This document shows positions 1 through 64,000 of a stretch of DNA of 64,000 nucleotides, piece by piece. Location: positions 1 through 64,000 of the forward strand of contig JAPHRO010000036.1 of NCBI GenBank assembly GCA_026195895.1, read 5' to 3'. This DNA is from Gammaproteobacteria bacterium. Lineage in GTDB: Bacteria > Pseudomonadota > Gammaproteobacteria > SZUA-229. The notes beneath the pieces are model-generated. The model saw nothing but the letters and a program-made list of their open reading frames with translations. It was not told the origin of the DNA and searched no databases. How positions within the stretch are numbered: position 1 is the stretch's first letter; each line of letters starts with the position of its first letter. The translations under genes and the position numbers were made by a program.

Positions 1-58
1 CATCGAGTAAACGTTGCATCAGTACAGTTTTGTGAATCTGGACTTGTTGATCGTACAT
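1..58 (-). CDS. 5' end of a minus-strand protein gene running off the left edge (MYDQQVQIHKTVLMQRLLD...)
   Basis: Open frame on the complement from ATG at 58-56 with GGAG-type SD just upstream (complement of 'aactccat'); no stop before the window edge. Confidence 0.4.
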   Translation of the reverse strand, partial: MYDQQVQIHKTVLMQRLLD

Positions 59-69
59 ACAAATAACTC

Positions 70-256
70 CATAAGGTTTACTTGTATAGCGTACGGAACG
101 TCAGGTGGATTAATGTGCTCAGGAAGCACAAATGTCCGAGTTTGTAACTTATTGATTTAAAAGCTTGATGTGAATTCACCAAAGGTGATTTCACAGAAAA
201 CAACTAGAGATTCCAGAAAAATCGGCAGGCAGATGGACCTGTCTGCCGATTTTTTT
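70..256 (+). ncRNA. Candidate small structured RNA ending in an intrinsic terminator
   Basis: Hairpins TGTGCT-CAGGA-AGCACA (114-130) and GTGAATTCACC-AAA-GGTGATTTCAC (170-194, one mismatch) followed by terminator 221-256; no ORF; 5' end not determined. Confidence 0.3.
221..256 (+). terminator. Rho-independent terminator
   Basis: 12-bp stem ATCGGCAGGCAG/CTGTCTGCCGAT (one G.U) followed by T6. Confidence 0.75.
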
Positions 257-294
257 CGCTATTAGAGATAGGACAACGGGAAATGTTTGTCGCA

Positions 295-1366
295 CGACGA
301 ATAATACCGGGGGCCTGGCTCACCTTAATTGCGGGGGCCTCACCAGCCCCCAACACCACTATCACTTGACCCGCAAGGGTCAAGGTTGGACGACCAATCC
401 AACCAGGCCGGGATTGCTAACCCCGGCTGAGCATGCGCTGTAGCGCAGTGCCCGTAATGGGGCTCGCTGCGTTGCAACAAGCGCTCAGAACTGCAATGTT
501 TTGTTCGACTTAATCTCATCAAAAAGCAGATTGGGCGACGCGGAAACGGGCCGAAGGGGAATGTGCTGAAGCACTGAAACCTGAGGATCCCTGTCTACGT
601 GAGAAGGGGTGAAAATCCCCGGTAAGGGCGGCGAGAGATCGTCGAACTTATTCCTGGCAGGTGGGCTGCACGCACGGTAGGAAACTACCTTGAGCCTGGG
701 AGGAGAAATCTAGACCAGGCGGTACCAGAATGCGCAAGCACACTGGATCGTTGTATAGCTCAAGCCTGTAATTGCGACCGAAGAGGCCGCATCCGGGTAA
801 GTGAAGTGATGCCAGTGCCTATCCCAGAAGTGGATAGGTGGTTGAAGCTGGAAGTGTTGGCGTGAGTAAGGGAGCTGCTTTGGAATCTCGGGCCCCCGAA
901 AACCTACTAGGCGAGGTGGAAAACACCTAGCGACCAACATGAGGCGCTGGCTAACGGATCGACTCTGTAGTCTAACGCGGGAAGGCCTAAAGAACTGTGA
1001 TCCACGGGTGGTTCCGTGGGTAGTTCTATGGCTGGGAGCATCGTGAGTAGGCTGAAAATCTCTCTGGCGGTTCAACCGAAGCCATTGAGAGAGCACGACA
1101 TAATCGGGGTGGTACCCGTGGTCGAGCAAAGTGCTGAAAGCGATATGCGTATGCGAAAAGTGACTGGGCGTGGTAGCCCAGGTGGTGTTTGAGCATGACG
1201 TTTCTGAACGGGTGGTGCCGCAGAAATGTCGTGTGTCGAGGTGGTACTCGACAACTCATTTAATTTATTTAACGTAGCGAAGCAGGAGGACAAATAGTAA
1301 TGATTGGCCATTTTAGTTCAGGCCTGGCCAACCCATAGCGCCCCACCATTGTGGTGGGGCGCTTTT
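295..1366 (+). ncRNA. Giant (~1.07 kb) ornate structured non-coding RNA, GOLLD/ROOL-like by size and context, family unassigned
   Basis: At least 15 local hairpins, several with perfect stems and GNRA loops (e.g. 365-384 CTTGACCC-GCAA-GGGTCAAG; 676-689 GGTAG-GAAA-CTACC; 630-643 GGCGA-GAGA-TCGTC), five GUGGUN hexaloop hairpins in the 3' half, 3' terminator; only spurious ORFs. 5' boundary approximate. Confidence 0.72.
1338..1366 (+). terminator. Rho-independent terminator of the giant RNA
   Basis: 11-bp perfect stem GCGCCCCACCA/TGGTGGGGCGC, TTG loop, T4 tail. Confidence 0.8.
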
Positions 1367-1418
1367 AAATTTATTAACTAACCATCCCCTCTGTAGGTGG
1401 TATTTATATGGATTTTGA

Positions 1419-1820
1419 TTAGGTTTTTTTTTGTGCACGACGACGCGGCCTGGTTTTTGGCTGCGCCAATTCAGTAATCAGCCTGGCCACAGACTGATAA
1501 ATATCCGGGCGCAAATGATGAAGGGATTCTACCAGTTCATCGGGGCTTATTAATTCCTGTGCTTTGGATTTCCCGGTTAACACTCGCTCTGTTGTTTCAC
1601 CAGTTAACAGCCATTCTAATGAACATTCAAATAAATCCGCTAGCGCAACAGCCTGCTCAGCTGAAAGCGTGCGTCTCGCCTGAAAATAATGACTAACGCT
1701 ACCGCGTGTTGCCACTCCCAGTGATTCTGCCAGATTGTCGTATGTCAGACCCCGTGACGCCATTAGCTCACGTGCTCGGTCGGACCAACCCTCTATGCTT
1801 TTTAGTTTACCTTTGCCCAT
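1419..1820 (-). CDS. XRE/Cro-CI-type helix-turn-helix regulator
   Basis: 133 aa with HTH-like segment RARELMASRGLTYDNLAESLGVATRGSVSHYFQARRTLSAEQAVALADLFECSLEWLLTGE. Confidence 0.8.
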   Translation of the reverse strand: MGKGKLKSIEGWSDRARELMASRGLTYDNLAESLGVATRGSVSHYFQARRTLSAEQAVALADLFECSLEWLLTGETTERVLTGKSKAQELISPDELVESLHHLRPDIYQSVARLITELAQPKTRPRRRAQKKT

Positions 1821-1924
1821 TTATCACCCCGATACCCATTAAGTAATTGACAACATGTGTATCCGTATTGTATACTATGTATGCATTATTGCAACATTTA
1901 GGATAAAACAAAACAAGATTAATC

Positions 1925-2215
1925 ATGAAAAAGTTTTTTAAACAATTTGAAACCAGGATCTCAATTCAACTTCAAAAGTGCTGGATATTCAGAGCGAACG
2001 GATTACCGATTATACTAGCAGCGATGGCCGATTATGCAGGCGTCATCCAGTTTGCAAATATTCAACTCGTTTTACTCGCATCACTCTGCGTCATCGGCAT
2101 CGTGAATCCAGAAAGTAAAGAGAACACGTCCACTGATCATAAAGCAGATTTACGCATGAATCGACTTCGCCGTAGCCATCAACATACGCTGCGCCACTAT
2201 TCAAGAAAGCCCTGA
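1925..2215 (+). CDS. Small hypothetical protein with a possible membrane segment
   Basis: 96 aa ORF divergent from the XRE gene; hydrophobic stretch LVLLASLCVIGIV. Confidence 0.4.
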   Translation: MKKFFKQFETRISIQLQKCWIFRANGLPIILAAMADYAGVIQFANIQLVLLASLCVIGIVNPESKENTSTDHKADLRMNRLRRSHQHTLRHYSRKP

Positions 2216-2358
2216 TCAAATCAGAGCTTTCACAGCACACGGATGTGCCACCTTTATTGATGGCTTGCCAACCATCAAAGCAGTCTTAAGTATACTGACT
2301 AACATCTTGTGTAGTCAGCCAACAACGAGCCACAACTTCTGATAAAAATAATTCTTAG

Positions 2359-3987
2359 TTATGCTTCTGCGTTAATGATAACTGGCACGTTTAAATCCGG
2401 ATATTCGATTTTACAAATAGCCTCGTTTAAACGTTGGAGAGAGAAGCTAGTGCCATAGCGCCGCCCCATTTTTTGAGTGTTACTGTGTCCCATCAGGGCA
2501 TCAGAAATTTCCTCATCCAGCCCTGCTTCGCGGCAGGCATCTCGGAAATTATGACGAAAGCTATGAAACACTTTACACGGATCAGTGATTTCCAGATCTT
2601 TTCTCAAATACTTCATAAAAGCTTTGGAAAATGCAGCTGAGAACTTGCCAAATCGATCGGGTCGCAACGTAGGAAACAGTTTTTCCTTACCCTGTGTTTT
2701 TACCTGTTCGACATATAGTAGGAATCCTGCTTTAACGAGCTCTGGGTGCAGTGGCAGCCGTCGACGCGAGGCCGTATTCTTGAGCCGCTTTTCTTGTCCA
2801 TTTTCACCCGGCATATCATCAATGACTAAGCAGTAAATGCCATCGATACGCTGCACATCTTCAACCAACAGTTGCCCAAGCTCTTCCACACGACATCCCT
2901 GGTATAAGGCCAGAAGTGGAATCCAGACACTTGCTTCGCCTACTCGGCGACCCAAACGCTGCCCGTGAGTGTAAAGAGGCGATTCAAAAATGCGGTTAAG
3001 ATCAACCCGGTCAAACGGCAATCGATGTCGACTGTCATTTTTTGGAACAGGAACGCGCTGTGCTGGATTAACTACCAACTTGCCACTATTGATGCCCACG
3101 TTAAAAAGAGCACACAGAAAGGTTATTTTTTTATTGACTGTTTTTGACCGTAGTCCACGACCTATCAGGTCGTCACGATAGCGAATGATGTCCTGCCGAT
3201 CAATACAGCTAACATCTTTATTACCAACCAGTCTTTGAAAATCATCGATAACCCTGCGCACATCATCAACAGTTCGTTTTGGCCGATTAGGATCAAAACG
3301 CTGCCAGTCCTCGAAAAGCTCTTCGAGGCTCAATTCAACCTGCGTTGAAGAATTGATGGTTGTGTTGCTTGGTGCTTGCGGTGTCCAGACAACTTCACCT
3401 GCATCCCTCGCTATTTGTTGCTCATGAACTTCCGTTGCCGTTTGTAGAAAACGATAAAGGAGACTGCGATACTGCTGCTGCTCACCCGTTAACTCGACAC
3501 CGATCATGTGCAGGAACACCTGCATGGCAGGCTCAATCGATTCAAGCTGACATTTTCTTAGCGTCTCTCGCAGCAATTCACGCGTCGCACGGCGTTCCTC
3601 AGCCCTTTCCTCCAGCTCTTCGCTGAATAGGCCTTCTCGGCGACTGTATTCATCGCCAGACAGCGTGTAATGACGCCATAAGTCACAGACTTCCTGGATC
3701 AGGCTGTCATCGATGACGCGTGTAGTCTTGCTGCCCTGACTAGTCTGAAGATCATCACGCAATCGCTGGCAACGGCAGTCGAAATCTACCGAAGCCTGCC
3801 GAGCCAGGCGTCTGGCCGTAGCCTGATCCTTAGTCTTGAGCGAAAATTTTTCTTCTGACTTGCCCAGATATCCCCGAAGATCGCTCGGGATTCTGGCGCG
3901 AAAGTAGTAAGTGGAATTGCGTTTGAAAAGGTGTGTTTGCGCATACATGTCTAACATCCAGGTGTACCCCTGTGGTGTACCAGTCAT
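2359..3987 (-). CDS. Site-specific tyrosine recombinase/integrase
   Basis: 542 aa ORF; C-terminal catalytic-like segments GCRVEELGQL, HSFRHNFRDACREAG, LMGHSNTQKMGRRYG; next to tRNA-Ser 3' end. True start may be at MYAQTHLFKRN. Confidence 0.88.
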   Translation of the reverse strand: MTGTPQGYTWMLDMYAQTHLFKRNSTYYFRARIPSDLRGYLGKSEEKFSLKTKDQATARRLARQASVDFDCRCQRLRDDLQTSQGSKTTRVIDDSLIQEVCDLWRHYTLSGDEYSRREGLFSEELEERAEERRATRELLRETLRKCQLESIEPAMQVFLHMIGVELTGEQQQYRSLLYRFLQTATEVHEQQIARDAGEVVWTPQAPSNTTINSSTQVELSLEELFEDWQRFDPNRPKRTVDDVRRVIDDFQRLVGNKDVSCIDRQDIIRYRDDLIGRGLRSKTVNKKITFLCALFNVGINSGKLVVNPAQRVPVPKNDSRHRLPFDRVDLNRIFESPLYTHGQRLGRRVGEASVWIPLLALYQGCRVEELGQLLVEDVQRIDGIYCLVIDDMPGENGQEKRLKNTASRRRLPLHPELVKAGFLLYVEQVKTQGKEKLFPTLRPDRFGKFSAAFSKAFMKYLRKDLEITDPCKVFHSFRHNFRDACREAGLDEEISDALMGHSNTQKMGRRYGTSFSLQRLNEAICKIEYPDLNVPVIINAEA

Positions 3988-4046
3988 GTATGTATAGGTA
4001 TCGAATAGACCTATAATTATAAGTCATTCAATACTTTAGAAAAATT

Positions 4047-4136
4047 TGGCGGAGAGGCAGGGATTCGAACCCTGGGTAGGGATAAACCTACGCCGGTTTT
4101 CAAGACCGGTACATTCAACCGCTCTGTCACCTCTCC
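4047..4136 (-). tRNA. tRNA-Ser (anticodon TGA)
   Basis: Complement reads GGAGAGGTGACAGAGCGGTTGAATGTACCGGTCTTGAAAACCGG...GGTTCGAATCCCTGCCTCTCCGCCA; acceptor stem, long variable arm and encoded CCA. Confidence 0.95.
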
Positions 4137-4354
4137 TGGTTCAGCGCGTTGCGTTGAGGGGCGGTAGAATACATTAACAAAGCCGCTACATCAAGGTTTT
4201 AACATCGACTACTATTGAAAAAAAAGAATGCGCCCCCAATTCAGGTATAACAACTAATTTCTTGAAACTATTGAACAAATATCATCTTTGCCTAGTCATA
4301 GATACAGTGATATGCTTTTCGACTAATCTTAATTGAATAACTACAGGAAGATCC

Positions 4355-5020
4355 ATGAATCAGTACAATGTTTCAATTACTAGCTCCCCCGAATCAGTGC
4401 TTGCTACCAGCAAGATACTGAAAAATACTTATGCCCTGCTGTCTATGACACTGCTATTTAGCTCGCTACTGGCATATGTCGGCATGGCGATGAACCTGGG
4501 CCATGGTACCGCGCTGATCGCCAATATTGCTGCAATTGCGATGCTGTGGTTTGTGCTCCCCCGCACAGCAAACTCATCAGCAGGCATTCCTGTTATTTTC
4601 GCCATTACCGGCCTGTTTGGACTGGGTCTGGGACCCGTGCTGAGCCACTATGCAGCCATTAATCCAAGTATCATCGCAACTGCCCTGGGCGGTACCGGTG
4701 TTATTTTTCTTGGATTATCAGGTTATGCGCTAACTACCCGAAAAGATTTCAGCTTCATGGGTGGCTTCCTGATGGTCGGCTTGTTTGTCGTGATTCTGGC
4801 AGCCCTGGCCAATATCTTCCTGCAAATGCCAGTACTGTTCCTGGTGGTGAACGCAGTCGTTATCATGATTATGAGTGGTTTCATATTGTTTCAGACATCT
4901 TCAATCATCCACGGCGGCGAGACCAACTACATCATGGCCACAGCCAGCCTGTTCCTGTCGTTACTGAACATGTTCCAGGCTTTACTGCATCTGCTGGGTG
5001 CTTTTTCTGGCGATGATTAA
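4355..5020 (+). CDS. Bax inhibitor-1/YccA family membrane protein
   Basis: 221 aa multi-TM protein with ILKNTYALLSMTLLFS and GGETNYIMATASLFLSLLNMFQ C-terminus typical of the family. Confidence 0.85.
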   Translation: MNQYNVSITSSPESVLATSKILKNTYALLSMTLLFSSLLAYVGMAMNLGHGTALIANIAAIAMLWFVLPRTANSSAGIPVIFAITGLFGLGLGPVLSHYAAINPSIIATALGGTGVIFLGLSGYALTTRKDFSFMGGFLMVGLFVVILAALANIFLQMPVLFLVVNAVVIMIMSGFILFQTSSIIHGGETNYIMATASLFLSLLNMFQALLHLLGAFSGDD

Positions 5021-5041
5021 AAACGGGCTCAGGTAAAATAG

Positions 5042-5068
5042 AAAGCCCCTGTTTACAGGGGCTTTTTT
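5042..5068 (+). terminator. Rho-independent terminator
   Basis: AAAGCCCCTG-TTTA-CAGGGGCTTT followed by T-run. Confidence 0.85.
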
Positions 5069-5121
5069 AATTCCACGAAGAAAAATACCTTTCAGTTCTA
5101 ATTATTAAGAGAAGATAAACT

Positions 5122-5301
5122 ATGGATTGGGTTCAAATAGGCAGCGCACTATTTCTGGTTGCCATGCTGGTATTTATATTTCCACGTATGCGCCAGTCAA
5201 TCAAACATTCACCCAGGGGCAATATGCAGGACTGGATGGGATTTATCATCCCCATCGCTGCGGTTATCGGTTTTGTTATTTTACTGATCATGATGGTTTA
5301 A
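5122..5301 (+). CDS. Small membrane protein (59 aa)
   Basis: ATG..TAA open frame MDWVQIGSALFLVAMLVFIFPRMRQSIKHSPRGNMQDWMGFIIPIAAVIGFVILLIMMV, two hydrophobic segments; below the ORF track cutoff. Confidence 0.6.
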   Translation: MDWVQIGSALFLVAMLVFIFPRMRQSIKHSPRGNMQDWMGFIIPIAAVIGFVILLIMMV

Positions 5302-5391
5302 ACCCAAACATCACTGGGTTTTAATTCCTTCTGTTCGCCCTCCGTATTTCACTATAGATTGCTGTACAGCGAATTTTAGCCAATAGATTCT

Positions 5392-6729
5392 TTACTCTGG
5401 CTGCTGAGCTTCCAGGCAGGGACGATACTGCTGGTCACCCGCGGCGGCGACATACTGATCCGCAACCCAGTAATCGGCTACCGCAATTAATTCGTTGTCA
5501 CTATAAATCAGTGGAATTCTGTCGCGTTGCCAGGGCGGCACAGCGGCTTCCTGAAACAGTTTTTTCAGGCTATGGCTGCCATTTCTACCCGCCGGTTTAA
5601 TTTTCTCCCCTCCCCGCCTGAATCGCACCTGCAGCTTCTGCTTGAGCATGTCGGCACTTAAGCCCTGTTTATCTGTGGAACGCATTTTGAGATTCTGATT
5701 CAACGATTCAATGCACAGCGCTTGCTGCGGATTCCAGTCCAGGCACTGACCGGCATTGTGAGCCTTTAATTTCAACGCATAAATCCGCCCCTGATATCGA
5801 CGCAGCTCGACCTCTGCCCAGCCAATTATCGGCTGGGCATCACTATCCCCCTGAAACATCTGCAGCATAATTTGCTGCATCACCTCACGTGATGGCACCG
5901 GCAGACCGCTAATTCTCAGCCAGTATCGGATGACGTTTCTCAGTCGTGACTCGGACAGGTGGGACAATTCCTCCATTGATAGACTTTCATCCGTGCTGGA
6001 TAATTTTTGCAGATCTTCACTGGCAAGCTCATCAAGCAGATGCTTATTTTCCGCCTGCTGACTGGCGGCTCGATACAAGGTTTTATCCAGCCCCGGCCAG
6101 CGTTGTTTCAAACCCGGGATCACCTGATGGCGCAAATAATTCCGATCGTATTTATCGTCTTCATTGCTGGGATCATCAACCCATTGCAGATCATGCGCTG
6201 CGGCATAAGCAAGGATTTGTTCGCGACTGAATTCGAGTAATGGTCGACAGTGAAGACCATCCCCAAATGGCGCCACAACAGGCATAGCGGCCAGACCCGC
6301 CGCACCCGAACCACGAAACAATTGCAACAGGCAGGTTTCTGCCTGATCATCCTTGTGCTGTGCGGTCAGCAGGCAATCATTGCTGGATATGAATGATCGT
6401 AACGCAGCATAGCGAGCAGTTCGCGCGGCCGCCTCCGGACTTTGCCTTTTTTCAGCCTGTGCGTTAACCGAAATGGACTGGAAGGAAATATTTAGCGCCT
6501 GACAGCTCTGCTCACAATGCATGGCCCAGTCGGCTGACTCCGCCTGCAAACCATGATCGATATACACGGCGCGAACATCCAGCCGCAGTTGAGCCAGTAA
6601 ATGCAACAAAACCTGGGAATCGACGCCACCGCTGTAGGCCAACCACCAGGTTTTGATTTGATTGAAAGCAGGGAGCTGCTTTAATGTTGCAAGAAGAGTC
6701 TGTGGATCAAGCTTCGCTGAACTGGCCAT
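5392..6729 (-). CDS. tilS: tRNA(Ile)-lysidine synthase
   Basis: N-terminal PP-loop [10 protein letters not shown], 445 aa, adjacent to accA. Confidence 0.93.
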
Positions 6730-7666
6730 AACCCATCAGGCGCTGATAGCGGGCATCAAGTAATTTATCCAGCCCCATCTTATCGAGATTTTCCAGGCCT
6801 TCGATGAGTGCCTGCCTGATATTGCGCGCGGTTGCATCAATATCTCGATAAGCGCTACCCAGGGGTTCTTCGATAATCTCATCAATTAATCCAAGCTCTT
6901 TCAGACGACGGGAGGTAATGCCCAGCGCCTCTGCCGCATCCTGGGCTTTTTCCGCGCTCTTCCATAGAATCGAAGCACAACCTTCGGGAGATATAACTGA
7001 ATAAGTGCTGTACTTCAGCATCATCACTCGGTCACCAACACCGACTGCCAAAGCCCCACCCGAACCGCCTTCACCAATTACGGTACAAATGATCGGCGTT
7101 TTCAATGCGGCCATTTCAAACAGGTTGCGAGCGATAGCTTCCGACTGGCCCCGTTCTTCTGCCCCAATACCGGGATAAGCACCGGGGGTATCGATAAATG
7201 TAAATACCGGCATTTTAAAACGTTCGGCCAGCTTCATCAGGCGTAGCGCTTTACGGTAGCCTTCAGGCCGCGGCATACCAAAATTTCGGTGTATTTTTTC
7301 CTTGGTGTCTCGGCCTTTCTGATGGCCTATCACCATTACCGGGCGCCCATTCAGTCTGGCCATACCCCCGACAATTGCTTTGTCATCACCAAATGCTCGG
7401 TCACCGTGCAATTCCTGGAAGTCGCTAAAAATGCGATCGATATAATCAAGGGTGTAAGGGCGCTGTGGATGACGAGCGAGCTGGGAGGTCTGCCATGCCG
7501 ATAATTTACTAAAAATGGACTCGGTAAGACTTTTACATTTTTCCTGTAAGCGGGAAATCTCATCACCGATATTGATTTCACTGTCATCGCCGACATAGCG
7601 TAATTCTTCAATTTTTGCCTCTAACTCGGCAATCGGCTGTTCAAATTCGAGAAAATTAGGATTCAT
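6707..7666 (-). CDS. accA: Acetyl-CoA carboxylase carboxyltransferase subunit alpha
   Basis: [22 protein letters not shown]...[38 protein letters not shown]. Confidence 0.97.
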
Positions 7667-7928
7667 TCTTAATAATTACTTCTGCTGATAAGATTTTCGT
7701 AAACGAATATGAGGCGCAATAATAACCTTCTATTTCAAGGTAGCCAAGAGCAATCAGCCGATCAATACAAAATATGTGACAATTTGCGTAAATTAGCAGC
7801 AAAATTAAAGCTATTTCATGCAAATATCTGATTTTAAAGACCATCAATGGGCACGACCGCTGCCTGTCCTCTATGCCCATTCAATGTGCTACACTCCATG
7901 CACCCGGGTTCAATTATTAGACCAAAGT

Positions 7929-8681
7929 ATGACCCAGATAATATCTTTAAACTGCCAGGAACTCATCGAACTTTGTAAAACAGCGGAGACTGTTGATGAA
8001 ATACATAATATATGCTCAATGGCCAGCAACCAGTTTGGCTTTGAACAATTTATGTATGGTAGCCGAGTGCCTACTTCTTTTGTTCGTCCCCAGCTTATTA
8101 TTATCAGCGGTTATCGCAAAGACTGGTGGGATCATTATACCGAACAGGAATATATGAAAGTCGATCCCATTGTCAATTATTGTGCAAATAGCACTATTCC
8201 CATGCAATGGCATGAACTCAATCACCCTGTTGAAGATAAAAAACGCGTCCAGCAACTCGCCAATGAATCCAGCGATTTTGGCTTAAACAGTGGCTTTAGT
8301 TTTCCGGTGCACTCCCCCAGAGGAGAAGCGGCCATGTTAAGTTTTTCTTCCAGTGAAAAACCGATCAACGCGGCACCGCGCATGCAGGATGCCGGACCTC
8401 ATTTAATGATGCTGGCTTACCATATTCACGAATCGGTCATGCGCATATTCCGTAATTCGGACAAAATAAGTCCTGCGGTGATTCTGACTGGCCGGGAAAA
8501 AGAATGCCTGCTATGGGCTGCAGAAGGAAAAACATCGGATGAAACAGCACAGATATTACACATATCCGAAAGCACTGTGAGATTCCATTTAAACAATGCA
8601 GCGAGAAAACTTAACGTGCACACACGACGTCATGCTATAGCACGTGCCATATGCCTTGGACTTATCACCCCTGTTATTTAA
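7929..8681 (+). CDS. LuxR-family transcriptional regulator (autoinducer-binding + HTH)
   Basis: ORF track extends to 7818; likely start MTQIISLNCQE at 7929. C-terminal LTGREKECLLWAAEGKTSDETAQILHISESTVRFHLNNAARKLNVHTRRHAIARAICLGLI. Confidence 0.9.
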   Translation: MTQIISLNCQELIELCKTAETVDEIHNICSMASNQFGFEQFMYGSRVPTSFVRPQLIIISGYRKDWWDHYTEQEYMKVDPIVNYCANSTIPMQWHELNHPVEDKKRVQQLANESSDFGLNSGFSFPVHSPRGEAAMLSFSSSEKPINAAPRMQDAGPHLMMLAYHIHESVMRIFRNSDKISPAVILTGREKECLLWAAEGKTSDETAQILHISESTVRFHLNNAARKLNVHTRRHAIARAICLGLITPVI

Positions 8682-8985
8682 TTCTATTTTTAACTCTAGT
8701 CTTCTCACTTTTACTACTCATTTTTCATTCATCTTGTTCACTCCGTCACAAAATCAGCATTTCTACTTTTGTACATTGCTTTTCAATTAACAATACATCC
8801 ATGTAACTAAAACCCCACCCAATAGCTTGTTAGAGACGGCTGTGACAATGGGTATCAAGCAAGGACTCGATGTTTATTTTTTACATCACAACCCTGTTTG
8901 CCACTGACCCTAGCAAATCTGCCAGTTACATTTCATTTGGTTTTTTTATTAACTGTTATGCATACCATCTTATGGAGGCCAGTTA

Positions 8986-9606
8986 ATGAATACTGTTATT
9001 ACAAATCATGCGAATCATTTCACTTTTCATCCCGGGCTTATCAAATCCATGTACCAATTAAGAGATCGTGTATTTAGATGTCGATTAGGCTGGGATGTAA
9101 CAAGCACGGATGGAAACGAAAAAGATCAATATGACGAAATCAATCCTGTTTACATGATGTCCTGTAATGAAAGCAAACAACTTGAAGGGTGCTGGCGTAT
9201 TCTGCCTACAACCGGTCCCTACATGTTAAGAGATATTTTCCCTGAATTATTAAGAGGCGAAGAACTGCCTGAACATGAAAATATATGGGAATTAAGCAGG
9301 CTGGCCGTTGACCCCCAGAAAAAACATTTTCGATTCAAAGGAAACATGAATGAAATCACTCTCGATTTATTTAGAAATATTTATGAATATGGAATAAAAA
9401 ACAACATAAAGCGTTACGTCGCAGTCACCAGCACACCCATGGAACGAATCCTGCGACTAAACGGAATACCTACAACACGCTTTGGCGATGGCAAAACCAC
9501 AAGAATTGGTAACGTCAATTGCCTGTGTATCTGGATTGATGTAAATGACGAACTGAGACAAGCCGTATACAAACCATTTAAACTTGATGATAGGGAAGCC
9601 GCATGA
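8986..9606 (+). CDS. LuxI-family acyl-homoserine-lactone synthase
   Basis: LRDRVFRCRLGWDV...YDEINPVYMM...GCWRILPTTGPYMLRDIFPEL...ENIWELSRLAVDP, characteristic LuxI motifs. Confidence 0.92.
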   Translation: MNTVITNHANHFTFHPGLIKSMYQLRDRVFRCRLGWDVTSTDGNEKDQYDEINPVYMMSCNESKQLEGCWRILPTTGPYMLRDIFPELLRGEELPEHENIWELSRLAVDPQKKHFRFKGNMNEITLDLFRNIYEYGIKNNIKRYVAVTSTPMERILRLNGIPTTRFGDGKTTRIGNVNCLCIWIDVNDELRQAVYKPFKLDDREAA

Positions 9607-10037
9607 ATATTCTTACTATTGGAATCAAAAACTCAATTAGTGATCTTTTTAATTTACTATTTATTGAATCACAAGCACATAACATCCAGCACACAGATAA
9701 AAAAGATGAGGCTCTGGAAATCATAAAAAGTACAGAGCGCTTCTGGGACTGGATAATTATTCAGGGACACGATGACCCTGAACATTGGAAATCAATACTT
9801 TGCGCGGTAAACGCCAATGCCGAGAATACGCCTATTACGGTTTTGTCTTCACATATAGATGGAACTCGAATGCGAACCCCCGTATGCAGTATGCATAACA
9901 ACGGCAATGGCATGTCCATTTCCAGATGCGCCATGCAAAGCTTGCTCGAGGATGAGAGCCCGCCATTAAAAGTTGCCCCCAAAAAAACCACCTCACCCAC
10001 ACCAATAGTATTTGAATACCATGCCCCATGCCGATAA
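9603..10037 (+). CDS. Hypothetical protein, possibly degenerate receiver-like domain
   Basis: 144 aa; start overlaps luxI-like stop (ATGA), end overlaps the next ORF; in frame throughout. Confidence 0.6.
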   Translation: MNILTIGIKNSISDLFNLLFIESQAHNIQHTDKKDEALEIIKSTERFWDWIIIQGHDDPEHWKSILCAVNANAENTPITVLSSHIDGTRMRTPVCSMHNNGNGMSISRCAMQSLLEDESPPLKVAPKKTTSPTPIVFEYHAPCR

Positions 10038-11760
10038 CAGCAATATGCAATTGTCATTAAATAATACCGACGCTTCATCGTCGCGCATTTTAATTGCCGA
10101 TGATGATCCTTCGATTTTATTATTGCTAAAGCATATTCTTCTGGCTGAGGGCTATACCGTAACGGAAGCTGCTACTGGTTCAGAAGCATTAGAGTTATGT
10201 AATAACAATGAATATGAACTGGCCATCTTTGATTTTGTTATGCCTGACATGAGTGGAATCGATGTTTGCAAAATACTTAGTCATCAAATCAATGATACGC
10301 CGCCCGTACTAATTGTCACATCACTGGATGATGATGCATCTGTTGATAAAGCGTTCCAGTCCGGTGCTACCGACTATATTACCAAACCGATTAACTGGTC
10401 CGTATTTAAAAATCGAGTTAGCCGTATAGTTAAAGCCGAACAAACTCGAAAAGTGGCCAGACGCCTGGAACACCATGACCCACTCACCGGTTTACCCAAC
10501 AGGCTGCTACTTTTAGACAGACTCGAGTCTGCAATTTACAGAGCAAAACGCAACAACACACATGTTGCTCTGATGATGATAGATATTGATAATTTCAAAT
10601 TAATTAACGAAACCCTCGGTCATGACAAGGGCGACCTGCTACTGCAGTCACTATCAACACGACTACTCGATGCCATTCGTGAAACAGATACTTTATCTCG
10701 TATTGGTGGTGATGAATTTAGTTTAATTATAGAAAACATTGAACGTATCGAAGATATTGTTCAAATGGCTGAACACTTATCCAATATACTGGAACATGAC
10801 ATAACACTGGGCAATCAGAATATTCATATTAAAGCCAGTATGGGCATTACGCTTTATCCACAGGATGGTAATGATATTGGAACATTACTAAGAAACTCAG
10901 ATATAGCACTTCACAAAGCCAAGGATCTTGGCAGTAATCTATATCACTTTTTCTCACCCGATTTAAGCCGCAAAGCATTTAGAAGATTAAATCTAGAAAA
11001 TAATTTGCGTAATGCCATCGACAATAAAGAACTGGTGGTTTTCTATCAACCAAAGGTTGAACTTACAACAGGGAAAGCACGAGGCATGGAAGCACTTGTA
11101 CGTTGGCAACATCCTGAACAGGGGCTGATACCACCTGATGAATTTATTCCAATTGCTGAGGAAACGGGCCTGATCATTCCATTAGGTGAATACGTAATCG
11201 AAACTGCATGTAAACAATTCTGCCAATGGCAAAATAATAACATTGATATCAATAATATATCGATCAATGTTTCCGCACGACAATTTAAAGAACAGGATCT
11301 ACTTGGTCTGTTTAAAAAAATATTTTCAGAGAATGATATTGACCCGAGTCATATAGAACTCGAACTTACTGAAAGTGCATTACTCAATAATGAATACCAT
11401 ACAGAGTCAAAATTAAACAAATTACACGATATGGGGATAAAAATATCTATCGATGACTTTGGTACTGGCTATGCATCTCTTTCATATTTGAAACGACTGC
11501 CTATAGATATTCTGAAAATAGATCGTTCTTTTACCGATGGCGTCCTCACCGACCCGGATGATTTGGCCATTATTAATGCAATCACCGGACTTGCTACTGC
11601 ACTGGGATTACAACTCGTTGCGGAAGGAATTGAAGATATCGAACAGCTCAACAAGATAATTGATCTGGGCATAGATTATGGACAGGGTTTTTACTGGAGC
11701 CAGCCCTGCTCTGCGGACCAATATATGGAACTCCTGCAACGTTTAGCCCTGAATAAATAG
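10012..11760 (+). CDS. Response regulator with REC-GGDEF-EAL domains (c-di-GMP turnover)
   Basis: REC LIADDDPSILLLL...FDFVMPDMSG; GGDEF motif SRIGGDEFSL with upstream RETD (RxxD); EAL motif EALVRWQHPEQG. Start may be at 10021. Confidence 0.93.
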   Translation: MNTMPHADNSNMQLSLNNTDASSSRILIADDDPSILLLLKHILLAEGYTVTEAATGSEALELCNNNEYELAIFDFVMPDMSGIDVCKILSHQINDTPPVLIVTSLDDDASVDKAFQSGATDYITKPINWSVFKNRVSRIVKAEQTRKVARRLEHHDPLTGLPNRLLLLDRLESAIYRAKRNNTHVALMMIDIDNFKLINETLGHDKGDLLLQSLSTRLLDAIRETDTLSRIGGDEFSLIIENIERIEDIVQMAEHLSNILEHDITLGNQNIHIKASMGITLYPQDGNDIGTLLRNSDIALHKAKDLGSNLYHFFSPDLSRKAFRRLNLENNLRNAIDNKELVVFYQPKVELTTGKARGMEALVRWQHPEQGLIPPDEFIPIAEETGLIIPLGEYVIETACKQFCQWQNNNIDINNISINVSARQFKEQDLLGLFKKIFSENDIDPSHIELELTESALLNNEYHTESKLNKLHDMGIKISIDDFGTGYASLSYLKRLPIDILKIDRSFTDGVLTDPDDLAIINAITGLATALGLQLVAEGIEDIEQLNKIIDLGIDYGQGFYWSQPCSADQYMELLQRLALNK

Positions 11761-12086
11761 TCACCTCAGCCACTTGATACAGATATATATATTTTTCTTT
11801 AGCTGTCAGCCACATAAAACTCAATTTTAAATGACATATTGATTGCGGACATAAACAGGACACGCAACTCAATAATCCTGCACCCACCCCCTTTAATACT
11901 GATTCAAGTCAGAATTTATCGCATAACGGACACCCCATGTCCTTATTAGCAAGCCCTGATTTATCTATTTTTATACTATCTTGTAGCATGAACCGCTATA
12001 AATATTAAAACTGATATCAGACGTAACTGTACTTACCAGACAAAACAGATTACAAATGATACAGCACCAATATTAGAACAGGCATC

Positions 12087-12473
12087 ATGGACAAAACTAT
12101 TATATCGGACAGCAACACGCCTGGTATTATGATCGTGGATGACGAAATAATGTTTGCCGAGTTTCTTGGTGAACTGCTGCATAACCACGGTTATACATCC
12201 AGCATTTTTAATTGCAGCATGGAAGCCCTGAAAAACTTTGTCAGACGACCGAATCAATATCGCCTGGTAATATCTGATTTACTCATGCCAAAACTGACTG
12301 GTAATCACCTGGCAGAAAAAATGCTTGCCATAAACCCGGATATTTCCATTTTACTCTGCAGTGGCTACACGGCGAATATTGATCTTAGTGAAATAAAAAA
12401 TCATGACAGGATACATATTCTAGACAAGCCACTAAATCAAACTAAACTCTTTGAAATCATTGAGGGAACTTAG
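12087..12473 (+). CDS. Single-domain response regulator
   Basis: 128 aa receiver: IMIVDDEIMFAEFL, LVISDLLMPKLTGN, ILDKPLN. Confidence 0.88.
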   Translation: MDKTIISDSNTPGIMIVDDEIMFAEFLGELLHNHGYTSSIFNCSMEALKNFVRRPNQYRLVISDLLMPKLTGNHLAEKMLAINPDISILLCSGYTANIDLSEIKNHDRIHILDKPLNQTKLFEIIEGT

Positions 12474-12499
12474 TGTGCTAGCATAAAATTTGGGCGCAT

Positions 12500-13093
12500 A
12501 TGGATCAGAAAAGTATGGAAAAAAACGAAGTTATTGATCGACTCAATATTTTAAGACAGGACTCCGGGCAAACAGAAAAAGAATTCAGAAAAACTTTATC
12601 TGAAATTACGGGTAAGACACCCAGAACACTACGACGCTGGTATGCACTGGAAACAGCCATTCAGGATGAAGATTTAAAAATTATCGCAAAACATTTTGGC
12701 CAGCACGAACACTGGCTTAAATATGGTGACAGGCACCAGACCCGCTCAATGGTGGACCAGATTATGGCATCGAACCACTATGGCGCAGTCATCATGCAAG
12801 ATGGAAAAGCCGTTGATATGAATTATAAATTCATTGAAATGATGAATTTAACACCTGAAAAACTGGACGAAGCGGAGGCATGCGAATATGTCTTAAACCT
12901 GCAACCCAAAGAAGCTTCCAGTCTTTGTGGAATTTCGGAAAATATGGCATTACAAAATGGCTGCCATCATCACAATATGAATATGGTTCTTGGTGATATG
13001 CAAACCCATAGCATTGAAGTCACAACACTCAATATTAACAATGGCCGGATATTGAGAATATTCATGGATAAAGGCCAGATATTGCGGACATAG
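12500..13093 (+). CDS. HTH-like N-terminus plus PAS-like domain protein
   Basis: FRKTLSEITGKTPRTLRRWYALETAIQDEDLKIIAKHFGQHEHWLKYGDR followed by PAS-like SNHYGAVIMQDGKAVDMNYKFIEMMNLTPEKL. Confidence 0.6.
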   Translation: MDQKSMEKNEVIDRLNILRQDSGQTEKEFRKTLSEITGKTPRTLRRWYALETAIQDEDLKIIAKHFGQHEHWLKYGDRHQTRSMVDQIMASNHYGAVIMQDGKAVDMNYKFIEMMNLTPEKLDEAEACEYVLNLQPKEASSLCGISENMALQNGCHHHNMNMVLGDMQTHSIEVTTLNINNGRILRIFMDKGQILRT

Positions 13094-13270
13094 CTCGGTC
13101 ACGCTTCTAATTTTGTAGGATTTTTCCTACAAAATTAACCCATTCCTGATCCAGTTCAGTCACCAACACGGTCATTGGTTGACCCTGTGCTTTTTATCGA
13201 TTTAAAATTCACCGCTTCTGGTCTATTCTGTTATTGTATATTTCTGTTTATGGATGGCAGCAATAAAGCT

Positions 13271-13567
13271 ATGGGAATCACGATGTTACCGGGTAAATTT
13301 AATAAGCTCACATCAGCCTACTTAAAGAAATACTTCACAAAGAAAAATCTGCCTTTTCAGGAATGGGTCATCCATAAAAACGGCATCACCCATGTAATTG
13401 ATAATCAGCACGTAATCAAGTCTATTCTGACCGCCAGACCAGATGAACAATTGCTCATTGCTGAATGCCTGGAACAGCTTGATGCTAACAACAGCGACAT
13501 TAATCGTTTTTTAAAACATCTGGTTATTGAAGGCCGCATTGGCCATGAATTCAATACAGTGGCTTAA
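13271..13567 (+). CDS. Hypothetical protein
   Basis: Downstream part of ORF 13175..13567; internal start MGITMLPGKFNKL more plausible. Confidence 0.45.
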   Translation: MGITMLPGKFNKLTSAYLKKYFTKKNLPFQEWVIHKNGITHVIDNQHVIKSILTARPDEQLLIAECLEQLDANNSDINRFLKHLVIEGRIGHEFNTVA

Positions 13568-13585
13568 TAAAGTTCAGCAGAATGT

Positions 13586-14599
13586 TCAGACCAGTATTTC
13601 TCGCATTACCATAGTCGCATAAGCACCAGCGGGTAGTTCAAAATTAAGCAAAACACCCTCCCGCTCAATCTGCCAACGTAGATTTTTCACATTTAACTTC
13701 AACGCCCTTCTTTCCTGCTTCATGCGAGCATCACATAACCCCTGAGCTAATGCGTCATTTTCATCTGCTATTTCCTGCTCCAGTTTGAAACATTCCAGTT
13801 CAGCAAGCGATTCACCTTCCCCCCATAGCGCACCCGTGACATTGATCTCACCTGCATTTATTCTGGCCGCTATATCACTGCTACCATCATCAGCAAAACA
13901 GGCGCTTTTACCAGCCAGCATAAACACATCACCGGCTATCGGAGTATCCCAGTTATGCAATTGAATACGGCGGGATAGCAGCTGGTTGAATATCCAGGAA
14001 CGTGCAGCCGATAAATAAATACTGCGTTGCGTTTTTTTCAGTCTGCGCATTTTGCCCTGAAACATTATTTTGGCCCTGGCCAGATTAGCCATATCAAAGC
14101 CAAAACGCTGCTCACCAAAATAATTGGGCACACCCTGCTGGGCAATTTGTTCCAGTCGCGCTTCGAGTTGATCAATGGGACCAGTAATATTACGCACTCG
14201 CAGTTGAAATCGATTGCCGGACAAGGCCCCTCTTTTCAGTTTTCTGTCATGACGAGAGCTGCTGAGTATTTTAATTTCATCGGATTCAATTACTGATAAA
14301 TCTGGATCGTCTCTACCCGGCAAATGAATACTGAACCACTGGCGAGTCACTGCATGACGATCTTTAAGCCCAGCATAGCTCACGGCCATTGCCTTTACCT
14401 CGGCATTCTGTGCTAACTGTTTGGCCACCCAATCTGTATTAGCGCCATTTTTTTCAATGTGTAACCAGAGATGTTCGCCGCTGCCGGAGGGTTCGACCGG
14501 CATGATTTCATCCACTTTGAAGTCATCATTTGCCGACTTGATAGCGCCTTTAATCGGTGACTCGCCATAGGCTTTTGTTAAATCAGCAAAACGATACAC
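13586..14599 (-). CDS. truD: tRNA pseudouridine(13) synthase
   Basis: YAGLKDRHAVTRQWFSIHLPG and GNRFQLRVRNITG motifs; likely GTG start at 14599-14597 (VYRFADLTKAYG), ORF track extends to 14668. Confidence 0.93.
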   Translation of the reverse strand: MYRFADLTKAYGESPIKGAIKSANDDFKVDEIMPVEPSGSGEHLWLHIEKNGANTDWVAKQLAQNAEVKAMAVSYAGLKDRHAVTRQWFSIHLPGRDDPDLSVIESDEIKILSSSRHDRKLKRGALSGNRFQLRVRNITGPIDQLEARLEQIAQQGVPNYFGEQRFGFDMANLARAKIMFQGKMRRLKKTQRSIYLSAARSWIFNQLLSRRIQLHNWDTPIAGDVFMLAGKSACFADDGSSDIAARINAGEINVTGALWGEGESLAELECFKLEQEIADENDALAQGLCDARMKQERRALKLNVKNLRWQIEREGVLLNFELPAGAYATMVMREILV

Positions 14600-14760
14600 T
14601 CTAAACCTCTGAATATATTTTATGTAAAAACAACAACATAAGTTAATGTCAATGGACAGATCCGTCAATTAAATAATCACACTCATAATCGGACACTCGT
14701 CAAACTAATAAACATATTGACAATTATTGACGATGCGTATGAGTTTACCGCGTGAATAGC

Positions 14761-15457
14761 ATGGCCCGAAAACAGCGCGAATTACACGGTCGCGAACAAC
14801 TTATCCTCGACATGGAAAAATCATTTTGCAGCAGGCAGGCTTCGCCAATCTGACCATGAAACGGGTTGCTGCCGAAATTGACTACTCGAAAGGCACCGTC
14901 TACAACCATTTTAAAAGCAAAGAAGAAATCATCTCCGACATTAGCTGTCACTGCATGAATAATCTGATTGAGCTGTTCAACCGCGCCAGAAACTATACCG
15001 GCAATAATCGCGAGCGCATATCCACCATTGGCATCGCACATAGCCTGTACGCCCAGCTCAATCCGACCGAATTGCAGAATATGCAAATCATCAGGTCTCG
15101 CTCGTGCGGGAAAAAATATCGGCCGAAAAACAGGAAGAAATCCTGCCGCTCGAACAGCGTATCACCGGTATTGGTATTGAAATAGTGCTCGATGCAATGC
15201 AAGCTGGCGACATAGCCACTGAAACCGATGTACCCGATGGTATCGTGTTTGGGCTCTGGACCATGGGCTATGGATCCAGCCTGCACCATCTGTCGACATC
15301 CCGTTCGAAAAACTGAGTATGCGCCTGCCGCTGGAGATTGCCTGGGGTGAATAATAATCGCCTGCCCAACAGCTACCACTGGCAACCACATAGTCATGTA
15401 TTTGACGTCAATGAATTAAGAAAAAGCTTTGTAATGAACTCTATAGCGATGAAATAA
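14761..15457 (+). pseudogene. TetR/AcrR-family regulator remnant with multiple frameshifts
   Basis: MARKQRELHGREQLILDMEK (frame 1) continues as ILQQAGFANLTMKRVAAEIDYSKGTVYNHFKSKEEIISDI (frame 2), then VREKISAEKQEEILPLEQRITGIGIEIV (another frame). Confidence 0.75.
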
Positions 15458-15482
15458 CAGAACTCCAGAAAAGGGAATAAGA

Positions 15483-17765
15483 ATGATAATAAGATATTCA
15501 GAATGGATTTTGAAATGGCGCTACCTGGTGGTATTGCTATCTATAACCGGCGTCCTGTTGCTGGCCAGTGGCGGCAAAAATCTGGTATTTAAAAGTGACT
15601 ATCGGGTTTTCTTCAGCAAGGAAAATCCCCAGTTAAATGCCTTTGAGAATATGCAAAACACCTATACCAAAAATGACAACCTGCTCTTCGTCATCACGCC
15701 GAAAAACGGCAGGGTATTTACCCCGGAAACACTCACCGCCATCCAGGATATCACTCAGCAAGCCTGGCAAATCCCCCATTCCATCCGCGTTGACTCCATC
15801 ACCAATTTCCAGCACACCTATGCAGAAGAAGATGACCTGATTGTAGACGATCTGGTAGCCGAACCGAGCAGTTTAAATCAGGACGATCTGTTTTATGTGC
15901 AAAAAGTGGCCCTGAACGAACCCATGCTGATAAATCGGTTAATTTCCAGGAACAGTGCCTACACGGGTGTCAACGTAATCATCCAGTTACCGGGCATCAA
16001 TGAAATGAAAGAAGTGCCCGAAGTGGTTAGTTTCGCCCGTCAAATAAAAGCTGACTACGAAAGCAAATATTCTGGCATCGAGATTCGACTGGCCGGTATG
16101 GTGATGATGAACAACGCCTTCCCTGAAGCCAGCCAAACGGATTTCAAAGTGCTAATCCCAGCCGCTTTTGGCGTGATTATCGTTGTGTTATTGCTGTTAT
16201 TACGCGGTTTTTCAGGCACTGCCTCCACGGTGATTCTGGTCGCTTTTTCTATCATGGCTGCGATGGGTACCGCTGGCTGGTCAGGTATGTATCTAACGCC
16301 ACCATCCGCCTCTGCACCCACAATTATCTTAACCATCGCTATTGCAGGTGCGGTTCATTTACTGGTCACCATGCTGCAGGAAATCCACAAGGGGGCCAGT
16401 AAACATGATGCAATTATCGAAAGCATGCGGGTTAATTTCATGCCCATTTTTATTACCAGCCTGACCACCACACTGGGCTTTTTAAGCCTTAATTGGAGTG
16501 AAGCCCCACCGTTTCGTGACCTGGGTAATATATCTTCTTTTGGTGTGGTCGCAGCCTTTATTCTGACCATGACCTTCCTGCCGGCCCTGATGTCCATATT
16601 GCCAATCAAAGCCAGGCACCTTGTTGCCGGCACTGACATGATGGACAAATTAGGTGGTTTTGTCGTGGCTAAACGCAAACCGCTATTGTACGGCATGAGT
16701 GTTGCGGTGGTAATACTGATCAGTTTTATTCCAGGCAATCAACTGAATGACGTGTTCGTCAATTACTTCGATGAATCCGTCGAATTCCGCCGCGATACGG
16801 ATTACACCGCCGAGCATCTGACCGGCACTTACACCATCGCTTATTCGCTGGATAGTGGTGAAGCAGAAGGTATCAGCAAGCCTGAATTTCTGGCACAGGT
16901 GGAACAGTTTGCCAACTGGTATCGTCAGCAACCGGAAACTATTCACGTCGCCAGCATTACCGATACCTTCAAACGCCTGAATAAAAATATGCATGCTGAT
17001 GAAGAGGCCTATTACCGGCTGCCCGATAACCGTGAGTTAGCTGCGCAATATCTATTGCTCTACGAAATGTCGTTACCCTATGGACTGGATCTGAATAACC
17101 AGATTGATGTGGCCAGGCAGGCAACGCGCTTGAACGTCACCCTGGAAACCATTTCCTCAAACCAGATTCTTGCCCTGGAACAAAGGGCCAACGCCTGGAT
17201 GAAACAACATACCCCCGCGATTGCCACTGATGGCGCCAGCCCTTCCATCATGTTTGCCCACATTGGCAAGCGGAATATTATCAGCATGCTGACTGGCACG
17301 ACGATCGCCCTGACACTGATCTCGCTGGTATTGATTGTCGCACTGGGCTCTATCAAATACGGCATCGTCAGCCTGATTCCCAATCTGTTCCCTGCCGGTG
17401 TTGCCTTTGGCATCTGGGGCCTGGTGGTTGGGGAAGTAGGTCTGTCTCTGTCGGTGGTAACCGCGATGACGCTCGGCATCGTGGTGGATGATACGGTACA
17501 TTTTATCAGCAAATATCTGCGGGCACGCCGGGAAAATAATCTGGACACCCATGAAGCGGTACGCTATGCCTTCAAAAATGTCGGCGTGGCACTGTGGGTT
17601 ACCTCGGTCGTGCTGGTGGCCGGCTTTATGATTCTGTCGCTATCCACTTTCGAATTAAATTCCGGCATGGGCTTGATGACCAGTATCATAATCTCGATTG
17701 CGCTGATACTGGACTTCCTGCTACTGCCCCCGCTATTAATGAGAATTGACGCTAACAAGAAATAA
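15483..17765 (+). CDS. RND/MMPL-family transporter
   Basis: 760 aa with two 5-6 TM blocks and duplicated MMPL/SSD-like architecture; IVVDDTVHFISKYLRARR. Confidence 0.9.
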   Translation: MIIRYSEWILKWRYLVVLLSITGVLLLASGGKNLVFKSDYRVFFSKENPQLNAFENMQNTYTKNDNLLFVITPKNGRVFTPETLTAIQDITQQAWQIPHSIRVDSITNFQHTYAEEDDLIVDDLVAEPSSLNQDDLFYVQKVALNEPMLINRLISRNSAYTGVNVIIQLPGINEMKEVPEVVSFARQIKADYESKYSGIEIRLAGMVMMNNAFPEASQTDFKVLIPAAFGVIIVVLLLLLRGFSGTASTVILVAFSIMAAMGTAGWSGMYLTPPSASAPTIILTIAIAGAVHLLVTMLQEIHKGASKHDAIIESMRVNFMPIFITSLTTTLGFLSLNWSEAPPFRDLGNISSFGVVAAFILTMTFLPALMSILPIKARHLVAGTDMMDKLGGFVVAKRKPLLYGMSVAVVILISFIPGNQLNDVFVNYFDESVEFRRDTDYTAEHLTGTYTIAYSLDSGEAEGISKPEFLAQVEQFANWYRQQPETIHVASITDTFKRLNKNMHADEEAYYRLPDNRELAAQYLLLYEMSLPYGLDLNNQIDVARQATRLNVTLETISSNQILALEQRANAWMKQHTPAIATDGASPSIMFAHIGKRNIISMLTGTTIALTLISLVLIVALGSIKYGIVSLIPNLFPAGVAFGIWGLVVGEVGLSLSVVTAMTLGIVVDDTVHFISKYLRARRENNLDTHEAVRYAFKNVGVALWVTSVVLVAGFMILSLSTFELNSGMGLMTSIIISIALILDFLLLPPLLMRIDANKK

Positions 17766-17777
17766 GGAACCGAACTG

Positions 17778-18569
17778 ATGAAACAGGTAACAATAAACAC
17801 GCTCATGTTGGCGCTATGCTTAATGACAAGCTTCACTGCCGTCGCAGAAACCGCCGAGGAAAAAGGACTTGCCATCGCCACTGAAGCCGATAAACGAGAA
17901 ACCGGCTTTAAAGATTCAGTCGCTAACATGACCATGGAGCTTAAAAACAAACAGGGAAAAACCAGTGTACGGGAGGTGCGCGTCAAATCTCTGGAAGTCG
18001 ATGGCGATGGCGACAAAGGCCTGTCGATTTTCGATACCCCGAAAGACATCAAGGGCACTGCATCACTGACCTATTCCCATGCCCTGAAACCGGACGAACA
18101 ATGGCTGTATCTGCCGGCTTTAAAGCGCGTCAAACGCATCAGCTCGAAAAACAAATCCGGCCCCTTCATGGGCAGCGAATTCGCCTATGAAGATATTTCT
18201 TCCCAGGAAATTGAAAAATACACCTATAAATACCTTAGGGACGAAAACCTCAACGGCATCGACTGTTTCGTCATAGAACGTTACCCCGCTTACAGACATT
18301 CCGGTTATACCCGCCAGCTCGCCTGGATTAACAAACAGGAATATCGACCTGAAAAAATCATGTTTTACGATCGAAAAAACAGCCTGTTAAAAACCCTGAA
18401 TTACTCTGGTTACAAACAATACCTGGATAAATACTGGCGCGCCGAAAAAATGCACATGGTCAATCACCAGACAGGAAAATCCACCCTGCTGACCTGGCAT
18501 GAATACCAGTTCCAGACCGGTTTAACCGACAGCGACTTTAACCGAAACAGCTTAAAACGGGCCAGGTAA
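17778..18569 (+). CDS. Outer membrane lipoprotein-sorting protein (LolA-like superfamily)
   Basis: Signal peptide then TMELKNKQGKTSVREVRVKSLE...GLSIFDTPKDIKGTASLTYSHALKPDEQWLYLPALKRVKRISSKNKSGPFMGSEFAYEDIS. Confidence 0.85.
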   Translation: MKQVTINTLMLALCLMTSFTAVAETAEEKGLAIATEADKRETGFKDSVANMTMELKNKQGKTSVREVRVKSLEVDGDGDKGLSIFDTPKDIKGTASLTYSHALKPDEQWLYLPALKRVKRISSKNKSGPFMGSEFAYEDISSQEIEKYTYKYLRDENLNGIDCFVIERYPAYRHSGYTRQLAWINKQEYRPEKIMFYDRKNSLLKTLNYSGYKQYLDKYWRAEKMHMVNHQTGKSTLLTWHEYQFQTGLTDSDFNRNSLKRAR

Positions 18570-18573
18570 TCCG

Positions 18574-19791
18574 ATGATTAAAAAACTGCTGCTTCTTGCC
18601 CTCGCCATGAGTCTTCCGGTGGCCCAGGCTGCCGAGTGGTCGGGTAACATTGCGCTACAGAACCGTTATTTTCTGCACGATCCCCTGGTGCAGAATACTG
18701 AACAACATAGCAACCATGTTTCATTATCGGCGGAACCCGAGTTTTACCATAGCTGGGATGACAACCAGCAGAGCCTGACCTTCACGCCCTATGTCCGCAT
18801 CGACCAGTACGATAATGAACGCAGCCATGGCGATATTCGCGAACTGAACTGGCAGCGGGTGTTTGAGAACTGGGAGCTGAAGGCGGGCATCAGCAAAGTC
18901 TACTGGGGCGTTACCGAGTCACAGCACCTGGTGGATGTTATCAACCAGACCGATTTCGTGGAAAACATCGACGGCGAAGACAAACTGGGCCAGCCCATGA
19001 TCCGAGCACTGTATGAGCATGAGTTAGGCACCCTGAATCTGTTTATCCTGCCCGGATTTCGAGAACGCACTTTTGCCGATGCCGAAGGCCGACCTCGCGC
19101 CTTCCCGGTGGTTGATACCAATCAGGCCCAATATGAATCCTCCGCCGAAGAGAATCATATCGACTACGCCCTGCGCTGGTTTCAAATGGTCGGTAACTGG
19201 GAGATCGGATTATCCTGGTTCAAGGGCACCAGTCGTGAGCCGGTATTTTTGCCCGCCACCCGCAACGGCCAGCCGGTACTGCTGCCCTATTATCCTCAGA
19301 TGACCCAGAGCAGTCTGGATGCACAAATGACCACCGAGGAATGGTTGTGGAAACTGGAGCTGATCAGCCGCAACTGGCGCAATACCGATTCTCAAACGCA
19401 ACTGCTAGTTAATGAAAATTACCTGGCGCTGACGGCCGGATTTGAATACACCTTCGTTGGGGTACTGGAATCCGATGCTGATCTCGGCCTGGTCATGGAA
19501 TATCTCTACGATGATCGCGACGAAGCAACCACCGGCTTTTTCGAGAATGACCTTATGACGGGATTAAGACTCGCTCTGAACGATGCACAATCCACTGAGG
19601 CTCTGCTCGGCGTGATCATTGATGTGGACACACAGGAAAGCCTGCTTAGCCTGGAAGCCAGCCGAAGACTGGGCGACCGCTGGAAGCTGGAACTGGAAAT
19701 TCGCAGTTTTCAGCATGTTAATCGGCTGAGTCGCTTGCAGAGTTTGAAGAATGATGACTTCATTCAACTGGATCTTGCTTATTACTTTTAA
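18574..19791 (+). CDS. Predicted outer-membrane beta-barrel protein of the RND cluster
   Basis: Signal peptide, 405 aa, alternating aromatic/polar strands, C-terminal aromatic (QLDLAYYF). Confidence 0.7.
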   Translation: MIKKLLLLALAMSLPVAQAAEWSGNIALQNRYFLHDPLVQNTEQHSNHVSLSAEPEFYHSWDDNQQSLTFTPYVRIDQYDNERSHGDIRELNWQRVFENWELKAGISKVYWGVTESQHLVDVINQTDFVENIDGEDKLGQPMIRALYEHELGTLNLFILPGFRERTFADAEGRPRAFPVVDTNQAQYESSAEENHIDYALRWFQMVGNWEIGLSWFKGTSREPVFLPATRNGQPVLLPYYPQMTQSSLDAQMTTEEWLWKLELISRNWRNTDSQTQLLVNENYLALTAGFEYTFVGVLESDADLGLVMEYLYDDRDEATTGFFENDLMTGLRLALNDAQSTEALLGVIIDVDTQESLLSLEASRRLGDRWKLELEIRSFQHVNRLSRLQSLKNDDFIQLDLAYYF

Positions 19792-20315
19792 TATCATAGT
19801 GTTAAATAAACTATTTAAAGTTGTTTATAATATATAAGACATTGATATTCGCAGCCTGTCATAGCAATTTTCACGGCTTAAACAGCAAAATCAGTAGTCG
19901 TAAAAAGAACAGCATTAATTCCCACCCGCTCTTATTCGCCGCCGCTATCCCGCGCCACACGGCACTTTCAGGAATTATTTAAGTGCTCTTATTTTCCCAC
20001 TTGATGGCATTCGGGCAGATAAATCATGACCTGATAGCCATTTGCGCTGGTGCACGTACGCCACTGGGTCACAGCCTCTGCAATCGAACAGAATTTATAA
20101 AACAAATATCTGTCTATTTTTCCTATTATTATCAACTAATTAAAAATGATTCCTAAAGTTAATGATTAATAAGAACACAGCCAGGCAGGGCTATTAAGGG
20201 CAACTGAGAATCCACATCATCCGTTAGTCTTCAGGTATTTCATCAAACACTAATATATGTAAAAATACACGCCGTTTAATACACACCGCTTAACCTTTTT
20301 CTGGAGAAAAACTCA

Positions 20316-20726
20316 ATGCGTAAATTCTTCCTGGGGGCTTTTTTATTCGCCCTGACCCTGCCCTCACAGGCCGACGTTAAAAATCTCAGCAATGCGGAAT
20401 TCAAACAAATGATGACCCAGGGCGTACCGATCATTGACATACGACTCCCGGAAGAATGGCAGCAAACCGGCATTGTGGAAGGCAGTCACCTGCTGACTTT
20501 TTTCGACAAACGCGGGCGCTACAATTTAGATAAATGGATGGCTGAGTTTGAAAAAATCGCCGGCCCCGATGAACCCTTTATTCTGATCTGCCGCAGTGGC
20601 AATCGCACCGGCCAGGTCAGTCAATTCCTCGATAGCCGACTGAGATTTAGCAAGGTGGCGCATGTCGCCAAAGGTATTAACAACTGGATTTCGGCTGGCG
20701 AGCCCACAGTCAAACCGGGTATCTAA
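20316..20726 (+). CDS. Periplasmic rhodanese-like domain protein
   Basis: Signal peptide; IIDIRLPEEWQQTGIVEGS and catalytic-loop CRSGNRTGQ. Confidence 0.88.
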   Translation: MRKFFLGAFLFALTLPSQADVKNLSNAEFKQMMTQGVPIIDIRLPEEWQQTGIVEGSHLLTFFDKRGRYNLDKWMAEFEKIAGPDEPFILICRSGNRTGQVSQFLDSRLRFSKVAHVAKGINNWISAGEPTVKPGI

Positions 20727-20728
20727 AT

Positions 20729-21559
20729 TCATTTATTAAATAGCGACTGGCACGACGGGCAAATATATCCCATACGCCCGGCGTATTTGCCTTTAACAAT
20801 CAGCTCACCGCATTGATAGCAGGTTTGCCCGGCCCTGCGGTAGACCTGAAATCGATAATCCTCGAACGCCACGCCCTGCCGTTTTAGCTGGGCTACCTTT
20901 TTCTGGCTATTGGTAATGCCCCGGGTTTGATAAGACAGACGGCTCAGGCCCAGGCAATTTCTGGCCAGCCGTTTAATTTGCCTGTCGGTTAAATCACCAG
21001 GTTTGGACTGTGGATGAATTCCGGATGCATGTAAGGCTTCGCAGCACAGGTAATTACCCATACCGGACAATACACTTTGATCCTGCAGTAAATTCATCAG
21101 GTTTCGCCGTGCATAGCATGCCTGATTGAGCCGTTGATACACATCATCTTCGCTGGTTTCCGGCGCCAGTAATTCCAGCCCCAGCTTCTGCAAATAAGGC
21201 TGAACGAGCAACTGCTGTTCATCCAGCACCTCAATTTCAGATGCACTGTACAGCAAAGCTGAATACTCGTTACCATGAATCGCCAGCCTTAATTGTCGGC
21301 TGATCTGCGGATACTGCTTCACCGGCACTATCATCCAGCGCCCATAAAGCTGATTATGACTGTACAGAGTGTAGCCATTACTGAAGCCGATGAGCATGGC
21401 CTTGCCACGGGACTCAATCGACACAATTGTCTGGCCCGTTAACAGCGGTTCAAAAGGCTTTAGCCGCGCAAATGCAAAACTGATCTGCTGTACTTCTCGA
21501 TCAAACAATACTTCTGCCAGCTCATCTCTGGCGCGGCGTATTTCCGGCCCTTCCGGCAT
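20729..21559 (-). CDS. nei: Fpg/Nei-family DNA glycosylase (endonuclease VIII type)
   Basis: N-terminal MPEGPEIRRARDELAE; C-terminal zinc finger CYQCGELIVKGKYAGRMGYICPSCQ. Confidence 0.88.
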   Translation of the reverse strand: MPEGPEIRRARDELAEVLFDREVQQISFAFARLKPFEPLLTGQTIVSIESRGKAMLIGFSNGYTLYSHNQLYGRWMIVPVKQYPQISRQLRLAIHGNEYSALLYSASEIEVLDEQQLLVQPYLQKLGLELLAPETSEDDVYQRLNQACYARRNLMNLLQDQSVLSGMGNYLCCEALHASGIHPQSKPGDLTDRQIKRLARNCLGLSRLSYQTRGITNSQKKVAQLKRQGVAFEDYRFQVYRRAGQTCYQCGELIVKGKYAGRMGYICPSCQSLFNK

Positions 21560-23560
21560 TCAGGCACCCAGAGCCAGTTCTCGTAACTGCTCAATCTTGT
21601 CGCGCATCGCAGCGGCGTCTTCGAATTCCAGATTTTTTGCATGCTCATACATCTGCTTTTCCAGCCTGTCGATTTCATGATTGATCTTATCAGCCGGCAA
21701 ATGCGCATACTCGGCCTGGGCCTCGGCTACTTTTAAATATTTCTGCTGATATTTCTGCTCATAGCCCGCACCCATCACATCCTGGATACCTTTTACAATG
21801 CCTTTCGGGGTAATGCCCTGGGCCTTGTTGTGGGCCAGTTGTTTTTCACGACGGCGCGAGGTTTCATCCAGCGCCCGCTTCATCGAACCGGTAATCTTAT
21901 CGGCATACAGAATCGCCCTGCCGTTCAGGTTACGTGCAGCACGGCCGATGGTTTGAATCAACGAGCGATCCGAACGCAGGAAACCTTCCTTGTCAGCATC
22001 CAGAATCGCCACCAGCGATACCTCCGGCATATCCAGTCCCTCACGCAACAGGTTGATACCCACCAGCACATCGAATTCCCCCAGGCGCAAGTCGCGAATG
22101 ATTTCCATACGTTCCACGGTATCAATATCCGAATGCAGGTAACGTACCCGTACGCCATGCTCCGCCAGATAATCGGTCAGGTCTTCAGACATGCGCTTGG
22201 TCAGGGTAGTAATCAGCACGCGCTCTTTTAATGCCACCCGTTTGGTAATTTCCGATAACACGTCATCCACCTGACTACCCACCGGGCGTACTTCCACTTC
22301 CGGATCCACCAGCCCGGTGGGGCGAACCACCTGTTCCACCACCTGGCTAGCATGCTCCTGTTCGTAGGATCCCGGCGTCGCCGAAACAAAAATGGTCTGT
22401 GGACGCATTTTTTCAAATTCATCAAAACGTAGCGGCCGATTATCCAGCGCCGAGGGCAGGCGAAATCCGTAGTTGACCAGGTTTTCCTTGCGTGATCGAT
22501 CGCCCTTGTACATGCCACCAAGTTGCGGCACCGTAACGTGGCTTTCATCAATAATCAGCAAAGCATCATCGGGCAGATAATCATATAAACACGGTGGCGG
22601 CTCACCGGGCGCACGCCCCGACAAGTATCGAGAATAATTTTCAATACCGGTGCAGTAACCCAGCTCGCGCATCATTTCGATATCATACTGGGTTCGCTGT
22701 TCCAGCCGCTGGGCCTCCACCAGTTTGTTGTTATCCCGAAATTCTGCCAGCCGCTGTTTCAGTTCATCCTTGATCTGGTCGATCGCCTCGTGAATAGTAT
22801 GCCTGGGTGTTACATAATGGGTTTTGGGATAAACCGTCAGCCGCGCCACCTTGCGAATGACTTCACCGGTCAGTGGGTCAAAATAACTCAACTGTTCTAC
22901 TTCATCGTCAAACATCTCCACCCGAATGGCTTCGCGTTCTGAATCCGCCGGATGTATGTCCAGCACTTCACCGCGCACCCGATAGCAGCCGCGCTTCAAT
23001 TCAAGGTCATTGCGCGTGTACTGCATCTCGGCCAGCCGGCGCAGAATATCCCGCTGGTTAACCATGTCGCCTTTAACCAGGTGCAATACCATACTGAGAT
23101 AGGATTCAGGGTCACCCAGACCATATATCGACGATACCGTCGCCACCAGAATGACATCCCGCCGCTCCAGCAGGGCCTTGGTCGCCGACAGACGCATTTG
23201 TTCGATGTGCTCATTAATTGACGCGTCTTTATCGATAAAAGTATCACTGGCGACGACATAAGCTTCCGGCTGGTAATAGTCATAATAGGAAACAAAATAC
23301 TCCACCGAATTGTGCGGAAACAGTTCTTTCATTTCACCATAGAGCTGCGCCGCCAGCGTTTTGTTCGGCGCCAGTATCAGCGCCGGACGTTGCGACTGCT
23401 GAATCACATTGGCCACGGTAAATGTTTTACCGGAACCGGTGACCCCCAGCAAAGTTTGATCAAACAGACCATCATTCAAACCGTCCAGCAGTTTTTTGAT
23501 CGCAGAAGGTTGATCTCCCGCAGGTTCGTGGGTTGTTTCGATTTCAAAACGCTTCGACAT
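21560..23560 (-). CDS. uvrB: Excinuclease ABC subunit B
   Basis: [44 protein letters not shown]-terminal UVR domain. Confidence 0.98.
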
Positions 23561-23610
23561 TGTCTACAATTGCACCGTTAAAAAAATAACATTTACTCAG
23601 GATAAAAACA

Positions 23611-24792
23611 TTGGGCACTCAAGCTTCCGACCGCATCCAGCGGGTTAAACCTTCCCCGACTCTTGCCGTCACGGCTCTTGCACAACAACTGCGTGCTGAA
23701 GGCCGTGATGTTATCGGCCTGGCCGCCGGTGAGCCGGACTTCGACACATCGGATCACGTCAAGCAGGCCGCTATAACCGCAATTAACGAAGGCTTTACCA
23801 GGTACACCGCCGTAGACGGTATGCCCAGCCTGAAACAGGCCATTATAAACAAGTTCGATAAAGATAATGGACTGAAGTACGCTGCAGATCAGATTCTGGT
23901 TTCATGTGGTGGCAAACAGAGTTTTTACAACCTGGCCCAGGCCCTGTTAAATCCAGGCGATGAAGTCATCATTCCAGCGCCTTACTGGGTCTCTTATCCA
24001 GACATGGTAATGCTGGCCGATGCCGAACCGGTGATTGTCGAAGGCGACCAGTCACAGGGTTTTAAAATCACCGCTGAACAACTGAAAGCCGCAATTACCG
24101 ACAAAACCCGTCTGTTCGTTATCAACAGCCCCTCCAATCCCTCCGGCAAGGCCTACACTCTGGCCGAACTGAAAGCACTGGGCGAGGTATTAAAAGATCA
24201 CCCACAGATCGTGATCGCCACTGATGACATGTACGAACACATCATCTGGACCGAGGAAGGCTTCTGCAATATTCTGAATGCCTGTCCGGAGCTATATGAT
24301 CGCACCGTCGTACTGAATGGCGTATCCAAGGCCTATGCCATGACCGGCTGGCGTATTGGTTATGCGGGCGGCCCTGCTGACCTGATCAAAAACATGAAAA
24401 AAATCCAGTCGCAGAGCACATCAAATCCGGCGTCGATTTCTCAGGTCGCCGCACAGGCCGCGCTGGAAGGTGACCAGTCCCGTCTGGTAGAAATGAACAG
24501 GGCCTTCCGGGAGCGCCATGACTTCGTACTGAAAACCCTCAATGCCATGCCAGGCGTGAGCAGTGTGGCCTCTGACGGCACTTTCTACATCTTCCCCAGC
24601 TTCCATGGCGTGATGGAAAAAATGGGCATCAATGACGATGTAAAACTGGCAGAAAAAATACTCGCCGAAGCAGAAGTCGCACTGGTACCCGGCTCAGCAT
24701 TTGGCAGCCAGGGACATTTACGCATTTCCTTTGCCACCGACATGGCCAGCCTGGCAAAAGCTCTTGAAAGGATTGGCAATTTTGTTGGCTAA
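23611..24792 (+). CDS. Class I/II pyridoxal-phosphate aminotransferase (aspartate aminotransferase-like)
   Basis: VIGLAAGEPDFDTSDHVKQAA, NSPSNPSGKAYT, VSKAYAMTGWRIGYAGGP. Confidence 0.93.
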   Translation: MGTQASDRIQRVKPSPTLAVTALAQQLRAEGRDVIGLAAGEPDFDTSDHVKQAAITAINEGFTRYTAVDGMPSLKQAIINKFDKDNGLKYAADQILVSCGGKQSFYNLAQALLNPGDEVIIPAPYWVSYPDMVMLADAEPVIVEGDQSQGFKITAEQLKAAITDKTRLFVINSPSNPSGKAYTLAELKALGEVLKDHPQIVIATDDMYEHIIWTEEGFCNILNACPELYDRTVVLNGVSKAYAMTGWRIGYAGGPADLIKNMKKIQSQSTSNPASISQVAAQAALEGDQSRLVEMNRAFRERHDFVLKTLNAMPGVSSVASDGTFYIFPSFHGVMEKMGINDDVKLAEKILAEAEVALVPGSAFGSQGHLRISFATDMASLAKALERIGNFVG

Positions 24793-24870
24793 TTTAACAA
24801 CAGGGGGATTGACCCTATACGGCCAAATAGGTAGTATACCGCCCCTCAAAGATGTGGTCTTTGATACTAT

Positions 24871-24946
24871 TCCCTGATAGCTCAGTTGGTAGAGCAACGG
24901 ACTGTTAATCCGTTTGTCCCTGGTTCGAGTCCAGGTCGGGGAGCCA
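24871..24946 (+). tRNA. tRNA-Asn (anticodon GTT)
   Basis: TCCCTGATAGCTCAGTTGGTAGAGCAACGGACTGTTAATCCGTTTGTCCCTGGTTCGAGTCCAGGTCGGGGAGCCA. Confidence 0.97.
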
Positions 24947-24955
24947 AATTCCAGA

Positions 24956-24985
24956 AGCCTGTCTGCTAACGCGACAGGCTTTTTT
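24956..24985 (+). terminator. Intrinsic terminator after tRNA-Asn
   Basis: AGCCTGTC...GACAGGCT followed by T-run. Confidence 0.8.
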
Positions 24986-25023
24986 ATTGTTTGTACGATT
25001 AAGTCGCTTATATAAACAGGACC

Positions 25024-25476
25024 ATGAACGACGACTTCCTCAAAGAACTCGACGAAGACTTCAGGGATGACCCTGAATACCAGGCGCTATCCCGTGAGGA
25101 AAAGCTGCGCATCATCAGTGTACTGGAAAAAATGCTGGCTATGGGTATAGGTGCGGTCTATGGTGATGAAGATGAAGGCGTACCCGACGCTGACGTGCCC
25201 TGCGGAAAAGTTATCCAGCAATGCAAAGCCAAATGCTGCACTTTCATATTTGCCCTGACCAAGGATGAGGTGAAAAAAGGTCTGGTCAAACATAACGAAG
25301 CCAAACCCTTTTTCATTGCCCGTGATGAATCCGATGGCTATTGTCCACATCTGGATCGACAAACCTATGCCTGTGAAGTCTGGCACGATCGACCACTAAG
25401 ATGCCGACGTTATGACTGCCAGCAAGACAAAGCGGTCTGGGAACACGGTTTCCCGATTCAAGTTCCTTCCCGCTAA
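25024..25476 (+). CDS. YkgJ-type cysteine cluster protein
   Basis: CGKVIQQCKAKCCTFIFALT ... DGYCPHLDRQTYACEVWHDRPLRCRRYDC. Confidence 0.85.
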   Translation: MNDDFLKELDEDFRDDPEYQALSREEKLRIISVLEKMLAMGIGAVYGDEDEGVPDADVPCGKVIQQCKAKCCTFIFALTKDEVKKGLVKHNEAKPFFIARDESDGYCPHLDRQTYACEVWHDRPLRCRRYDCQQDKAVWEHGFPIQVPSR

Positions 25477-26903
25477 GATTCCTCACGCTGCAGCCGGTCC
25501 AGTTTCTGCTGAGCCTGTTGATGGCCCGACTCCGCGGCTTTACGAAACCATGTAATGGCCTGCTGCCGATCCTGCTGCACACCACTACCTAGCTCATACA
25601 TCACACCCAGCCGATACCAGGCAAAAACAGCACCCTGCTCACCGGCAGCTTTATAAAGTCGCAGAGCCTGGTCATAATCCTGATTGACCGTGTAGGCTTT
25701 TTCATACATGAAGCCCAGTTGCGCCATGCCTACGGGATCGGCCCGTTCAGCCGCTGCGGCAAACAACGGGTAGGCTCGCACCATGTCCTGTTCCACGCCA
25801 CGCCCATACAGATAAGCAAGGCCCAGTCGAGCCATGGCATTCGCATTGCCCTGCTGCGCTGCCTGCTGAAATAAAGCCGCCGCCTGTTTATGATCCCTGA
25901 CAACGCCGATACCTGTTTCGTATAAGTAACCGAGCTTGGACAATCCCAGTTCATTCTGTAACTGCGCGGATTTTTTTATCAGATCCACCGCCATCGCCAG
26001 ATTTTTGGTGACCCCAAAGCCGGTCAGATAAAGATAACCCAGACGCACCATCCCCAGCGCATCACCTAACATACTCGCCTGCTGGTAATATTCTGCGGCT
26101 TTTCGATAATCTATCGACAGCCCCAGGCCGCGCTCATAGAGATAACCAATACGCGAGAGCGCCTGAACATAACCATTCTGTAAGGCCAGCAAATACCAGG
26201 AATAGGCGCGATCAGAATCCTGTTCTACTCCAATGGTGTGTTGATACATATAGCCAAGACGAAACTGCGCTGTTGCATGTCCCTGATGGGCCAGCTTTTT
26301 AAACCTGGCCAGCGTATTTTTCAGCTTGCCGTTGATCATGCCGCCGATAACAGCCTGAAAGGCAAATTCCACTTCCATATCTTTTACCGCACTGGTGTAG
26401 CTTTTGCCCGCCACCGCCACGGCATCAGCCGACAGCTTTTGCGCCAGGCGATTCTGTAAATACTGAATTAATTGACGGCTGCTCGCTAATGCAGCATTTG
26501 ATTCCCGCAGCGCCTGCTCAAGCTGGGTATTTCCTCGCAATGCCGTTAGCGCATTACGCAAATCACTCTTCGTTGTCGGCACACGGGCCTGTATCCGATA
26601 GACGCCAGCACTCCATGCTTCATCAACAATCGTCAGGTGCATAACACTGGCTGCCAGATCAACCAGATCCTGCGGCATAAATATCTTCTCAGGGTCTGTT
26701 ATTTCAGCCACAGCTCCATTGTTCAATTCCTGCTGCAGTACCTGCCTCAAGCCATCGAGCGCCAGAATGCGACTGGTATATTCAGCATCCAGCCCGGTCG
26801 CCTGATATTCATAAGCATGAATACTTTCCTGCAGAGCAGCATAGGGCGTACATGGATATACCCCCGATAACAGAATCAAAAATAACTGAATAGTTTTTTT
26901 CAT
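25473..26903 (-). CDS. Sel1/TPR-like repeat secreted protein
   Basis: Signal peptide; at least seven ~36-aa Sel1 repeats (AQFRLGYMYQHTIGVEQDSDRAYSWYLLALQNG etc.). Confidence 0.88.
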   Translation of the reverse strand: MKKTIQLFLILLSGVYPCTPYAALQESIHAYEYQATGLDAEYTSRILALDGLRQVLQQELNNGAVAEITDPEKIFMPQDLVDLAASVMHLTIVDEAWSAGVYRIQARVPTTKSDLRNALTALRGNTQLEQALRESNAALASSRQLIQYLQNRLAQKLSADAVAVAGKSYTSAVKDMEVEFAFQAVIGGMINGKLKNTLARFKKLAHQGHATAQFRLGYMYQHTIGVEQDSDRAYSWYLLALQNGYVQALSRIGYLYERGLGLSIDYRKAAEYYQQASMLGDALGMVRLGYLYLTGFGVTKNLAMAVDLIKKSAQLQNELGLSKLGYLYETGIGVVRDHKQAAALFQQAAQQGNANAMARLGLAYLYGRGVEQDMVRAYPLFAAAAERADPVGMAQLGFMYEKAYTVNQDYDQALRLYKAAGEQGAVFAWYRLGVMYELGSGVQQDRQQAITWFRKAAESGHQQAQQKLDRLQREES

Positions 26904-26980
26904 AACAACATATACAAACCAAGCCTGGTTTAATGTTAACGAGCTATACTTTGGGTATCATTTATCAACAGGCGATCCCA

Positions 26981-27424
26981 ATGGCAGATTACAATAATAT
27001 TCTCGTCGCTATCGACTTTTCTGACACCGCGGACACTATTATCGAACGGGCTAAAGATATTGCTCGCCAAAATAACACCGATCTATGTGTGCTGCATGTG
27101 GTTGAATACCTGCCACCCATCGATGTTGCTTACGAACCGGTGCTCGCATCAAGCTGGACCATCGATGAAAATGAGTTACTGGAACAGGCTGGCAAATCTC
27201 TGAGTAAATTTTGCGACCGTCACAATCTACAAAGCGCAAAACAGATTACTCGGGTGGGCACACCAAAATATGAAATATGCCAGTATGTAAAAGATAATAA
27301 CTGTGATTTGATTATTATGGGTTCCCATGGGCGCCACGGCATCGGCAGGCTACTAGGTTCCACCGCCAACGCCGTACTGCATAAAATGCCCTGCGACGTA
27401 ATGGCGATAAAAATAAAAGACTGA
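26981..27424 (+). CDS. Universal stress protein UspA family
   Basis: MADYNNILVAIDFSDTADTIIERA ... LIIMGSHGRHGIGRLLGSTANAVLHKMPCDVMAIK; ORF track start at 26933 is probably too early. Confidence 0.92.
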   Translation: MADYNNILVAIDFSDTADTIIERAKDIARQNNTDLCVLHVVEYLPPIDVAYEPVLASSWTIDENELLEQAGKSLSKFCDRHNLQSAKQITRVGTPKYEICQYVKDNNCDLIIMGSHGRHGIGRLLGSTANAVLHKMPCDVMAIKIKD

Positions 27425-27504
27425 CAGAAAAAAATATATTGAGAAAAGCCGGCCGCCCAGGTCAGTCAAGCGACGCAGACGACTGGCACTGGCTGGCGAT
27501 AGAA

Positions 27505-28384
27505 TTATTTAGTAACACACTTTAAATGCTTCAGATAATTACAGAAATCGTCTTTTAATTCATCATGGCACAGTGCGTATTCGACCGTCGCTTCCAGATA
27601 GCCCAGCTTACTACCGCAGTCATAGCGACGCCCTTTAAATGAATATGCATAAACCTTTTCATCTTCTCGCAGCGCAGCAATAGCATCGGTCAACTGAATT
27701 TCACCCCCTGCGCCGCGGCCAGTCGTCCGTAATTTTTCAAAAATTCCTGGCGTCAGAATATAACGGCCGACAACCCCCTGGTCCGATGGTGCATCTTCTG
27801 GCGCCGGTTTTTCCACGATTTTATCGACCTGTGCAATACCTGGTGCCACTTCAGGGCCGGCCACCATGCCATATTTGCTACTTTCCGATTTATCAATCGT
27901 TTCAGTACCGATAACCGATGCATGATACTCATTGTAAACAGCAATCATTTGCTCCATCACATTGGGACCGTCCGACTTCACCAGGTCATCGGCCAATATC
28001 ACCGCAAATGGCTCATCACCCACCGCCGGTGCGGCACAAAGCACCGCATGCCCCAGACCCAGAGCCTCAGCCTGTCGAATGAAGATACAACTTACATGAT
28101 CAGGTACCACGTCACGGGCCAGTTTTAATAATTTGGTTTTCTGTTTGGCCTCCAGCTCAACTTCCAGCTCATAAGCCTTGTCAAAATGATCGGCAATAGC
28201 CCGTTTGTTTCGACCAATAATAAAAATCAGCGTATCAATACCTGCTGCGATAGCTTCGTCCGCAGCATACTGAATCAGGGGTTTATCGACTATTGGCAAC
28301 ATTTCTTTCGGACTAGCCTTGGTGGCAGGCAAAAAACGGGTACCCATACCGGCAACCGGGAATACTGCTTTACGAATTGATTTC
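27505..28384 (-). CDS. galU: UTP--glucose-1-phosphate uridylyltransferase
   Basis: [41 protein letters not shown]. Confidence 0.96.
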
Positions 28385-28533
28385 ATACTTCCATCCATTT
28401 TGAAAATTATACTGGTGCCCTATGCTCAATCGGCATATCAATAAGCGACTCGCGGACTATTATCATGTGAAAAAGTCTCGAAGTACAGTTATGCTATGGC
28501 ATTGAAATAAAACGCTTATGTGATATTCATCCT

Positions 28534-31398
28534 GTGCTAACAACTCAATCCATTTCCCCATGCGAACCTTTTCTGCAGACACTTGCCGAGCAAATCCTGC
28601 AGGCCAACCGTGAGCAGCTACCTGACTTAAGCCATATTCGGGTTTTTATTCCCAATGCGCTGGCAGCCCATCAGCTTAGACAGACCTTCACGCAACAGAC
28701 AGCTAGTGGCTTACTGGGGCCTTATATTGGCAGCATGCAACAATGGATTAGCGATAACATTCCACTACCGACAGGCGAACTGCAACAGATCAATGCCCAG
28801 GCAAGGCAATTACTGATACTGGAAGCCCTGCAGGAACACCCTGATTTATTTAATCCAAAAAATACCTGGCAAGTCTGTGATAGCCTGTTAAATCTATTTA
28901 GTGAACTGACACTCAATAATCATGCTTTGCTCAACAATTCACTGGATCAATGGAACATCCAGTTACAACAGGCTTATAAGTCCCACAATCAAGATCCAGC
29001 CGCTAACCAACTGGTTCATCTGAACCGCGAAGCCAAACTGGTATACCAGTTATGGCAAGCCTGGCAGGAACAAATGCAGGCATTAAAACTTACCGATTCG
29101 GATACCGCATATATTCAACGCCTGCACCTGCACCTGCAACAGCATACTATTCCGGCGGCTGACTGTTTTTATATTATTGGCCCGGAGCAACTCAATGCTG
29201 CTGAACTTAAATGGTGCGGCCAGATACAGTCTACCCATGAGGTGATATTTTTCACCCAGGGCACAGCACCCGAGACAGAAAATATAAAACAAATCGAAAG
29301 CACCAACCTAAATAGCTATAGTGTTTTTTTAAACCATGCATACAGTCAACAGCAATCACTAAAACAACGCAGTGCATTATTTTCAAAAACATTCGACAGC
29401 CACTCAATAAAGCTACCCTGCTGCTTACTGGCAGCACGTAGTGCCGAACAGGAAGCCCAGGCAGTAGAACTTCAGGTGCGCTTATGGCTACTGGAAAATA
29501 AAAAAAATATCGGCATTGTTTCTGAAGACAGAAAACTTGCGCGACGTGTGCGTGCTCTGCTGGAACGCTCAAACATTGTCATTCAGGATACTGCCGGCTG
29601 GTCACTATCAACCACCAGCGCGACTACCGTCATCGAACGCTGGCTGGAATGCATTGAGCAAGACTTTGCCTATCAGCCGCTGCTGGATTTATTAAAATCG
29701 CCGTTTTATTGTGATGACGAACACAGGGAACAACATTTATCGCAGGTTTTTCGTCTGCAGCAGGATATTATTATTCATGAGAATATTTCCAGTGATATCA
29801 ACCGTTATCAACAGGCCCTGACAGCAAGAAAAAAACGCCTGTCACACTGGTCACCACAGAGCTTTGAATTTATTAGCCAGTTATTAAATCAACTGGAACA
29901 GATATCGACACCATTGCGTAAGCTGCAGCTGGAAAATAAACCGGTTAGTCCAGAAATATATTTACAAACACTATGCCGCAGTCTTGAACAACTCAACATT
30001 GATCAGCGCCTGCAAAATGATATCGCCGGTCGGCGCATCCTTCAGGAACTCAACAATATGCGTCTTGGTCTTAAACAGGCCCAGCCTGAAATGACCTGGC
30101 AAGACTTTAGAAGCTGGCTCGGTAATACCCTGGAGCAGGAACAGTTTAAACCGCAAAATACGCCTGCGGTGGTTCAGCTAATCAACATGAAACAGGCGCA
30201 ATACTGTAATTTTGATGCCCTTATCATTACCAGCGCAAACAAGGACAGCCTGCCCGGCTATGCCAGTCAAAGTCCATTCTTCAATCAGGCAGTACGCCAG
30301 TCACTTGGTCTAAGCAGTTGGCCAGAAGAAAAAGCATACCGCTTTTATCGATTTAGAAACTTACTGGAAGCCGCACCTGAAGTGCTGATTACTTATAAAA
30401 CCGAACACAATGGCGAATGGTTGCAGGCTTCTCCCTGGGTCAGCTCACTATCAGATTTTGCCACTTTGGCACTGGCTACAGATTTGCATAATCACTCACT
30501 GCAACAACTCGTCACAGCCATCGACAGCAAAACCAATTGTGATATATCTACTAAACCAGCAATACCCCGGCAGGCAACACCTGTAGTAGCTCAGAAATTA
30601 ATACCTGCTGAATATTCAGCAAGCCGTTACCAGCGGCTCATCAATTGCCCTTATCAATTTTTTGCTGCGGATTGTCTATCACTGAAAGCCAGCGAAAAAA
30701 TTACTGAAGAATTATTAAAATCTGAATATGGCGAAAAAATTCATTTAATCCTGCATGCTTTTCATCAGCAGCTTAATGGTTTTCCCGCGCCGTTTAAACT
30801 CGAACTGACGACAGAAAACCGGGATTCGGCAATTGATCATTTGTTAAAACTATCTCGGCAAGTTTTTGAAAAAGATATCGAAGACAATGTTCAGCATCGC
30901 GGCTGGTTTGAGCGCTGGTCCGATACCGCCATTGCCTATATCGACTGGCAAATAAAAAGACAAAAACAGTGGCACATACATCAACTGGAACAACAATTGT
31001 CAGTTGATATTGACCCACAAACACAACTAAAAGGTCGACTGGATAGAATAGAAAAACAGCAGCATGCTTTTTCTGTGATCGATTACAAAACAGGCACGCC
31101 ACCCGCACAGAAAAATGTCAACCAGGGTGAAGACGTCCAGCTCGTTAGCTATGCCAAACTGTTAAACAATGTAAACGAAGTCGCTTATTTAAAACTGGAC
31201 AGGGGCGAAGTGAAAATCGCTGCCCATCTGGAAGATCAGCAGCTACATGAATTAAAACAGCTTAGCCTGCAACGACTGCAACAACTGATCAGCGATATTA
31301 AACAGGGGCATGCAGTAACATCATGGGGCGACGATGATAGCTGCAGTTACTGTGATATGCAGGGACTTTGTAGAAAGCAGATATGGGGCAGCCTGTAA
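28534..31398 (+). CDS. PD-(D/E)XK nuclease family protein, AddB-like probable DNA repair protein
   Basis: 954 aa; C-terminal LKGRLDRIEKQQHAFSVIDYKTG nuclease motif and Cys cluster CSYCDMQGLCRKQ. Confidence 0.82.
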   Translation: MLTTQSISPCEPFLQTLAEQILQANREQLPDLSHIRVFIPNALAAHQLRQTFTQQTASGLLGPYIGSMQQWISDNIPLPTGELQQINAQARQLLILEALQEHPDLFNPKNTWQVCDSLLNLFSELTLNNHALLNNSLDQWNIQLQQAYKSHNQDPAANQLVHLNREAKLVYQLWQAWQEQMQALKLTDSDTAYIQRLHLHLQQHTIPAADCFYIIGPEQLNAAELKWCGQIQSTHEVIFFTQGTAPETENIKQIESTNLNSYSVFLNHAYSQQQSLKQRSALFSKTFDSHSIKLPCCLLAARSAEQEAQAVELQVRLWLLENKKNIGIVSEDRKLARRVRALLERSNIVIQDTAGWSLSTTSATTVIERWLECIEQDFAYQPLLDLLKSPFYCDDEHREQHLSQVFRLQQDIIIHENISSDINRYQQALTARKKRLSHWSPQSFEFISQLLNQLEQISTPLRKLQLENKPVSPEIYLQTLCRSLEQLNIDQRLQNDIAGRRILQELNNMRLGLKQAQPEMTWQDFRSWLGNTLEQEQFKPQNTPAVVQLINMKQAQYCNFDALIITSANKDSLPGYASQSPFFNQAVRQSLGLSSWPEEKAYRFYRFRNLLEAAPEVLITYKTEHNGEWLQASPWVSSLSDFATLALATDLHNHSLQQLVTAIDSKTNCDISTKPAIPRQATPVVAQKLIPAEYSASRYQRLINCPYQFFAADCLSLKASEKITEELLKSEYGEKIHLILHAFHQQLNGFPAPFKLELTTENRDSAIDHLLKLSRQVFEKDIEDNVQHRGWFERWSDTAIAYIDWQIKRQKQWHIHQLEQQLSVDIDPQTQLKGRLDRIEKQQHAFSVIDYKTGTPPAQKNVNQGEDVQLVSYAKLLNNVNEVAYLKLDRGEVKIAAHLEDQQLHELKQLSLQRLQQLISDIKQGHAVTSWGDDDSCSYCDMQGLCRKQIWGSL

Positions 31399-31473
31399 TA
31401 ACCGGCTATAAATAACACATGGGCCGGCAGGGTAAGCATTAGCCACCCTGCCGCAAATTAAATATTCAAAAAG

Positions 31474-32565
31474 TTATCGAACCGCAAATACTTCACCTGA
31501 TATAGAACTAAAAATCACCTTGCCATCGGCCACAGTGGGTGAAGAATAAATTTTGTCATTGGCTTTGTATTTCCAACGCAAACTGCCTTTCTCAATATCC
31601 ATGGCATACAAATAGCCATCGGTACTGCCTATGTAAACGGTATCGGAAGCAATAACGGGCGAAGAAAAAATTGGTCCATCCGTTTTATATTCCCAGTTAC
31701 GTCCACCGGTTACTGCATTGTAGGCATAAATATAGGAATCACCACTGCCAAAGTAAACGGTATTGTCATACACCGCAGGAGAGGAAAATACTTTTCCAGC
31801 GGTTTTCTTTTTCCAGATTCTTTGTCCTGTATCCACATTCACAGCACGCATGTATTTATCATCGCTACCAAAAAATACTTGCTTACCTGAAATACTGGGT
31901 GATGAGTACATGCGAAAACGGGTTGGAAACTTCCATTGCTCCTGCCCTGATTTTTTATTTACGGCGCGTAAATACCCCCCCATGGTGGCTATATAGACAT
32001 TGTCCTGATATACTGCAGGTGAGGTATACACAGCGTTTTTAGCATCAAAATGCCATTTCTCGTGGCCACTTCTGGCATCGACTGCATATAGATGTTTATC
32101 GGCACTACCAAAATAAACCACGCCATTTTCTATAACCGGGGCTGAGTAAACATTGCCTTCGGTTCTAAATTTCCATTTCAACTCATGGCTATCCACATCA
32201 ACAGCATACAGATAATGATCGGCGCTACCGATATATACCGTATTACCATCAATCGCCACCGCAGCTTCAACATCACCACCGGTTTTAAATTTCCATTTCA
32301 TATGGCCTTTGTTCAGATCAAGCGCATACATATAACCATCTTTGCAGCCAATGTACACGGTATCCCCGGCCACCACGGGAGATGAATGTACTTTGTCCGG
32401 CGCGGCAAATTTCCACACCAGACGATTAAGCGTGGTGGGTCCAGAAGACTTTGCAACACCACTGTGAACAGGATCTTCCCTGTACATTCCACTGCCACCA
32501 CCACATGCAGATAACACAGCCGTCGCGGCTAGAACAGTAGAAAGCATCACACCCTTAATCATCAT
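31474..32565 (-). CDS. PQQ-binding-like beta-propeller repeat lipoprotein
   Basis: Lipobox LSACGGGS; ~40-aa repeats (HSSPVVAGDTVYIGCKDGYMYALDLNKGHMKWKFKTGG). Confidence 0.9.
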   Translation of the reverse strand: MMIKGVMLSTVLAATAVLSACGGGSGMYREDPVHSGVAKSSGPTTLNRLVWKFAAPDKVHSSPVVAGDTVYIGCKDGYMYALDLNKGHMKWKFKTGGDVEAAVAIDGNTVYIGSADHYLYAVDVDSHELKWKFRTEGNVYSAPVIENGVVYFGSADKHLYAVDARSGHEKWHFDAKNAVYTSPAVYQDNVYIATMGGYLRAVNKKSGQEQWKFPTRFRMYSSPSISGKQVFFGSDDKYMRAVNVDTGQRIWKKKTAGKVFSSPAVYDNTVYFGSGDSYIYAYNAVTGGRNWEYKTDGPIFSSPVIASDTVYIGSTDGYLYAMDIEKGSLRWKYKANDKIYSSPTVADGKVIFSSISGEVFAVR

Positions 32566-32666
32566 TTATCTCCCATTTAAAACTAAACTAATAAGCACAT
32601 TGGCTAACGAGGCTAGCCAAAAACTATCCAAATTTCAACGATATAAAATTTCTCTCACCAATATCA

Positions 32667-33722
32667 TCAACGACAGCTCGATGCATTGCACAATAATTCA
32701 TAGGCAATGGTGTCGGCACATTTTGCCACCCTGTCAACGGTCAGCTCCGGCCCCCACATCACCACTTCATCGCCGCAGCGTGGACGGTCAATATTACGCA
32801 AATCGATCGCCACCGAGTCCATGGATACGCGACCTAACAACTGAGTTTCACGGCCGTTGATCCAGACCGGCGTACCCGTACCTGCATGGCGCGGATAACC
32901 ATCGCCATAACCTACACCAACAATCCCCACCGGCATATCTTCCGGGCATGCCCAGAGATCACCATAACCGATGGTAGCGCCTTTGCGTAGTAGATTTATC
33001 GCCAGCAGATCTGCTGTCAATTGCATCACCGGTTGCAGGCCTAACTCTGCCGCTGTTTTATTGGCAAATGGTGATGCACCATACAACATGATGCCGGGTC
33101 TGACCCAATCCCCCTGAATATCGGAAAACGCAATCAAACCTGCCGAGTTGGCCAGACTGGTTTCGGCATTGAACTGGCTGGCCAGTTGCTGGAAACACGC
33201 TATTTGTTGTTGATTAGCCGGATGTTCCGGTTCATCCGCATTGGCAAAATGACTCATCAGCCCCAGTTCATTAATAACCGGCGCCTGCTGTAATCGGTGC
33301 CAGGCCGGTTCCGCTTCCGTTTGCTGAATACCCAGCCGGCCCATGCCGCTATTGATTTTCAACCAGACCGAGAGTTGCCCCGCAGTTAACTGCTCAATCA
33401 GCTCAATTTGCCATAACTGGTGCACGGCGGGGCGGATTTTATGCTCCAGCATCAGCTGCAGTTGCTGCTGGTTTTGAAAGCCCTGAAACACGGTAATCGG
33501 ATGGTTGATGCCGGCTTCGCGTAAGGCCATTGCCTCACCGAATTGCGCGACCGCAAAAGCGTCCGCCTGTTGCAGGCATTGGGCAACCTGGATCATGCCA
33601 TGACCATAGGCATCCGCCTTGATCACTGGCATCACCCGGCTGCTGGGAGCTAGTTGCTTTACCCGTTGAAAGTTGTGCTGTAACGCGCTGAGGTCAATAC
33701 TGGCCCGGGCATTACGGATCAT
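32667..33722 (-). CDS. alr: Alanine racemase
   Basis: RNARASIDLSALQHNFQRVK, VIKADAYGHGM, GYGDGYPRHAG. Confidence 0.95.
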   Translation of the reverse strand: MIRNARASIDLSALQHNFQRVKQLAPSSRVMPVIKADAYGHGMIQVAQCLQQADAFAVAQFGEAMALREAGINHPITVFQGFQNQQQLQLMLEHKIRPAVHQLWQIELIEQLTAGQLSVWLKINSGMGRLGIQQTEAEPAWHRLQQAPVINELGLMSHFANADEPEHPANQQQIACFQQLASQFNAETSLANSAGLIAFSDIQGDWVRPGIMLYGASPFANKTAAELGLQPVMQLTADLLAINLLRKGATIGYGDLWACPEDMPVGIVGVGYGDGYPRHAGTGTPVWINGRETQLLGRVSMDSVAIDLRNIDRPRCGDEVVMWGPELTVDRVAKCADTIAYELLCNASSCR

Positions 33723-35128
33723 TCGAAACCTTCATAGGAAGCCATTTCTGGCGCAAAATTCTCAAACTTGGTGTATTTACCCAGGAAGGTCAGACGCGTC
33801 GTGCCAATAGGGCCGTTACGCTGTTTGCCGATGATGATTTCCGCCGTGCCCTTATCCGGGCTGTCTTCGTTATATACTTCATCGCGGTAGATAAACACGA
33901 TCAAATCCGCATCCTGCTCGATCGCACCGGACTCACGCAAATCTGACATTACCGGGCGTTTGTTGGGGCGTTGCTCCAGACTACGGTTTAGCTGCGACAG
34001 TGCGATAACCGGGAGTTCCAGTTCCTTGGCCAGCGCTTTCAGACTACGGGATATTTCTGAGATTTCGGTAGCACGGTTTTCCGAAGCACCGGCGATTTGC
34101 ATCAACTGCAGATAGTCGATCACGATCAGGCCCAGACCATGTTCGCGTTTTAATCGGCGGGCACGGGCGCGTAAATCGGTGGGTGACAGGGCTGGCGTAT
34201 CATCAACAAAAATCCTCGCCTCGGATAAAATGGATACCGCCGAAGTAATACGTGGCCAGTCGTCATCGTTCAACTGCCCGGTTCTTAGCCGATGCTGATC
34301 AATCCGTCCCAGCGACGAAATCATACGCATGGCCAGTGACTCCGCCGGCATTTCCATACTGAATACGGCCACCGGCACCTGGGCACCAATGGCGGCATTT
34401 TCAGCAATATTCATGGCAAAGGTGGTTTTACCCATGGAAGGACGCCCGGCCACGATCACCATGTCACCTTTCTGCAAGCCGGTGGTCATATCGTCAAAAC
34501 CGGAGAACCCCGTGGTCACCCCGGTGACATGACCTTCCTGCTCGAATAGATAATCAATGGTCTCGACGGTTTTGGTCAGCAGGGGCTTCATACTGATAAA
34601 GCCATTACTGGTGCGTGCGCCCTGCTCGGCTATTTTGTAAACATTGCGTTCAGCCTCATCCAGCAGCGCCTTGCTGTCCCGGCCCTCTGGATTGTAGGCA
34701 CTACCGGCGATGTCGGTACCAATTTCGATAAGCTGGCGCAGCACCGATTTTTCCCGCACGATATCGGCGTAAGCACGAATATTCGCCGCCGTGGGTGTCT
34801 CTTTCGCCAGCCGCCCAAGATAAACCAGACCACCGGCATCATTCAGCTCGTGAGTCTTGCTCAACTCATCGGACAGGGTCACCACATCGAAGGGTTTTTC
34901 ATTGGCTTCAAGATTGGCAATAGACCGGAAAATCAGCCGATGATCCTTACGATAAAAATCATCTTCGGTAACCCGATCGGCAATCTGTTCCCAGGCGCGT
35001 TGATCCAGCATCAGGCCGCCCAGCACAGCCTGCTCAGCCTCAATAGAATGGGGCGGAATTTTCATATCGGCTACAGATTCGGATACCTGATAGTCGTCGC
35101 TGGACTGGTATAAAAATGATTCGGGCAT
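33719..35128 (-). CDS. dnaB: Replicative DNA helicase
   Basis: PPHSIEAEQAVLGGLMLD, VAGRPSMGKTTFAMNIAENA, LIVIDYLQLM. Confidence 0.97.
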   Translation of the reverse strand: MPESFLYQSSDDYQVSESVADMKIPPHSIEAEQAVLGGLMLDQRAWEQIADRVTEDDFYRKDHRLIFRSIANLEANEKPFDVVTLSDELSKTHELNDAGGLVYLGRLAKETPTAANIRAYADIVREKSVLRQLIEIGTDIAGSAYNPEGRDSKALLDEAERNVYKIAEQGARTSNGFISMKPLLTKTVETIDYLFEQEGHVTGVTTGFSGFDDMTTGLQKGDMVIVAGRPSMGKTTFAMNIAENAAIGAQVPVAVFSMEMPAESLAMRMISSLGRIDQHRLRTGQLNDDDWPRITSAVSILSEARIFVDDTPALSPTDLRARARRLKREHGLGLIVIDYLQLMQIAGASENRATEISEISRSLKALAKELELPVIALSQLNRSLEQRPNKRPVMSDLRESGAIEQDADLIVFIYRDEVYNEDSPDKGTAEIIIGKQRNGPIGTTRLTFLGKYTKFENFAPEMASYEGFE

Positions 35129-35247
35129 AAACAGGAATTGCTACAGTATTTTGGTCGTTTAGATTGCCATTGTCGCCCAAAGACTGCAACGATAAATCTA
35201 AACATTTTTTATCGCAGTGAATTTTGAACGAAAAAAATAAACCCATA

Positions 35248-35293
35248 AAAAAACGCGCAGCACCGTGGGGCTGGCCCAACGATGCTGCGCGTT
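35248..35293 (-). terminator. Intrinsic terminator downstream of rplI
   Basis: AACGCGCAGCA/TGCTGCGCGTT stem with A-run on the left (U-tract for minus strand) and T-run on the right. Confidence 0.8.
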
Positions 35294-35316
35294 TTTAAAG
35301 AATCAGTTTATTAAAC

Positions 35317-35766
35317 TTATTCTTCGGCGATAACGGTTAATTTAACAACCGCATCGACATCTGCATGTAAATGCAGATCGATGTCATATTCGCCAGCAAC
35401 ACGAATCGCGCCTTCGGGCATACGGACTTCTTTCTTCTCAATCGCAACACCAGCGGCCGTAATTGCATCAGCCACATCAGCATTGCCCACAGAACCAAAC
35501 AATTTGCCTTCGGTACCCGCTTTAGAAGTGACGCTCACTTCCAGACCGTCCAGTCTGACTTTGCGTGCTTCAGCTTCCGCCAGCACTTCAGCGGCTTTGG
35601 CTTCCAGTTCTGCACGACGTGTTTCCAGTTCTTTAATGTTATCCGCAGAAGCAACTTTTGCCTTGCCCTGAGGTAACAGGAAGTTACGTGCGTAACCCGG
35701 TTTAACACTTACCACATCACCCAATGTACCCAGGCGATCAATTTTCTCTAATAAAATGACATCCAT
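35317..35766 (-). CDS. rplI: 50S ribosomal protein L9
   Basis: [36 protein letters not shown]. Confidence 0.97.
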
Positions 35767-35790
35767 CTTTAATGCCTCTTCTCTAAAATT

Positions 35791-36696
35791 TCAATTCGTT
35801 GTCAGACGCCGTCTAAAATCAATCCAGGCATCCGTTAATCCCAATACCGCTAATGGCAAAACCACCAGATGCGGTAACATAAAAATCATCACATACAGCC
35901 CAAACAGCCAGCCTCGGTTGATGTTTTTAGCATCGGCTATGCTGTGGACAATCGCAACACCCTGCACCAGATAAGCGCTTAGCACCACCAGTGCCAGCAT
36001 GGTAGCCAGGGCGGAACTGGCCAGCGCGGCGACCAGCATTAATGCAGCACCAGTCCCCGCCAGTATTCTACCCAGCCTTAAGCTATTAAACTCACTGGCC
36101 AGACCGCCGGGGTTGTATAAAGCTGCCTGCCACCAACGGCCGAGTATCAGGCTTAAAATACAGCCCATCATCATGCCTGCTGCCAGCAGACCTGGCATCA
36201 GCGGCAATACGATGTTGATAGCATCGTTCAGTTCCTGTTTTGCCGTTTCCGACTGTTGCTGCTCAACCACCGGCCCGATCATTTCACTGAAATCAGCGGC
36301 CAGTTCCGTATGTAACTGCGGAAACACCCACTGCAATAGCAGTACTAAAAGTACCCCCAGCCCTATAATTAGCTGTACAGCCAAACTCAGGGAAACAGTT
36401 TGTCGCAGTGTTACAGCAGCCAGCCATACCGGCATCCATAACAACAGCACTACGCCAGAAACCAGTATCACCAGCGGTACTCCACCGGCAATCCAGCCAA
36501 GGCCGATGGCGGCAGCGCAGGCAATGGCCATCACCTGCATACCTTTCTGTGGCCCCAGGTGTAGTACCACCAGGGCAATCACACCCCCGGAAATCCAGGC
36601 TACCGGTGGCAACAGGGCAGCCAGTATGGCGGCTACTGCTGCCACCATAATCGCCTGGCCTGGACCGGCCATAATAAATCTGGCCAGGCTAATCAT
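35791..36696 (-). CDS. DUF2232-type multi-TM membrane protein
   Basis: 301 aa multi-TM ORF between rpsR and rplI, the usual position of this family. Confidence 0.75.
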   Translation of the reverse strand: MISLARFIMAGPGQAIMVAAVAAILAALLPPVAWISGGVIALVVLHLGPQKGMQVMAIACAAAIGLGWIAGGVPLVILVSGVVLLLWMPVWLAAVTLRQTVSLSLAVQLIIGLGVLLVLLLQWVFPQLHTELAADFSEMIGPVVEQQQSETAKQELNDAINIVLPLMPGLLAAGMMMGCILSLILGRWWQAALYNPGGLASEFNSLRLGRILAGTGAALMLVAALASSALATMLALVVLSAYLVQGVAIVHSIADAKNINRGWLFGLYVMIFMLPHLVVLPLAVLGLTDAWIDFRRRLTTN

Positions 36697-36721
36697 AATT
36701 TATTGCTTTTCAATAAATTTT

Positions 36722-36844
36722 GTTAACTGAACAGATTGTCCCTGTAAGATTCCAGTGCAAGGCGAAAAATGTGAGTTTACAAATGTAAATGTCCATTTTT
36801 TAACGCAGCCCTGGGATCTTACAGGGGTGAGCTGATCGGTTAAC
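36722..36844. repeat. 123-bp imperfect inverted-repeat (MITE-like) element
   Basis: Arms GTTAACTGAACAGATTGTCCCTGTAAGATTCCAG / CTGGGATCTTACAGGGGTGAGCTGATCGGTTAAC, inner 15/16 match, further internal pairing AAAAATG..TTTACA/TGTAAA..CATTTTT. Confidence 0.75.
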
Positions 36845-36852
36845 ACCATTTC

Positions 36853-37074
36853 TTAGTGGCGATCAGTATATGGCAGCAATGCCAGGTAACGGGCACGTTT
36901 TACTGCAGTAGTAAGCTGACGCTGGTATTTGGCTTTAGTACCAGTAATACGTGCAGGTACTAATTTGCCTGATTCGCTGACGTAGTTTTTCAGCAGGTTA
37001 AGATCTTTGTAGTCACACTCTGTAATACCTTCAGCAGTGAAACGACAGAATTTTTTACGACGAAAATATGCCAT
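36853..37074 (-). CDS. rpsR: 30S ribosomal protein S18
   Basis: [54 protein letters not shown]. Confidence 0.97.
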
Positions 37075-37099
37075 GTTCTTTGTCTCCAGTTATCAGTAA

Positions 37100-37495
37100 T
37101 TATTCAGCCGCGTCTGCAGATGCTTCTTTAGTCTCTGCAGGTGCTTCTTCAGTTTTACGTGGCTTCTCTTTTTCCTCATTTTCCTTGGCTAAAGGAGAAG
37201 GCTCGGTAATGGCTGCTTTACATTTGATAACCATGTTGCGCAGAACCGCATCGTTGAAACGGAAAGATGATTCCAGCTCATCCATTTCTTCACGACCACA
37301 CTCAACGTTCATCAGAACATAATGGGCTTTGTGGATTTTGTTAATAGGGTAAGCCAGCTGGCGGCGACCCCAGTCTTCCAGACGGTGAATCTGGCCACCA
37401 TTGGATTCGATAATGCCACGATAACGCTCGATCATGGCAGGAACCTGCTCGCTCTGGTCAGGATGAACCAGAAATACAATTTCGTAATGACGCAT
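37100..37495 (-). CDS. rpsF: 30S ribosomal protein S6
   Basis: [25 protein letters not shown]...[22 protein letters not shown]. Confidence 0.97.
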
Positions 37496-37501
37496 AAAAT
37501 A

Positions 37502-37562
37502 CGCTCCCTACGGTTAATGCCCCCCACATAGCGATGCAGTGGAGCAAGGAGTTAATGGAGCG
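37502..37562 (-). promoter_or_regulatory. Candidate S6:S18 autoregulatory leader hairpin upstream of rpsF
   Basis: Minus-strand CGCTCC...GGAGCG stem enclosing ~49 nt with ACCG element 5' of the closing strand, directly before the rpsF start. Confidence 0.4.
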
Positions 37563-37625
37563 CGAATTTTACAGAGGAAAGCCCGTCAGAACAAGCCTTT
37601 ATCTGGTTTAAAGCCGATTTAGCGC

Positions 37626-38579
37626 TTATTTGGCCTGCATTTGCTGACCCATCATGGCATGGTCGTCCTGCAACAAACGATTCCATTCCGCTGGAATGAC
37701 ATACCTTAAGAATCGATCAAACTGATAATCGGGATAATGCTGCACAATTTTTGCCCTGATATCTTTTTTATCCTGATCGCCAATCTCGCCACCGCCATAG
37801 AATTCTGCGACGGTTCTCTGCACAAATCGTAGATAATTTTCCTGCCGATCAAGCAAAGCCGCTCCCCCCATAGCATGACCGCGCCCCGGATGTATCACCC
37901 TGGGATGCACAAATTTGCGTATTTCCTCGAGGCGCTCAAGCCAGCGAGCCAAATCACCACCCGGCCAACTATGGGATTTGTTCGCGACCAGATCACCGGT
38001 AAACAGATGGCCATCAAGTTCGATTAAAACATGGGCATCACTCATGGCAGCACGCACCACATAGGCCTTCATGCTCAAACCCGCGGCTTTAAACACCGCC
38101 GTGTCTTGCCACAAAGCGGTGGGTAAGACCAGTGCATCTGGGTAATCTGGCTGCAGGCGCTGGGAAAAAACCGGCCAGGTTTTATTATGTGCCGCCGGAA
38201 TAGCGTCCACCACGGATTGCGAACTCACTACCTGTATGCCGCGTTTTGTTAAGGCCTGTGCGCCATTAAACTGATCGGGTGTTGGGTGTAGCACGATCGC
38301 CATCACCACTTTTTTACCTGTATAACTTTCGGCAATATCGACTGCTTCCAGTGCGGCTGACGGCAAGAATTGAGTGCCAATTAATACGACACCCTCAGGG
38401 CCCTCAATCCAGAAACTATTGGTGCTGTAGCCCTTTAAAGGGGCCGTGTATTGTCCGATATGGTAATCATTGCTAAAACTGGCGGATGCTGAATTATGCC
38501 TGGCATCACCTGGCGCCTGCTCAGAACAGGCGCTGACTAAAAACAATAGAAAAATTAACAAATGTCGCAGTTTGATCAT
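37626..38579 (-). CDS. Metallo-beta-lactamase-fold lipoprotein
   Basis: Lipobox LVSACSEQ; MBL-like LFTGDLVANKSH and HPGRGHAMGG. Confidence 0.7.
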   Translation of the reverse strand: MIKLRHLLIFLLFLVSACSEQAPGDARHNSASASFSNDYHIGQYTAPLKGYSTNSFWIEGPEGVVLIGTQFLPSAALEAVDIAESYTGKKVVMAIVLHPTPDQFNGAQALTKRGIQVVSSQSVVDAIPAAHNKTWPVFSQRLQPDYPDALVLPTALWQDTAVFKAAGLSMKAYVVRAAMSDAHVLIELDGHLFTGDLVANKSHSWPGGDLARWLERLEEIRKFVHPRVIHPGRGHAMGGAALLDRQENYLRFVQRTVAEFYGGGEIGDQDKKDIRAKIVQHYPDYQFDRFLRYVIPAEWNRLLQDDHAMMGQQMQAK

Positions 38580-38716
38580 CTACAGATTCCTGTCTACTCG
38601 GTGACGTGTGAATATAATGGATCACTCTGCCGTTAACAAATGCATCTGCTATTATCAGTTAAGCCTTGTAAAAAAATAATATCAAGCCATTAATATTACC
38701 AGCGCATACCCTGACT

Positions 38717-41401
38717 GTGACACATAAAAATCCACCCTCTGGCCATAGCCCGATACATTTTAAACACTTTGCTATTTTTTCGGCTATTTCATGGACCCTG
38801 CTGGTCATCGTTTCCATTAGCTGGAATTTAAGTCAGATTGAATCACAGGCTGAATACCTGGCCAGTAAAGAAGCGCATGCAAACTGGAACAAGGACCAGG
38901 CCTTTCGGCACTGGGCCATTCGTCATGGCGGCCTGTATGTTAGAGAGAACGAACGCACCCCAGCCAGCCCATACCTGTCCCATTTGCCCCATCGTGATGT
39001 GGTTACCGAAGACGGCACCAGGCTGACGCTAATGGCGCCAGCCTCCATGATGCGCCAGATGACCGATGAATTTGAAGAGATGTATGGCGTCAAGGGTCGA
39101 ATTACCGGCCAGGTGCAACTCAACCCCAACAATAAACCCGATGCCTGGGAACTCGCTGCGCTAAAGAAATTTGATCTCGGATATAGCGAAATTTCTGAAT
39201 TAACTCAGATCAATGGCGAGCCCTACTTTCGACTCATCAAGCCCATGTATATGGAGTCCGGCTGTATGACCTGCCACGGCCACCTGGGTTTTAAAATTGG
39301 CGATGTGCGGGGCGGCGTCAGTGTATCTATCCCCCTCAAACCCTATTTAATCGCGGCAAAATCAAACCGCGACGTGCTTGCCACCTCCCACGGAATAGTC
39401 TGGTTTTTAGGCTTACTGGGTATAGCTATTTTTGGCTATCGCAACCAGCTACGGGAACGGGAACAGCAAAAAACCAGCAAGGCACTGGCCAGGACCGCCA
39501 AGGAATGGAACTATGCGATTGATTTTTTTGAAGATGCCATCTATCTCATTGATCTGGATGACAAAGTCGTCAGAGTCAATCAGGCATTTTATAAATTAAC
39601 CGGCCTGACACCGGAACAGACGATCAACCAGGATATCAGCCATATTATGCATCCCCATGGCGAACCCGTTCCCTGCCCGGTGTGCATAGCACGTAAGGAG
39701 CGTCGGGATGAAATTATTACCATGGAGGCCGAGCACCCAGACAATCCCATCGGCAAACCTGTCGAAGTCATGGTGCGAGTTATCCGAGAAGACGAAGGAA
39801 AACCACTGGGCATACTCATGGGTATTCACGACCTGAGTCGCAGCCGGGAAGCTGCCGCCGTTTTAAGGGAAAGAGAACAGGTTATCAGTGATTTACTCAA
39901 CTCTACCGCAGAAGGCATTTTCGGCCTCGATATGCAGGGCAACTGCATACTTGCCAATCCCGCCTGCGCTGCAATGCTGGGTTATAACAATGCTAATGAA
40001 TTTATCGGTCAGAGCATGCATAAACTCATCCATCATCGTCAAAGCGACGGCACTGTAATAGCTGAGAAAAATTGCCTGATATATAAATCATTTCAGACCA
40101 ATACCGAAATTCATTGTGATACTGAAGTATTCTGGCGCGCTGATGGCAGCAGTTTTCCAGTTGAATACTGGGCCTATCCTGTTCGCCGGGATAATAAAAT
40201 CACCGGTTCCGTGGTCACCTTTATTGATATTTCTGAACGTCTTAAAACTGAACAGATGCTGCGCCGTAGTCAAAAAATGGATGCCCTGGGTCAACTCACT
40301 GGCGGCATCGCCCACGATTTCAATAATCAACTGGGCGTTGTCAGCGGATACCTGGAAATGCTGGAGGACTACACTACCAACAATGAAAAAACCAGCCAGT
40401 GGATAGCCGCTTCCCGCAAAGCCACTAATCGCTGTATTGATCTGACTCGCCAGCTACTTAACTTTTCGCGTCAGCAACAAACCAATATAGAACGGGTCGA
40501 TCTGGCTGAAGAAATTAATCAACTCAAGGAAATTATTCAGCGCACAGTGACACCGGCAGTAGAAGTTATCTATGACATTGCAGACGATTTGTGGCCTATC
40601 AAAACCAGTCGCGGGGATCTTGAAGACGCTTTACTAAACCTGGTCATCAACGCCCGAGATGCCATGCCAAACGGCGGTACATTAATTATCAGCATTCACA
40701 ATCAGGCCCTTGGTCAAAATGAATTTAATAATAAACAATTTCAGTCGGGTGATTATGTGGTTGTGGTTATTGGAGACTCGGGCTGCGGCATTCCTAAAGA
40801 AGCCCAGGAGCGTATTTTTGATCCTTTCTTTTCGACCAAAGAAGTGGGCAAAGGCACCGGCCTGGGCATGTCCATGGTTTATGGTTTCGTAAAACGTAAT
40901 CATGGTTATATAAATCTGTATTCAGAACCTGGCGAAGGCACTAGCATTAACATGTATTTCCCGCGCGCCAGCACTGACAATGCGCGGCAACATAAAAAAA
41001 CTCAGTCAACAAACATCACTGAAACCCGGGGCCAGAATGAAACCATCCTGATTGTTGAAGATGAAGAAAACCTGCGTGAGCTGGCCTGCGAATTATTAAG
41101 CGCTCAGGGATATAAAATACTCACCGCAGAAAATGGTGAGGCTGCTATCGAAATCTTGCGTAGCAATGAAACAGTAGATCTGTTGTTCTGTGACATTATT
41201 ATGCCGGGTGGCATGAACGGTTATCAGGTTGCAGAAAAAGCTAAAGCATTACGCCCCAGTCTAAAAATCCAACTTACTTCTGGCCTGGCAGACAAATCAA
41301 TCGTCAATAGTTATACACTTGAATCCGAATTTAATATTTTACAAAAACCTTATAGCCGATCTGATTTAATCAAGTGCATTAATAATTATTTTGAAGCATA
41401 A
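38717..41401 (+). CDS. Hybrid sensor histidine kinase with DUF3365-like CXXCH sensor, PAS domains, kinase core and receiver
   Basis: YMESGCMTCHGHLGFKIGDVRGGVSVSIPL; GGIAHDFNNQLGVVSGYLEML; GDSGCGIPKEAQERIFDPFFSTKEVGKGTGLGMSMVYGF; REC LFCDIIMPGGMNG; GTG start. Confidence 0.92.
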   Translation: MTHKNPPSGHSPIHFKHFAIFSAISWTLLVIVSISWNLSQIESQAEYLASKEAHANWNKDQAFRHWAIRHGGLYVRENERTPASPYLSHLPHRDVVTEDGTRLTLMAPASMMRQMTDEFEEMYGVKGRITGQVQLNPNNKPDAWELAALKKFDLGYSEISELTQINGEPYFRLIKPMYMESGCMTCHGHLGFKIGDVRGGVSVSIPLKPYLIAAKSNRDVLATSHGIVWFLGLLGIAIFGYRNQLREREQQKTSKALARTAKEWNYAIDFFEDAIYLIDLDDKVVRVNQAFYKLTGLTPEQTINQDISHIMHPHGEPVPCPVCIARKERRDEIITMEAEHPDNPIGKPVEVMVRVIREDEGKPLGILMGIHDLSRSREAAAVLREREQVISDLLNSTAEGIFGLDMQGNCILANPACAAMLGYNNANEFIGQSMHKLIHHRQSDGTVIAEKNCLIYKSFQTNTEIHCDTEVFWRADGSSFPVEYWAYPVRRDNKITGSVVTFIDISERLKTEQMLRRSQKMDALGQLTGGIAHDFNNQLGVVSGYLEMLEDYTTNNEKTSQWIAASRKATNRCIDLTRQLLNFSRQQQTNIERVDLAEEINQLKEIIQRTVTPAVEVIYDIADDLWPIKTSRGDLEDALLNLVINARDAMPNGGTLIISIHNQALGQNEFNNKQFQSGDYVVVVIGDSGCGIPKEAQERIFDPFFSTKEVGKGTGLGMSMVYGFVKRNHGYINLYSEPGEGTSINMYFPRASTDNARQHKKTQSTNITETRGQNETILIVEDEENLRELACELLSAQGYKILTAENGEAAIEILRSNETVDLLFCDIIMPGGMNGYQVAEKAKALRPSLKIQLTSGLADKSIVNSYTLESEFNILQKPYSRSDLIKCINNYFEA

Positions 41402-41433
41402 AAGCCGCACAGCAAAGCCCTGATAAAACGATG

Positions 41434-42819
41434 CTATTCACGACGCCAGCTTGTTTTCATGCCCTTGTCTTCCAGCACTATGCCCTGGTCTTTTAATGCA
41501 TCACGAATCCGATCGGATTCCGCCCAGTTTTTATCCTGCTTGGCCTGTAATCGTTGCTGAATGAAAGACTCAACCTCGTCATTGGATAAGCCACCACTCG
41601 CCACACCACTTTTCAAATAATGATCTGGATCATCCTGCAACAAACCCAGCACACCCGCCTGTTGTTTTAATGCAGCAGCCAGTGCAGAGGCTACATCAGG
41701 CTCAGTCGATTTCACTTTATTAATTTGATTCGCCAGATCAAATAAAACCGCAATTGCTTCTGCAGTATTAAAGTCTTCGTTCATTGCGTTATCAAATCGC
41801 GCAATAAATTCTTTCGATATGTCACCCGGCTCGGTGAGCTCGACACCGCGTAGTGCAGTATATAAACGTGTCAGGGCTGCACCGGCACTATCCAGCATCT
41901 GATCAGAATAATTCAACGGACTGCGATAATGACTGGCTAGAATAAAGTAGCGGATATCTTCTGGCCGATAGCGTTCCAGAATTTCTCTGACAGTAAAAAA
42001 ATTACCCAGAGATTTCGACATTTTTTCATCATCAATACGCACAAACCCATTGTGCATCCATATATTTACAAATTTCTCGCCGGTCGCCCCTTCCGCCTGA
42101 GCGATTTCATTTTCATGGTGCGGAAACTGTAAATCCTGCCCGCCGCCATGAATATCAAAATGATTTCCAAGACAACAGGTCGACATGGCAGAGCATTCGA
42201 TATGCCAGCCAGGACGTCCATTGCCCCAGGGAGATTCCCAGAAAGGCTCGCCAGGTTTAGCGGATTTCCATAAAGCAAAATCCAGAGGGTCATCTTTATT
42301 TTCATCCACGGCGACGCGTTCACCGGCACGTAAATCTTCTATTTTTTTGCCTGAGAGTTTTCCATAATTAACGAACTTGCTGACATCGTAATAAACATCG
42401 TTATTGTCAGCGACATAAGCATAGCCGTTATCGATCAGCGTCTGGATCATGTTTAGTATTTCATCCATGGATGTGGTAGCGCGGGGTTCCTGATCCGGCG
42501 GCAACACACCCAGGGCTGCGGCATCTTCGTGCATCGCATCGATAAACCGCTGGGTCAAATCATTAAAGTCTTCGCCATTTTCATTGGCGCGATTAATTAT
42601 TTTGTCATCAATATCGGTAATATTGCGCACATAGGTCACGTCATAACCCAGGTGTTTTAAATATCGCGTGACCATATCAAACACTACCAGCACCCGCGCA
42701 TGCCCGAGATGGCACAAATCATAAACCGTCATGCCACACACATACATGCGAACCTTACCGGGTTCTATCGGTTTGAATTCTTCTTTCTGATTTGAATAAG
42801 TGTTATAGATTTTTAACAT
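41434..42819 (-). CDS. cysS: Cysteinyl-tRNA synthetase
   Basis: [58 protein letters not shown]. Confidence 0.98.
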
Positions 42820-42889
42820 GGAAAACCTGATTTAATATATTTTTTTGAATGCATCATCAGACGCAACATTTTGAGACTTGTAGATCTAT

Positions 42890-43348
42890 TTAATGGCTGT
42901 GGCACAAATCCATTACCTGATCAAATCGTAACCTGGCCTGTTCGGCACCAACCAGTTTTAAAATTTTGTCTAAATCAGGACCATGCAAAATACCAGTCAG
43001 TGCAATTCGAACAGGCATCGCTAATTGCCTGCCTTCACGCCCGGTTTTTTCCTTGATGTGATTAATAAAATACTCAAAGTCCTCTCCGTACTCATCAATT
43101 GCTTCACATGCCGCCTGATAAAAATCATGCCCTGCTTCACACACAACCACATGACCTTCTTCATCATGGGTCAGTTTATCTGTACACAGACATTCGGCCC
43201 AGAATAGCGCCTCATCAGGAGACTTAATACAGGCTTTAATCGTTTCAATAAACAGGGCTTTGTTATTTTCTGGAACAATACGATGAACCTGGTCACCCAT
43301 TTGCTGCCAAAGCATTTCATCATCAGTGCTGTGCATATTTTTCCACAA
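42890..43348 (-). CDS. Stand-alone protein resembling the C-terminal anticodon-binding domain of glutamyl-tRNA synthetase
   Basis: EKTGREGRQLAMPVRIALTGILHGPDLDKILKLVGAEQARLRFDQ matches the GluRS C-terminal signature; no catalytic domain upstream. Confidence 0.7.
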   Translation of the reverse strand: MWKNMHSTDDEMLWQQMGDQVHRIVPENNKALFIETIKACIKSPDEALFWAECLCTDKLTHDEEGHVVVCEAGHDFYQAACEAIDEYGEDFEYFINHIKEKTGREGRQLAMPVRIALTGILHGPDLDKILKLVGAEQARLRFDQVMDLCHSH

Positions 43349-43426
43349 TGTTCATTACTAACGGACGAATCTTAGCAAAAATCGGGTTACAATTGTCTGG
43401 TTTTTATACATCACGGGCAAACACAC

Positions 43427-43903
43427 ATGGTAAAAGTTCTCTTCGTCTGCATGGGCAATATATGCAGATCGCCTACTGCGGAAGGCGTGTTCACTGAAGT
43501 CGTTAAAAAAGCGGGCCTACAGGATAAAATCTTTATCGATTCTGCCGGTACACACGCCTATCATGTCGGCAATGAACCGGATCAACGCGCACAGGCCGCC
43601 GCGCGAAAACGTAATATTGATTTAAGCTCCCAGCGAGCACGTAAAGTTGAGCCGGATGATTTCAACAAATTTGATTATGTTTTGCCGATGGATGAAAGCA
43701 ATTATGCTGAGCTGGAATACATATGCGCTGACAACAGCAGAGCAAAGTTAAGCCTATTTCTGGATTTTTCGGAAAATGCCACACAGAAAGAAGTGCCTGA
43801 TCCCTACTACGGTGGTGAACAGGGGTTTGAACATGTGCTGGATCTGATTGAAGACGCTTCAGCTGGATTATTGAATAGTATCCGTCAACAACACGAAATT
43901 TAG
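43427..43903 (+). CDS. Low-molecular-weight protein tyrosine phosphatase
   Basis: VLFVCMGNICRSPTAEGVF; VPDPYYGGEQGFEHVLDLIEDA. Confidence 0.95.
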   Translation: MVKVLFVCMGNICRSPTAEGVFTEVVKKAGLQDKIFIDSAGTHAYHVGNEPDQRAQAAARKRNIDLSSQRARKVEPDDFNKFDYVLPMDESNYAELEYICADNSRAKLSLFLDFSENATQKEVPDPYYGGEQGFEHVLDLIEDASAGLLNSIRQQHEI

Positions 43904-43962
43904 TTTTACCCGCCCCCTCCTGGAAAAGGAGGGGGCAGGTAGAACAAATGCGCTAAGGCAGC

Positions 43963-46611
43963 CTAGTCTCCCGATTTTTCATACTTTTCAGTAACCGCCT
44001 GCGCTATCGGCTTCTCTGCAGCCGGTTTAGTCTCAGTCGCAGGTTTCGGCTTCGCGGGCGGCTCAGCTGGAAATTCCCAGGGCTTGTGCGTAGTCACCTG
44101 TTCCTTTGGCGGAGTCTGCGCTGGCTTAGGCTTTGGCGCCGACTCGGTTTTTTTAGCTGCTGGCTGTGCTGCCGACGGCTGGGGTTTTGGGGCAGCCTGT
44201 TGCTGTGCTTCCGGCTTCGCTGCTTGCGGTTTGTTCACCGGTGCTTTTTCAGCTACTGATGAAGCTGGCCTGGCTGTTTTCTGTTTCGCTGTTTTCTGTT
44301 TCGCTGTTTTCTGTTTCGCTGTTTCCGGTTTCGCTGCTTCCGGTTTTGGCGTTTCAGTCCTGGGCGCCTGTACCGTCGGTTGCTGAATATTCTCTCGAAC
44401 GTCTTTTGCCAGGGCTTCTTTTACTGCTGTCGGGGCGGTTGTCTCAGGCTTGTTCGTTTGAGCACTCTGCCCCTGGGCATCGCTGCGACTGACCTGAGCG
44501 GTATTATTCTGATCCTGCGTATTCTGACTCTGTCCTGTCGTGTTTTCCTGGGCACGATTTCCGCCACGACCACGACGACCACCGCGACCACGACGGCCAC
44601 CGCGTCGATTGCCTCGATTCTCCTGCTGTCGGCTATCATCTTTGGCTACCGGTGTCTGCTGAGGCTTCTGTTCCTGTTGTATTTGCGCCTTGTCATCTAC
44701 TGCAACAGCGTCTTTCTGTTTGCGGTCATCCTGTGATCGATTGGATTTCTGCCGAGTTTTCTGCCGATTATCCTGGCGATTATCAGTGCGTGCTTCACCA
44801 CGATTTTCATTACTCTTGCGATTGCCGCGCCGACGATTGCTTCCAGGACGCTGATCCCGGTCACGACCTTTGCCACGTCGCGGCTGAACCCGACCTTTAC
44901 TGGCAGGTGTTTTCTGTTTCTGCTCTTCTTCATCATTACCAAACACCGCATTAAGCAGGCGCGCAACAAATCCGGGCTCTGCCGGTTTGGTCACTATTGG
45001 GGCTGGCGCCGCAGGCTGGACAGATTTGACAGCAGGCTGCTCAGCCACCACTTCCTGCTCCTGTTTGGCGGGGATATAAGGCTCGTCATCAACTTCAGCC
45101 AACTGATAAGACGTCTGCCCTTCCAGTGCTCGGGTCTCGGAAATTCTCACCCGCGTTACATCATAATGCGGTGTTTCCATAGAAGCATTGGCAATAATTG
45201 AAATTTCGACTTTGGTGCGTTCCTCGACTTCCTTTATGGCTTCCCGCTTTTCATTAAACATGTAGGTAGCAACTTCAACAGGCACCTGAATAATGACCCG
45301 CCCGGTATGTTCTTTTAAGCCTTCTTCTTCAGCAATGCGTACCAATGACAATGACAATGATTCGATGCTGCGAATAGTGCCGTAACCAGTACAACGTGGA
45401 CATACAATCTGGGTAGACTCGCCCAGTGAAGGACGCAGGCGCTGGCGCGACATTTCTAACAGGCCAAAGCGGGAAATTCGGCCGATCTGAACACGGGCAC
45501 GATCCACTTTCATCGCATCACGCAAACGGTTTTCAACCGCTCGTTGATTACGTGACACCATCATGTCGATAAAGTCGATGACCACCAGACCACCCAGGTC
45601 ACGCAGACGCAGCTGACGGGCAATTTCGTCGGCCGCTTCCAGATTGGTATTGGTGGCGGTTTCTTCAATATCGCTGCCCTTGGTAGCGCGGGCCGAGTTG
45701 ATATCAATAGAAATCAGCGCTTCGGTGTGATCAATGACAATGGCGCCGCCGGATGGCAGGCTGACTTCACGCTGAAAAGCCGATTCGATTTGACCTTCGA
45801 TCTGGAAACGATTGAATAAAGGCACACTGTCTTCATACAGCTTCAGCTTACGCAGGCTATTGGGCATGACCTGCTTGACGAAATCCTCGGCGGTTTGATA
45901 CACCTCGGGATTATCAATCAAAATTTCGCCTACATCCGAGCGGAAATAATCACGCAGCGCCCGAATAATGACATTGCTTTCCTGATATATCAGGAAGGGT
46001 GCCTTGCGTTCGGTTGCTGCCTTTTCAATAGCCTTCCAGATCTGGATCAGGTAATCCATATCCCACTGTAACTCTTCGGCACTGCGACCCACACCGGCAG
46101 TACGTACAATCAGGCCCATACCCTGGGGCACTTCGAGATTGGCCATAGCTTCGCGGATTTCAGAGCGATCTTCGCCTTCAATACGACGCGACACGCCACC
46201 AGCACGGGGATTATTCGGCATCAGCACCATATAACGCCCGGCCAGACTAATAAAAGTGGTTAACGCAGCACCTTTGTTGCCACGTTCTTCCTTATCGACC
46301 TGAATGACAACCTGCTGGCCTTCCTTGATCGCGGTTTTAATATCCGGACGACCACTGGCATTGCGGGCTTCTTCAGTGAAATAGGTGCGGGAGATTTCCT
46401 TGAACGGTAAAAAGCCGTGGCGTTCAGCACCATAATCTACAAAGGCTGCTTCCAGGCTCGGTTCCACCCGGGTAATGGTGCCTTTGTAAATACTGGCTTT
46501 TTTCTGTTCTCTGGAGGTAACTTCGATGTCCAGATCGTAGAGTTGCTGGCCATCGACCATGGCCACGCGAATCTCCTCTTTCTGGAGCGCGTTGATTAGA
46601 ATACGTTTCAT
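43963..46611 (-). CDS. rne: Ribonuclease E
   Basis: [48 protein letters not shown]; Zn-link CPRCTGYG; basic C-terminal scaffold. ORF track extends to 46692. Confidence 0.96.
44273..44347. repeat. 15-bp tandem repeat (about 5 units, three identical) inside rne C-terminal region
   Basis: gctgttttctgtttc x3 then gctgtttccggtttc, gctgcttccggtttt. Confidence 0.9.
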
Positions 46612-47196
46612 TATTTGATAAACCTGATTCGGATTGCCACCCATTGATGTTTGCTGACATAGCACCTGGTCTTGAGGTTTGTGCAACCACAACCTGGCTA
46701 TTTCGCGTCAGCATAAGCATGCAGGCGAATACAACATAGCTGCCCCACAGGGCGCTGTGCATCGCTTCGGCAATTTTATACATCGGGGTGTAATTCATTG
46801 ATATTTAACCTGTTTTTTCCAAATTTCTATCTTCTATTGTAGACATACGGCTTTGGAGAACCTACAGACTCATCACTGCGGATGAATCAAAAAAATCTGT
46901 TGTTTCAGTTCACTAATTTCATGAAAATATCGCCTGTGGCATATTCATGAATATGTAACACCTGCTTCCCACCCTGCTTCATTATTAACAGCCAGTCAAT
47001 ATGGCTGTTTTGTGATTCTCGGGGGATTACAGAAAAACGCTTAAAAATTAGACTATTAGAGTATTTCTGATAGTCATGCAGTGTTGCAAATTGCGGCTTT
47101 GCGGTCAAGCTTTCTATGCTGCAGAACCTCACTTACATGAATTAATATTGGTTCAAACATCGCAAACACAAGCCCTGCATGTAAAATACTGCCCCC

Positions 47197-48135
47197 ATGA
47201 CCAGCCCTCACGACAAAGTCCAGATCCTCGAAATCATTGCCCGCAATGCCGATCAACGACTGGATAACTATTTACTCAGCCAGTTAAAAGGTGTGCCCAA
47301 AAGCCGCATATACAAGCTGTTACGCAGTGGCCAGGTGCGCGTCAACAAAGGCCGTAAAAAACCCAGTTACCGCGTACAACTGGGTGACCTGGTGCGCATT
47401 CCACCAATCAGAATATCAGAACGCAAGGTGTCAGAGGCTCCACAATACTGGCTGGATCAAGTCCAGCAATCCATTCTTCTGGAAGATAGTCATGTCATGG
47501 TTCTCAATAAGCCGGCCGGTATCGCCGTGCATAGTGGCAGTAATATTGCGTATGGGGTGATTGAAACCTTACGCCAGCTACGCCCGGATGATCAGATGCT
47601 GGAACTGGTACATAGACTGGACAGAGATACCAGCGGTTGCCTGGTCATCGCCAAATCCCGTAGCGCCCTGAATCAGCTGCATGAACAGTTTCGTGACCAT
47701 CACCGCATGGAAAAAATATACCGTGCGATACTGGTCGGCCGCTGGCCGGGTGGCGAAAAATTAATCGATGCGCCACTCAGAAAAAACACCCTGCAAGGTG
47801 GCGAACGCATGGTCATGGTGGATGAAACTGGCAAACCGGCACAAAGCCAGTTTACACCGCTGGATTATTTTGACCAGGCCACCCATATGGAAATCCAGTT
47901 GTTTACCGGGCGAACCCACCAGATTCGCGTGCATGCCGCCCATGCCGGGCATCCGGTAGCAGGCGATTCAAAATATGGCGACGAATCTTTCAATCAGCAC
48001 TTGAAACAGCTGGGTTTAAGACGCATGTTTCTGCATGCACACCGGTTAAGTTTTGAGCTGGACAAAAAATACGACGTCACAGCACCACTGGACGAGCAGT
48101 GGCAGACACTATTAAAGACATTAGCGAATGAGTAA
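47197..48135 (+). CDS. rluC: 23S rRNA pseudouridine synthase RluC-type
   Basis: S4 domain DQRLDNYLLSQLKGVPKSRIYKLLRSGQVRVN; ELVHRLDRDTSGCLV; FTGRTHQIRVHAAHAGHPVAGD. Confidence 0.95.
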   Translation: MTSPHDKVQILEIIARNADQRLDNYLLSQLKGVPKSRIYKLLRSGQVRVNKGRKKPSYRVQLGDLVRIPPIRISERKVSEAPQYWLDQVQQSILLEDSHVMVLNKPAGIAVHSGSNIAYGVIETLRQLRPDDQMLELVHRLDRDTSGCLVIAKSRSALNQLHEQFRDHHRMEKIYRAILVGRWPGGEKLIDAPLRKNTLQGGERMVMVDETGKPAQSQFTPLDYFDQATHMEIQLFTGRTHQIRVHAAHAGHPVAGDSKYGDESFNQHLKQLGLRRMFLHAHRLSFELDKKYDVTAPLDEQWQTLLKTLANE

Positions 48136-48805
48136 CCAGGAACAACTTTCTTATAAATTATTGATTTTTGACTGGGACGGCACCCTGATGGATTCCGAAG
48201 CCCGCATCGTCAATTGTCTACGTGCCGCCAGTACAGAAGTCATCGGCGAAGAAACCCGCAGCAATGACGAACTGAAAGATGTGATTGGCCTGGGTCTGCG
48301 AGAAGCCCTGAAAAAATTACACCCGAGCATCAACAGCCAGACCATTGAAAAAATGGCCGATGCTTATCGCTATCAGTACCTGGAGATTAATGATACACCT
48401 TCCGAGTTATTTCCCGGTGTCGAAGAACTGCTCGAAGAACTCGAAAACACCGGCTACTGGCTGGCTATTGCCACCGGTAAAGGCCGACAGGGACTGGACC
48501 AGGCACTGGAATACACCGGTCTGGGGCACCGTTTCCACACCACCCGCTGCGCCTCGGAAACCTTCTCCAAACCACACCCGCTGATGCTGGAAGAAATACT
48601 GAACCAGCTAGGCCTTGAAGTCGCCGATGCTTTAATGATCGGTGACACTGAATATGATATGGAAATGGCAAAAAACATCGGCATGGATCGACTGGGCGTA
48701 AGCTACGGCGTGCACGCAACAGAGCGTCTTGAAATACACCAGCCGATCGGTTGCATACATAACATTACCGAGCTTACCGACTATTTAAAAACGCCAGGAC
48801 AATAG
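48128..48805 (+). CDS. HAD-superfamily hydrolase (phosphoglycolate phosphatase-like)
   Basis: LLIFDWDGTLMDSEARIV; MIGDTEYDMEMAKNIGM. Confidence 0.92.
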   Translation: MSNQEQLSYKLLIFDWDGTLMDSEARIVNCLRAASTEVIGEETRSNDELKDVIGLGLREALKKLHPSINSQTIEKMADAYRYQYLEINDTPSELFPGVEELLEELENTGYWLAIATGKGRQGLDQALEYTGLGHRFHTTRCASETFSKPHPLMLEEILNQLGLEVADALMIGDTEYDMEMAKNIGMDRLGVSYGVHATERLEIHQPIGCIHNITELTDYLKTPGQ

Positions 48806-48809
48806 AACC

Positions 48810-49751
48810 ATGAGTGATCAGAACAATTGGGAAAAAGACATACTCACCAGTATTGCCACCGAGGGTTTAAAAGAACAGAAACGCGCACGACGCTGGGGCA
48901 TATTTTTCAAGCTGCTGACTTTTGCTTATTTAATTGCTCTGCTGATACTGCTGGGCCAGGAATCAGTACAGCTCAATGGCAGTATTCCAGGTAAAAAACA
49001 TACCGCACTGGTTGATTTGAAAGGCATCATTGCCCCAAGCACCGAAGCCAGTGCTGATAATATAGTCAAAGGACTACGCGCAGCCTTTAAAAATCCCGAT
49101 ACCAAAGGCGTTATTTTGCGGATTAATACCCCTGGCGGCAGCCCGGTGCAATCAGGCTATATTTATGATGAGATGCTGCGTCTACGGGAAAAATATCCGG
49201 AGATTCCGCTGTATGCCGTGATCACCGACCTGGGGGCTTCCGGAGGTTATTATGTGGCCGCCGGCGCGGAAAAAATCTATGCAGACCAGGCCAGCCTGGT
49301 AGGCTCGATCGGCGTACGCATGGATAATTTCGGCTTCGTCGAGGCCATGAAGAAGCTGGGTATTGAACGTCGCACTCTTACCGCGGGTGAAAACAAGGCC
49401 CTGCTCGATCCCTTCTCGCCCGCCAATCCTGAAATCAATATCCACTTGCAGGGGCTGTTGAATAATATTCATGATCAGTTCATCAACGCCGTAAAACAGG
49501 GCCGCGGCGATAAACTGAAAGACATCGAGGGCATGTTCAGCGGGCTCATCTGGACCGGTGACCAGGCAGCCGAAATTGGTCTAGTCGATGAACTGGCCAG
49601 CACGAGTCATGTTGCCAGGGAAGTTATTGAGGCGGAAAACATTGTAAACTTCACTGTTAAACCGGACTTCTTTGAACGTTTTTCCAAAAACGTAGGCGTA
49701 CAGATCGCCAACATACTGGCTGAACAGTCATTATCGCCCCAGCTTCACTGA
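48810..49751 (+). CDS. sppA: Signal peptide peptidase SppA-type S49 peptidase
   Basis: LRINTPGGSPVQSGYIYDEM; DLGASGGYYVAAGAEKIYADQASLVGSIGV. Confidence 0.94.
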   Translation: MSDQNNWEKDILTSIATEGLKEQKRARRWGIFFKLLTFAYLIALLILLGQESVQLNGSIPGKKHTALVDLKGIIAPSTEASADNIVKGLRAAFKNPDTKGVILRINTPGGSPVQSGYIYDEMLRLREKYPEIPLYAVITDLGASGGYYVAAGAEKIYADQASLVGSIGVRMDNFGFVEAMKKLGIERRTLTAGENKALLDPFSPANPEINIHLQGLLNNIHDQFINAVKQGRGDKLKDIEGMFSGLIWTGDQAAEIGLVDELASTSHVAREVIEAENIVNFTVKPDFFERFSKNVGVQIANILAEQSLSPQLH

Positions 49752-49781
49752 AGCCCGTCAGCCTTCCCATCCCCATAATCG

Positions 49782-49806
49782 AAAGGGTGGATTCCATCCG
49801 CCCTTT
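49782..49806 (+). terminator. Terminator-like hairpin after the sppA-like gene
   Basis: AAAGGGTGGAT-TCC-ATCCGCCCTTT (one G.U). Confidence 0.55.
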
Positions 49807-49973
49807 GATTACCAGGATCTGCTGATTAAACTTAACTCAAGCCTGAACTTTCGCCTGCAACGCAGTGATTTTACTCAAAAATGCACTTTTTTAGCTGGCA
49901 GTGGGAAAGTCACCGGTTTATGATCTATTCTCCTCTAGGGAATGCATAAAAATAAATCTAATCGGGGGCATGA

Positions 49974-52562
49974 ATGAAGCAGGGTTTCTTGAGAAGTGAC
50001 TGGTTTGCAGGACTTGCAATCAGCCTTCTTGTCATTTTCCTTGGTTATATTGGTAGCTTTGATAAATTAGAGCGCGCCGCCTATGACTACGGCGTTCGTT
50101 CCTCCGCTAAAGTCCCCAGCAATAAAGTCGCCGTTATCTCAATTGATGATGTCAGCATTGCCAATATTGGCCGTTGGCCCTGGTCGCGGGATATCCATGC
50201 CGAAATGCACCGCATCCTGAAAAAAGGCGGCGCCAAAGTTATCGGCCAGACCACCTTCTTTATTGATCCCCAGGTCGATCCGGGATTGAAACATATTCAG
50301 AATCTGCTGACATATTACGCCACCAGCAGTTTATCCACTGACCTGACACCCCTGCGCACTAAATTTCCGAGGCAGATAACCAGCCTGGAATCTGATCTGG
50401 CCAAACTGGGCGAAGACCTGCTACAGGCAGAACTCGAACTCAATACCGATCGAATCCTGGCTGATAGTCTGCAGGAAACCAAAAATGTAGTACTGGCGAT
50501 GCATCTGGCGATTGGCCACCCACTGGGGCGCCCTGATACCGTGCTGCCGGATTATGTAAAACGCAATCTGCTAAAAAATGTTAGCAATGACCCCGCCATG
50601 AATCCCGATGGCTTCACGCCGCTGCCCTCGGTTGATGCCTTATACCCCATCGCACAAGTTGGACCCGCCGCCGATAGTATCGGTGTTTTGATTGCTTATC
50701 CGGATAGCGATGGCGGTATCCGCTCTGAGCCGCTGGTGGTGGATTTTTTTGATGAGTATTATCCTTCTCTGTCACTGCTACTGGCGGCACGCAGCCTGAA
50801 TCTGGATGTTAACGATATCAGGGTAAAACTGGGCCAGGGTGTACAGCTCGGCAAGCTGAATATCCGCACCGACCCGAACCTGCAGATGAACACGTTCTTC
50901 TACCACACGGCCAATAATGACGCTTTCCAGGTCGACTCTTTCTACGATGTACTACAGGGCAAAATACCCGCCTCCAAATACCGGGGCAAAATTGTACTGA
51001 TTGGCGCTACTGCCACGGGTGTTGGCGACAGCATGGTGACACCGATTGATTCAACCATGGCACCGGTGCTGACTCTGGCCCACTCTGTTTCCAGCATCCT
51101 GAATGAAGATTTCTTCATTGAGCCTGAATGGGCCACCAATGCCCACACCGGCATCACCCTGTTCATTGCAATTTATATTATTCTGCTATTACCGCGAATG
51201 AATGCCGGCGTTTCTGCCACCCTGACGGCACTACTGCTCATCAGCTTGCTGGCAACCCACTACATATTAATGACGCAGAACGGCATGTGGTTAAAACTGA
51301 TGACGCCGGCAGTCCTGTTGCTACTAGGTCATGGCCTGTTAACCACCAAACGCCACCTACTGACCGAAAAAGGCAAAATGGCACTGGATGCCGAGTCCGC
51401 AGAAAGCAATCGCATGCTCGGCCTGTCACTACAGGGCCAGGGTCAACTCGACGCGGCCTTTGATAAATTCCGCCGATTACCGGCCAGCAAGGAAGCCCTG
51501 GAAGCACTCTACAATCTGGCCCTGGATTTTGAACGCAAACGCCAGTTCAACAAAGCCGGTTCTGTTTATGCCTATATGAAGGAAATGGATCCTAAATTCC
51601 GTGATATCAAAAAACGTATTAAACGTGCCAGCGCCATGGAAGAAACCGTTATCCTGGGTGGTACGGCTTCCAGCTCCCCCGGCGGCAATTTGTTACTGGG
51701 TAAAGAAGGCGTGGAAAAACCCATGCTGGGCCGCTATGAAGTTGAAAAAGAGCTGGGTAAAGGTGCCATGGGCGCGGTTTATCTGGGTAAAGACCCTAAA
51801 ATTTCCCGCGTCGTTGCCATCAAAACCATGGCCCTGTCACAGGAATTTGAAGGCGATGAATTACAGGATGTTAAAGACCGTTTCTTCCGCGAAGCTGAAA
51901 CGGCAGGACGCCTGAGCCACCCCAATATCGTCACTATTTATGATGCCGGTGAAGAACACGACCTGGCCTACATCGCGATGGAATTTCTGCAAGGCCATGA
52001 CCTGGTCCGCTATGGTAAACCCGATGCGCTACTGCCGGTGCAGAAGGTACTGGATATTATCCGCCGCTGCGCAGAGGCCCTGGATTACGCCCACAAACAA
52101 AACGTGGTGCACCGTGATATCAAACCCGCCAACATCATGTATGAGCCCAGCACCAATGCACTGAAAATTACCGACTTTGGTATTGCCCGTATTACTGACT
52201 CCAGCAAAACCAAAACCGGCATGGTGCTGGGCACGCCTTCCTACATGTCACCTGAACAACTGGCCGGTAAAAAAGTAGATGGCCGCTCAGATCTGTTCTC
52301 GCTGGGGGTTATGATGTTCCAGATGGTCACCGGTCGCCTGCCCTTCCAGGGCGACTCCATGGCCACCCTGATGTATAAAATTGCCAATGAGGTACATCCA
52401 GCGCCCGACAGCATACGCCCTGAATTGCCACGCTGTGTCACTATCGTCATTAATCGCTCACTTGCCAAAGACAACACCAAACGTTATCAGTCTGGTGCTC
52501 AAATGGCGTCGGATTTGCGTAAATGCGGACAGATCATAGCCCAACAGCAGAAGAAGGCCTGA
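49974..52562 (+). CDS. CHASE2-domain membrane Ser/Thr protein kinase
   Basis: N-terminal CHASE2-like VAVISIDDVSIANIGRWPWSRDIHAEM; TM block; C-terminal kinase YEVEKELGKGAMGAVYLG, VHRDIKPANIMYE, ITDFGIARI. Confidence 0.93.
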   Translation: MKQGFLRSDWFAGLAISLLVIFLGYIGSFDKLERAAYDYGVRSSAKVPSNKVAVISIDDVSIANIGRWPWSRDIHAEMHRILKKGGAKVIGQTTFFIDPQVDPGLKHIQNLLTYYATSSLSTDLTPLRTKFPRQITSLESDLAKLGEDLLQAELELNTDRILADSLQETKNVVLAMHLAIGHPLGRPDTVLPDYVKRNLLKNVSNDPAMNPDGFTPLPSVDALYPIAQVGPAADSIGVLIAYPDSDGGIRSEPLVVDFFDEYYPSLSLLLAARSLNLDVNDIRVKLGQGVQLGKLNIRTDPNLQMNTFFYHTANNDAFQVDSFYDVLQGKIPASKYRGKIVLIGATATGVGDSMVTPIDSTMAPVLTLAHSVSSILNEDFFIEPEWATNAHTGITLFIAIYIILLLPRMNAGVSATLTALLLISLLATHYILMTQNGMWLKLMTPAVLLLLGHGLLTTKRHLLTEKGKMALDAESAESNRMLGLSLQGQGQLDAAFDKFRRLPASKEALEALYNLALDFERKRQFNKAGSVYAYMKEMDPKFRDIKKRIKRASAMEETVILGGTASSSPGGNLLLGKEGVEKPMLGRYEVEKELGKGAMGAVYLGKDPKISRVVAIKTMALSQEFEGDELQDVKDRFFREAETAGRLSHPNIVTIYDAGEEHDLAYIAMEFLQGHDLVRYGKPDALLPVQKVLDIIRRCAEALDYAHKQNVVHRDIKPANIMYEPSTNALKITDFGIARITDSSKTKTGMVLGTPSYMSPEQLAGKKVDGRSDLFSLGVMMFQMVTGRLPFQGDSMATLMYKIANEVHPAPDSIRPELPRCVTIVINRSLAKDNTKRYQSGAQMASDLRKCGQIIAQQQKKA

Positions 52563-52569
52563 TTTAGCG

Positions 52570-53394
52570 ATGAGCTTGAAAGACAAAATTGTTATTACCG
52601 GGCTCACCGATCAGGGCATTGTCCGGGACCACAACGAAGACAGCATTGGCAGCAATACCGATCTTGGCCTGGCTGTACTCGCCGATGGTATGGGCGGACA
52701 CAAAGGCGGTGAAGTCGCCAGCGCACTGGCTGTTGATACGGTTTTAAATAATCTGATCAAATCGCTAGCTAATCTGCCGGCGGGTGGTACAGATGAAAAT
52801 ACCGGCTACAGCCTGGAAAGTATGGCGATTGAAGCCGCCATCAAGGAAGCCAACGCGGTTATTTATCAGGCCTCCAGAAATAACGCCCAGTATGAAGGCA
52901 TGGGTACTACCATTGTGGTCCTGCTATTTTATGATAATCGCATTACGGTAGCCCATGTCGGCGACTCGCGATTGTATCGAGTGCGCAACGAGCAAATGGA
53001 GCAACTGACCCGCGACCATACCCTGCTGCAGGAACTGGTTGATCGGGGTTTTTATACCAAAAAAGAAGCCCAGGAATCGATGAATAAAAACCTGGTTACC
53101 CGGGCAGTCGGTGTAAACCCAACGGTGGAAATTGATTTACTGGAAGATATCGCGCTACCCCATGACATATATCTACTTTGCTCCGACGGCTTAAACGACA
53201 TGATTGATGATCGACTCATCGAAGATACTATTCTTAACTACCGAGATAATCTCGAGAAAGTATCCAGGGAACTTATTCACCAGGCCAAACAACATGGCGG
53301 CAAAGATAATGTTTCAGCAGTATTGGCCCAGCCTTTAAAACCGTTTCCGGTAAATAATGGCTGGTTTTCTAAGATTTTTGATTTATTCTCTTAA
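52570..53394 (+). CDS. PP2C-family Ser/Thr phosphatase
   Basis: TDQGIVRDHNEDSIG, VLADGMGGHKGGEVAS, VAHVGDSRLYR, LCSDGLNDMI. Confidence 0.95.
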   Translation: MSLKDKIVITGLTDQGIVRDHNEDSIGSNTDLGLAVLADGMGGHKGGEVASALAVDTVLNNLIKSLANLPAGGTDENTGYSLESMAIEAAIKEANAVIYQASRNNAQYEGMGTTIVVLLFYDNRITVAHVGDSRLYRVRNEQMEQLTRDHTLLQELVDRGFYTKKEAQESMNKNLVTRAVGVNPTVEIDLLEDIALPHDIYLLCSDGLNDMIDDRLIEDTILNYRDNLEKVSRELIHQAKQHGGKDNVSAVLAQPLKPFPVNNGWFSKIFDLFS

Positions 53395-53421
53395 ATATAT
53401 TGTGAAAATACGGGTATTAAA

Positions 53422-54129
53422 ATGGCAATATTAAAACTAAGTTTCAACGGCGAAGATCTCCAGGATATTCCGCTGGATAAAGAAACCGTCACCATTGGCC
53501 GAAAAGCTGATAATGATATCCATCTGGATAACCTTGCTGTAAGCGGTCATCATGCCCGATTACTTAACATTCTTAATGATTCATTTATCGAAGATCTGAA
53601 TAGCACCAACGGCACCTATCTCAATGGCAGCCTGGTACAGAAACAGGCCTTGAAAAATGGCGACGTCATTAAAGTCGGCAAGCACGAACTGAAATACGTC
53701 AATGCAGCCGCCAGTGGCGACAACGATTTTGAAAAAACCATGATACTTAATCCCGATTCCGAAGGTATGAAAGAAACCGAGGGCGGCCATGCCATAGATG
53801 AATCGGTTGGTAAAATTGCCAGAGAAATCGCCGCCTCCGATTCAGGATCAGGCTCGGTCGGTGAAGCAAAAATTCGACTGGTTAGTGGCGCCAACAGCGG
53901 CAAGGAATTACCGCTGACAAAAGTTTTAACAACCCTGGGTAAACCGGGAGTTCAGGTAGCAGCCATTACCAAACGCCCCACCGGATATTTCCTGATTCAT
54001 ATCGACGGCGGTGATAATACAGGCCGACCTAAAGTCAACGATGAAGAAATCGGTTCACGTGCTCATGCCTTAAACAACAATGACGTTATCGAAGTTGCTG
54101 GCGTTAAAATGACTTTTTTCTTTGCATAA
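53422..54129 (+). CDS. FHA-domain protein (N-terminal canonical FHA, C-terminal second FHA-like domain)
   Basis: VTIGRKADNDIHLDNLAVSGHHARLLNILNDSFIEDLNSTNGTYLNG. Confidence 0.92.
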   Translation: MAILKLSFNGEDLQDIPLDKETVTIGRKADNDIHLDNLAVSGHHARLLNILNDSFIEDLNSTNGTYLNGSLVQKQALKNGDVIKVGKHELKYVNAAASGDNDFEKTMILNPDSEGMKETEGGHAIDESVGKIAREIAASDSGSGSVGEAKIRLVSGANSGKELPLTKVLTTLGKPGVQVAAITKRPTGYFLIHIDGGDNTGRPKVNDEEIGSRAHALNNNDVIEVAGVKMTFFFA

Positions 54130-54180
54130 AAAGCACGAATTGATTTGAGCTGTTCTGACCGAAGCTCAAATAAAACCGAT

Positions 54181-54208
54181 AAAAAACGACCCTGCAGGGT
54201 CGTTTTTT
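54181..54208. terminator. Bidirectional intrinsic terminator
   Basis: AAAAAACGACCCTGCAGGGTCGTTTTTT between convergent genes. Confidence 0.85.
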
Positions 54209-55550
54209 ATTTCTCAAATACCGCCATTGATTCAACGTGCGCAGTATGCGGAAACATATCCATTACCCCGGCGGCAATTAATTTATAGCCGAACTCATGT
54301 ACCAGTACGTTTGCATCACGCGCCAGTGTCGCCGGATGACAGGAAACGTACACAATGCGTTTTGCATTTAACTTACCCAAATGCTTCAACATTTCCATGG
54401 CGCCTGACCGTGGTGGATCCAGTAAAATCTTGTCATAAGTTTGCTTCAGCCAGGGATAACCAGCTAAATCCGCTGACAAATCGGCCGCATGAAATTCTAC
54501 ATTTGTTATCTCATTGCTGGCGGCATTTTCACGTGCCTTTACCACCATCACTTCCGAGCCTTCAACACCAACCACCTGCTTTGCCTGGGTTGCCATTGGC
54601 AGGGTGAAATTACCCAGACCACAAAATAAATCCAGCACCGTGTCGGTTTCATTTAATTGTAAGAACGCCAGCGCCTGATCGATCATCCGGGCATTTATTT
54701 CGGGATTTATCTGGGTAAAATCCGCTGGCTGGAATTCGATACGCAGGCCATATTTTTTTAATTCATAAAATAAAGGAGCTGGGTGTTCCGGCCACAATGG
54801 CGCCACTGTATCCATGCCGCCCGGCTGTACAAATATTTGTAAATCTTCTGCTTTGGCAAATGCAATCAGGGCTGCTTTATCCGATGCACTCAAAGGTTTA
54901 AGATGCCGAAATACCAGCGTGGTTTTATCCTCACTCACCGCTACTTCGATTTGCGGAATGGTTTGCCGCGCCTCCATTCCCTTTATCAGCTCACCCAGCT
55001 GTTCAATGCGTTCACCGACCGATTCATGCAGCACCTTGCAGGATTTCAGTTCCGCAATATAAGGCTTGGATTTCTCTCGAAAGCCGACCAGAACCTTATC
55101 TTTTTTAACAACGAACTTAACTCCCAGGCGCGCCTTATGCCGATAGGCGATAGTCGACCCCGATAGCGGCTCCAGTATAGTGTCCGGCTCAGTCTGACCA
55201 AAATGCCTGAGTTGATTTAGCAAGGCATCCTGTTTCGCTGTAATCTGCGCCGCCGCATTCATATGTTGCAGACTACAGCCGCCACAAACACCAAAATGTT
55301 CACAGGGTGGCGCAACTCTGTCGACAGACGATGCCAGTATTTCAACCGCACTGCCTTCATCAAATTTGCTACTGCTTCGGGTATATTTGAACAGCACACG
55401 CTCACCCGGCAGGGCATAATCAATAAAAACCGCTTTACCATCGACGTGAGCAAGCCCCCGTCCCTCTGGCGTTAATGCTTCGATACCTGCTTCCACAGGA
55501 TCCTGAGGAAGTCGTTGTTTACGGCCGCGGCCACGTCTGCGTTTTGACAT
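54207..55550 (-). CDS. rlmD: 23S rRNA (uracil(1939)-C(5))-methyltransferase
   Basis: TRAM domain, CxxxxxCGGCxxQH (CEHFGVCGGCSLQH), LDLFCGLGNFTLPMA, DPPRSGA. Confidence 0.95.
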   Translation of the reverse strand: MSKRRRGRGRKQRLPQDPVEAGIEALTPEGRGLAHVDGKAVFIDYALPGERVLFKYTRSSSKFDEGSAVEILASSVDRVAPPCEHFGVCGGCSLQHMNAAAQITAKQDALLNQLRHFGQTEPDTILEPLSGSTIAYRHKARLGVKFVVKKDKVLVGFREKSKPYIAELKSCKVLHESVGERIEQLGELIKGMEARQTIPQIEVAVSEDKTTLVFRHLKPLSASDKAALIAFAKAEDLQIFVQPGGMDTVAPLWPEHPAPLFYELKKYGLRIEFQPADFTQINPEINARMIDQALAFLQLNETDTVLDLFCGLGNFTLPMATQAKQVVGVEGSEVMVVKARENAASNEITNVEFHAADLSADLAGYPWLKQTYDKILLDPPRSGAMEMLKHLGKLNAKRIVYVSCHPATLARDANVLVHEFGYKLIAAGVMDMFPHTAHVESMAVFEK

Positions 55551-55637
55551 TACAAACCCTGATATTTTTTCTAGTCACAAGCTGATATTGCTACGACCGA
55601 CATTTAGTCGTAGACAGCTCAAATTCAATACAATTAA

Positions 55638-56537
55638 TTAAGCCGGAAACACGCCGGTAGATAAGTAGCGATCACCACGATCACAAATGATAGAAACGAT
55701 TAGCGCATTCTCCACCTGCTCACTGAGCTTCATCGCGGCAGCCACTGCGCCACCCGATGAAATACCACAAAATATTCCCTCTTCTGCCGCCAGTCTGCGG
55801 GTAATTTCTTCGGCGGTCCGCTGATTAATGTCGATGGTTCGATCGACACGAGCAGCTTCAAAAATACCCGGCAAGTATTCTTTCGGCCAGCGACGAATCC
55901 CCGGTATACTCGAGCCTTCTTCTGGCTGCACACCCACTATCTGAATATTCGGGTTCTGCTCTTTTAAATAGCGTGAGGTTCCCATAATAGTGCCGGTGGT
56001 GCCCATGGCACTAACGAAATGGGTGATCTGACCTTTGCTATCGCGCCAGATTTCCGGCCCGGTGCCCCGGTAATGCGCAATTGGATTATCCGGGTTGTTA
56101 AACTGATCCAGCACCTTACCCTTGCCTTCCTTCTCCATTTGCAGCGCCAGATCCCGCGCACCTTCCATGCTTTGCTCACGTGATACCGAAATCAGTTCGG
56201 CGCCATAGGCTTTCATACTGGCGCGGCGTTCTTCAGACATGTTTTCAGGCATTATCAAAATCATCCGATAGCCTTTGATGGCCGCGGCCATCGCCAGCGC
56301 TATACCCGTATTGCCACTGGTGGCTTCAATCAGGGTATCGCCAGGTTTGATCTCACCCCGCTCTTCGGCCAGCTGGATCATCGTTAAGGCGGGCCGATCC
56401 TTCACTGACCCGGCAGGATTATTACCTTCAAGCTTGACCATCAGAATATTATTAGAGTCACCTGGAAGTCGCTGCAATCTTACCAGCGGCGTATTACCAA
56501 CAAAGTCTTCCAGGGTAGGAAAGTCATTTTTATTCAT
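55638..56537 (-). CDS. cysM: Cysteine synthase B
   Basis: DFVGNTPLVRLQRLPG, GNNPAGSVKDRPA, EATSGNTGIALAMAAA. Confidence 0.94.
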   Translation of the reverse strand: MNKNDFPTLEDFVGNTPLVRLQRLPGDSNNILMVKLEGNNPAGSVKDRPALTMIQLAEERGEIKPGDTLIEATSGNTGIALAMAAAIKGYRMILIMPENMSEERRASMKAYGAELISVSREQSMEGARDLALQMEKEGKGKVLDQFNNPDNPIAHYRGTGPEIWRDSKGQITHFVSAMGTTGTIMGTSRYLKEQNPNIQIVGVQPEEGSSIPGIRRWPKEYLPGIFEAARVDRTIDINQRTAEEITRRLAAEEGIFCGISSGGAVAAAMKLSEQVENALIVSIICDRGDRYLSTGVFPA

Positions 56538-56715
56538 TCGAACTCACATATTTTGATTAACAGGTACAGCGGATCCAGCAATGCCTCAATAACAAAAAAA
56601 CTGCTAGAATCAGCCTTATACGGGCTAAAAATGCAATGATCGCAGCTTTTCCAATAGACTGGTTATTATCCCATATTTATGCAGTGCCATTAACCTATAA
56701 AAATAGACAAGATTT

Positions 56716-58878
56716 ATGATTCGATTGCCACACGTTGCCCTGATAGCTTTATTGCCCCTGGAATTATTGGCCAATCCTGAACTGGATGACATGTTTAGTG
56801 CCGAAGATGCCTTTCTTGATGAACTGCCTGTCATTTTATCCGCAACAAGACTGACCCAGCCATTGAATGAGTCGCCCGTCGCCATGACGGTTATTGATCG
56901 AGAAATGATAGACGCATCAGGCGCTCGAACAATACCTGACCTGTTAAGACTGGTACCGGGTTTTCAGGTGGGCTATTACGATGGCAACTCACCGGTGGCA
57001 ACTTATCACGGTCACAGCAACGAGCATTCCAAACGGGTACAGGTGATGGTCGATGGCCGCTCGGTTTATGTACCTTCCCTCGCTGGTATTCCCTGGCAGG
57101 ATATGGTGGTAAGTGTTGATGACATTGATCGCATTGAAGTTACTCGCGGCCCGAATGCTTCGACTTACGGTAATAACTCCTTTTCTGGCGTTGTAAATAT
57201 TTTTACCCGCCATGCCATTGAAGATCAGGGACATAAAATCACCGCCATTACCGGCAGCAAAGATACCACAGATGCTTATTATCGCTTTGGCAGCCAACTG
57301 GGCAATCTGGATTATCGCGTCACTGTCGGCACGAAAAATGATGATGGAACTGATTTTCTCAATGATTACACGGAAGCAGATTATCTAAGTTATCGACTCG
57401 ACTACCAGATCGACACCGACAACCACCTGTCCTATCAGGGAGGACTCAAAGACATACTCAAGGGTGATCACGAGCCGGTGCCCGATCATGAAATAGATGT
57501 GGCTTATGCTTTTCAATGGCTAAAATGGGAACATCAAATCTCAGATAAACAGAGTCTGTCACTGCAGTATTATTACAACTACCACGATCAGAAAGAATTC
57601 ATCAAAACGGTCACCATTCCCGACACCCCTTTCGGCCCCTTTACCATTGATGGTTTTAGTCTTGACTCAACTCTGAACATAAAATCGGAACGACATGACC
57701 TGGAATTCAACCACCACTACGATGGTGATATTTTACGCCTGGTATCCGGATTAAGCGCACGCCTGGATATTGTTGATGCCAATGATGTTTTTGATGAAGA
57801 TGGCGAACAGCATAATAATTTGTATCGCGCGTTTACTCATGGTGAATATACAATCACCGATTCATGGTTATTTAATGCCGGCCTGATGATTGAAAACAAT
57901 GACATTTCCGGTACTGATGTTTCACCGAGAGTTGCCGTCATACATAAACTCAACGACAAGCATAGCTTCAGGATAGGCGCCTCCAGAGCAACTCGCACAC
58001 CAGTGTTATGGGAAGAACACGCAAATTACCGGCTCTCCCAGACCCTCACCAATGACGGCACCGGAACCCTTGATCCGGCAATACAGACTTTTTTAGGGGG
58101 CACTGATGTCCTGACAAACCAGTTTGTTATCTCTTCCGGCAATCTTGAATCAGAAGAAATTACCAGTTATGAACTGGGCTACATAGCGCAACTTTTAAAT
58201 AAAAAGTTAACCCTGGATTTCAAACTATTCAAAGATGAAACTGATAATTTAATCGGTGTTGTGGAAGATGTATTCGCACCTGATGACAACTACGACGTTG
58301 CATTTGGTGGTGAAAGCAGCCCGATTGCTGATGACTGGCAGAACAGCTTCCGCACTGAAATGGAAGGTCTGGAAACCAGCTTTAATTATCAGCACTCAAA
58401 AGACTTTCGAGTATATGGCTATTACGCCTATATCGATATTCAAGCGGAAATGTTCAATCCCCTCGCTCGAACACATGATATCAGACGCTTCACAGTTTCT
58501 GCCCCCACCAACAGCTACGGCCTGATGCTAATCAAACACTGGCAGAACAATCTACATACCAGCTTAAGCTATTTCAGAGTTGGCGACATGGACTGGATGG
58601 ATAGAACAGGATCTACAGGTTTTGATTATGAAGATCGTTCAGCTCAGGCATATAATAAACTGGATTTAAATATTAGCAAAATTTATAAATACGGCACTGA
58701 AAAACTAAAAATTTCCCTGACATTACAAAATTTGATCGAAGATTTTTACGATTACAACAAAACTCGTTATGAAGCTGACAATACAACAGTATATTTCAGC
58801 CCTGACAGCAGCATCAGCCCGTATGGTAGCCTACAGGACACAAGAGCATACCTGGAATTAACTTATCTATTTAACTGA
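56716..58878 (+). CDS. TonB-dependent outer membrane receptor
   Basis: Plug domain SPVAMTVIDREMIDASGARTIPDLLRLVPGFQV; VMVDGRSVYVP; IEVTRGPNASTYGNNSFSGVVNI; C-terminal YLELTYLFN. Confidence 0.93.
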   Translation: MIRLPHVALIALLPLELLANPELDDMFSAEDAFLDELPVILSATRLTQPLNESPVAMTVIDREMIDASGARTIPDLLRLVPGFQVGYYDGNSPVATYHGHSNEHSKRVQVMVDGRSVYVPSLAGIPWQDMVVSVDDIDRIEVTRGPNASTYGNNSFSGVVNIFTRHAIEDQGHKITAITGSKDTTDAYYRFGSQLGNLDYRVTVGTKNDDGTDFLNDYTEADYLSYRLDYQIDTDNHLSYQGGLKDILKGDHEPVPDHEIDVAYAFQWLKWEHQISDKQSLSLQYYYNYHDQKEFIKTVTIPDTPFGPFTIDGFSLDSTLNIKSERHDLEFNHHYDGDILRLVSGLSARLDIVDANDVFDEDGEQHNNLYRAFTHGEYTITDSWLFNAGLMIENNDISGTDVSPRVAVIHKLNDKHSFRIGASRATRTPVLWEEHANYRLSQTLTNDGTGTLDPAIQTFLGGTDVLTNQFVISSGNLESEEITSYELGYIAQLLNKKLTLDFKLFKDETDNLIGVVEDVFAPDDNYDVAFGGESSPIADDWQNSFRTEMEGLETSFNYQHSKDFRVYGYYAYIDIQAEMFNPLARTHDIRRFTVSAPTNSYGLMLIKHWQNNLHTSLSYFRVGDMDWMDRTGSTGFDYEDRSAQAYNKLDLNISKIYKYGTEKLKISLTLQNLIEDFYDYNKTRYEADNTTVYFSPDSSISPYGSLQDTRAYLELTYLFN

Positions 58879-58907
58879 TTTTCACTGGAGCTTTATCGGG
58901 TAAGGGA

Positions 58908-59903
58908 ATGAACGTGTTTCATGTTAACAACAGAAGACTGATCCACACCCCTATATGCACGTATCAACCGCATATATTATATCGTGTTGTCTTTTTACTA
59001 TTATTCCTTTTATGTTGCCTGGTTGCGCAATCGGCTTTCGCAGACAATAAAACCATTCTCATTATTTCTGCCAGCAACAATACATTTACAAAAAGCATTG
59101 CCGCCTCGATAGCCCGCACGTTAGATGAACATAAATTCTCCTATACTGAAAAATATATAGCCGCAGATACAAACCCACCAGACATAGACCTTGATCAACA
59201 TTCATTAATAATTGCGCTAAACAGCAAAACTACTGATTTTGTTTTGCAGCATTCCAAAAAAGCTCCCGTATTCAGCCTGCTCGTTTCCCAGCAATCCTAT
59301 GAAATTCTCAAACAAAAATACAACCGAAAAAACTGGTCAACCTTGCTACTCGACCAGCCTTATCAGCGCCATCTTTTTTTGATCGACGCACTCTTCGATA
59401 AAAAACACAAGATCGGCACTATCCTGGGGCCATATTCTCTAAAACAGAAGAATTCATTAATTGACTCAGCATCTGGAAATCAACAAAGTCTATCCATAGA
59501 AAACATTGAAATCACTGACCAGTTAATATCAACACTTAAGGACCTTATCAATAAAACCGATGTTTTGCTTGCCGTACCCGACCCCGTTGCCTTTAATAAA
59601 AACACTATCCGCGGAATACTATTATTAACCTATAGAAAAGGTATACCCGTAATTGGCTTCTCCAAATCATATGTCAAAGCTGGCGCTGTTGCTGCCATAT
59701 ACTCTGAGGCAGAGCAAATCACCCGACAAACTTTTAATATCATTTCTTTATTTTTAAAATCCGATCACTTCACCCAGGCGTTATATCATCCGGACGATTT
59801 TTCAGTGGCAACAAATAATAATGTTGCCCACACACTTGGCATCAAACTTAAGCCTGAAAATAAACTTAAGCAATTGATAAAGATTAAAGAGGATGCCAAA
59901 TGA
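58908..59903 (+). CDS. Periplasmic ABC-type substrate-binding-like protein
   Basis: N-terminal TM/signal; periplasmic-binding fold-like sequence LLAVPDPVAFNKNTIRGILLLTYRKGIPVIGFSKSYVKAGAVAAIYS. Confidence 0.75.
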   Translation: MNVFHVNNRRLIHTPICTYQPHILYRVVFLLLFLLCCLVAQSAFADNKTILIISASNNTFTKSIAASIARTLDEHKFSYTEKYIAADTNPPDIDLDQHSLIIALNSKTTDFVLQHSKKAPVFSLLVSQQSYEILKQKYNRKNWSTLLLDQPYQRHLFLIDALFDKKHKIGTILGPYSLKQKNSLIDSASGNQQSLSIENIEITDQLISTLKDLINKTDVLLAVPDPVAFNKNTIRGILLLTYRKGIPVIGFSKSYVKAGAVAAIYSEAEQITRQTFNIISLFLKSDHFTQALYHPDDFSVATNNNVAHTLGIKLKPENKLKQLIKIKEDAK

Positions 59904-62680
59904 ATAACTGGGGAATAAAAAAACGCGTACTATTTCTGGCATTGTTTCCAACTTTGATTATCACGATCTCTCTTGCCAGTTATTTTAGTTTTAACCAGAT
60001 AAGCTATCTGGAAAACACGCTCCACCAAAAAGGCCAGTTAATCGCAAATCACCTGGCACCAGCCAGTGAATATGGTGTATTTTCTGGCAATCTTGACATT
60101 CTTGACAACCTTATTGAAAAAGCTTTATTAGAAAAAGACGTTCTGAACATTACCATTACAAATGCTTACGATGAAACGCTAATAAGCAGACAAAATAAAA
60201 ATCTGTATACTGCCAGCAATACATCTATTATTTCTTCATTCATTGATGAACAGCCTCTAAGCTTCAATTCCCTGATAACTACAACCGAAATAAATATTGA
60301 AGATTTTGAAGAAACGCCTGAAACCAGTTTATTCACTGAGACTCCAGAAACAAAAAGAATAGGCCATGTATATGTCACTTTATCAAGCATATCTACTCGC
60401 GCCCAACAAATAGATGGCCTACTCAAAGGTTTTTTAATTACTATAGCCGGACTAATTCTAACCGCTTTATTGGCTATAAAAATTAGCCACAGCGTGGTTA
60501 ATCCCATGCAGAATCTTACGCAGGCCGTGAGACGAATTGCGCAGGGCGAAACGATAGATCAAATCAATACTGACTCCGGCGGAGAAATAGGCTCACTTGA
60601 ATCAGGTATCAATACGATGGCTAACGAAATACAGCAGGTTCGCCATGATTTACAGACTCAAATAGATAAAGCAACTTTTGAATTGAAAAAAACACTGGAT
60701 GAGCTTGAAATACAAAATATTGAACTTGACCTTGCCAGGAACCAGGCTATTTCTGCCAGCCAGATAAAATCTGAATTTCTTGCTAATATGAGCCATGAAA
60801 TAAGAACGCCCATGAATGGCGTGCTAGGATTCACTGAACTACTTTCTAAATCTGAACTGGATGAGCAACAACGAGACTATGTAACAACCATACGCAGCTC
60901 AGCAAGCAATTTATTAACAATAATTAATGATATTCTTGACTTTTCCAAGATAGAATCTGGAAAATTAAATATCGAAAATATCAGTTTTAATTTATCCCAT
61001 GTTATGGACGATATAGTTTCTATGTTTACGCCCATGGCATATCAAAATGGTCTCGATTTAATCTGTCATCCGTACCCAGACCTTCCATTTACCTTAAATG
61101 GCGACCCATCGAGAATTAGACAGATTATTGTTAATCTGATCGGCAACGCCGTTAAATTCACAACATCTGGCCATATCATTATTCGAACAATTGTTACACA
61201 GCAAACTGATGACAAAATCATATTGAAATTCACCGTAACTGATACCGGCATAGGCATGGACAATATAAGTAAACAGCGTCTATTTACCGCATTTACACAA
61301 GCCGATACTTCCATTAGTCGAAAATTTGGAGGCACCGGCTTAGGGCTGGTGATTTCCAAAAAACTGGCTGAGCTTATGCACGGTGATATTGGTTTCGATA
61401 GCGAACTTAACAAAGGCTCCACTTTCTGGCTCTCGCTACCGCTCGACATTTCTCAATCCGAAAACATTAACCCAAAACATCAGTTACTAACAGATTCCAG
61501 TGTCATTCTGTTTGAACCGAACAGTCAAAACAGATTAGCTATCCGCGCAATGCTCGATTTGCTTGGAGTCAATGCAATTGAAACTGGAAGAATTGATAAA
61601 ATACACGAGCTTGCCAGTAACCCAGATACGCCCATAACAGCCATAATAGCTGGCATTAATCGACCAAATATAAACAATGCATTATTCATTAAGAATCTGG
61701 CCAATACACTGAATAAAATCGACTTACCCTATATTGTTATATCAAGCAGTTTCGACAAAACTGAAAACCAGAAAATTTACGATGCGGGTATAAAATATCT
61801 GATATACAGATGTTCCAAACAGGAACTGATAATGCAGACACTATCCAGGCTTATACATTCCACGGAGGGATATATGAAAAATAAATCTGAGCTTAAATTT
61901 GTCACCATTAATAATGAGAAAAACCTGGCACATCTTCGCGTGCTGCTTGTTGATGACAATGCCATCAACCTGAAACTTGCCACAACCATACTTGAATCAA
62001 GAGGCGTGGACATTACTACAGCAGCCAATGGCGAAGAAGCCATAAAATATGCATCAAATGGATATTATGATTTAATATTCATGGATTTACACATGCCAAA
62101 AGCCGATGGATTCCAAGCAACAGAAACCATAAGAAACACTGACAATCCCTGCCAAAACACAACTATTATTGCTTTAACCGCCAATGCTATGCCAGAAGAA
62201 CAATTACGAGTATTTAACTCTGGAATGAACGACATATTATTAAAACCAATAACAGAAAAACAGTTAATCGATATTTTCAGTCGCTGGCATAATACTGGTG
62301 CCAGAGAAATAAACGGCCTGGAAAAACAGGACCATAAAGATGATGCATTACCAGTCTATGACGAAAATGAAGGCACACAGCTAGCTGGAGGCAAGACTGA
62401 ACTGGCCGCCGAACTTTTTGAGATGCTGATAAAAGAACTGCCCGATCATAAATCGCGGCTGGAAATAGCAAAAAATGCCGATCACATAGATGACCTTAAA
62501 TACGCCACTCACAAACTGCATGGCGCCACCAGTTATTGTGGTGTTCCAAAATTGAGAAAAGCATCCAGGGACCTGGAAGATATAATTGACCATAAAGAAA
62601 CGGTCAAACTGGAGCAGGCATTTTACAATACACTGGCAGCTATTGATGAACTGTTAAACTATCATCTCAAAAATAATTAA
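59900..62680 (+). CDS. Hybrid sensor histidine kinase (HAMP-HisKA-HATPase-REC-HPt, BarA-like architecture)
   Basis: FLANMSHEIRTPMNGVLGFTELL; FGGTGLGLVISKKLAELM; VLLVDDNAINLKLA...IFMDLHMPKADG; HPt ATHKLHGATSYCG. Confidence 0.93.
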   Translation: MNNWGIKKRVLFLALFPTLIITISLASYFSFNQISYLENTLHQKGQLIANHLAPASEYGVFSGNLDILDNLIEKALLEKDVLNITITNAYDETLISRQNKNLYTASNTSIISSFIDEQPLSFNSLITTTEINIEDFEETPETSLFTETPETKRIGHVYVTLSSISTRAQQIDGLLKGFLITIAGLILTALLAIKISHSVVNPMQNLTQAVRRIAQGETIDQINTDSGGEIGSLESGINTMANEIQQVRHDLQTQIDKATFELKKTLDELEIQNIELDLARNQAISASQIKSEFLANMSHEIRTPMNGVLGFTELLSKSELDEQQRDYVTTIRSSASNLLTIINDILDFSKIESGKLNIENISFNLSHVMDDIVSMFTPMAYQNGLDLICHPYPDLPFTLNGDPSRIRQIIVNLIGNAVKFTTSGHIIIRTIVTQQTDDKIILKFTVTDTGIGMDNISKQRLFTAFTQADTSISRKFGGTGLGLVISKKLAELMHGDIGFDSELNKGSTFWLSLPLDISQSENINPKHQLLTDSSVILFEPNSQNRLAIRAMLDLLGVNAIETGRIDKIHELASNPDTPITAIIAGINRPNINNALFIKNLANTLNKIDLPYIVISSSFDKTENQKIYDAGIKYLIYRCSKQELIMQTLSRLIHSTEGYMKNKSELKFVTINNEKNLAHLRVLLVDDNAINLKLATTILESRGVDITTAANGEEAIKYASNGYYDLIFMDLHMPKADGFQATETIRNTDNPCQNTTIIALTANAMPEEQLRVFNSGMNDILLKPITEKQLIDIFSRWHNTGAREINGLEKQDHKDDALPVYDENEGTQLAGGKTELAAELFEMLIKELPDHKSRLEIAKNADHIDDLKYATHKLHGATSYCGVPKLRKASRDLEDIIDHKETVKLEQAFYNTLAAIDELLNYHLKNN

Positions 62681-62735
62681 TATTTAACCTGATTTTATTT
62701 CACGACTGGCGCGTTCAATTAACTCCCAAAAGTTT

Positions 62736-63476
62736 TTACCGGCGAGCACTCAGCATCAATTCTTTCATATTTCTAACCGCATCACTCAAGCCTCTGAATA
62801 CCGACTCTGCTATTATTGCATGACCAATATTAAGCTCTTTTATGTGGGGTATAGCAGCTATCGACGTTACATTCTGATAATTTAAACCATGCCCAGCGTT
62901 AACCTGTAATCCCAGCTCATGACCAAGTTCAACGGATTCTACTATTTTCTTAAACTCCCGTAGCTTTTCATCATGCCCTATCGCATCCGCGAAATGCCCC
63001 GTATGGATTTCTATAACCGGAGCACCACAACGCTTAGCCGCTTCTATCTGTAGCGCATCAGCGTCAATGAACAATGATACTTTTATGTTTGCCTCTGCCA
63101 GGCGACTGCAAGCTTCCTTGATTCTGACTTCCTGACTGACAACATCAAGACCACCTTCGGTTGTCAGCTCTTCTCGGCGCTCTGGTACCAGGCAACAATC
63201 CTCGGGGTTTAATTTTTCTGCGAAAGCCAGCATTTCATCAGTCACTGCCATTTCAAGATTCATCCGCGTCAGCAGTGTATCTTTAATCATGCGCACATCC
63301 CGTTCCTGAATATGCCGACGGTCTTCTCGCAAATGCAATGTAATGGCATCAGCACCCGCCTGCTCTGCCTGCATGGCCGCATAAATCGGATCAGGATAAC
63401 GCGTTCCCCTTGCCTGTCGTAAAGTTGCAACATGGTCGATATTTACACCGAGTAAAATATCTTTGGGATCGAACAT
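62736..63476 (-). CDS. pdxJ: Pyridoxine 5'-phosphate synthase
   Basis: [54 protein letters not shown]. Confidence 0.97.
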
Positions 63477-63677
63477 TATGTGCTCCTGACTGGCTATTGA
63501 ATAAGGACAATTATTCTATATAAAATTTCCTCTCACGGGTATGTTTAAAAGCATTAAAAAATAAATTTATAATTAGTGCCAGGTTATTGAATAAATGGAA
63601 CTTAATGATCTTCTCTGCTATTGTCATGTAGAATTAATAATTACACCCGGCAGAAGAATAAATACAGGGGACTTCAG

Positions 63678-64000
63678 TTGCTAAATCAACGCTTCTTACG
63701 TTATGGCCTGGGCCTGGCATTGACATTTTTTGTAATCCTGCACGTAACTGGCCACTTCCCTGTACCTATAATCGATACTCTAGAAAATCAGGCTTATGAC
63801 TTTCGTCTGGGCATGACCTTACCCAAAAAGATCGATAAAAAAGTTGTCATTGTCGATATTGACGAAAAGAGTATGAGTGAACTTGGACAATGGCCATGGG
63901 ATAGAAACATCATGGCGCAGATCGTTAATAATCTGTTTGATTATTACCAGATCAAGGTCGCTGGTTTTGATATTGTGTTCGCAGAACAGGATGAAGACCC
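63678..64000 (+). CDS. CHASE2-domain sensor protein, truncated by the window edge
   Basis: TTG start, LNQRFLRYGLGLALTFFVILHVTGHFPVPIIDTLENQAYDFRLGMTLPKKIDKKVVIVDIDEKSMSELGQWPWDRNIMAQIVNNLFDYYQIKVAGFDIVFAEQDED. Confidence 0.8.
   Translation, partial: MLNQRFLRYGLGLALTFFVILHVTGHFPVPIIDTLENQAYDFRLGMTLPKKIDKKVVIVDIDEKSMSELGQWPWDRNIMAQIVNNLFDYYQIKVAGFDIVFAEQDED

Follow-up and report, generated by a model that had tools for sequence, protein, structure and literature searches.

Organization of the locus

At one end of the 64-kb stretch of DNA analysed here (the window) lies an integrative element whose features are, in order, a fragment of the gene for a protein that we refer to as P230, an inverted repeat (169–195), a terminator-like hairpin, a large structured RNA gene, an XRE-like regulator, a small ORF, an integrase, and a tRNA-Ser gene. 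The RNA gene is about 1.07 kb long (295–1366, + strand) and was recognised from its blastn relatives, a genome scan, an alignment of close relatives, covariation, and the lack of any Rfam match. In the alignment of seven relatives with the same neighbourhood, conservation extends from a TCGCTATt/a block at about 256–263 across the region to the terminator, and 295–1366 is a very good description of the RNA boundaries. A reading of the ORFs found none of at least 60 aa on the + strand within 295–1366, and the RNA strand folds more stably than shuffled sequence, with an MFE of −444 kcal/mol against −375 ± 10 kcal/mol for 12 local block shuffles of mononucleotides, which serve as a rough control only. 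The gene ends in an intrinsic terminator (1337–1366, +), assigned from a terminator-like site at 1337–1363 together with the close-relative alignment, and a further terminator-like hairpin, found by terminator scan and the same alignment, lies just 5' of the gene (228–254, +). No promoter-like site was found in a sigma-70 scan.

P230 is a protein of about 230 aa, first noticed in plasmids of E. coli and Gluconacetobacter and present in 79 loci. The window holds its first 19 codons (MYDQQVQIHKTVLMQRLLD; 2–58, − strand), cut by the contig start and recognised by six-frame reading against the P230 alignment, in which the corresponding Sedimenticola locus (L034) reads MYDPLVHLHKTVLMQRLLD. The remaining part of P230 was not found in the host assembly, indicating that the other end of the element is missing. 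The inverted repeat between P230 and the RNA (169–195, no strand assigned) covaries in the integrative-element branch, where compensatory changes keep the stem, and it could be either a leader hairpin of P230 or a DNA site.

The integrase (2359–3987, −) is of the tyrosine type, with DUF6538 and Phage_integrase domains in a domain scan, and Sedimenticola (L034) and a Chromatiales MAG (L046) have close homologues of it adjoining their copies of the RNA. In both of these the same integrase, RNA and P230 are found at tRNA-Ser, and a related integrase occurs in Variovorax (L054). The predicted tRNA-Ser(tga) gene (4047–4136, −) is the presumed integration site, as this integrase type is found at tRNA-Ser in L034, L046 and L054; an attachment-site search returned only other tRNA-Ser genes. 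A sequence-only reading of this DNA had assigned the RNA to an integrative element, with an integrase and a tRNA as its neighbours, and this setting is confirmed. The XRE-like ORF (133 aa; 1419–1820, −), read by eye as element cargo or regulation, is not conserved in related loci. Two further observations concern the surroundings. In Sedimenticola a large ATPase gene is located beside P230 (L034: 1–1527) and by eye resembles a BREX/DUF499-type defence ATPase, and outside the element, at 7818–9606 of the window, adjacent ORFs look by eye like a LuxR-type regulator and an acyl-homoserine-lactone synthase.

A conserved and covarying fold

A consensus of 74 non-redundant sequences has 92% standard pairs. 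The central multibranch domain (652–799, +), which we refer to as model R1, was delimited by alignment, fold and pair counts; it is closed by stems 653–657/793–797 and 658–669/750–768 and contains hairpins at 675–688, 694–720, 721–749, and 773–791. Among 71 sequences, 28 of its 36 pairs show changes on both sides, 96.9% of cells are paired as against 71.3% in shuffles while slid controls collapse, and the covariation score is 0.689 versus 0.196, with slid controls at 0.05–0.11. The RNA is real, and its covarying structure is conserved across distant bacteria.

The flanking domains differ in how widely they are kept. The 5' domain (333–427, +) consists of four successive hairpins (333–351, 365–384, 385–403, and 407–427) with compensatory changes among the seven close relatives, and is fully kept only in the integrative-element branch, E. 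coli-type copies either lacking it or having a different one. The conserved core (436–549, +) is defined by the consensus of the 74 sequences and comprises a long stem (436–453/460–483), a hairpin (486–503), and a stem at 505–515/529–538, together with the near-universal motif TGGGCGACRYGGAAACGG at 532–549. The 3' domain (1000–1253, +) carries repeated GUGGUN-loop hairpins at 1000–1021, 1105–1118, 1164–1181, and 1234–1253, and was recognised from loop counts: across 71 loci the tetramers GTGG and TTGG occur 86 and 92 times, the next tetramer occurs 23 times, and there are no GTGG-loop hairpins on the antisense strand. The loop form is (G/U)UGG(C/U)N.

The four 5' hairpins had already been proposed from the sequence alone, as had hairpins at 630–643, 676–689, 694–720, 725–746, 818–838, 914–928, 991–1027, and 1059–1092, and in all of these the pairing is kept by compensatory changes in the seven close relatives. 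Others fare less well. The hairpin at 606–620 is nearly unchanged among these relatives, that at 563–574 finds little support in them, and the terminator helix (1337–1363, +) is present but loosely aligned. A local hairpin proposed at 431–451 has no compensatory cells, the conserved fold there being the longer-range stem 436–453/460–483. Absent from the earlier reading were the main long-range architecture (505–515/529–538, 658–669/750–768, and 653–657/793–797, with hairpin 773–791) and the tandem GUGGUN-loop hairpins of the 3' domain.

Known RNA families and the distribution of the RNA

At gathering thresholds Rfam recognises only two tRNAs in the window. A covariance search of positions 150–1500 gave no convincing match at E values up to 10, and no family matched any of 13 related loci at E values up to 5, so neither GOLLD, ROOL, OLE nor any other Rfam family is matched by covariance. 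A divergent GOLLD, one of the options in the sequence-only reading, finds no support at either gathering or lax thresholds. The other option, a new class of giant structured non-coding RNA, is the one that holds: there is no coding frame, covariation is strong, a covarying fold is kept in the relatives, and no Rfam family, including the known introns and rRNAs, matches. The RNA appears to be a previously undescribed class of large structured RNA, no earlier description having been found in open PMC texts (subscription papers and bioRxiv being not fully searchable).

More than 100 relatives were found in alpha-, beta-, and gamma-Proteobacteria and in Thermus plasmids. Searches with blastn located the RNA on plasmids, at first those of E. 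coli, Halomonas, Komagataeibacter, Gluconacetobacter, Novacetimonas, and Ralstonia, with further matches in Acinetobacter, Azotobacter, Thiothrix, Paraphotobacterium, Pseudoalteromonas (pMtBL), Burkholderia, Paraburkholderia, and Pandoraea. Scanning species-representative genomes with a degenerate core pattern (A motif TGGGCGACRYGGAMACGG, B motif AGCTNAAGC) identified 82 stretches, nearly all in alpha-, beta-, and gamma-Proteobacteria. Only one of 145 genomes of relatives and two of 398 Proteobacteria drawn from the phylum carry the RNA, the window's own genome included, a sporadic pattern that points to a mobile distribution.

Some individual carriers deserve mention. Divergent copies of the RNA occur with a divergent P230 on Thermus plasmids (L107: 12555–12699, L136: 12994–13132, L137: 9192–9336), and no T4SS is annotated in the Thermus plasmid stretches seen. 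A Thiothrix plasmid (L014) has two RNA copies (17381–17526 and 32778–32923) and two rep genes, resembling a cointegrate. An RNA-bearing contig labelled as an Oscillospiraceae MAG contains an Rfam PK-repBA pseudoknot (L085: 2163–2278) and may be a misbinned proteobacterial plasmid.

A relationship to the giant RNAs of phages had been suggested, and does not hold. DNA searches found the RNA in none of 50,697 phage records, the core pattern occurs in no viral contigs, and P230 is absent from phages, so that we reject a phage origin or link; the carriers are plasmids and integrative elements. These data also bear on the idea that the RNA is an ornate RNA-only cage of the GOLLD/ROOL kind that resides on plasmids instead of phages. 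Its similar length, its many GNRA hairpins, and the tRNA and integrase adjoining it in the window fit such a cage, but the absence of any Rfam match to GOLLD, ROOL or OLE and of any copy in phages or viral contigs makes it improbable, and the RNA has a strong protein partner whereas none is known for ROOL (PMC12286853).

A divergently encoded protein partner

Both genes can be placed at 78 loci, and at 73 of these the P230 gene is upstream of the RNA and oppositely oriented. The N-terminal fragment in the window has this same divergent position. Conversely, searching with P230 by itself led to eight plasmids or parts of plasmids, and in five of them (Thermus pTA16, Polaromonas, Sulfuriferula, Thermus pTA14, and T. 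oshimai) model R1 locates the RNA where the divergent arrangement predicts it. The link between RNA and P230 is predictive in both directions. Model R1 did not find the RNA in two Acetobacteraceae plasmids, even with filters off, or beside one weak P230 match; the P230 proteins of these two plasmids are longer, at 388 aa (L105: 6192–7358 and L106: 9645–10811). The Thermus P230 matches the family profile with an E value of 2.4e-22, showing that the pair crosses phyla.

No relatives of P230 were found in Pfam, NCBIfam or PDB sequences. AlphaFold2 models of two different members have pLDDT values of 95.9 and 91.8, and in Foldseek searches of the PDB both align best with a protein chain from a group II intron ribonucleoprotein (8t2r_D, E 0.14, probability 0.75 for the first model; 8t2s_D, E 0.048, probability 0.96 for the second), the second model also matching, lower down, RNA-dependent RNA polymerases, a retron RT, and HIV RT. 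These models suggest a fold resembling an RT palm and thumb, which we treat as a hint only, because no single match is significant and sequence profiles do not support it. The P230 alignment contains no conserved YxDD, no other Asp pair, and no near-invariant Asp, and comparison with group II RT profiles is no better than the reversed control, which in fact scored higher.

One interpretation of the structural matches is that the RNA and P230 derive from a group II intron ribonucleoprotein and still act as a ribozyme, either self-mobile or DNA-inserting, that is carried along by plasmids. Along with the two intron RNP chains matched by the models, the RNA is large and GNRA-rich and shares a GGUGAAAGUCC-type hairpin with group II introns. 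We nevertheless regard such a retroelement derivative as distinctly unlikely, since the Foldseek E values are not significant, the protein lacks the Asp pairs of an RT and fails the profile comparison, Rfam group II models (D1–D4 and D5/D6) fail to detect the RNA even with lax thresholds in a search that does recover true introns, and an RNA-profile search against five group II introns gave no match. The gene order also differs, as the P230 ORF is not inside the RNA, where an intron-encoded YxDD maturase would be, but outside and divergent. Membership of the group II introns as such is rejected by the covariance models, the RNA profile search, and the protein profile comparison.

Carriers of the RNA have no recognisable relaxase

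PLSDB types 38 of 39 RNA plasmids and all 34 P230 plasmids as non-mobilizable, that is, without a relaxase; of plasmids with a related coupling protein, 1203 of 1344 are typed as mobilizable or conjugative, so that this wider coupling-protein family usually occurs together with a relaxase. A six-frame search of 19 complete plasmid records for the relaxase families PF03432, PF08751, PF03389, PF01076, and PF07514 found none, and P230 itself matches no Pfam family. For the E. coli 30-kb plasmid, which is not among these 19, Pfam scans of ten of its larger or unknown proteins found no relaxase; it has no annotated recombinase. It is possible that carriers encode an unrecognised relaxase, for instance of the MOBC or MOBT families, or of the tyrosine-recombinase type (MpsA, TcpM, MobK) where a recombinase is present. 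As observed, the plasmids and integrative elements that carry the RNA have no recognisable relaxase.

Components of conjugation are nonetheless present on the large plasmids. Those of E. coli, Gluconacetobacter, Ralstonia, Pandoraea, and Paraburkholderia have full sets of T4SS genes together with SSB, TrbM or EexN, which are hallmarks of conjugation, yet none has an annotated relaxase. At 17 loci a coupling-protein gene is situated within about 0.9–2.5 kb of the RNA or beyond P230, and the coupling proteins beside the RNA are homologous to one another. A conjugative T4SS with a coupling protein was found for large plasmids only, and many RNA loci, including most of the small plasmids and islands, have no T4SS gene nearby. 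There is no match to VirB4 in the window's genome, and the element there would thus be mobilizable at most with a helper.

In several plasmids the RNA adjoins T4SS genes, and some islands have apparent R-M or ATPase cargo next to it. It could accordingly also be a regulatory or defence-related RNA that governs expression of the T4SS, entry exclusion, or the element's anti-defence functions. To this we assign only a slim chance, as the RNA is present on plasmids of 3–6 kb with nothing of the kind to regulate, and a satellite need not carry a trans-acting regulator that its helper already makes.

Small plasmids that retain the RNA

The E. coli 3-kb plasmids contain the RNA, a RepL-type or no annotated Rep gene, and little else, with neither P230 nor a T4SS. 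Their RNA is 95.7% identical over 719 bp to that of the 30–34-kb E. coli plasmids, far above other sequence shared by the 3-kb and 30-kb plasmids, which consists of a 150-aa gene (74% DNA identity) and a 178-bp repeat (80%). The 150-aa gene lies near the RNA (L010: 25746–26204 in the 30-kb plasmid, L003: 2289–2741 in the 3-kb plasmid) and has no Pfam match. The element of about 178 bp occurs three times between genes of the 30-kb plasmid (L010: 4266–4440, 19235–19412, and 20091–20268) and once in the 3-kb plasmid (L003: 797–974), and is possibly a shared regulatory or cis element. Both plasmid sizes are found together in strain FHI_NMBU_11, the sole such strain among 5426 genomes with 7 small and 14 large plasmid records. 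The satellite keeps its own copy of the RNA while having no P230, and since an RNA acting in trans would not be needed there, this points to a role in cis; the arrangement would fit an RNA that works in cis with proteins supplied in trans.

A Novacetimonas plasmid of 6.3 kb carries the RNA and fragments resembling the Gluconacetobacter T4SS plasmid, and these similarities suggest that it arose from a T4SS plasmid by deletions that spared the RNA. A 12-kb Novacetimonas plasmid was considered as its helper and rejected, as the two have no common sequence and only their co-residence stands.

Most carriers are plasmids, frequently small and cryptic ones, and finding one RNA of about 1 kb on almost all of them would agree with a core function in maintenance. 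In that case the RNA, together with P230, would govern plasmid replication, copy number, incompatibility or partition, and the integrative elements would keep it as a relic or for stability of the excised circle. In the Pseudoalteromonas plasmid pMtBL, however, the RNA match (3120–3462) is outside both the mapped minimal origin (1918–2759) and the par genes, and vectors with OriR only replicate (PMC10033558, PMC6848147), which rejects an origin or partition role in that plasmid. The Rep and Par systems of the carriers are moreover unrelated, the RNA is also found in chromosomal islands with integrases, and maintenance leaves the relaxase absence and the coupling-protein link unexplained. We consider a maintenance role unlikely, if not negligibly so.

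A possible role in mobilization

The best single explanation for the relaxase absence, the adjacency to coupling proteins, the RNA-only satellites, and the islands is that the RNA and P230 are a mobilization ribonucleoprotein that replaces relaxase and oriT, a proposal to which we give about an even chance. RNA and P230 would form a ribonucleoprotein doing the job of a relaxase plus oriT; the RNA, made locally, would mark its own encoding DNA together with P230, and perhaps nick or prime it; and the complex would then present the marked DNA to a resident T4SS through its coupling protein. In this way the large plasmids would move themselves, whereas for small RNA-only plasmids, and for islands such as that in the window, a helper would supply the T4SS, the coupling protein, and P230 if it is missing. 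Formation of the complex, action in cis, DNA processing, and contact with the coupling protein are all steps that we infer. A more specific version, which we put forward tentatively and hold to be somewhat more doubtful than probable, is an RNA-based initiator of conjugation: an RNA of about 1 kb, with a catalytically dead P230 of RT fold, would replace relaxase and oriT, select and possibly cut the DNA that encodes it, and hand this to the T4SS coupling protein, with RNA-only plasmids and islands as hitch-hikers.

Several observations weaken the mobilization proposal: P230 of Acetobacteraceae without the RNA, loci without a T4SS, the lack of VirB4 in the window's genome, and the single strain with co-resident plasmids, as well as the fact that E. 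coli plasmids of both sizes have the 150-aa gene and the 178-bp repeat in common besides the RNA. We know of no transfer experiment for any RNA or P230 plasmid.

Many plasmids are classed as non-mobilizable for want of a relaxase, yet spread. If the proposal is correct, it supplies a transfer mechanism for a set of such plasmids and islands (in E. coli, Acinetobacter, Pseudoalteromonas, Thermus, and others), a new marker for mobility typing, and a mode of conjugation centred on RNA. Whatever the function turns out to be, a large RNA family of deep conservation is paired here with a protein family of its own, neither being represented in Rfam, Pfam or NCBIfam, and a 3-kb E. coli plasmid makes the RNA amenable to study.

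Comparison with known systems

GOLLD, ROOL, and OLE are of a similar size class (0.6–1 kb) with an elaborate multi-helix fold, and GOLLD and ROOL are also located on mobile elements. They have no sequence or covariance match to the RNA described here, which differs further in residing on plasmids and integrative elements and not phages, in its obligate-looking protein partner, and in its relaxase-less context. The group II intron ribonucleoprotein is likewise a large, GNRA-rich structured RNA with one protein partner, to which the RT/maturase-like P230 models bear a likeness, but the RNA has no Rfam match, no domain V was found in it, and it has its own terminator, and P230 lacks an RT active site and is encoded outside and divergently from the RNA.

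Mobilization of SGI1 requires a small RNA that the island itself encodes, sgm-sRNA (PMC9299015), which is the closest precedent in function and speaks for the mobilization proposal. The SGI1 module (MpsA/MpsB/oriT with sgm-sRNA) is similar in needing an element-encoded RNA for mobilization by a helper T4SS and in having an atypical relaxase. It is restricted to one island family and works with the tyrosine-recombinase-like MpsA, whereas the RNA here is far larger, deeply conserved, and accompanied by P230. The canonical MOB arrangement of relaxase, oriT, and T4CP shares the position beside coupling protein and T4SS, and the small RNA-only plasmids parallel oriT-only plasmids; the carriers here differ in having none of the five tested Pfam relaxase families and, in their place, a covarying RNA and P230.

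Follow-up and report, generated by a model that had tools for sequence, protein, structure and literature searches.

The question raised by this locus is what the loops of five look-alike hairpins contact, and in what kind of RNA they are set. The hairpins lie near the start of a 64,000-nucleotide stretch of a gammaproteobacterial contig (JAPHRO010000036.1); this whole stretch is called the window below. According to a preliminary description, they combine unrelated stems with an almost invariant GUGGUN hexaloop, and form either an iterated binding site for a protein or RNA partner or the parts of a kissing-loop assembly.

The hairpin array and its RNA

All five hairpins (B1 to B5, table 1) could be read directly from the sequence, and their repetition lies far above shuffle expectation. 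Between positions 270 and 1375, four perfect GTGGTN hexaloop hairpins with a stem of at least 4 bp were counted, whereas 5,000 dinucleotide shuffles of the same interval averaged 0.044 and never exceeded 2. The reported excess of GTGGT was likewise confirmed (9 occurrences, 1.75 expected). The apical part of B4 (CGG-GTGGTG-CCG, 1209-1220) has three pairs only and requires the outer stem. RNA spanning positions 940-1265 folded better than every shuffle tried (z = -3.9); B1, B3, B4 and B5 are contained in its centroid fold, and B2, which is absent from that fold, draws its support from homologs.

B1 to B5 are located in the 3' domain of a large structured RNA, the 3' end of which was placed by an intrinsic terminator. 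Its conserved core has 68 predicted pairs, 41 of which have changed on both sides, and at several positions U-G and G-U pairs are invariant (26/26). This invariance points to RNA of the plus strand only, since the opposite strand would give A-C. The hairpin between the protein gene and the RNA is strongly terminator-like in both directions. A sigma-70-like promoter for the RNA was looked for in the window and none was found.

Table 1. Features of the module and its surroundings (window coordinates)
Feature	Position	Strand	Basis
First 19 codons of partner protein (MYDQQVQIHKTVLMQRLLD), cut by contig start	2-58	-	translation and alignment
Bidirectional terminator-like hairpin between protein gene and RNA	215-257	.	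sequence
Whole structured RNA, ~1.0-1.1 kb, ends approximate	270-1371	+	homology, covariation, terminator
5' hairpin A1, loop CTCACCA (339-345)	333-351	+	sequence, homologs
5' hairpin A2, loop CGACCAA (391-397)	384-404	+	sequence, homologs
Hairpin at A3 position, loop ATTGCTAACC, without RCCA in the window	407-429	+	homologs
Conserved core, covariance model R1	437-771	+	278.9 bits in the window
Hairpin B1, loop GTGGTT	1002-1019	+	sequence, shuffle count, homologs
Hairpin B2, loop GTGGTA	1105-1118	+	sequence, shuffle count, homologs
Hairpin B3, loop GTGGTA, GC/GC closing pairs like homologs	1164-1181	+	sequence, shuffle count, homologs
Hairpin B4, apical loop GTGGTG (1212-1217)	1197-1230	+	sequence, folding
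Hairpin B5, loop GTGGTA	1234-1253	+	sequence, shuffle count
Intrinsic terminator, 12-bp stem, T-rich tail	1337-1371	+	sequence
HTH_3 helix-turn-helix regulator	1419-1820	-	domain match
Tyrosine integrase; relatives adjoin the same RNA in L031 and L035	2359-3987	-	domain match, homologs
tRNA-Ser(TGA), likely integration site	4047-4136	-	tRNA search

The search for homologs yielded about 50 loci, spread over alpha-, beta- and gammaproteobacteria and predominantly on plasmids. Searches of plasmids with blastn gave long homologs on plasmids of acetic acid bacteria, on a Halomonas plasmid and on E. coli plasmids of 3 kb and about 30 kb. Wider searches added RNA loci from Acinetobacter, Azotobacter, Thiothrix, Paraburkholderia, Paraphotobacterium, Photobacterium and Kiloniella, and from the Pseudoalteromonas plasmid pMtBL. 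All 22 places of the RNA in E. coli are on plasmids, with none on a chromosome (5,426 genomes). The RNA is rare: of 398 genomes of the phylum, two gave a strong match, and the genome of the window is one of these two. The Thiothrix unzii plasmid L187 holds two copies (1335-1671 and 16726-17068), and the Azotobacter chroococcum plasmid L186, which bears the module, also encodes a PrrB/RsmZ-type sRNA at 9011-9154 (Rfam match).

The RNA is a real, conserved and previously uncatalogued family. Searches with Rfam 15 returned no relevant family in the window (E <= 10) or in 14 homologous loci (gathering thresholds), no group II intron model (domain V included) matched in either, and no description of the RNA was found in the open-access literature. 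A hinted likeness to GOLLD and ROOL did not hold up: their covariance models matched nothing in the window (E <= 10) or the 14 homologous loci (gathering thresholds), and homologs were lacking from the phage and virome collections. No phage record matched the RNA, the partner protein described below was not found in virome contigs, and pattern matches in viromes proved to be chance matches not homologous to the RNA; a phage or prophage origin was rejected on these grounds.

Two complementary sets of loops

The loop CTCACCA, which had been named as a possible pairing partner of the GUGGUN loops, is present in hairpin A1 and belongs to a whole set of RCCA loops in the 5' domain. In 29 lineage representatives, 66 RCCA-loop hairpins were counted in this domain, where shuffles gave 6.3; NUGGYN hexaloop hairpins in the 3' domain numbered 97, where shuffles gave 2.7 (maximum 8). 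Many homologs have RCCA in the A3 loop, unlike the window. The loop statistics refer to placed hairpins, with near-duplicates and unplaceable loci (e.g. L053, L057 and L189) omitted.

The iterated site is conserved. UGG is constant in the loops of B1 (16/16) and B2 (16/16) across homologs. The preliminary description had set as its check that loops should stay fixed while stems covary, and this is the pattern of the homologs: stem pairs 3-5 of B1 and B2 each occur as four or more standard pair types with pairing kept, and both closing pairs are G-C with few exceptions. B3 can be identified over much of the family through its GC/GC closing pairs. In many members the B hairpins outnumber the A hairpins. 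The surplus would be understandable if at least some of the contacts joined different molecules, but the unequal numbers also weigh against the pairing model.

The variable bases of the two sets change together. ACCA in A2/A3 is accompanied by UGGU in B1/B2, and GCCA by UGGC, in 54/54 comparisons (32/32 R:Y complementary for A2 with B1/B2, 22/22 for A3), and A1 is complementary to B3 in 10/10, whereas crossed A/B pairings are complementary in just 18/24 and 14/20. One discordant cell was present in a first-pass A/B comparison. The flanking base also tracks for A2/A3 (p = 0.002 and 0.0008, the Fisher and permutation p values for loop co-variation taking no account of relatedness), and no tracking of this base was seen for A1-B3. 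On the core tree, three independent R/Y switches fall on well-supported branches, and both loops changed each time; with only three switches, a tree-aware sign test cannot be significant (p 0.25).

The strongest control for loop pairing is the presence of separate specificities inside single molecules. In acetic acid bacteria A1/B3 carry GCCA/UGGC, whereas A2/A3 and B1/B2 of the same molecule carry ACCA/UGGU; A1/B3 of the Komagataeibacter plasmid pGE3 read GGCCAA/UUGGCC. Direct loop-loop pairing accounts for such separate specificities, and neither capture of tRNA CCA ends nor recognition of one loop set by a protein explains them. Loop pairing appears well supported by this comparative evidence, and the RCCA and UGGY loops most likely form loop-loop contacts, within or between molecules. 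The kissing interaction, first suggested for a single 5' loop, now takes in the whole co-varying RCCA set, and is better supported than the other options offered with it.

It seems quite unlikely that the array of UGGY hairpins exists to be bound by the partner protein, with the RCCA hairpins as a separate second site. The invariant loop and nearly fixed GG/CC closure of B1 and B2 do resemble a protein-recognised hairpin, and the protein gene is linked to the RNA at most loci, but such an array predicts neither the joint R/Y switching nor the separate A1-B3 and A2/A3-B1/B2 specificities, and the 3 kb plasmids of E. coli retain both loop sets without the gene.

The T-box bulge and the RNase P L15 loop pair with the RCCA 3' ends of tRNAs, and the UGGY loops, present in up to five copies per RNA and complementary to RCCA, might capture host tRNAs in the same way; GGGUGGUACC also resembles the T-box consensus, AGGGUGGNACCGCG. 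This is improbable, because Y switches between lineages along with R of the RNA's own 5' loops and differs among hairpins of one molecule, a pattern that tRNA ends would not impose. The T-box model of Rfam had no match in the window.

The partner protein and its genomic neighbourhood

A protein of roughly 220-290 aa is encoded by a divergent gene upstream of the RNA (29 loci). The N-terminus preserved in the window (MYDQQVQIHKTVLMQRLLD) matches that of the Sedimenticola protein of locus L031 (MYDPLVHLHKTVLMQRLLD) by protein alignment. RNA and protein are linked: the RNA is present at each of the eight genome loci that were detected by the protein alone, and R1 recovers almost every tested locus found via the protein, with E 1e-27 or better. 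A Polaromonas stretch with no R1 match ends at a record boundary, where the RNA would lie. The protein was found in 7/369 genomes of the class, and one of this class (G208) has two protein-plus-RNA modules on separate contigs (L195 and L201). A Gluconobacter sphaericus plasmid (L207) encodes a member of the protein family, yet the core model matches nothing in this stretch. On Acinetobacter plasmids of 11-15 kb (L185, 8602-9723, and L192) a diverged RNA lies beside a longer protein of 373 aa, the N-terminus of which matches the partner family (hhalign E 7.7e-6).

The gene is absent from some plasmids that bear the RNA: those of 3 kb in E. coli and several small ones of acetic acid bacteria. 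In Novacetimonas hansenii the RNA is on NZ_CP062149 (L004) and the protein on NZ_CP062148; these neighbouring accessions have the same source, and the two small plasmids probably belong to one strain. Such a split would fit supply of the missing component in trans.

The partner protein is a new family, with no credible match in NCBIfam, PADLOC, PHROGs, Pfam or PDB sequences. AlphaFold models of two different members had pLDDT values of 90.6 and 88.3, and for both, all listed structural matches with at least 150 aligned residues were RT, RdRp or Prp8-type chains. The best of the listed matches were group II intron maturases (Z 8.6-8.8, close to chance level), and DRT9, DRT2 and retron RTs were also among them. 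Among the listed matches no fold outside the RT, RdRp and Prp8 types covered most of the model, although the fold may still be of another type. Since Z values of 8-9 are near chance level, a reverse-transcriptase-like palm-thumb fold is likely, not proven. The catalytic aspartates (motif A, YxDD) were looked for, and no Asp occurs in invariant or near-invariant alignment columns, which suggests that the protein is probably a catalytically dead, RNA-binding scaffold. Maturases and Prp8 serve their RNAs as chaperone or scaffold.

In pBN5, pPO70-4, pGDIPal5I and pEc631_3 the RNA-protein pair adjoins genes of a type IV secretion system (T4SS) and the coupling protein (T4CP). These plasmids have a VirB-type secretion system and no annotated relaxase, and no relaxase Pfam domain was detected among twenty proteins scanned from pEc631_3 and pBN5. 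On such larger plasmids the RNA occupies the site where the transfer-starting enzyme, the relaxase, would be expected. Plasmids with the protein were typed as non-mobilizable by MOB-suite in 25/25 and 27/28 cases, compared with 444 of 5,000 (8.9%) plasmids with a related VirB4.

Smaller plasmids carry protein and RNA only, and a T4SS is lacking from several module-bearing plasmids. The 3 kb RepL plasmids of E. coli (L007 and L008) have the RNA, and its core shares about 96% identity with the RNA core on the 30 kb T4SS plasmids; strain FHI_NMBU_11 harbours a 3 kb-type RNA plasmid together with a 34 kb relative bearing RNA and protein. In Sedimenticola (L031) and a member of the Chromatiales (L035) the module adjoins a related integrase with a tRNA beyond it, as in the window. 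VirB4 was not found in the window's own genome, so that its element would depend on a helper; a T4CP homologue was not found there either, in a search without a positive control. This distribution would be as expected for a mobilisation module with conjugative, mobilisable, borrowing and integrated forms. That an RNA can be essential to mobilisation has a precedent in the sgm-sRNA of SGI1 (PMC9299015).

From position and distribution, a mobilisation role of the RNA-protein pair is proposed tentatively. Against it stand the module-bearing plasmids that have no T4SS, the missing VirB4 of the window's own genome, plasmids of other groups with a related T4CP, which share the slot without the RNA, and the fact that no nicking enzyme was identified. 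Extension of the family to plasmids of P. aeruginosa, Vibrio, Bermanella and Eleftheria with the same slot was rejected, as the RNA model matches nothing there. The slot in L212-L215 (6170-7980 in L215) consists of a minus-strand ORF of ~250-290 aa, a gene-free gap of 1.0-1.8 kb and then a related coupling protein. In the P. aeruginosa plasmid, the ORF had no match to the partner protein family, and in the gap a hairpin with a loop of the GCCAGAAGC type recurs several times.

A function not in transfer but in controlling the replication, copy number or partition of the plasmid would suit the presence of the module on plasmids of 3-6 kb that hold little besides a Rep gene. This function is nevertheless unlikely. 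The minimal replicating OriR of pMtBL (1918-2759; PMC10033558) excludes the RNA of that plasmid, which lies at about 3114-3780, and on this basis a replication origin was rejected as the identity of the RNA. Moreover, nearby Rep types vary (RepL, Rep3, TrfA, Replicase), and the RNA also persists where the module is integrated and accompanied by an integrase.

A role in defence, as a ribonucleoprotein akin to retrons or DRT systems, is suggested by the RT-like fold beside a structured noncoding RNA and by the DRT9, DRT2 and retron RTs among the structural matches. Little credence is given to this, as the invariant positions include no aspartates, PADLOC gave no match, and on larger plasmids the location is tied to the coupling protein of the T4SS. 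It is equally hard to believe that what is conserved here is a DNA element, for instance an oriT, with hairpins acting as DNA and an irrelevant transcript: the place beside the T4CP is where an oriT would be expected, and the E. coli 3 kb plasmids bear the locus without the protein gene, but the core's invariant U-G and G-U pairs suit plus-strand RNA alone, and the window has a terminator after the 3' domain.

A model and its relation to known systems

The model that we favour, and regard on the whole as rather probable, joins paired loop sets, a protein-bound RNA and a mobilisation ribonucleoprotein. Hairpins A1-A3 near the 5' end would present RCCA, and B1-B5 near the 3' end UGGY, with A1 pairing mainly with B3, and A2 and A3 with B1 and B2. 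In the cell, this pairing would close the RNA into a compact fold or join several copies. The small, divergently encoded, dead RT-like protein may bind the RNA as chaperone or scaffold, and the resulting ribonucleoprotein would serve plasmid mobilisation, replacing the relaxase/oriT complex beside the type IV coupling protein. That an RNA of about 1 kb, pairing with itself and aided by such a protein, replaces the relaxase, and so constitutes a new mode of plasmid mobilisation, is possible but somewhat doubtful. The carriers would then be conjugative plasmids, smaller plasmids that borrow their machinery, down to the RNA-only 3 kb plasmids of E. coli, and tRNA-integrated islands like that of the window.

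If the relaxase is replaced, a group of plasmids that current typing classes as non-mobilizable would in fact be mobile, and an RNA-based branch would be added to conjugation. Large ornate RNAs are, to our knowledge, rare and of unknown function; here the linked protein, the defined neighbourhood, the minimal plasmids of E. coli and Pseudoalteromonas and the swappable loop pairs make the function of the RNA directly testable.

Among known systems, retrons and DRT systems also encode an RT-like protein adjacent to a structured noncoding RNA, but the present protein is apparently catalytically dead and matches nothing in PADLOC-DB. Group II intron ribonucleoproteins and Prp8 share the combination of a large RNA with an RT-like protein, to which the predicted palm-thumb fold of the partner corresponds; here, however, Rfam gave no intron match, the partner lacks conserved catalytic aspartates and a fingers domain, and nothing points to splicing. 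We know of no protein partner for ROOL, and of no plasmid transfer genes linked to OLE, an RNA found mostly in Bacillota.

GOLLD and ROOL are likewise very long, ornate noncoding RNAs of mobile elements with loop-loop contacts, which in their case help to join copies into cages (PMC12286853). Unlike them, the present RNA has no Rfam match, resides on plasmids and tRNA-site islands and not in phages, and has a linked protein gene; the contacts proposed here come from sequence comparison. OLE RNA with its Oap proteins is a large conserved RNA that works as a ribonucleoprotein (PMC9723947), which is the arrangement proposed here, but the present RNA, again, matches no Rfam family. The sgm-sRNA of SGI1 is of ~280 nt and accompanies the tyrosine-recombinase-like MpsA/MpsB, whereas here an RNA of ~1 kb accompanies an RT-like protein; compared by description, the two would share a place beside non-relaxase mobilisation genes of an integrated element, and in SGI1 that RNA is essential for transfer (PMC9299015).
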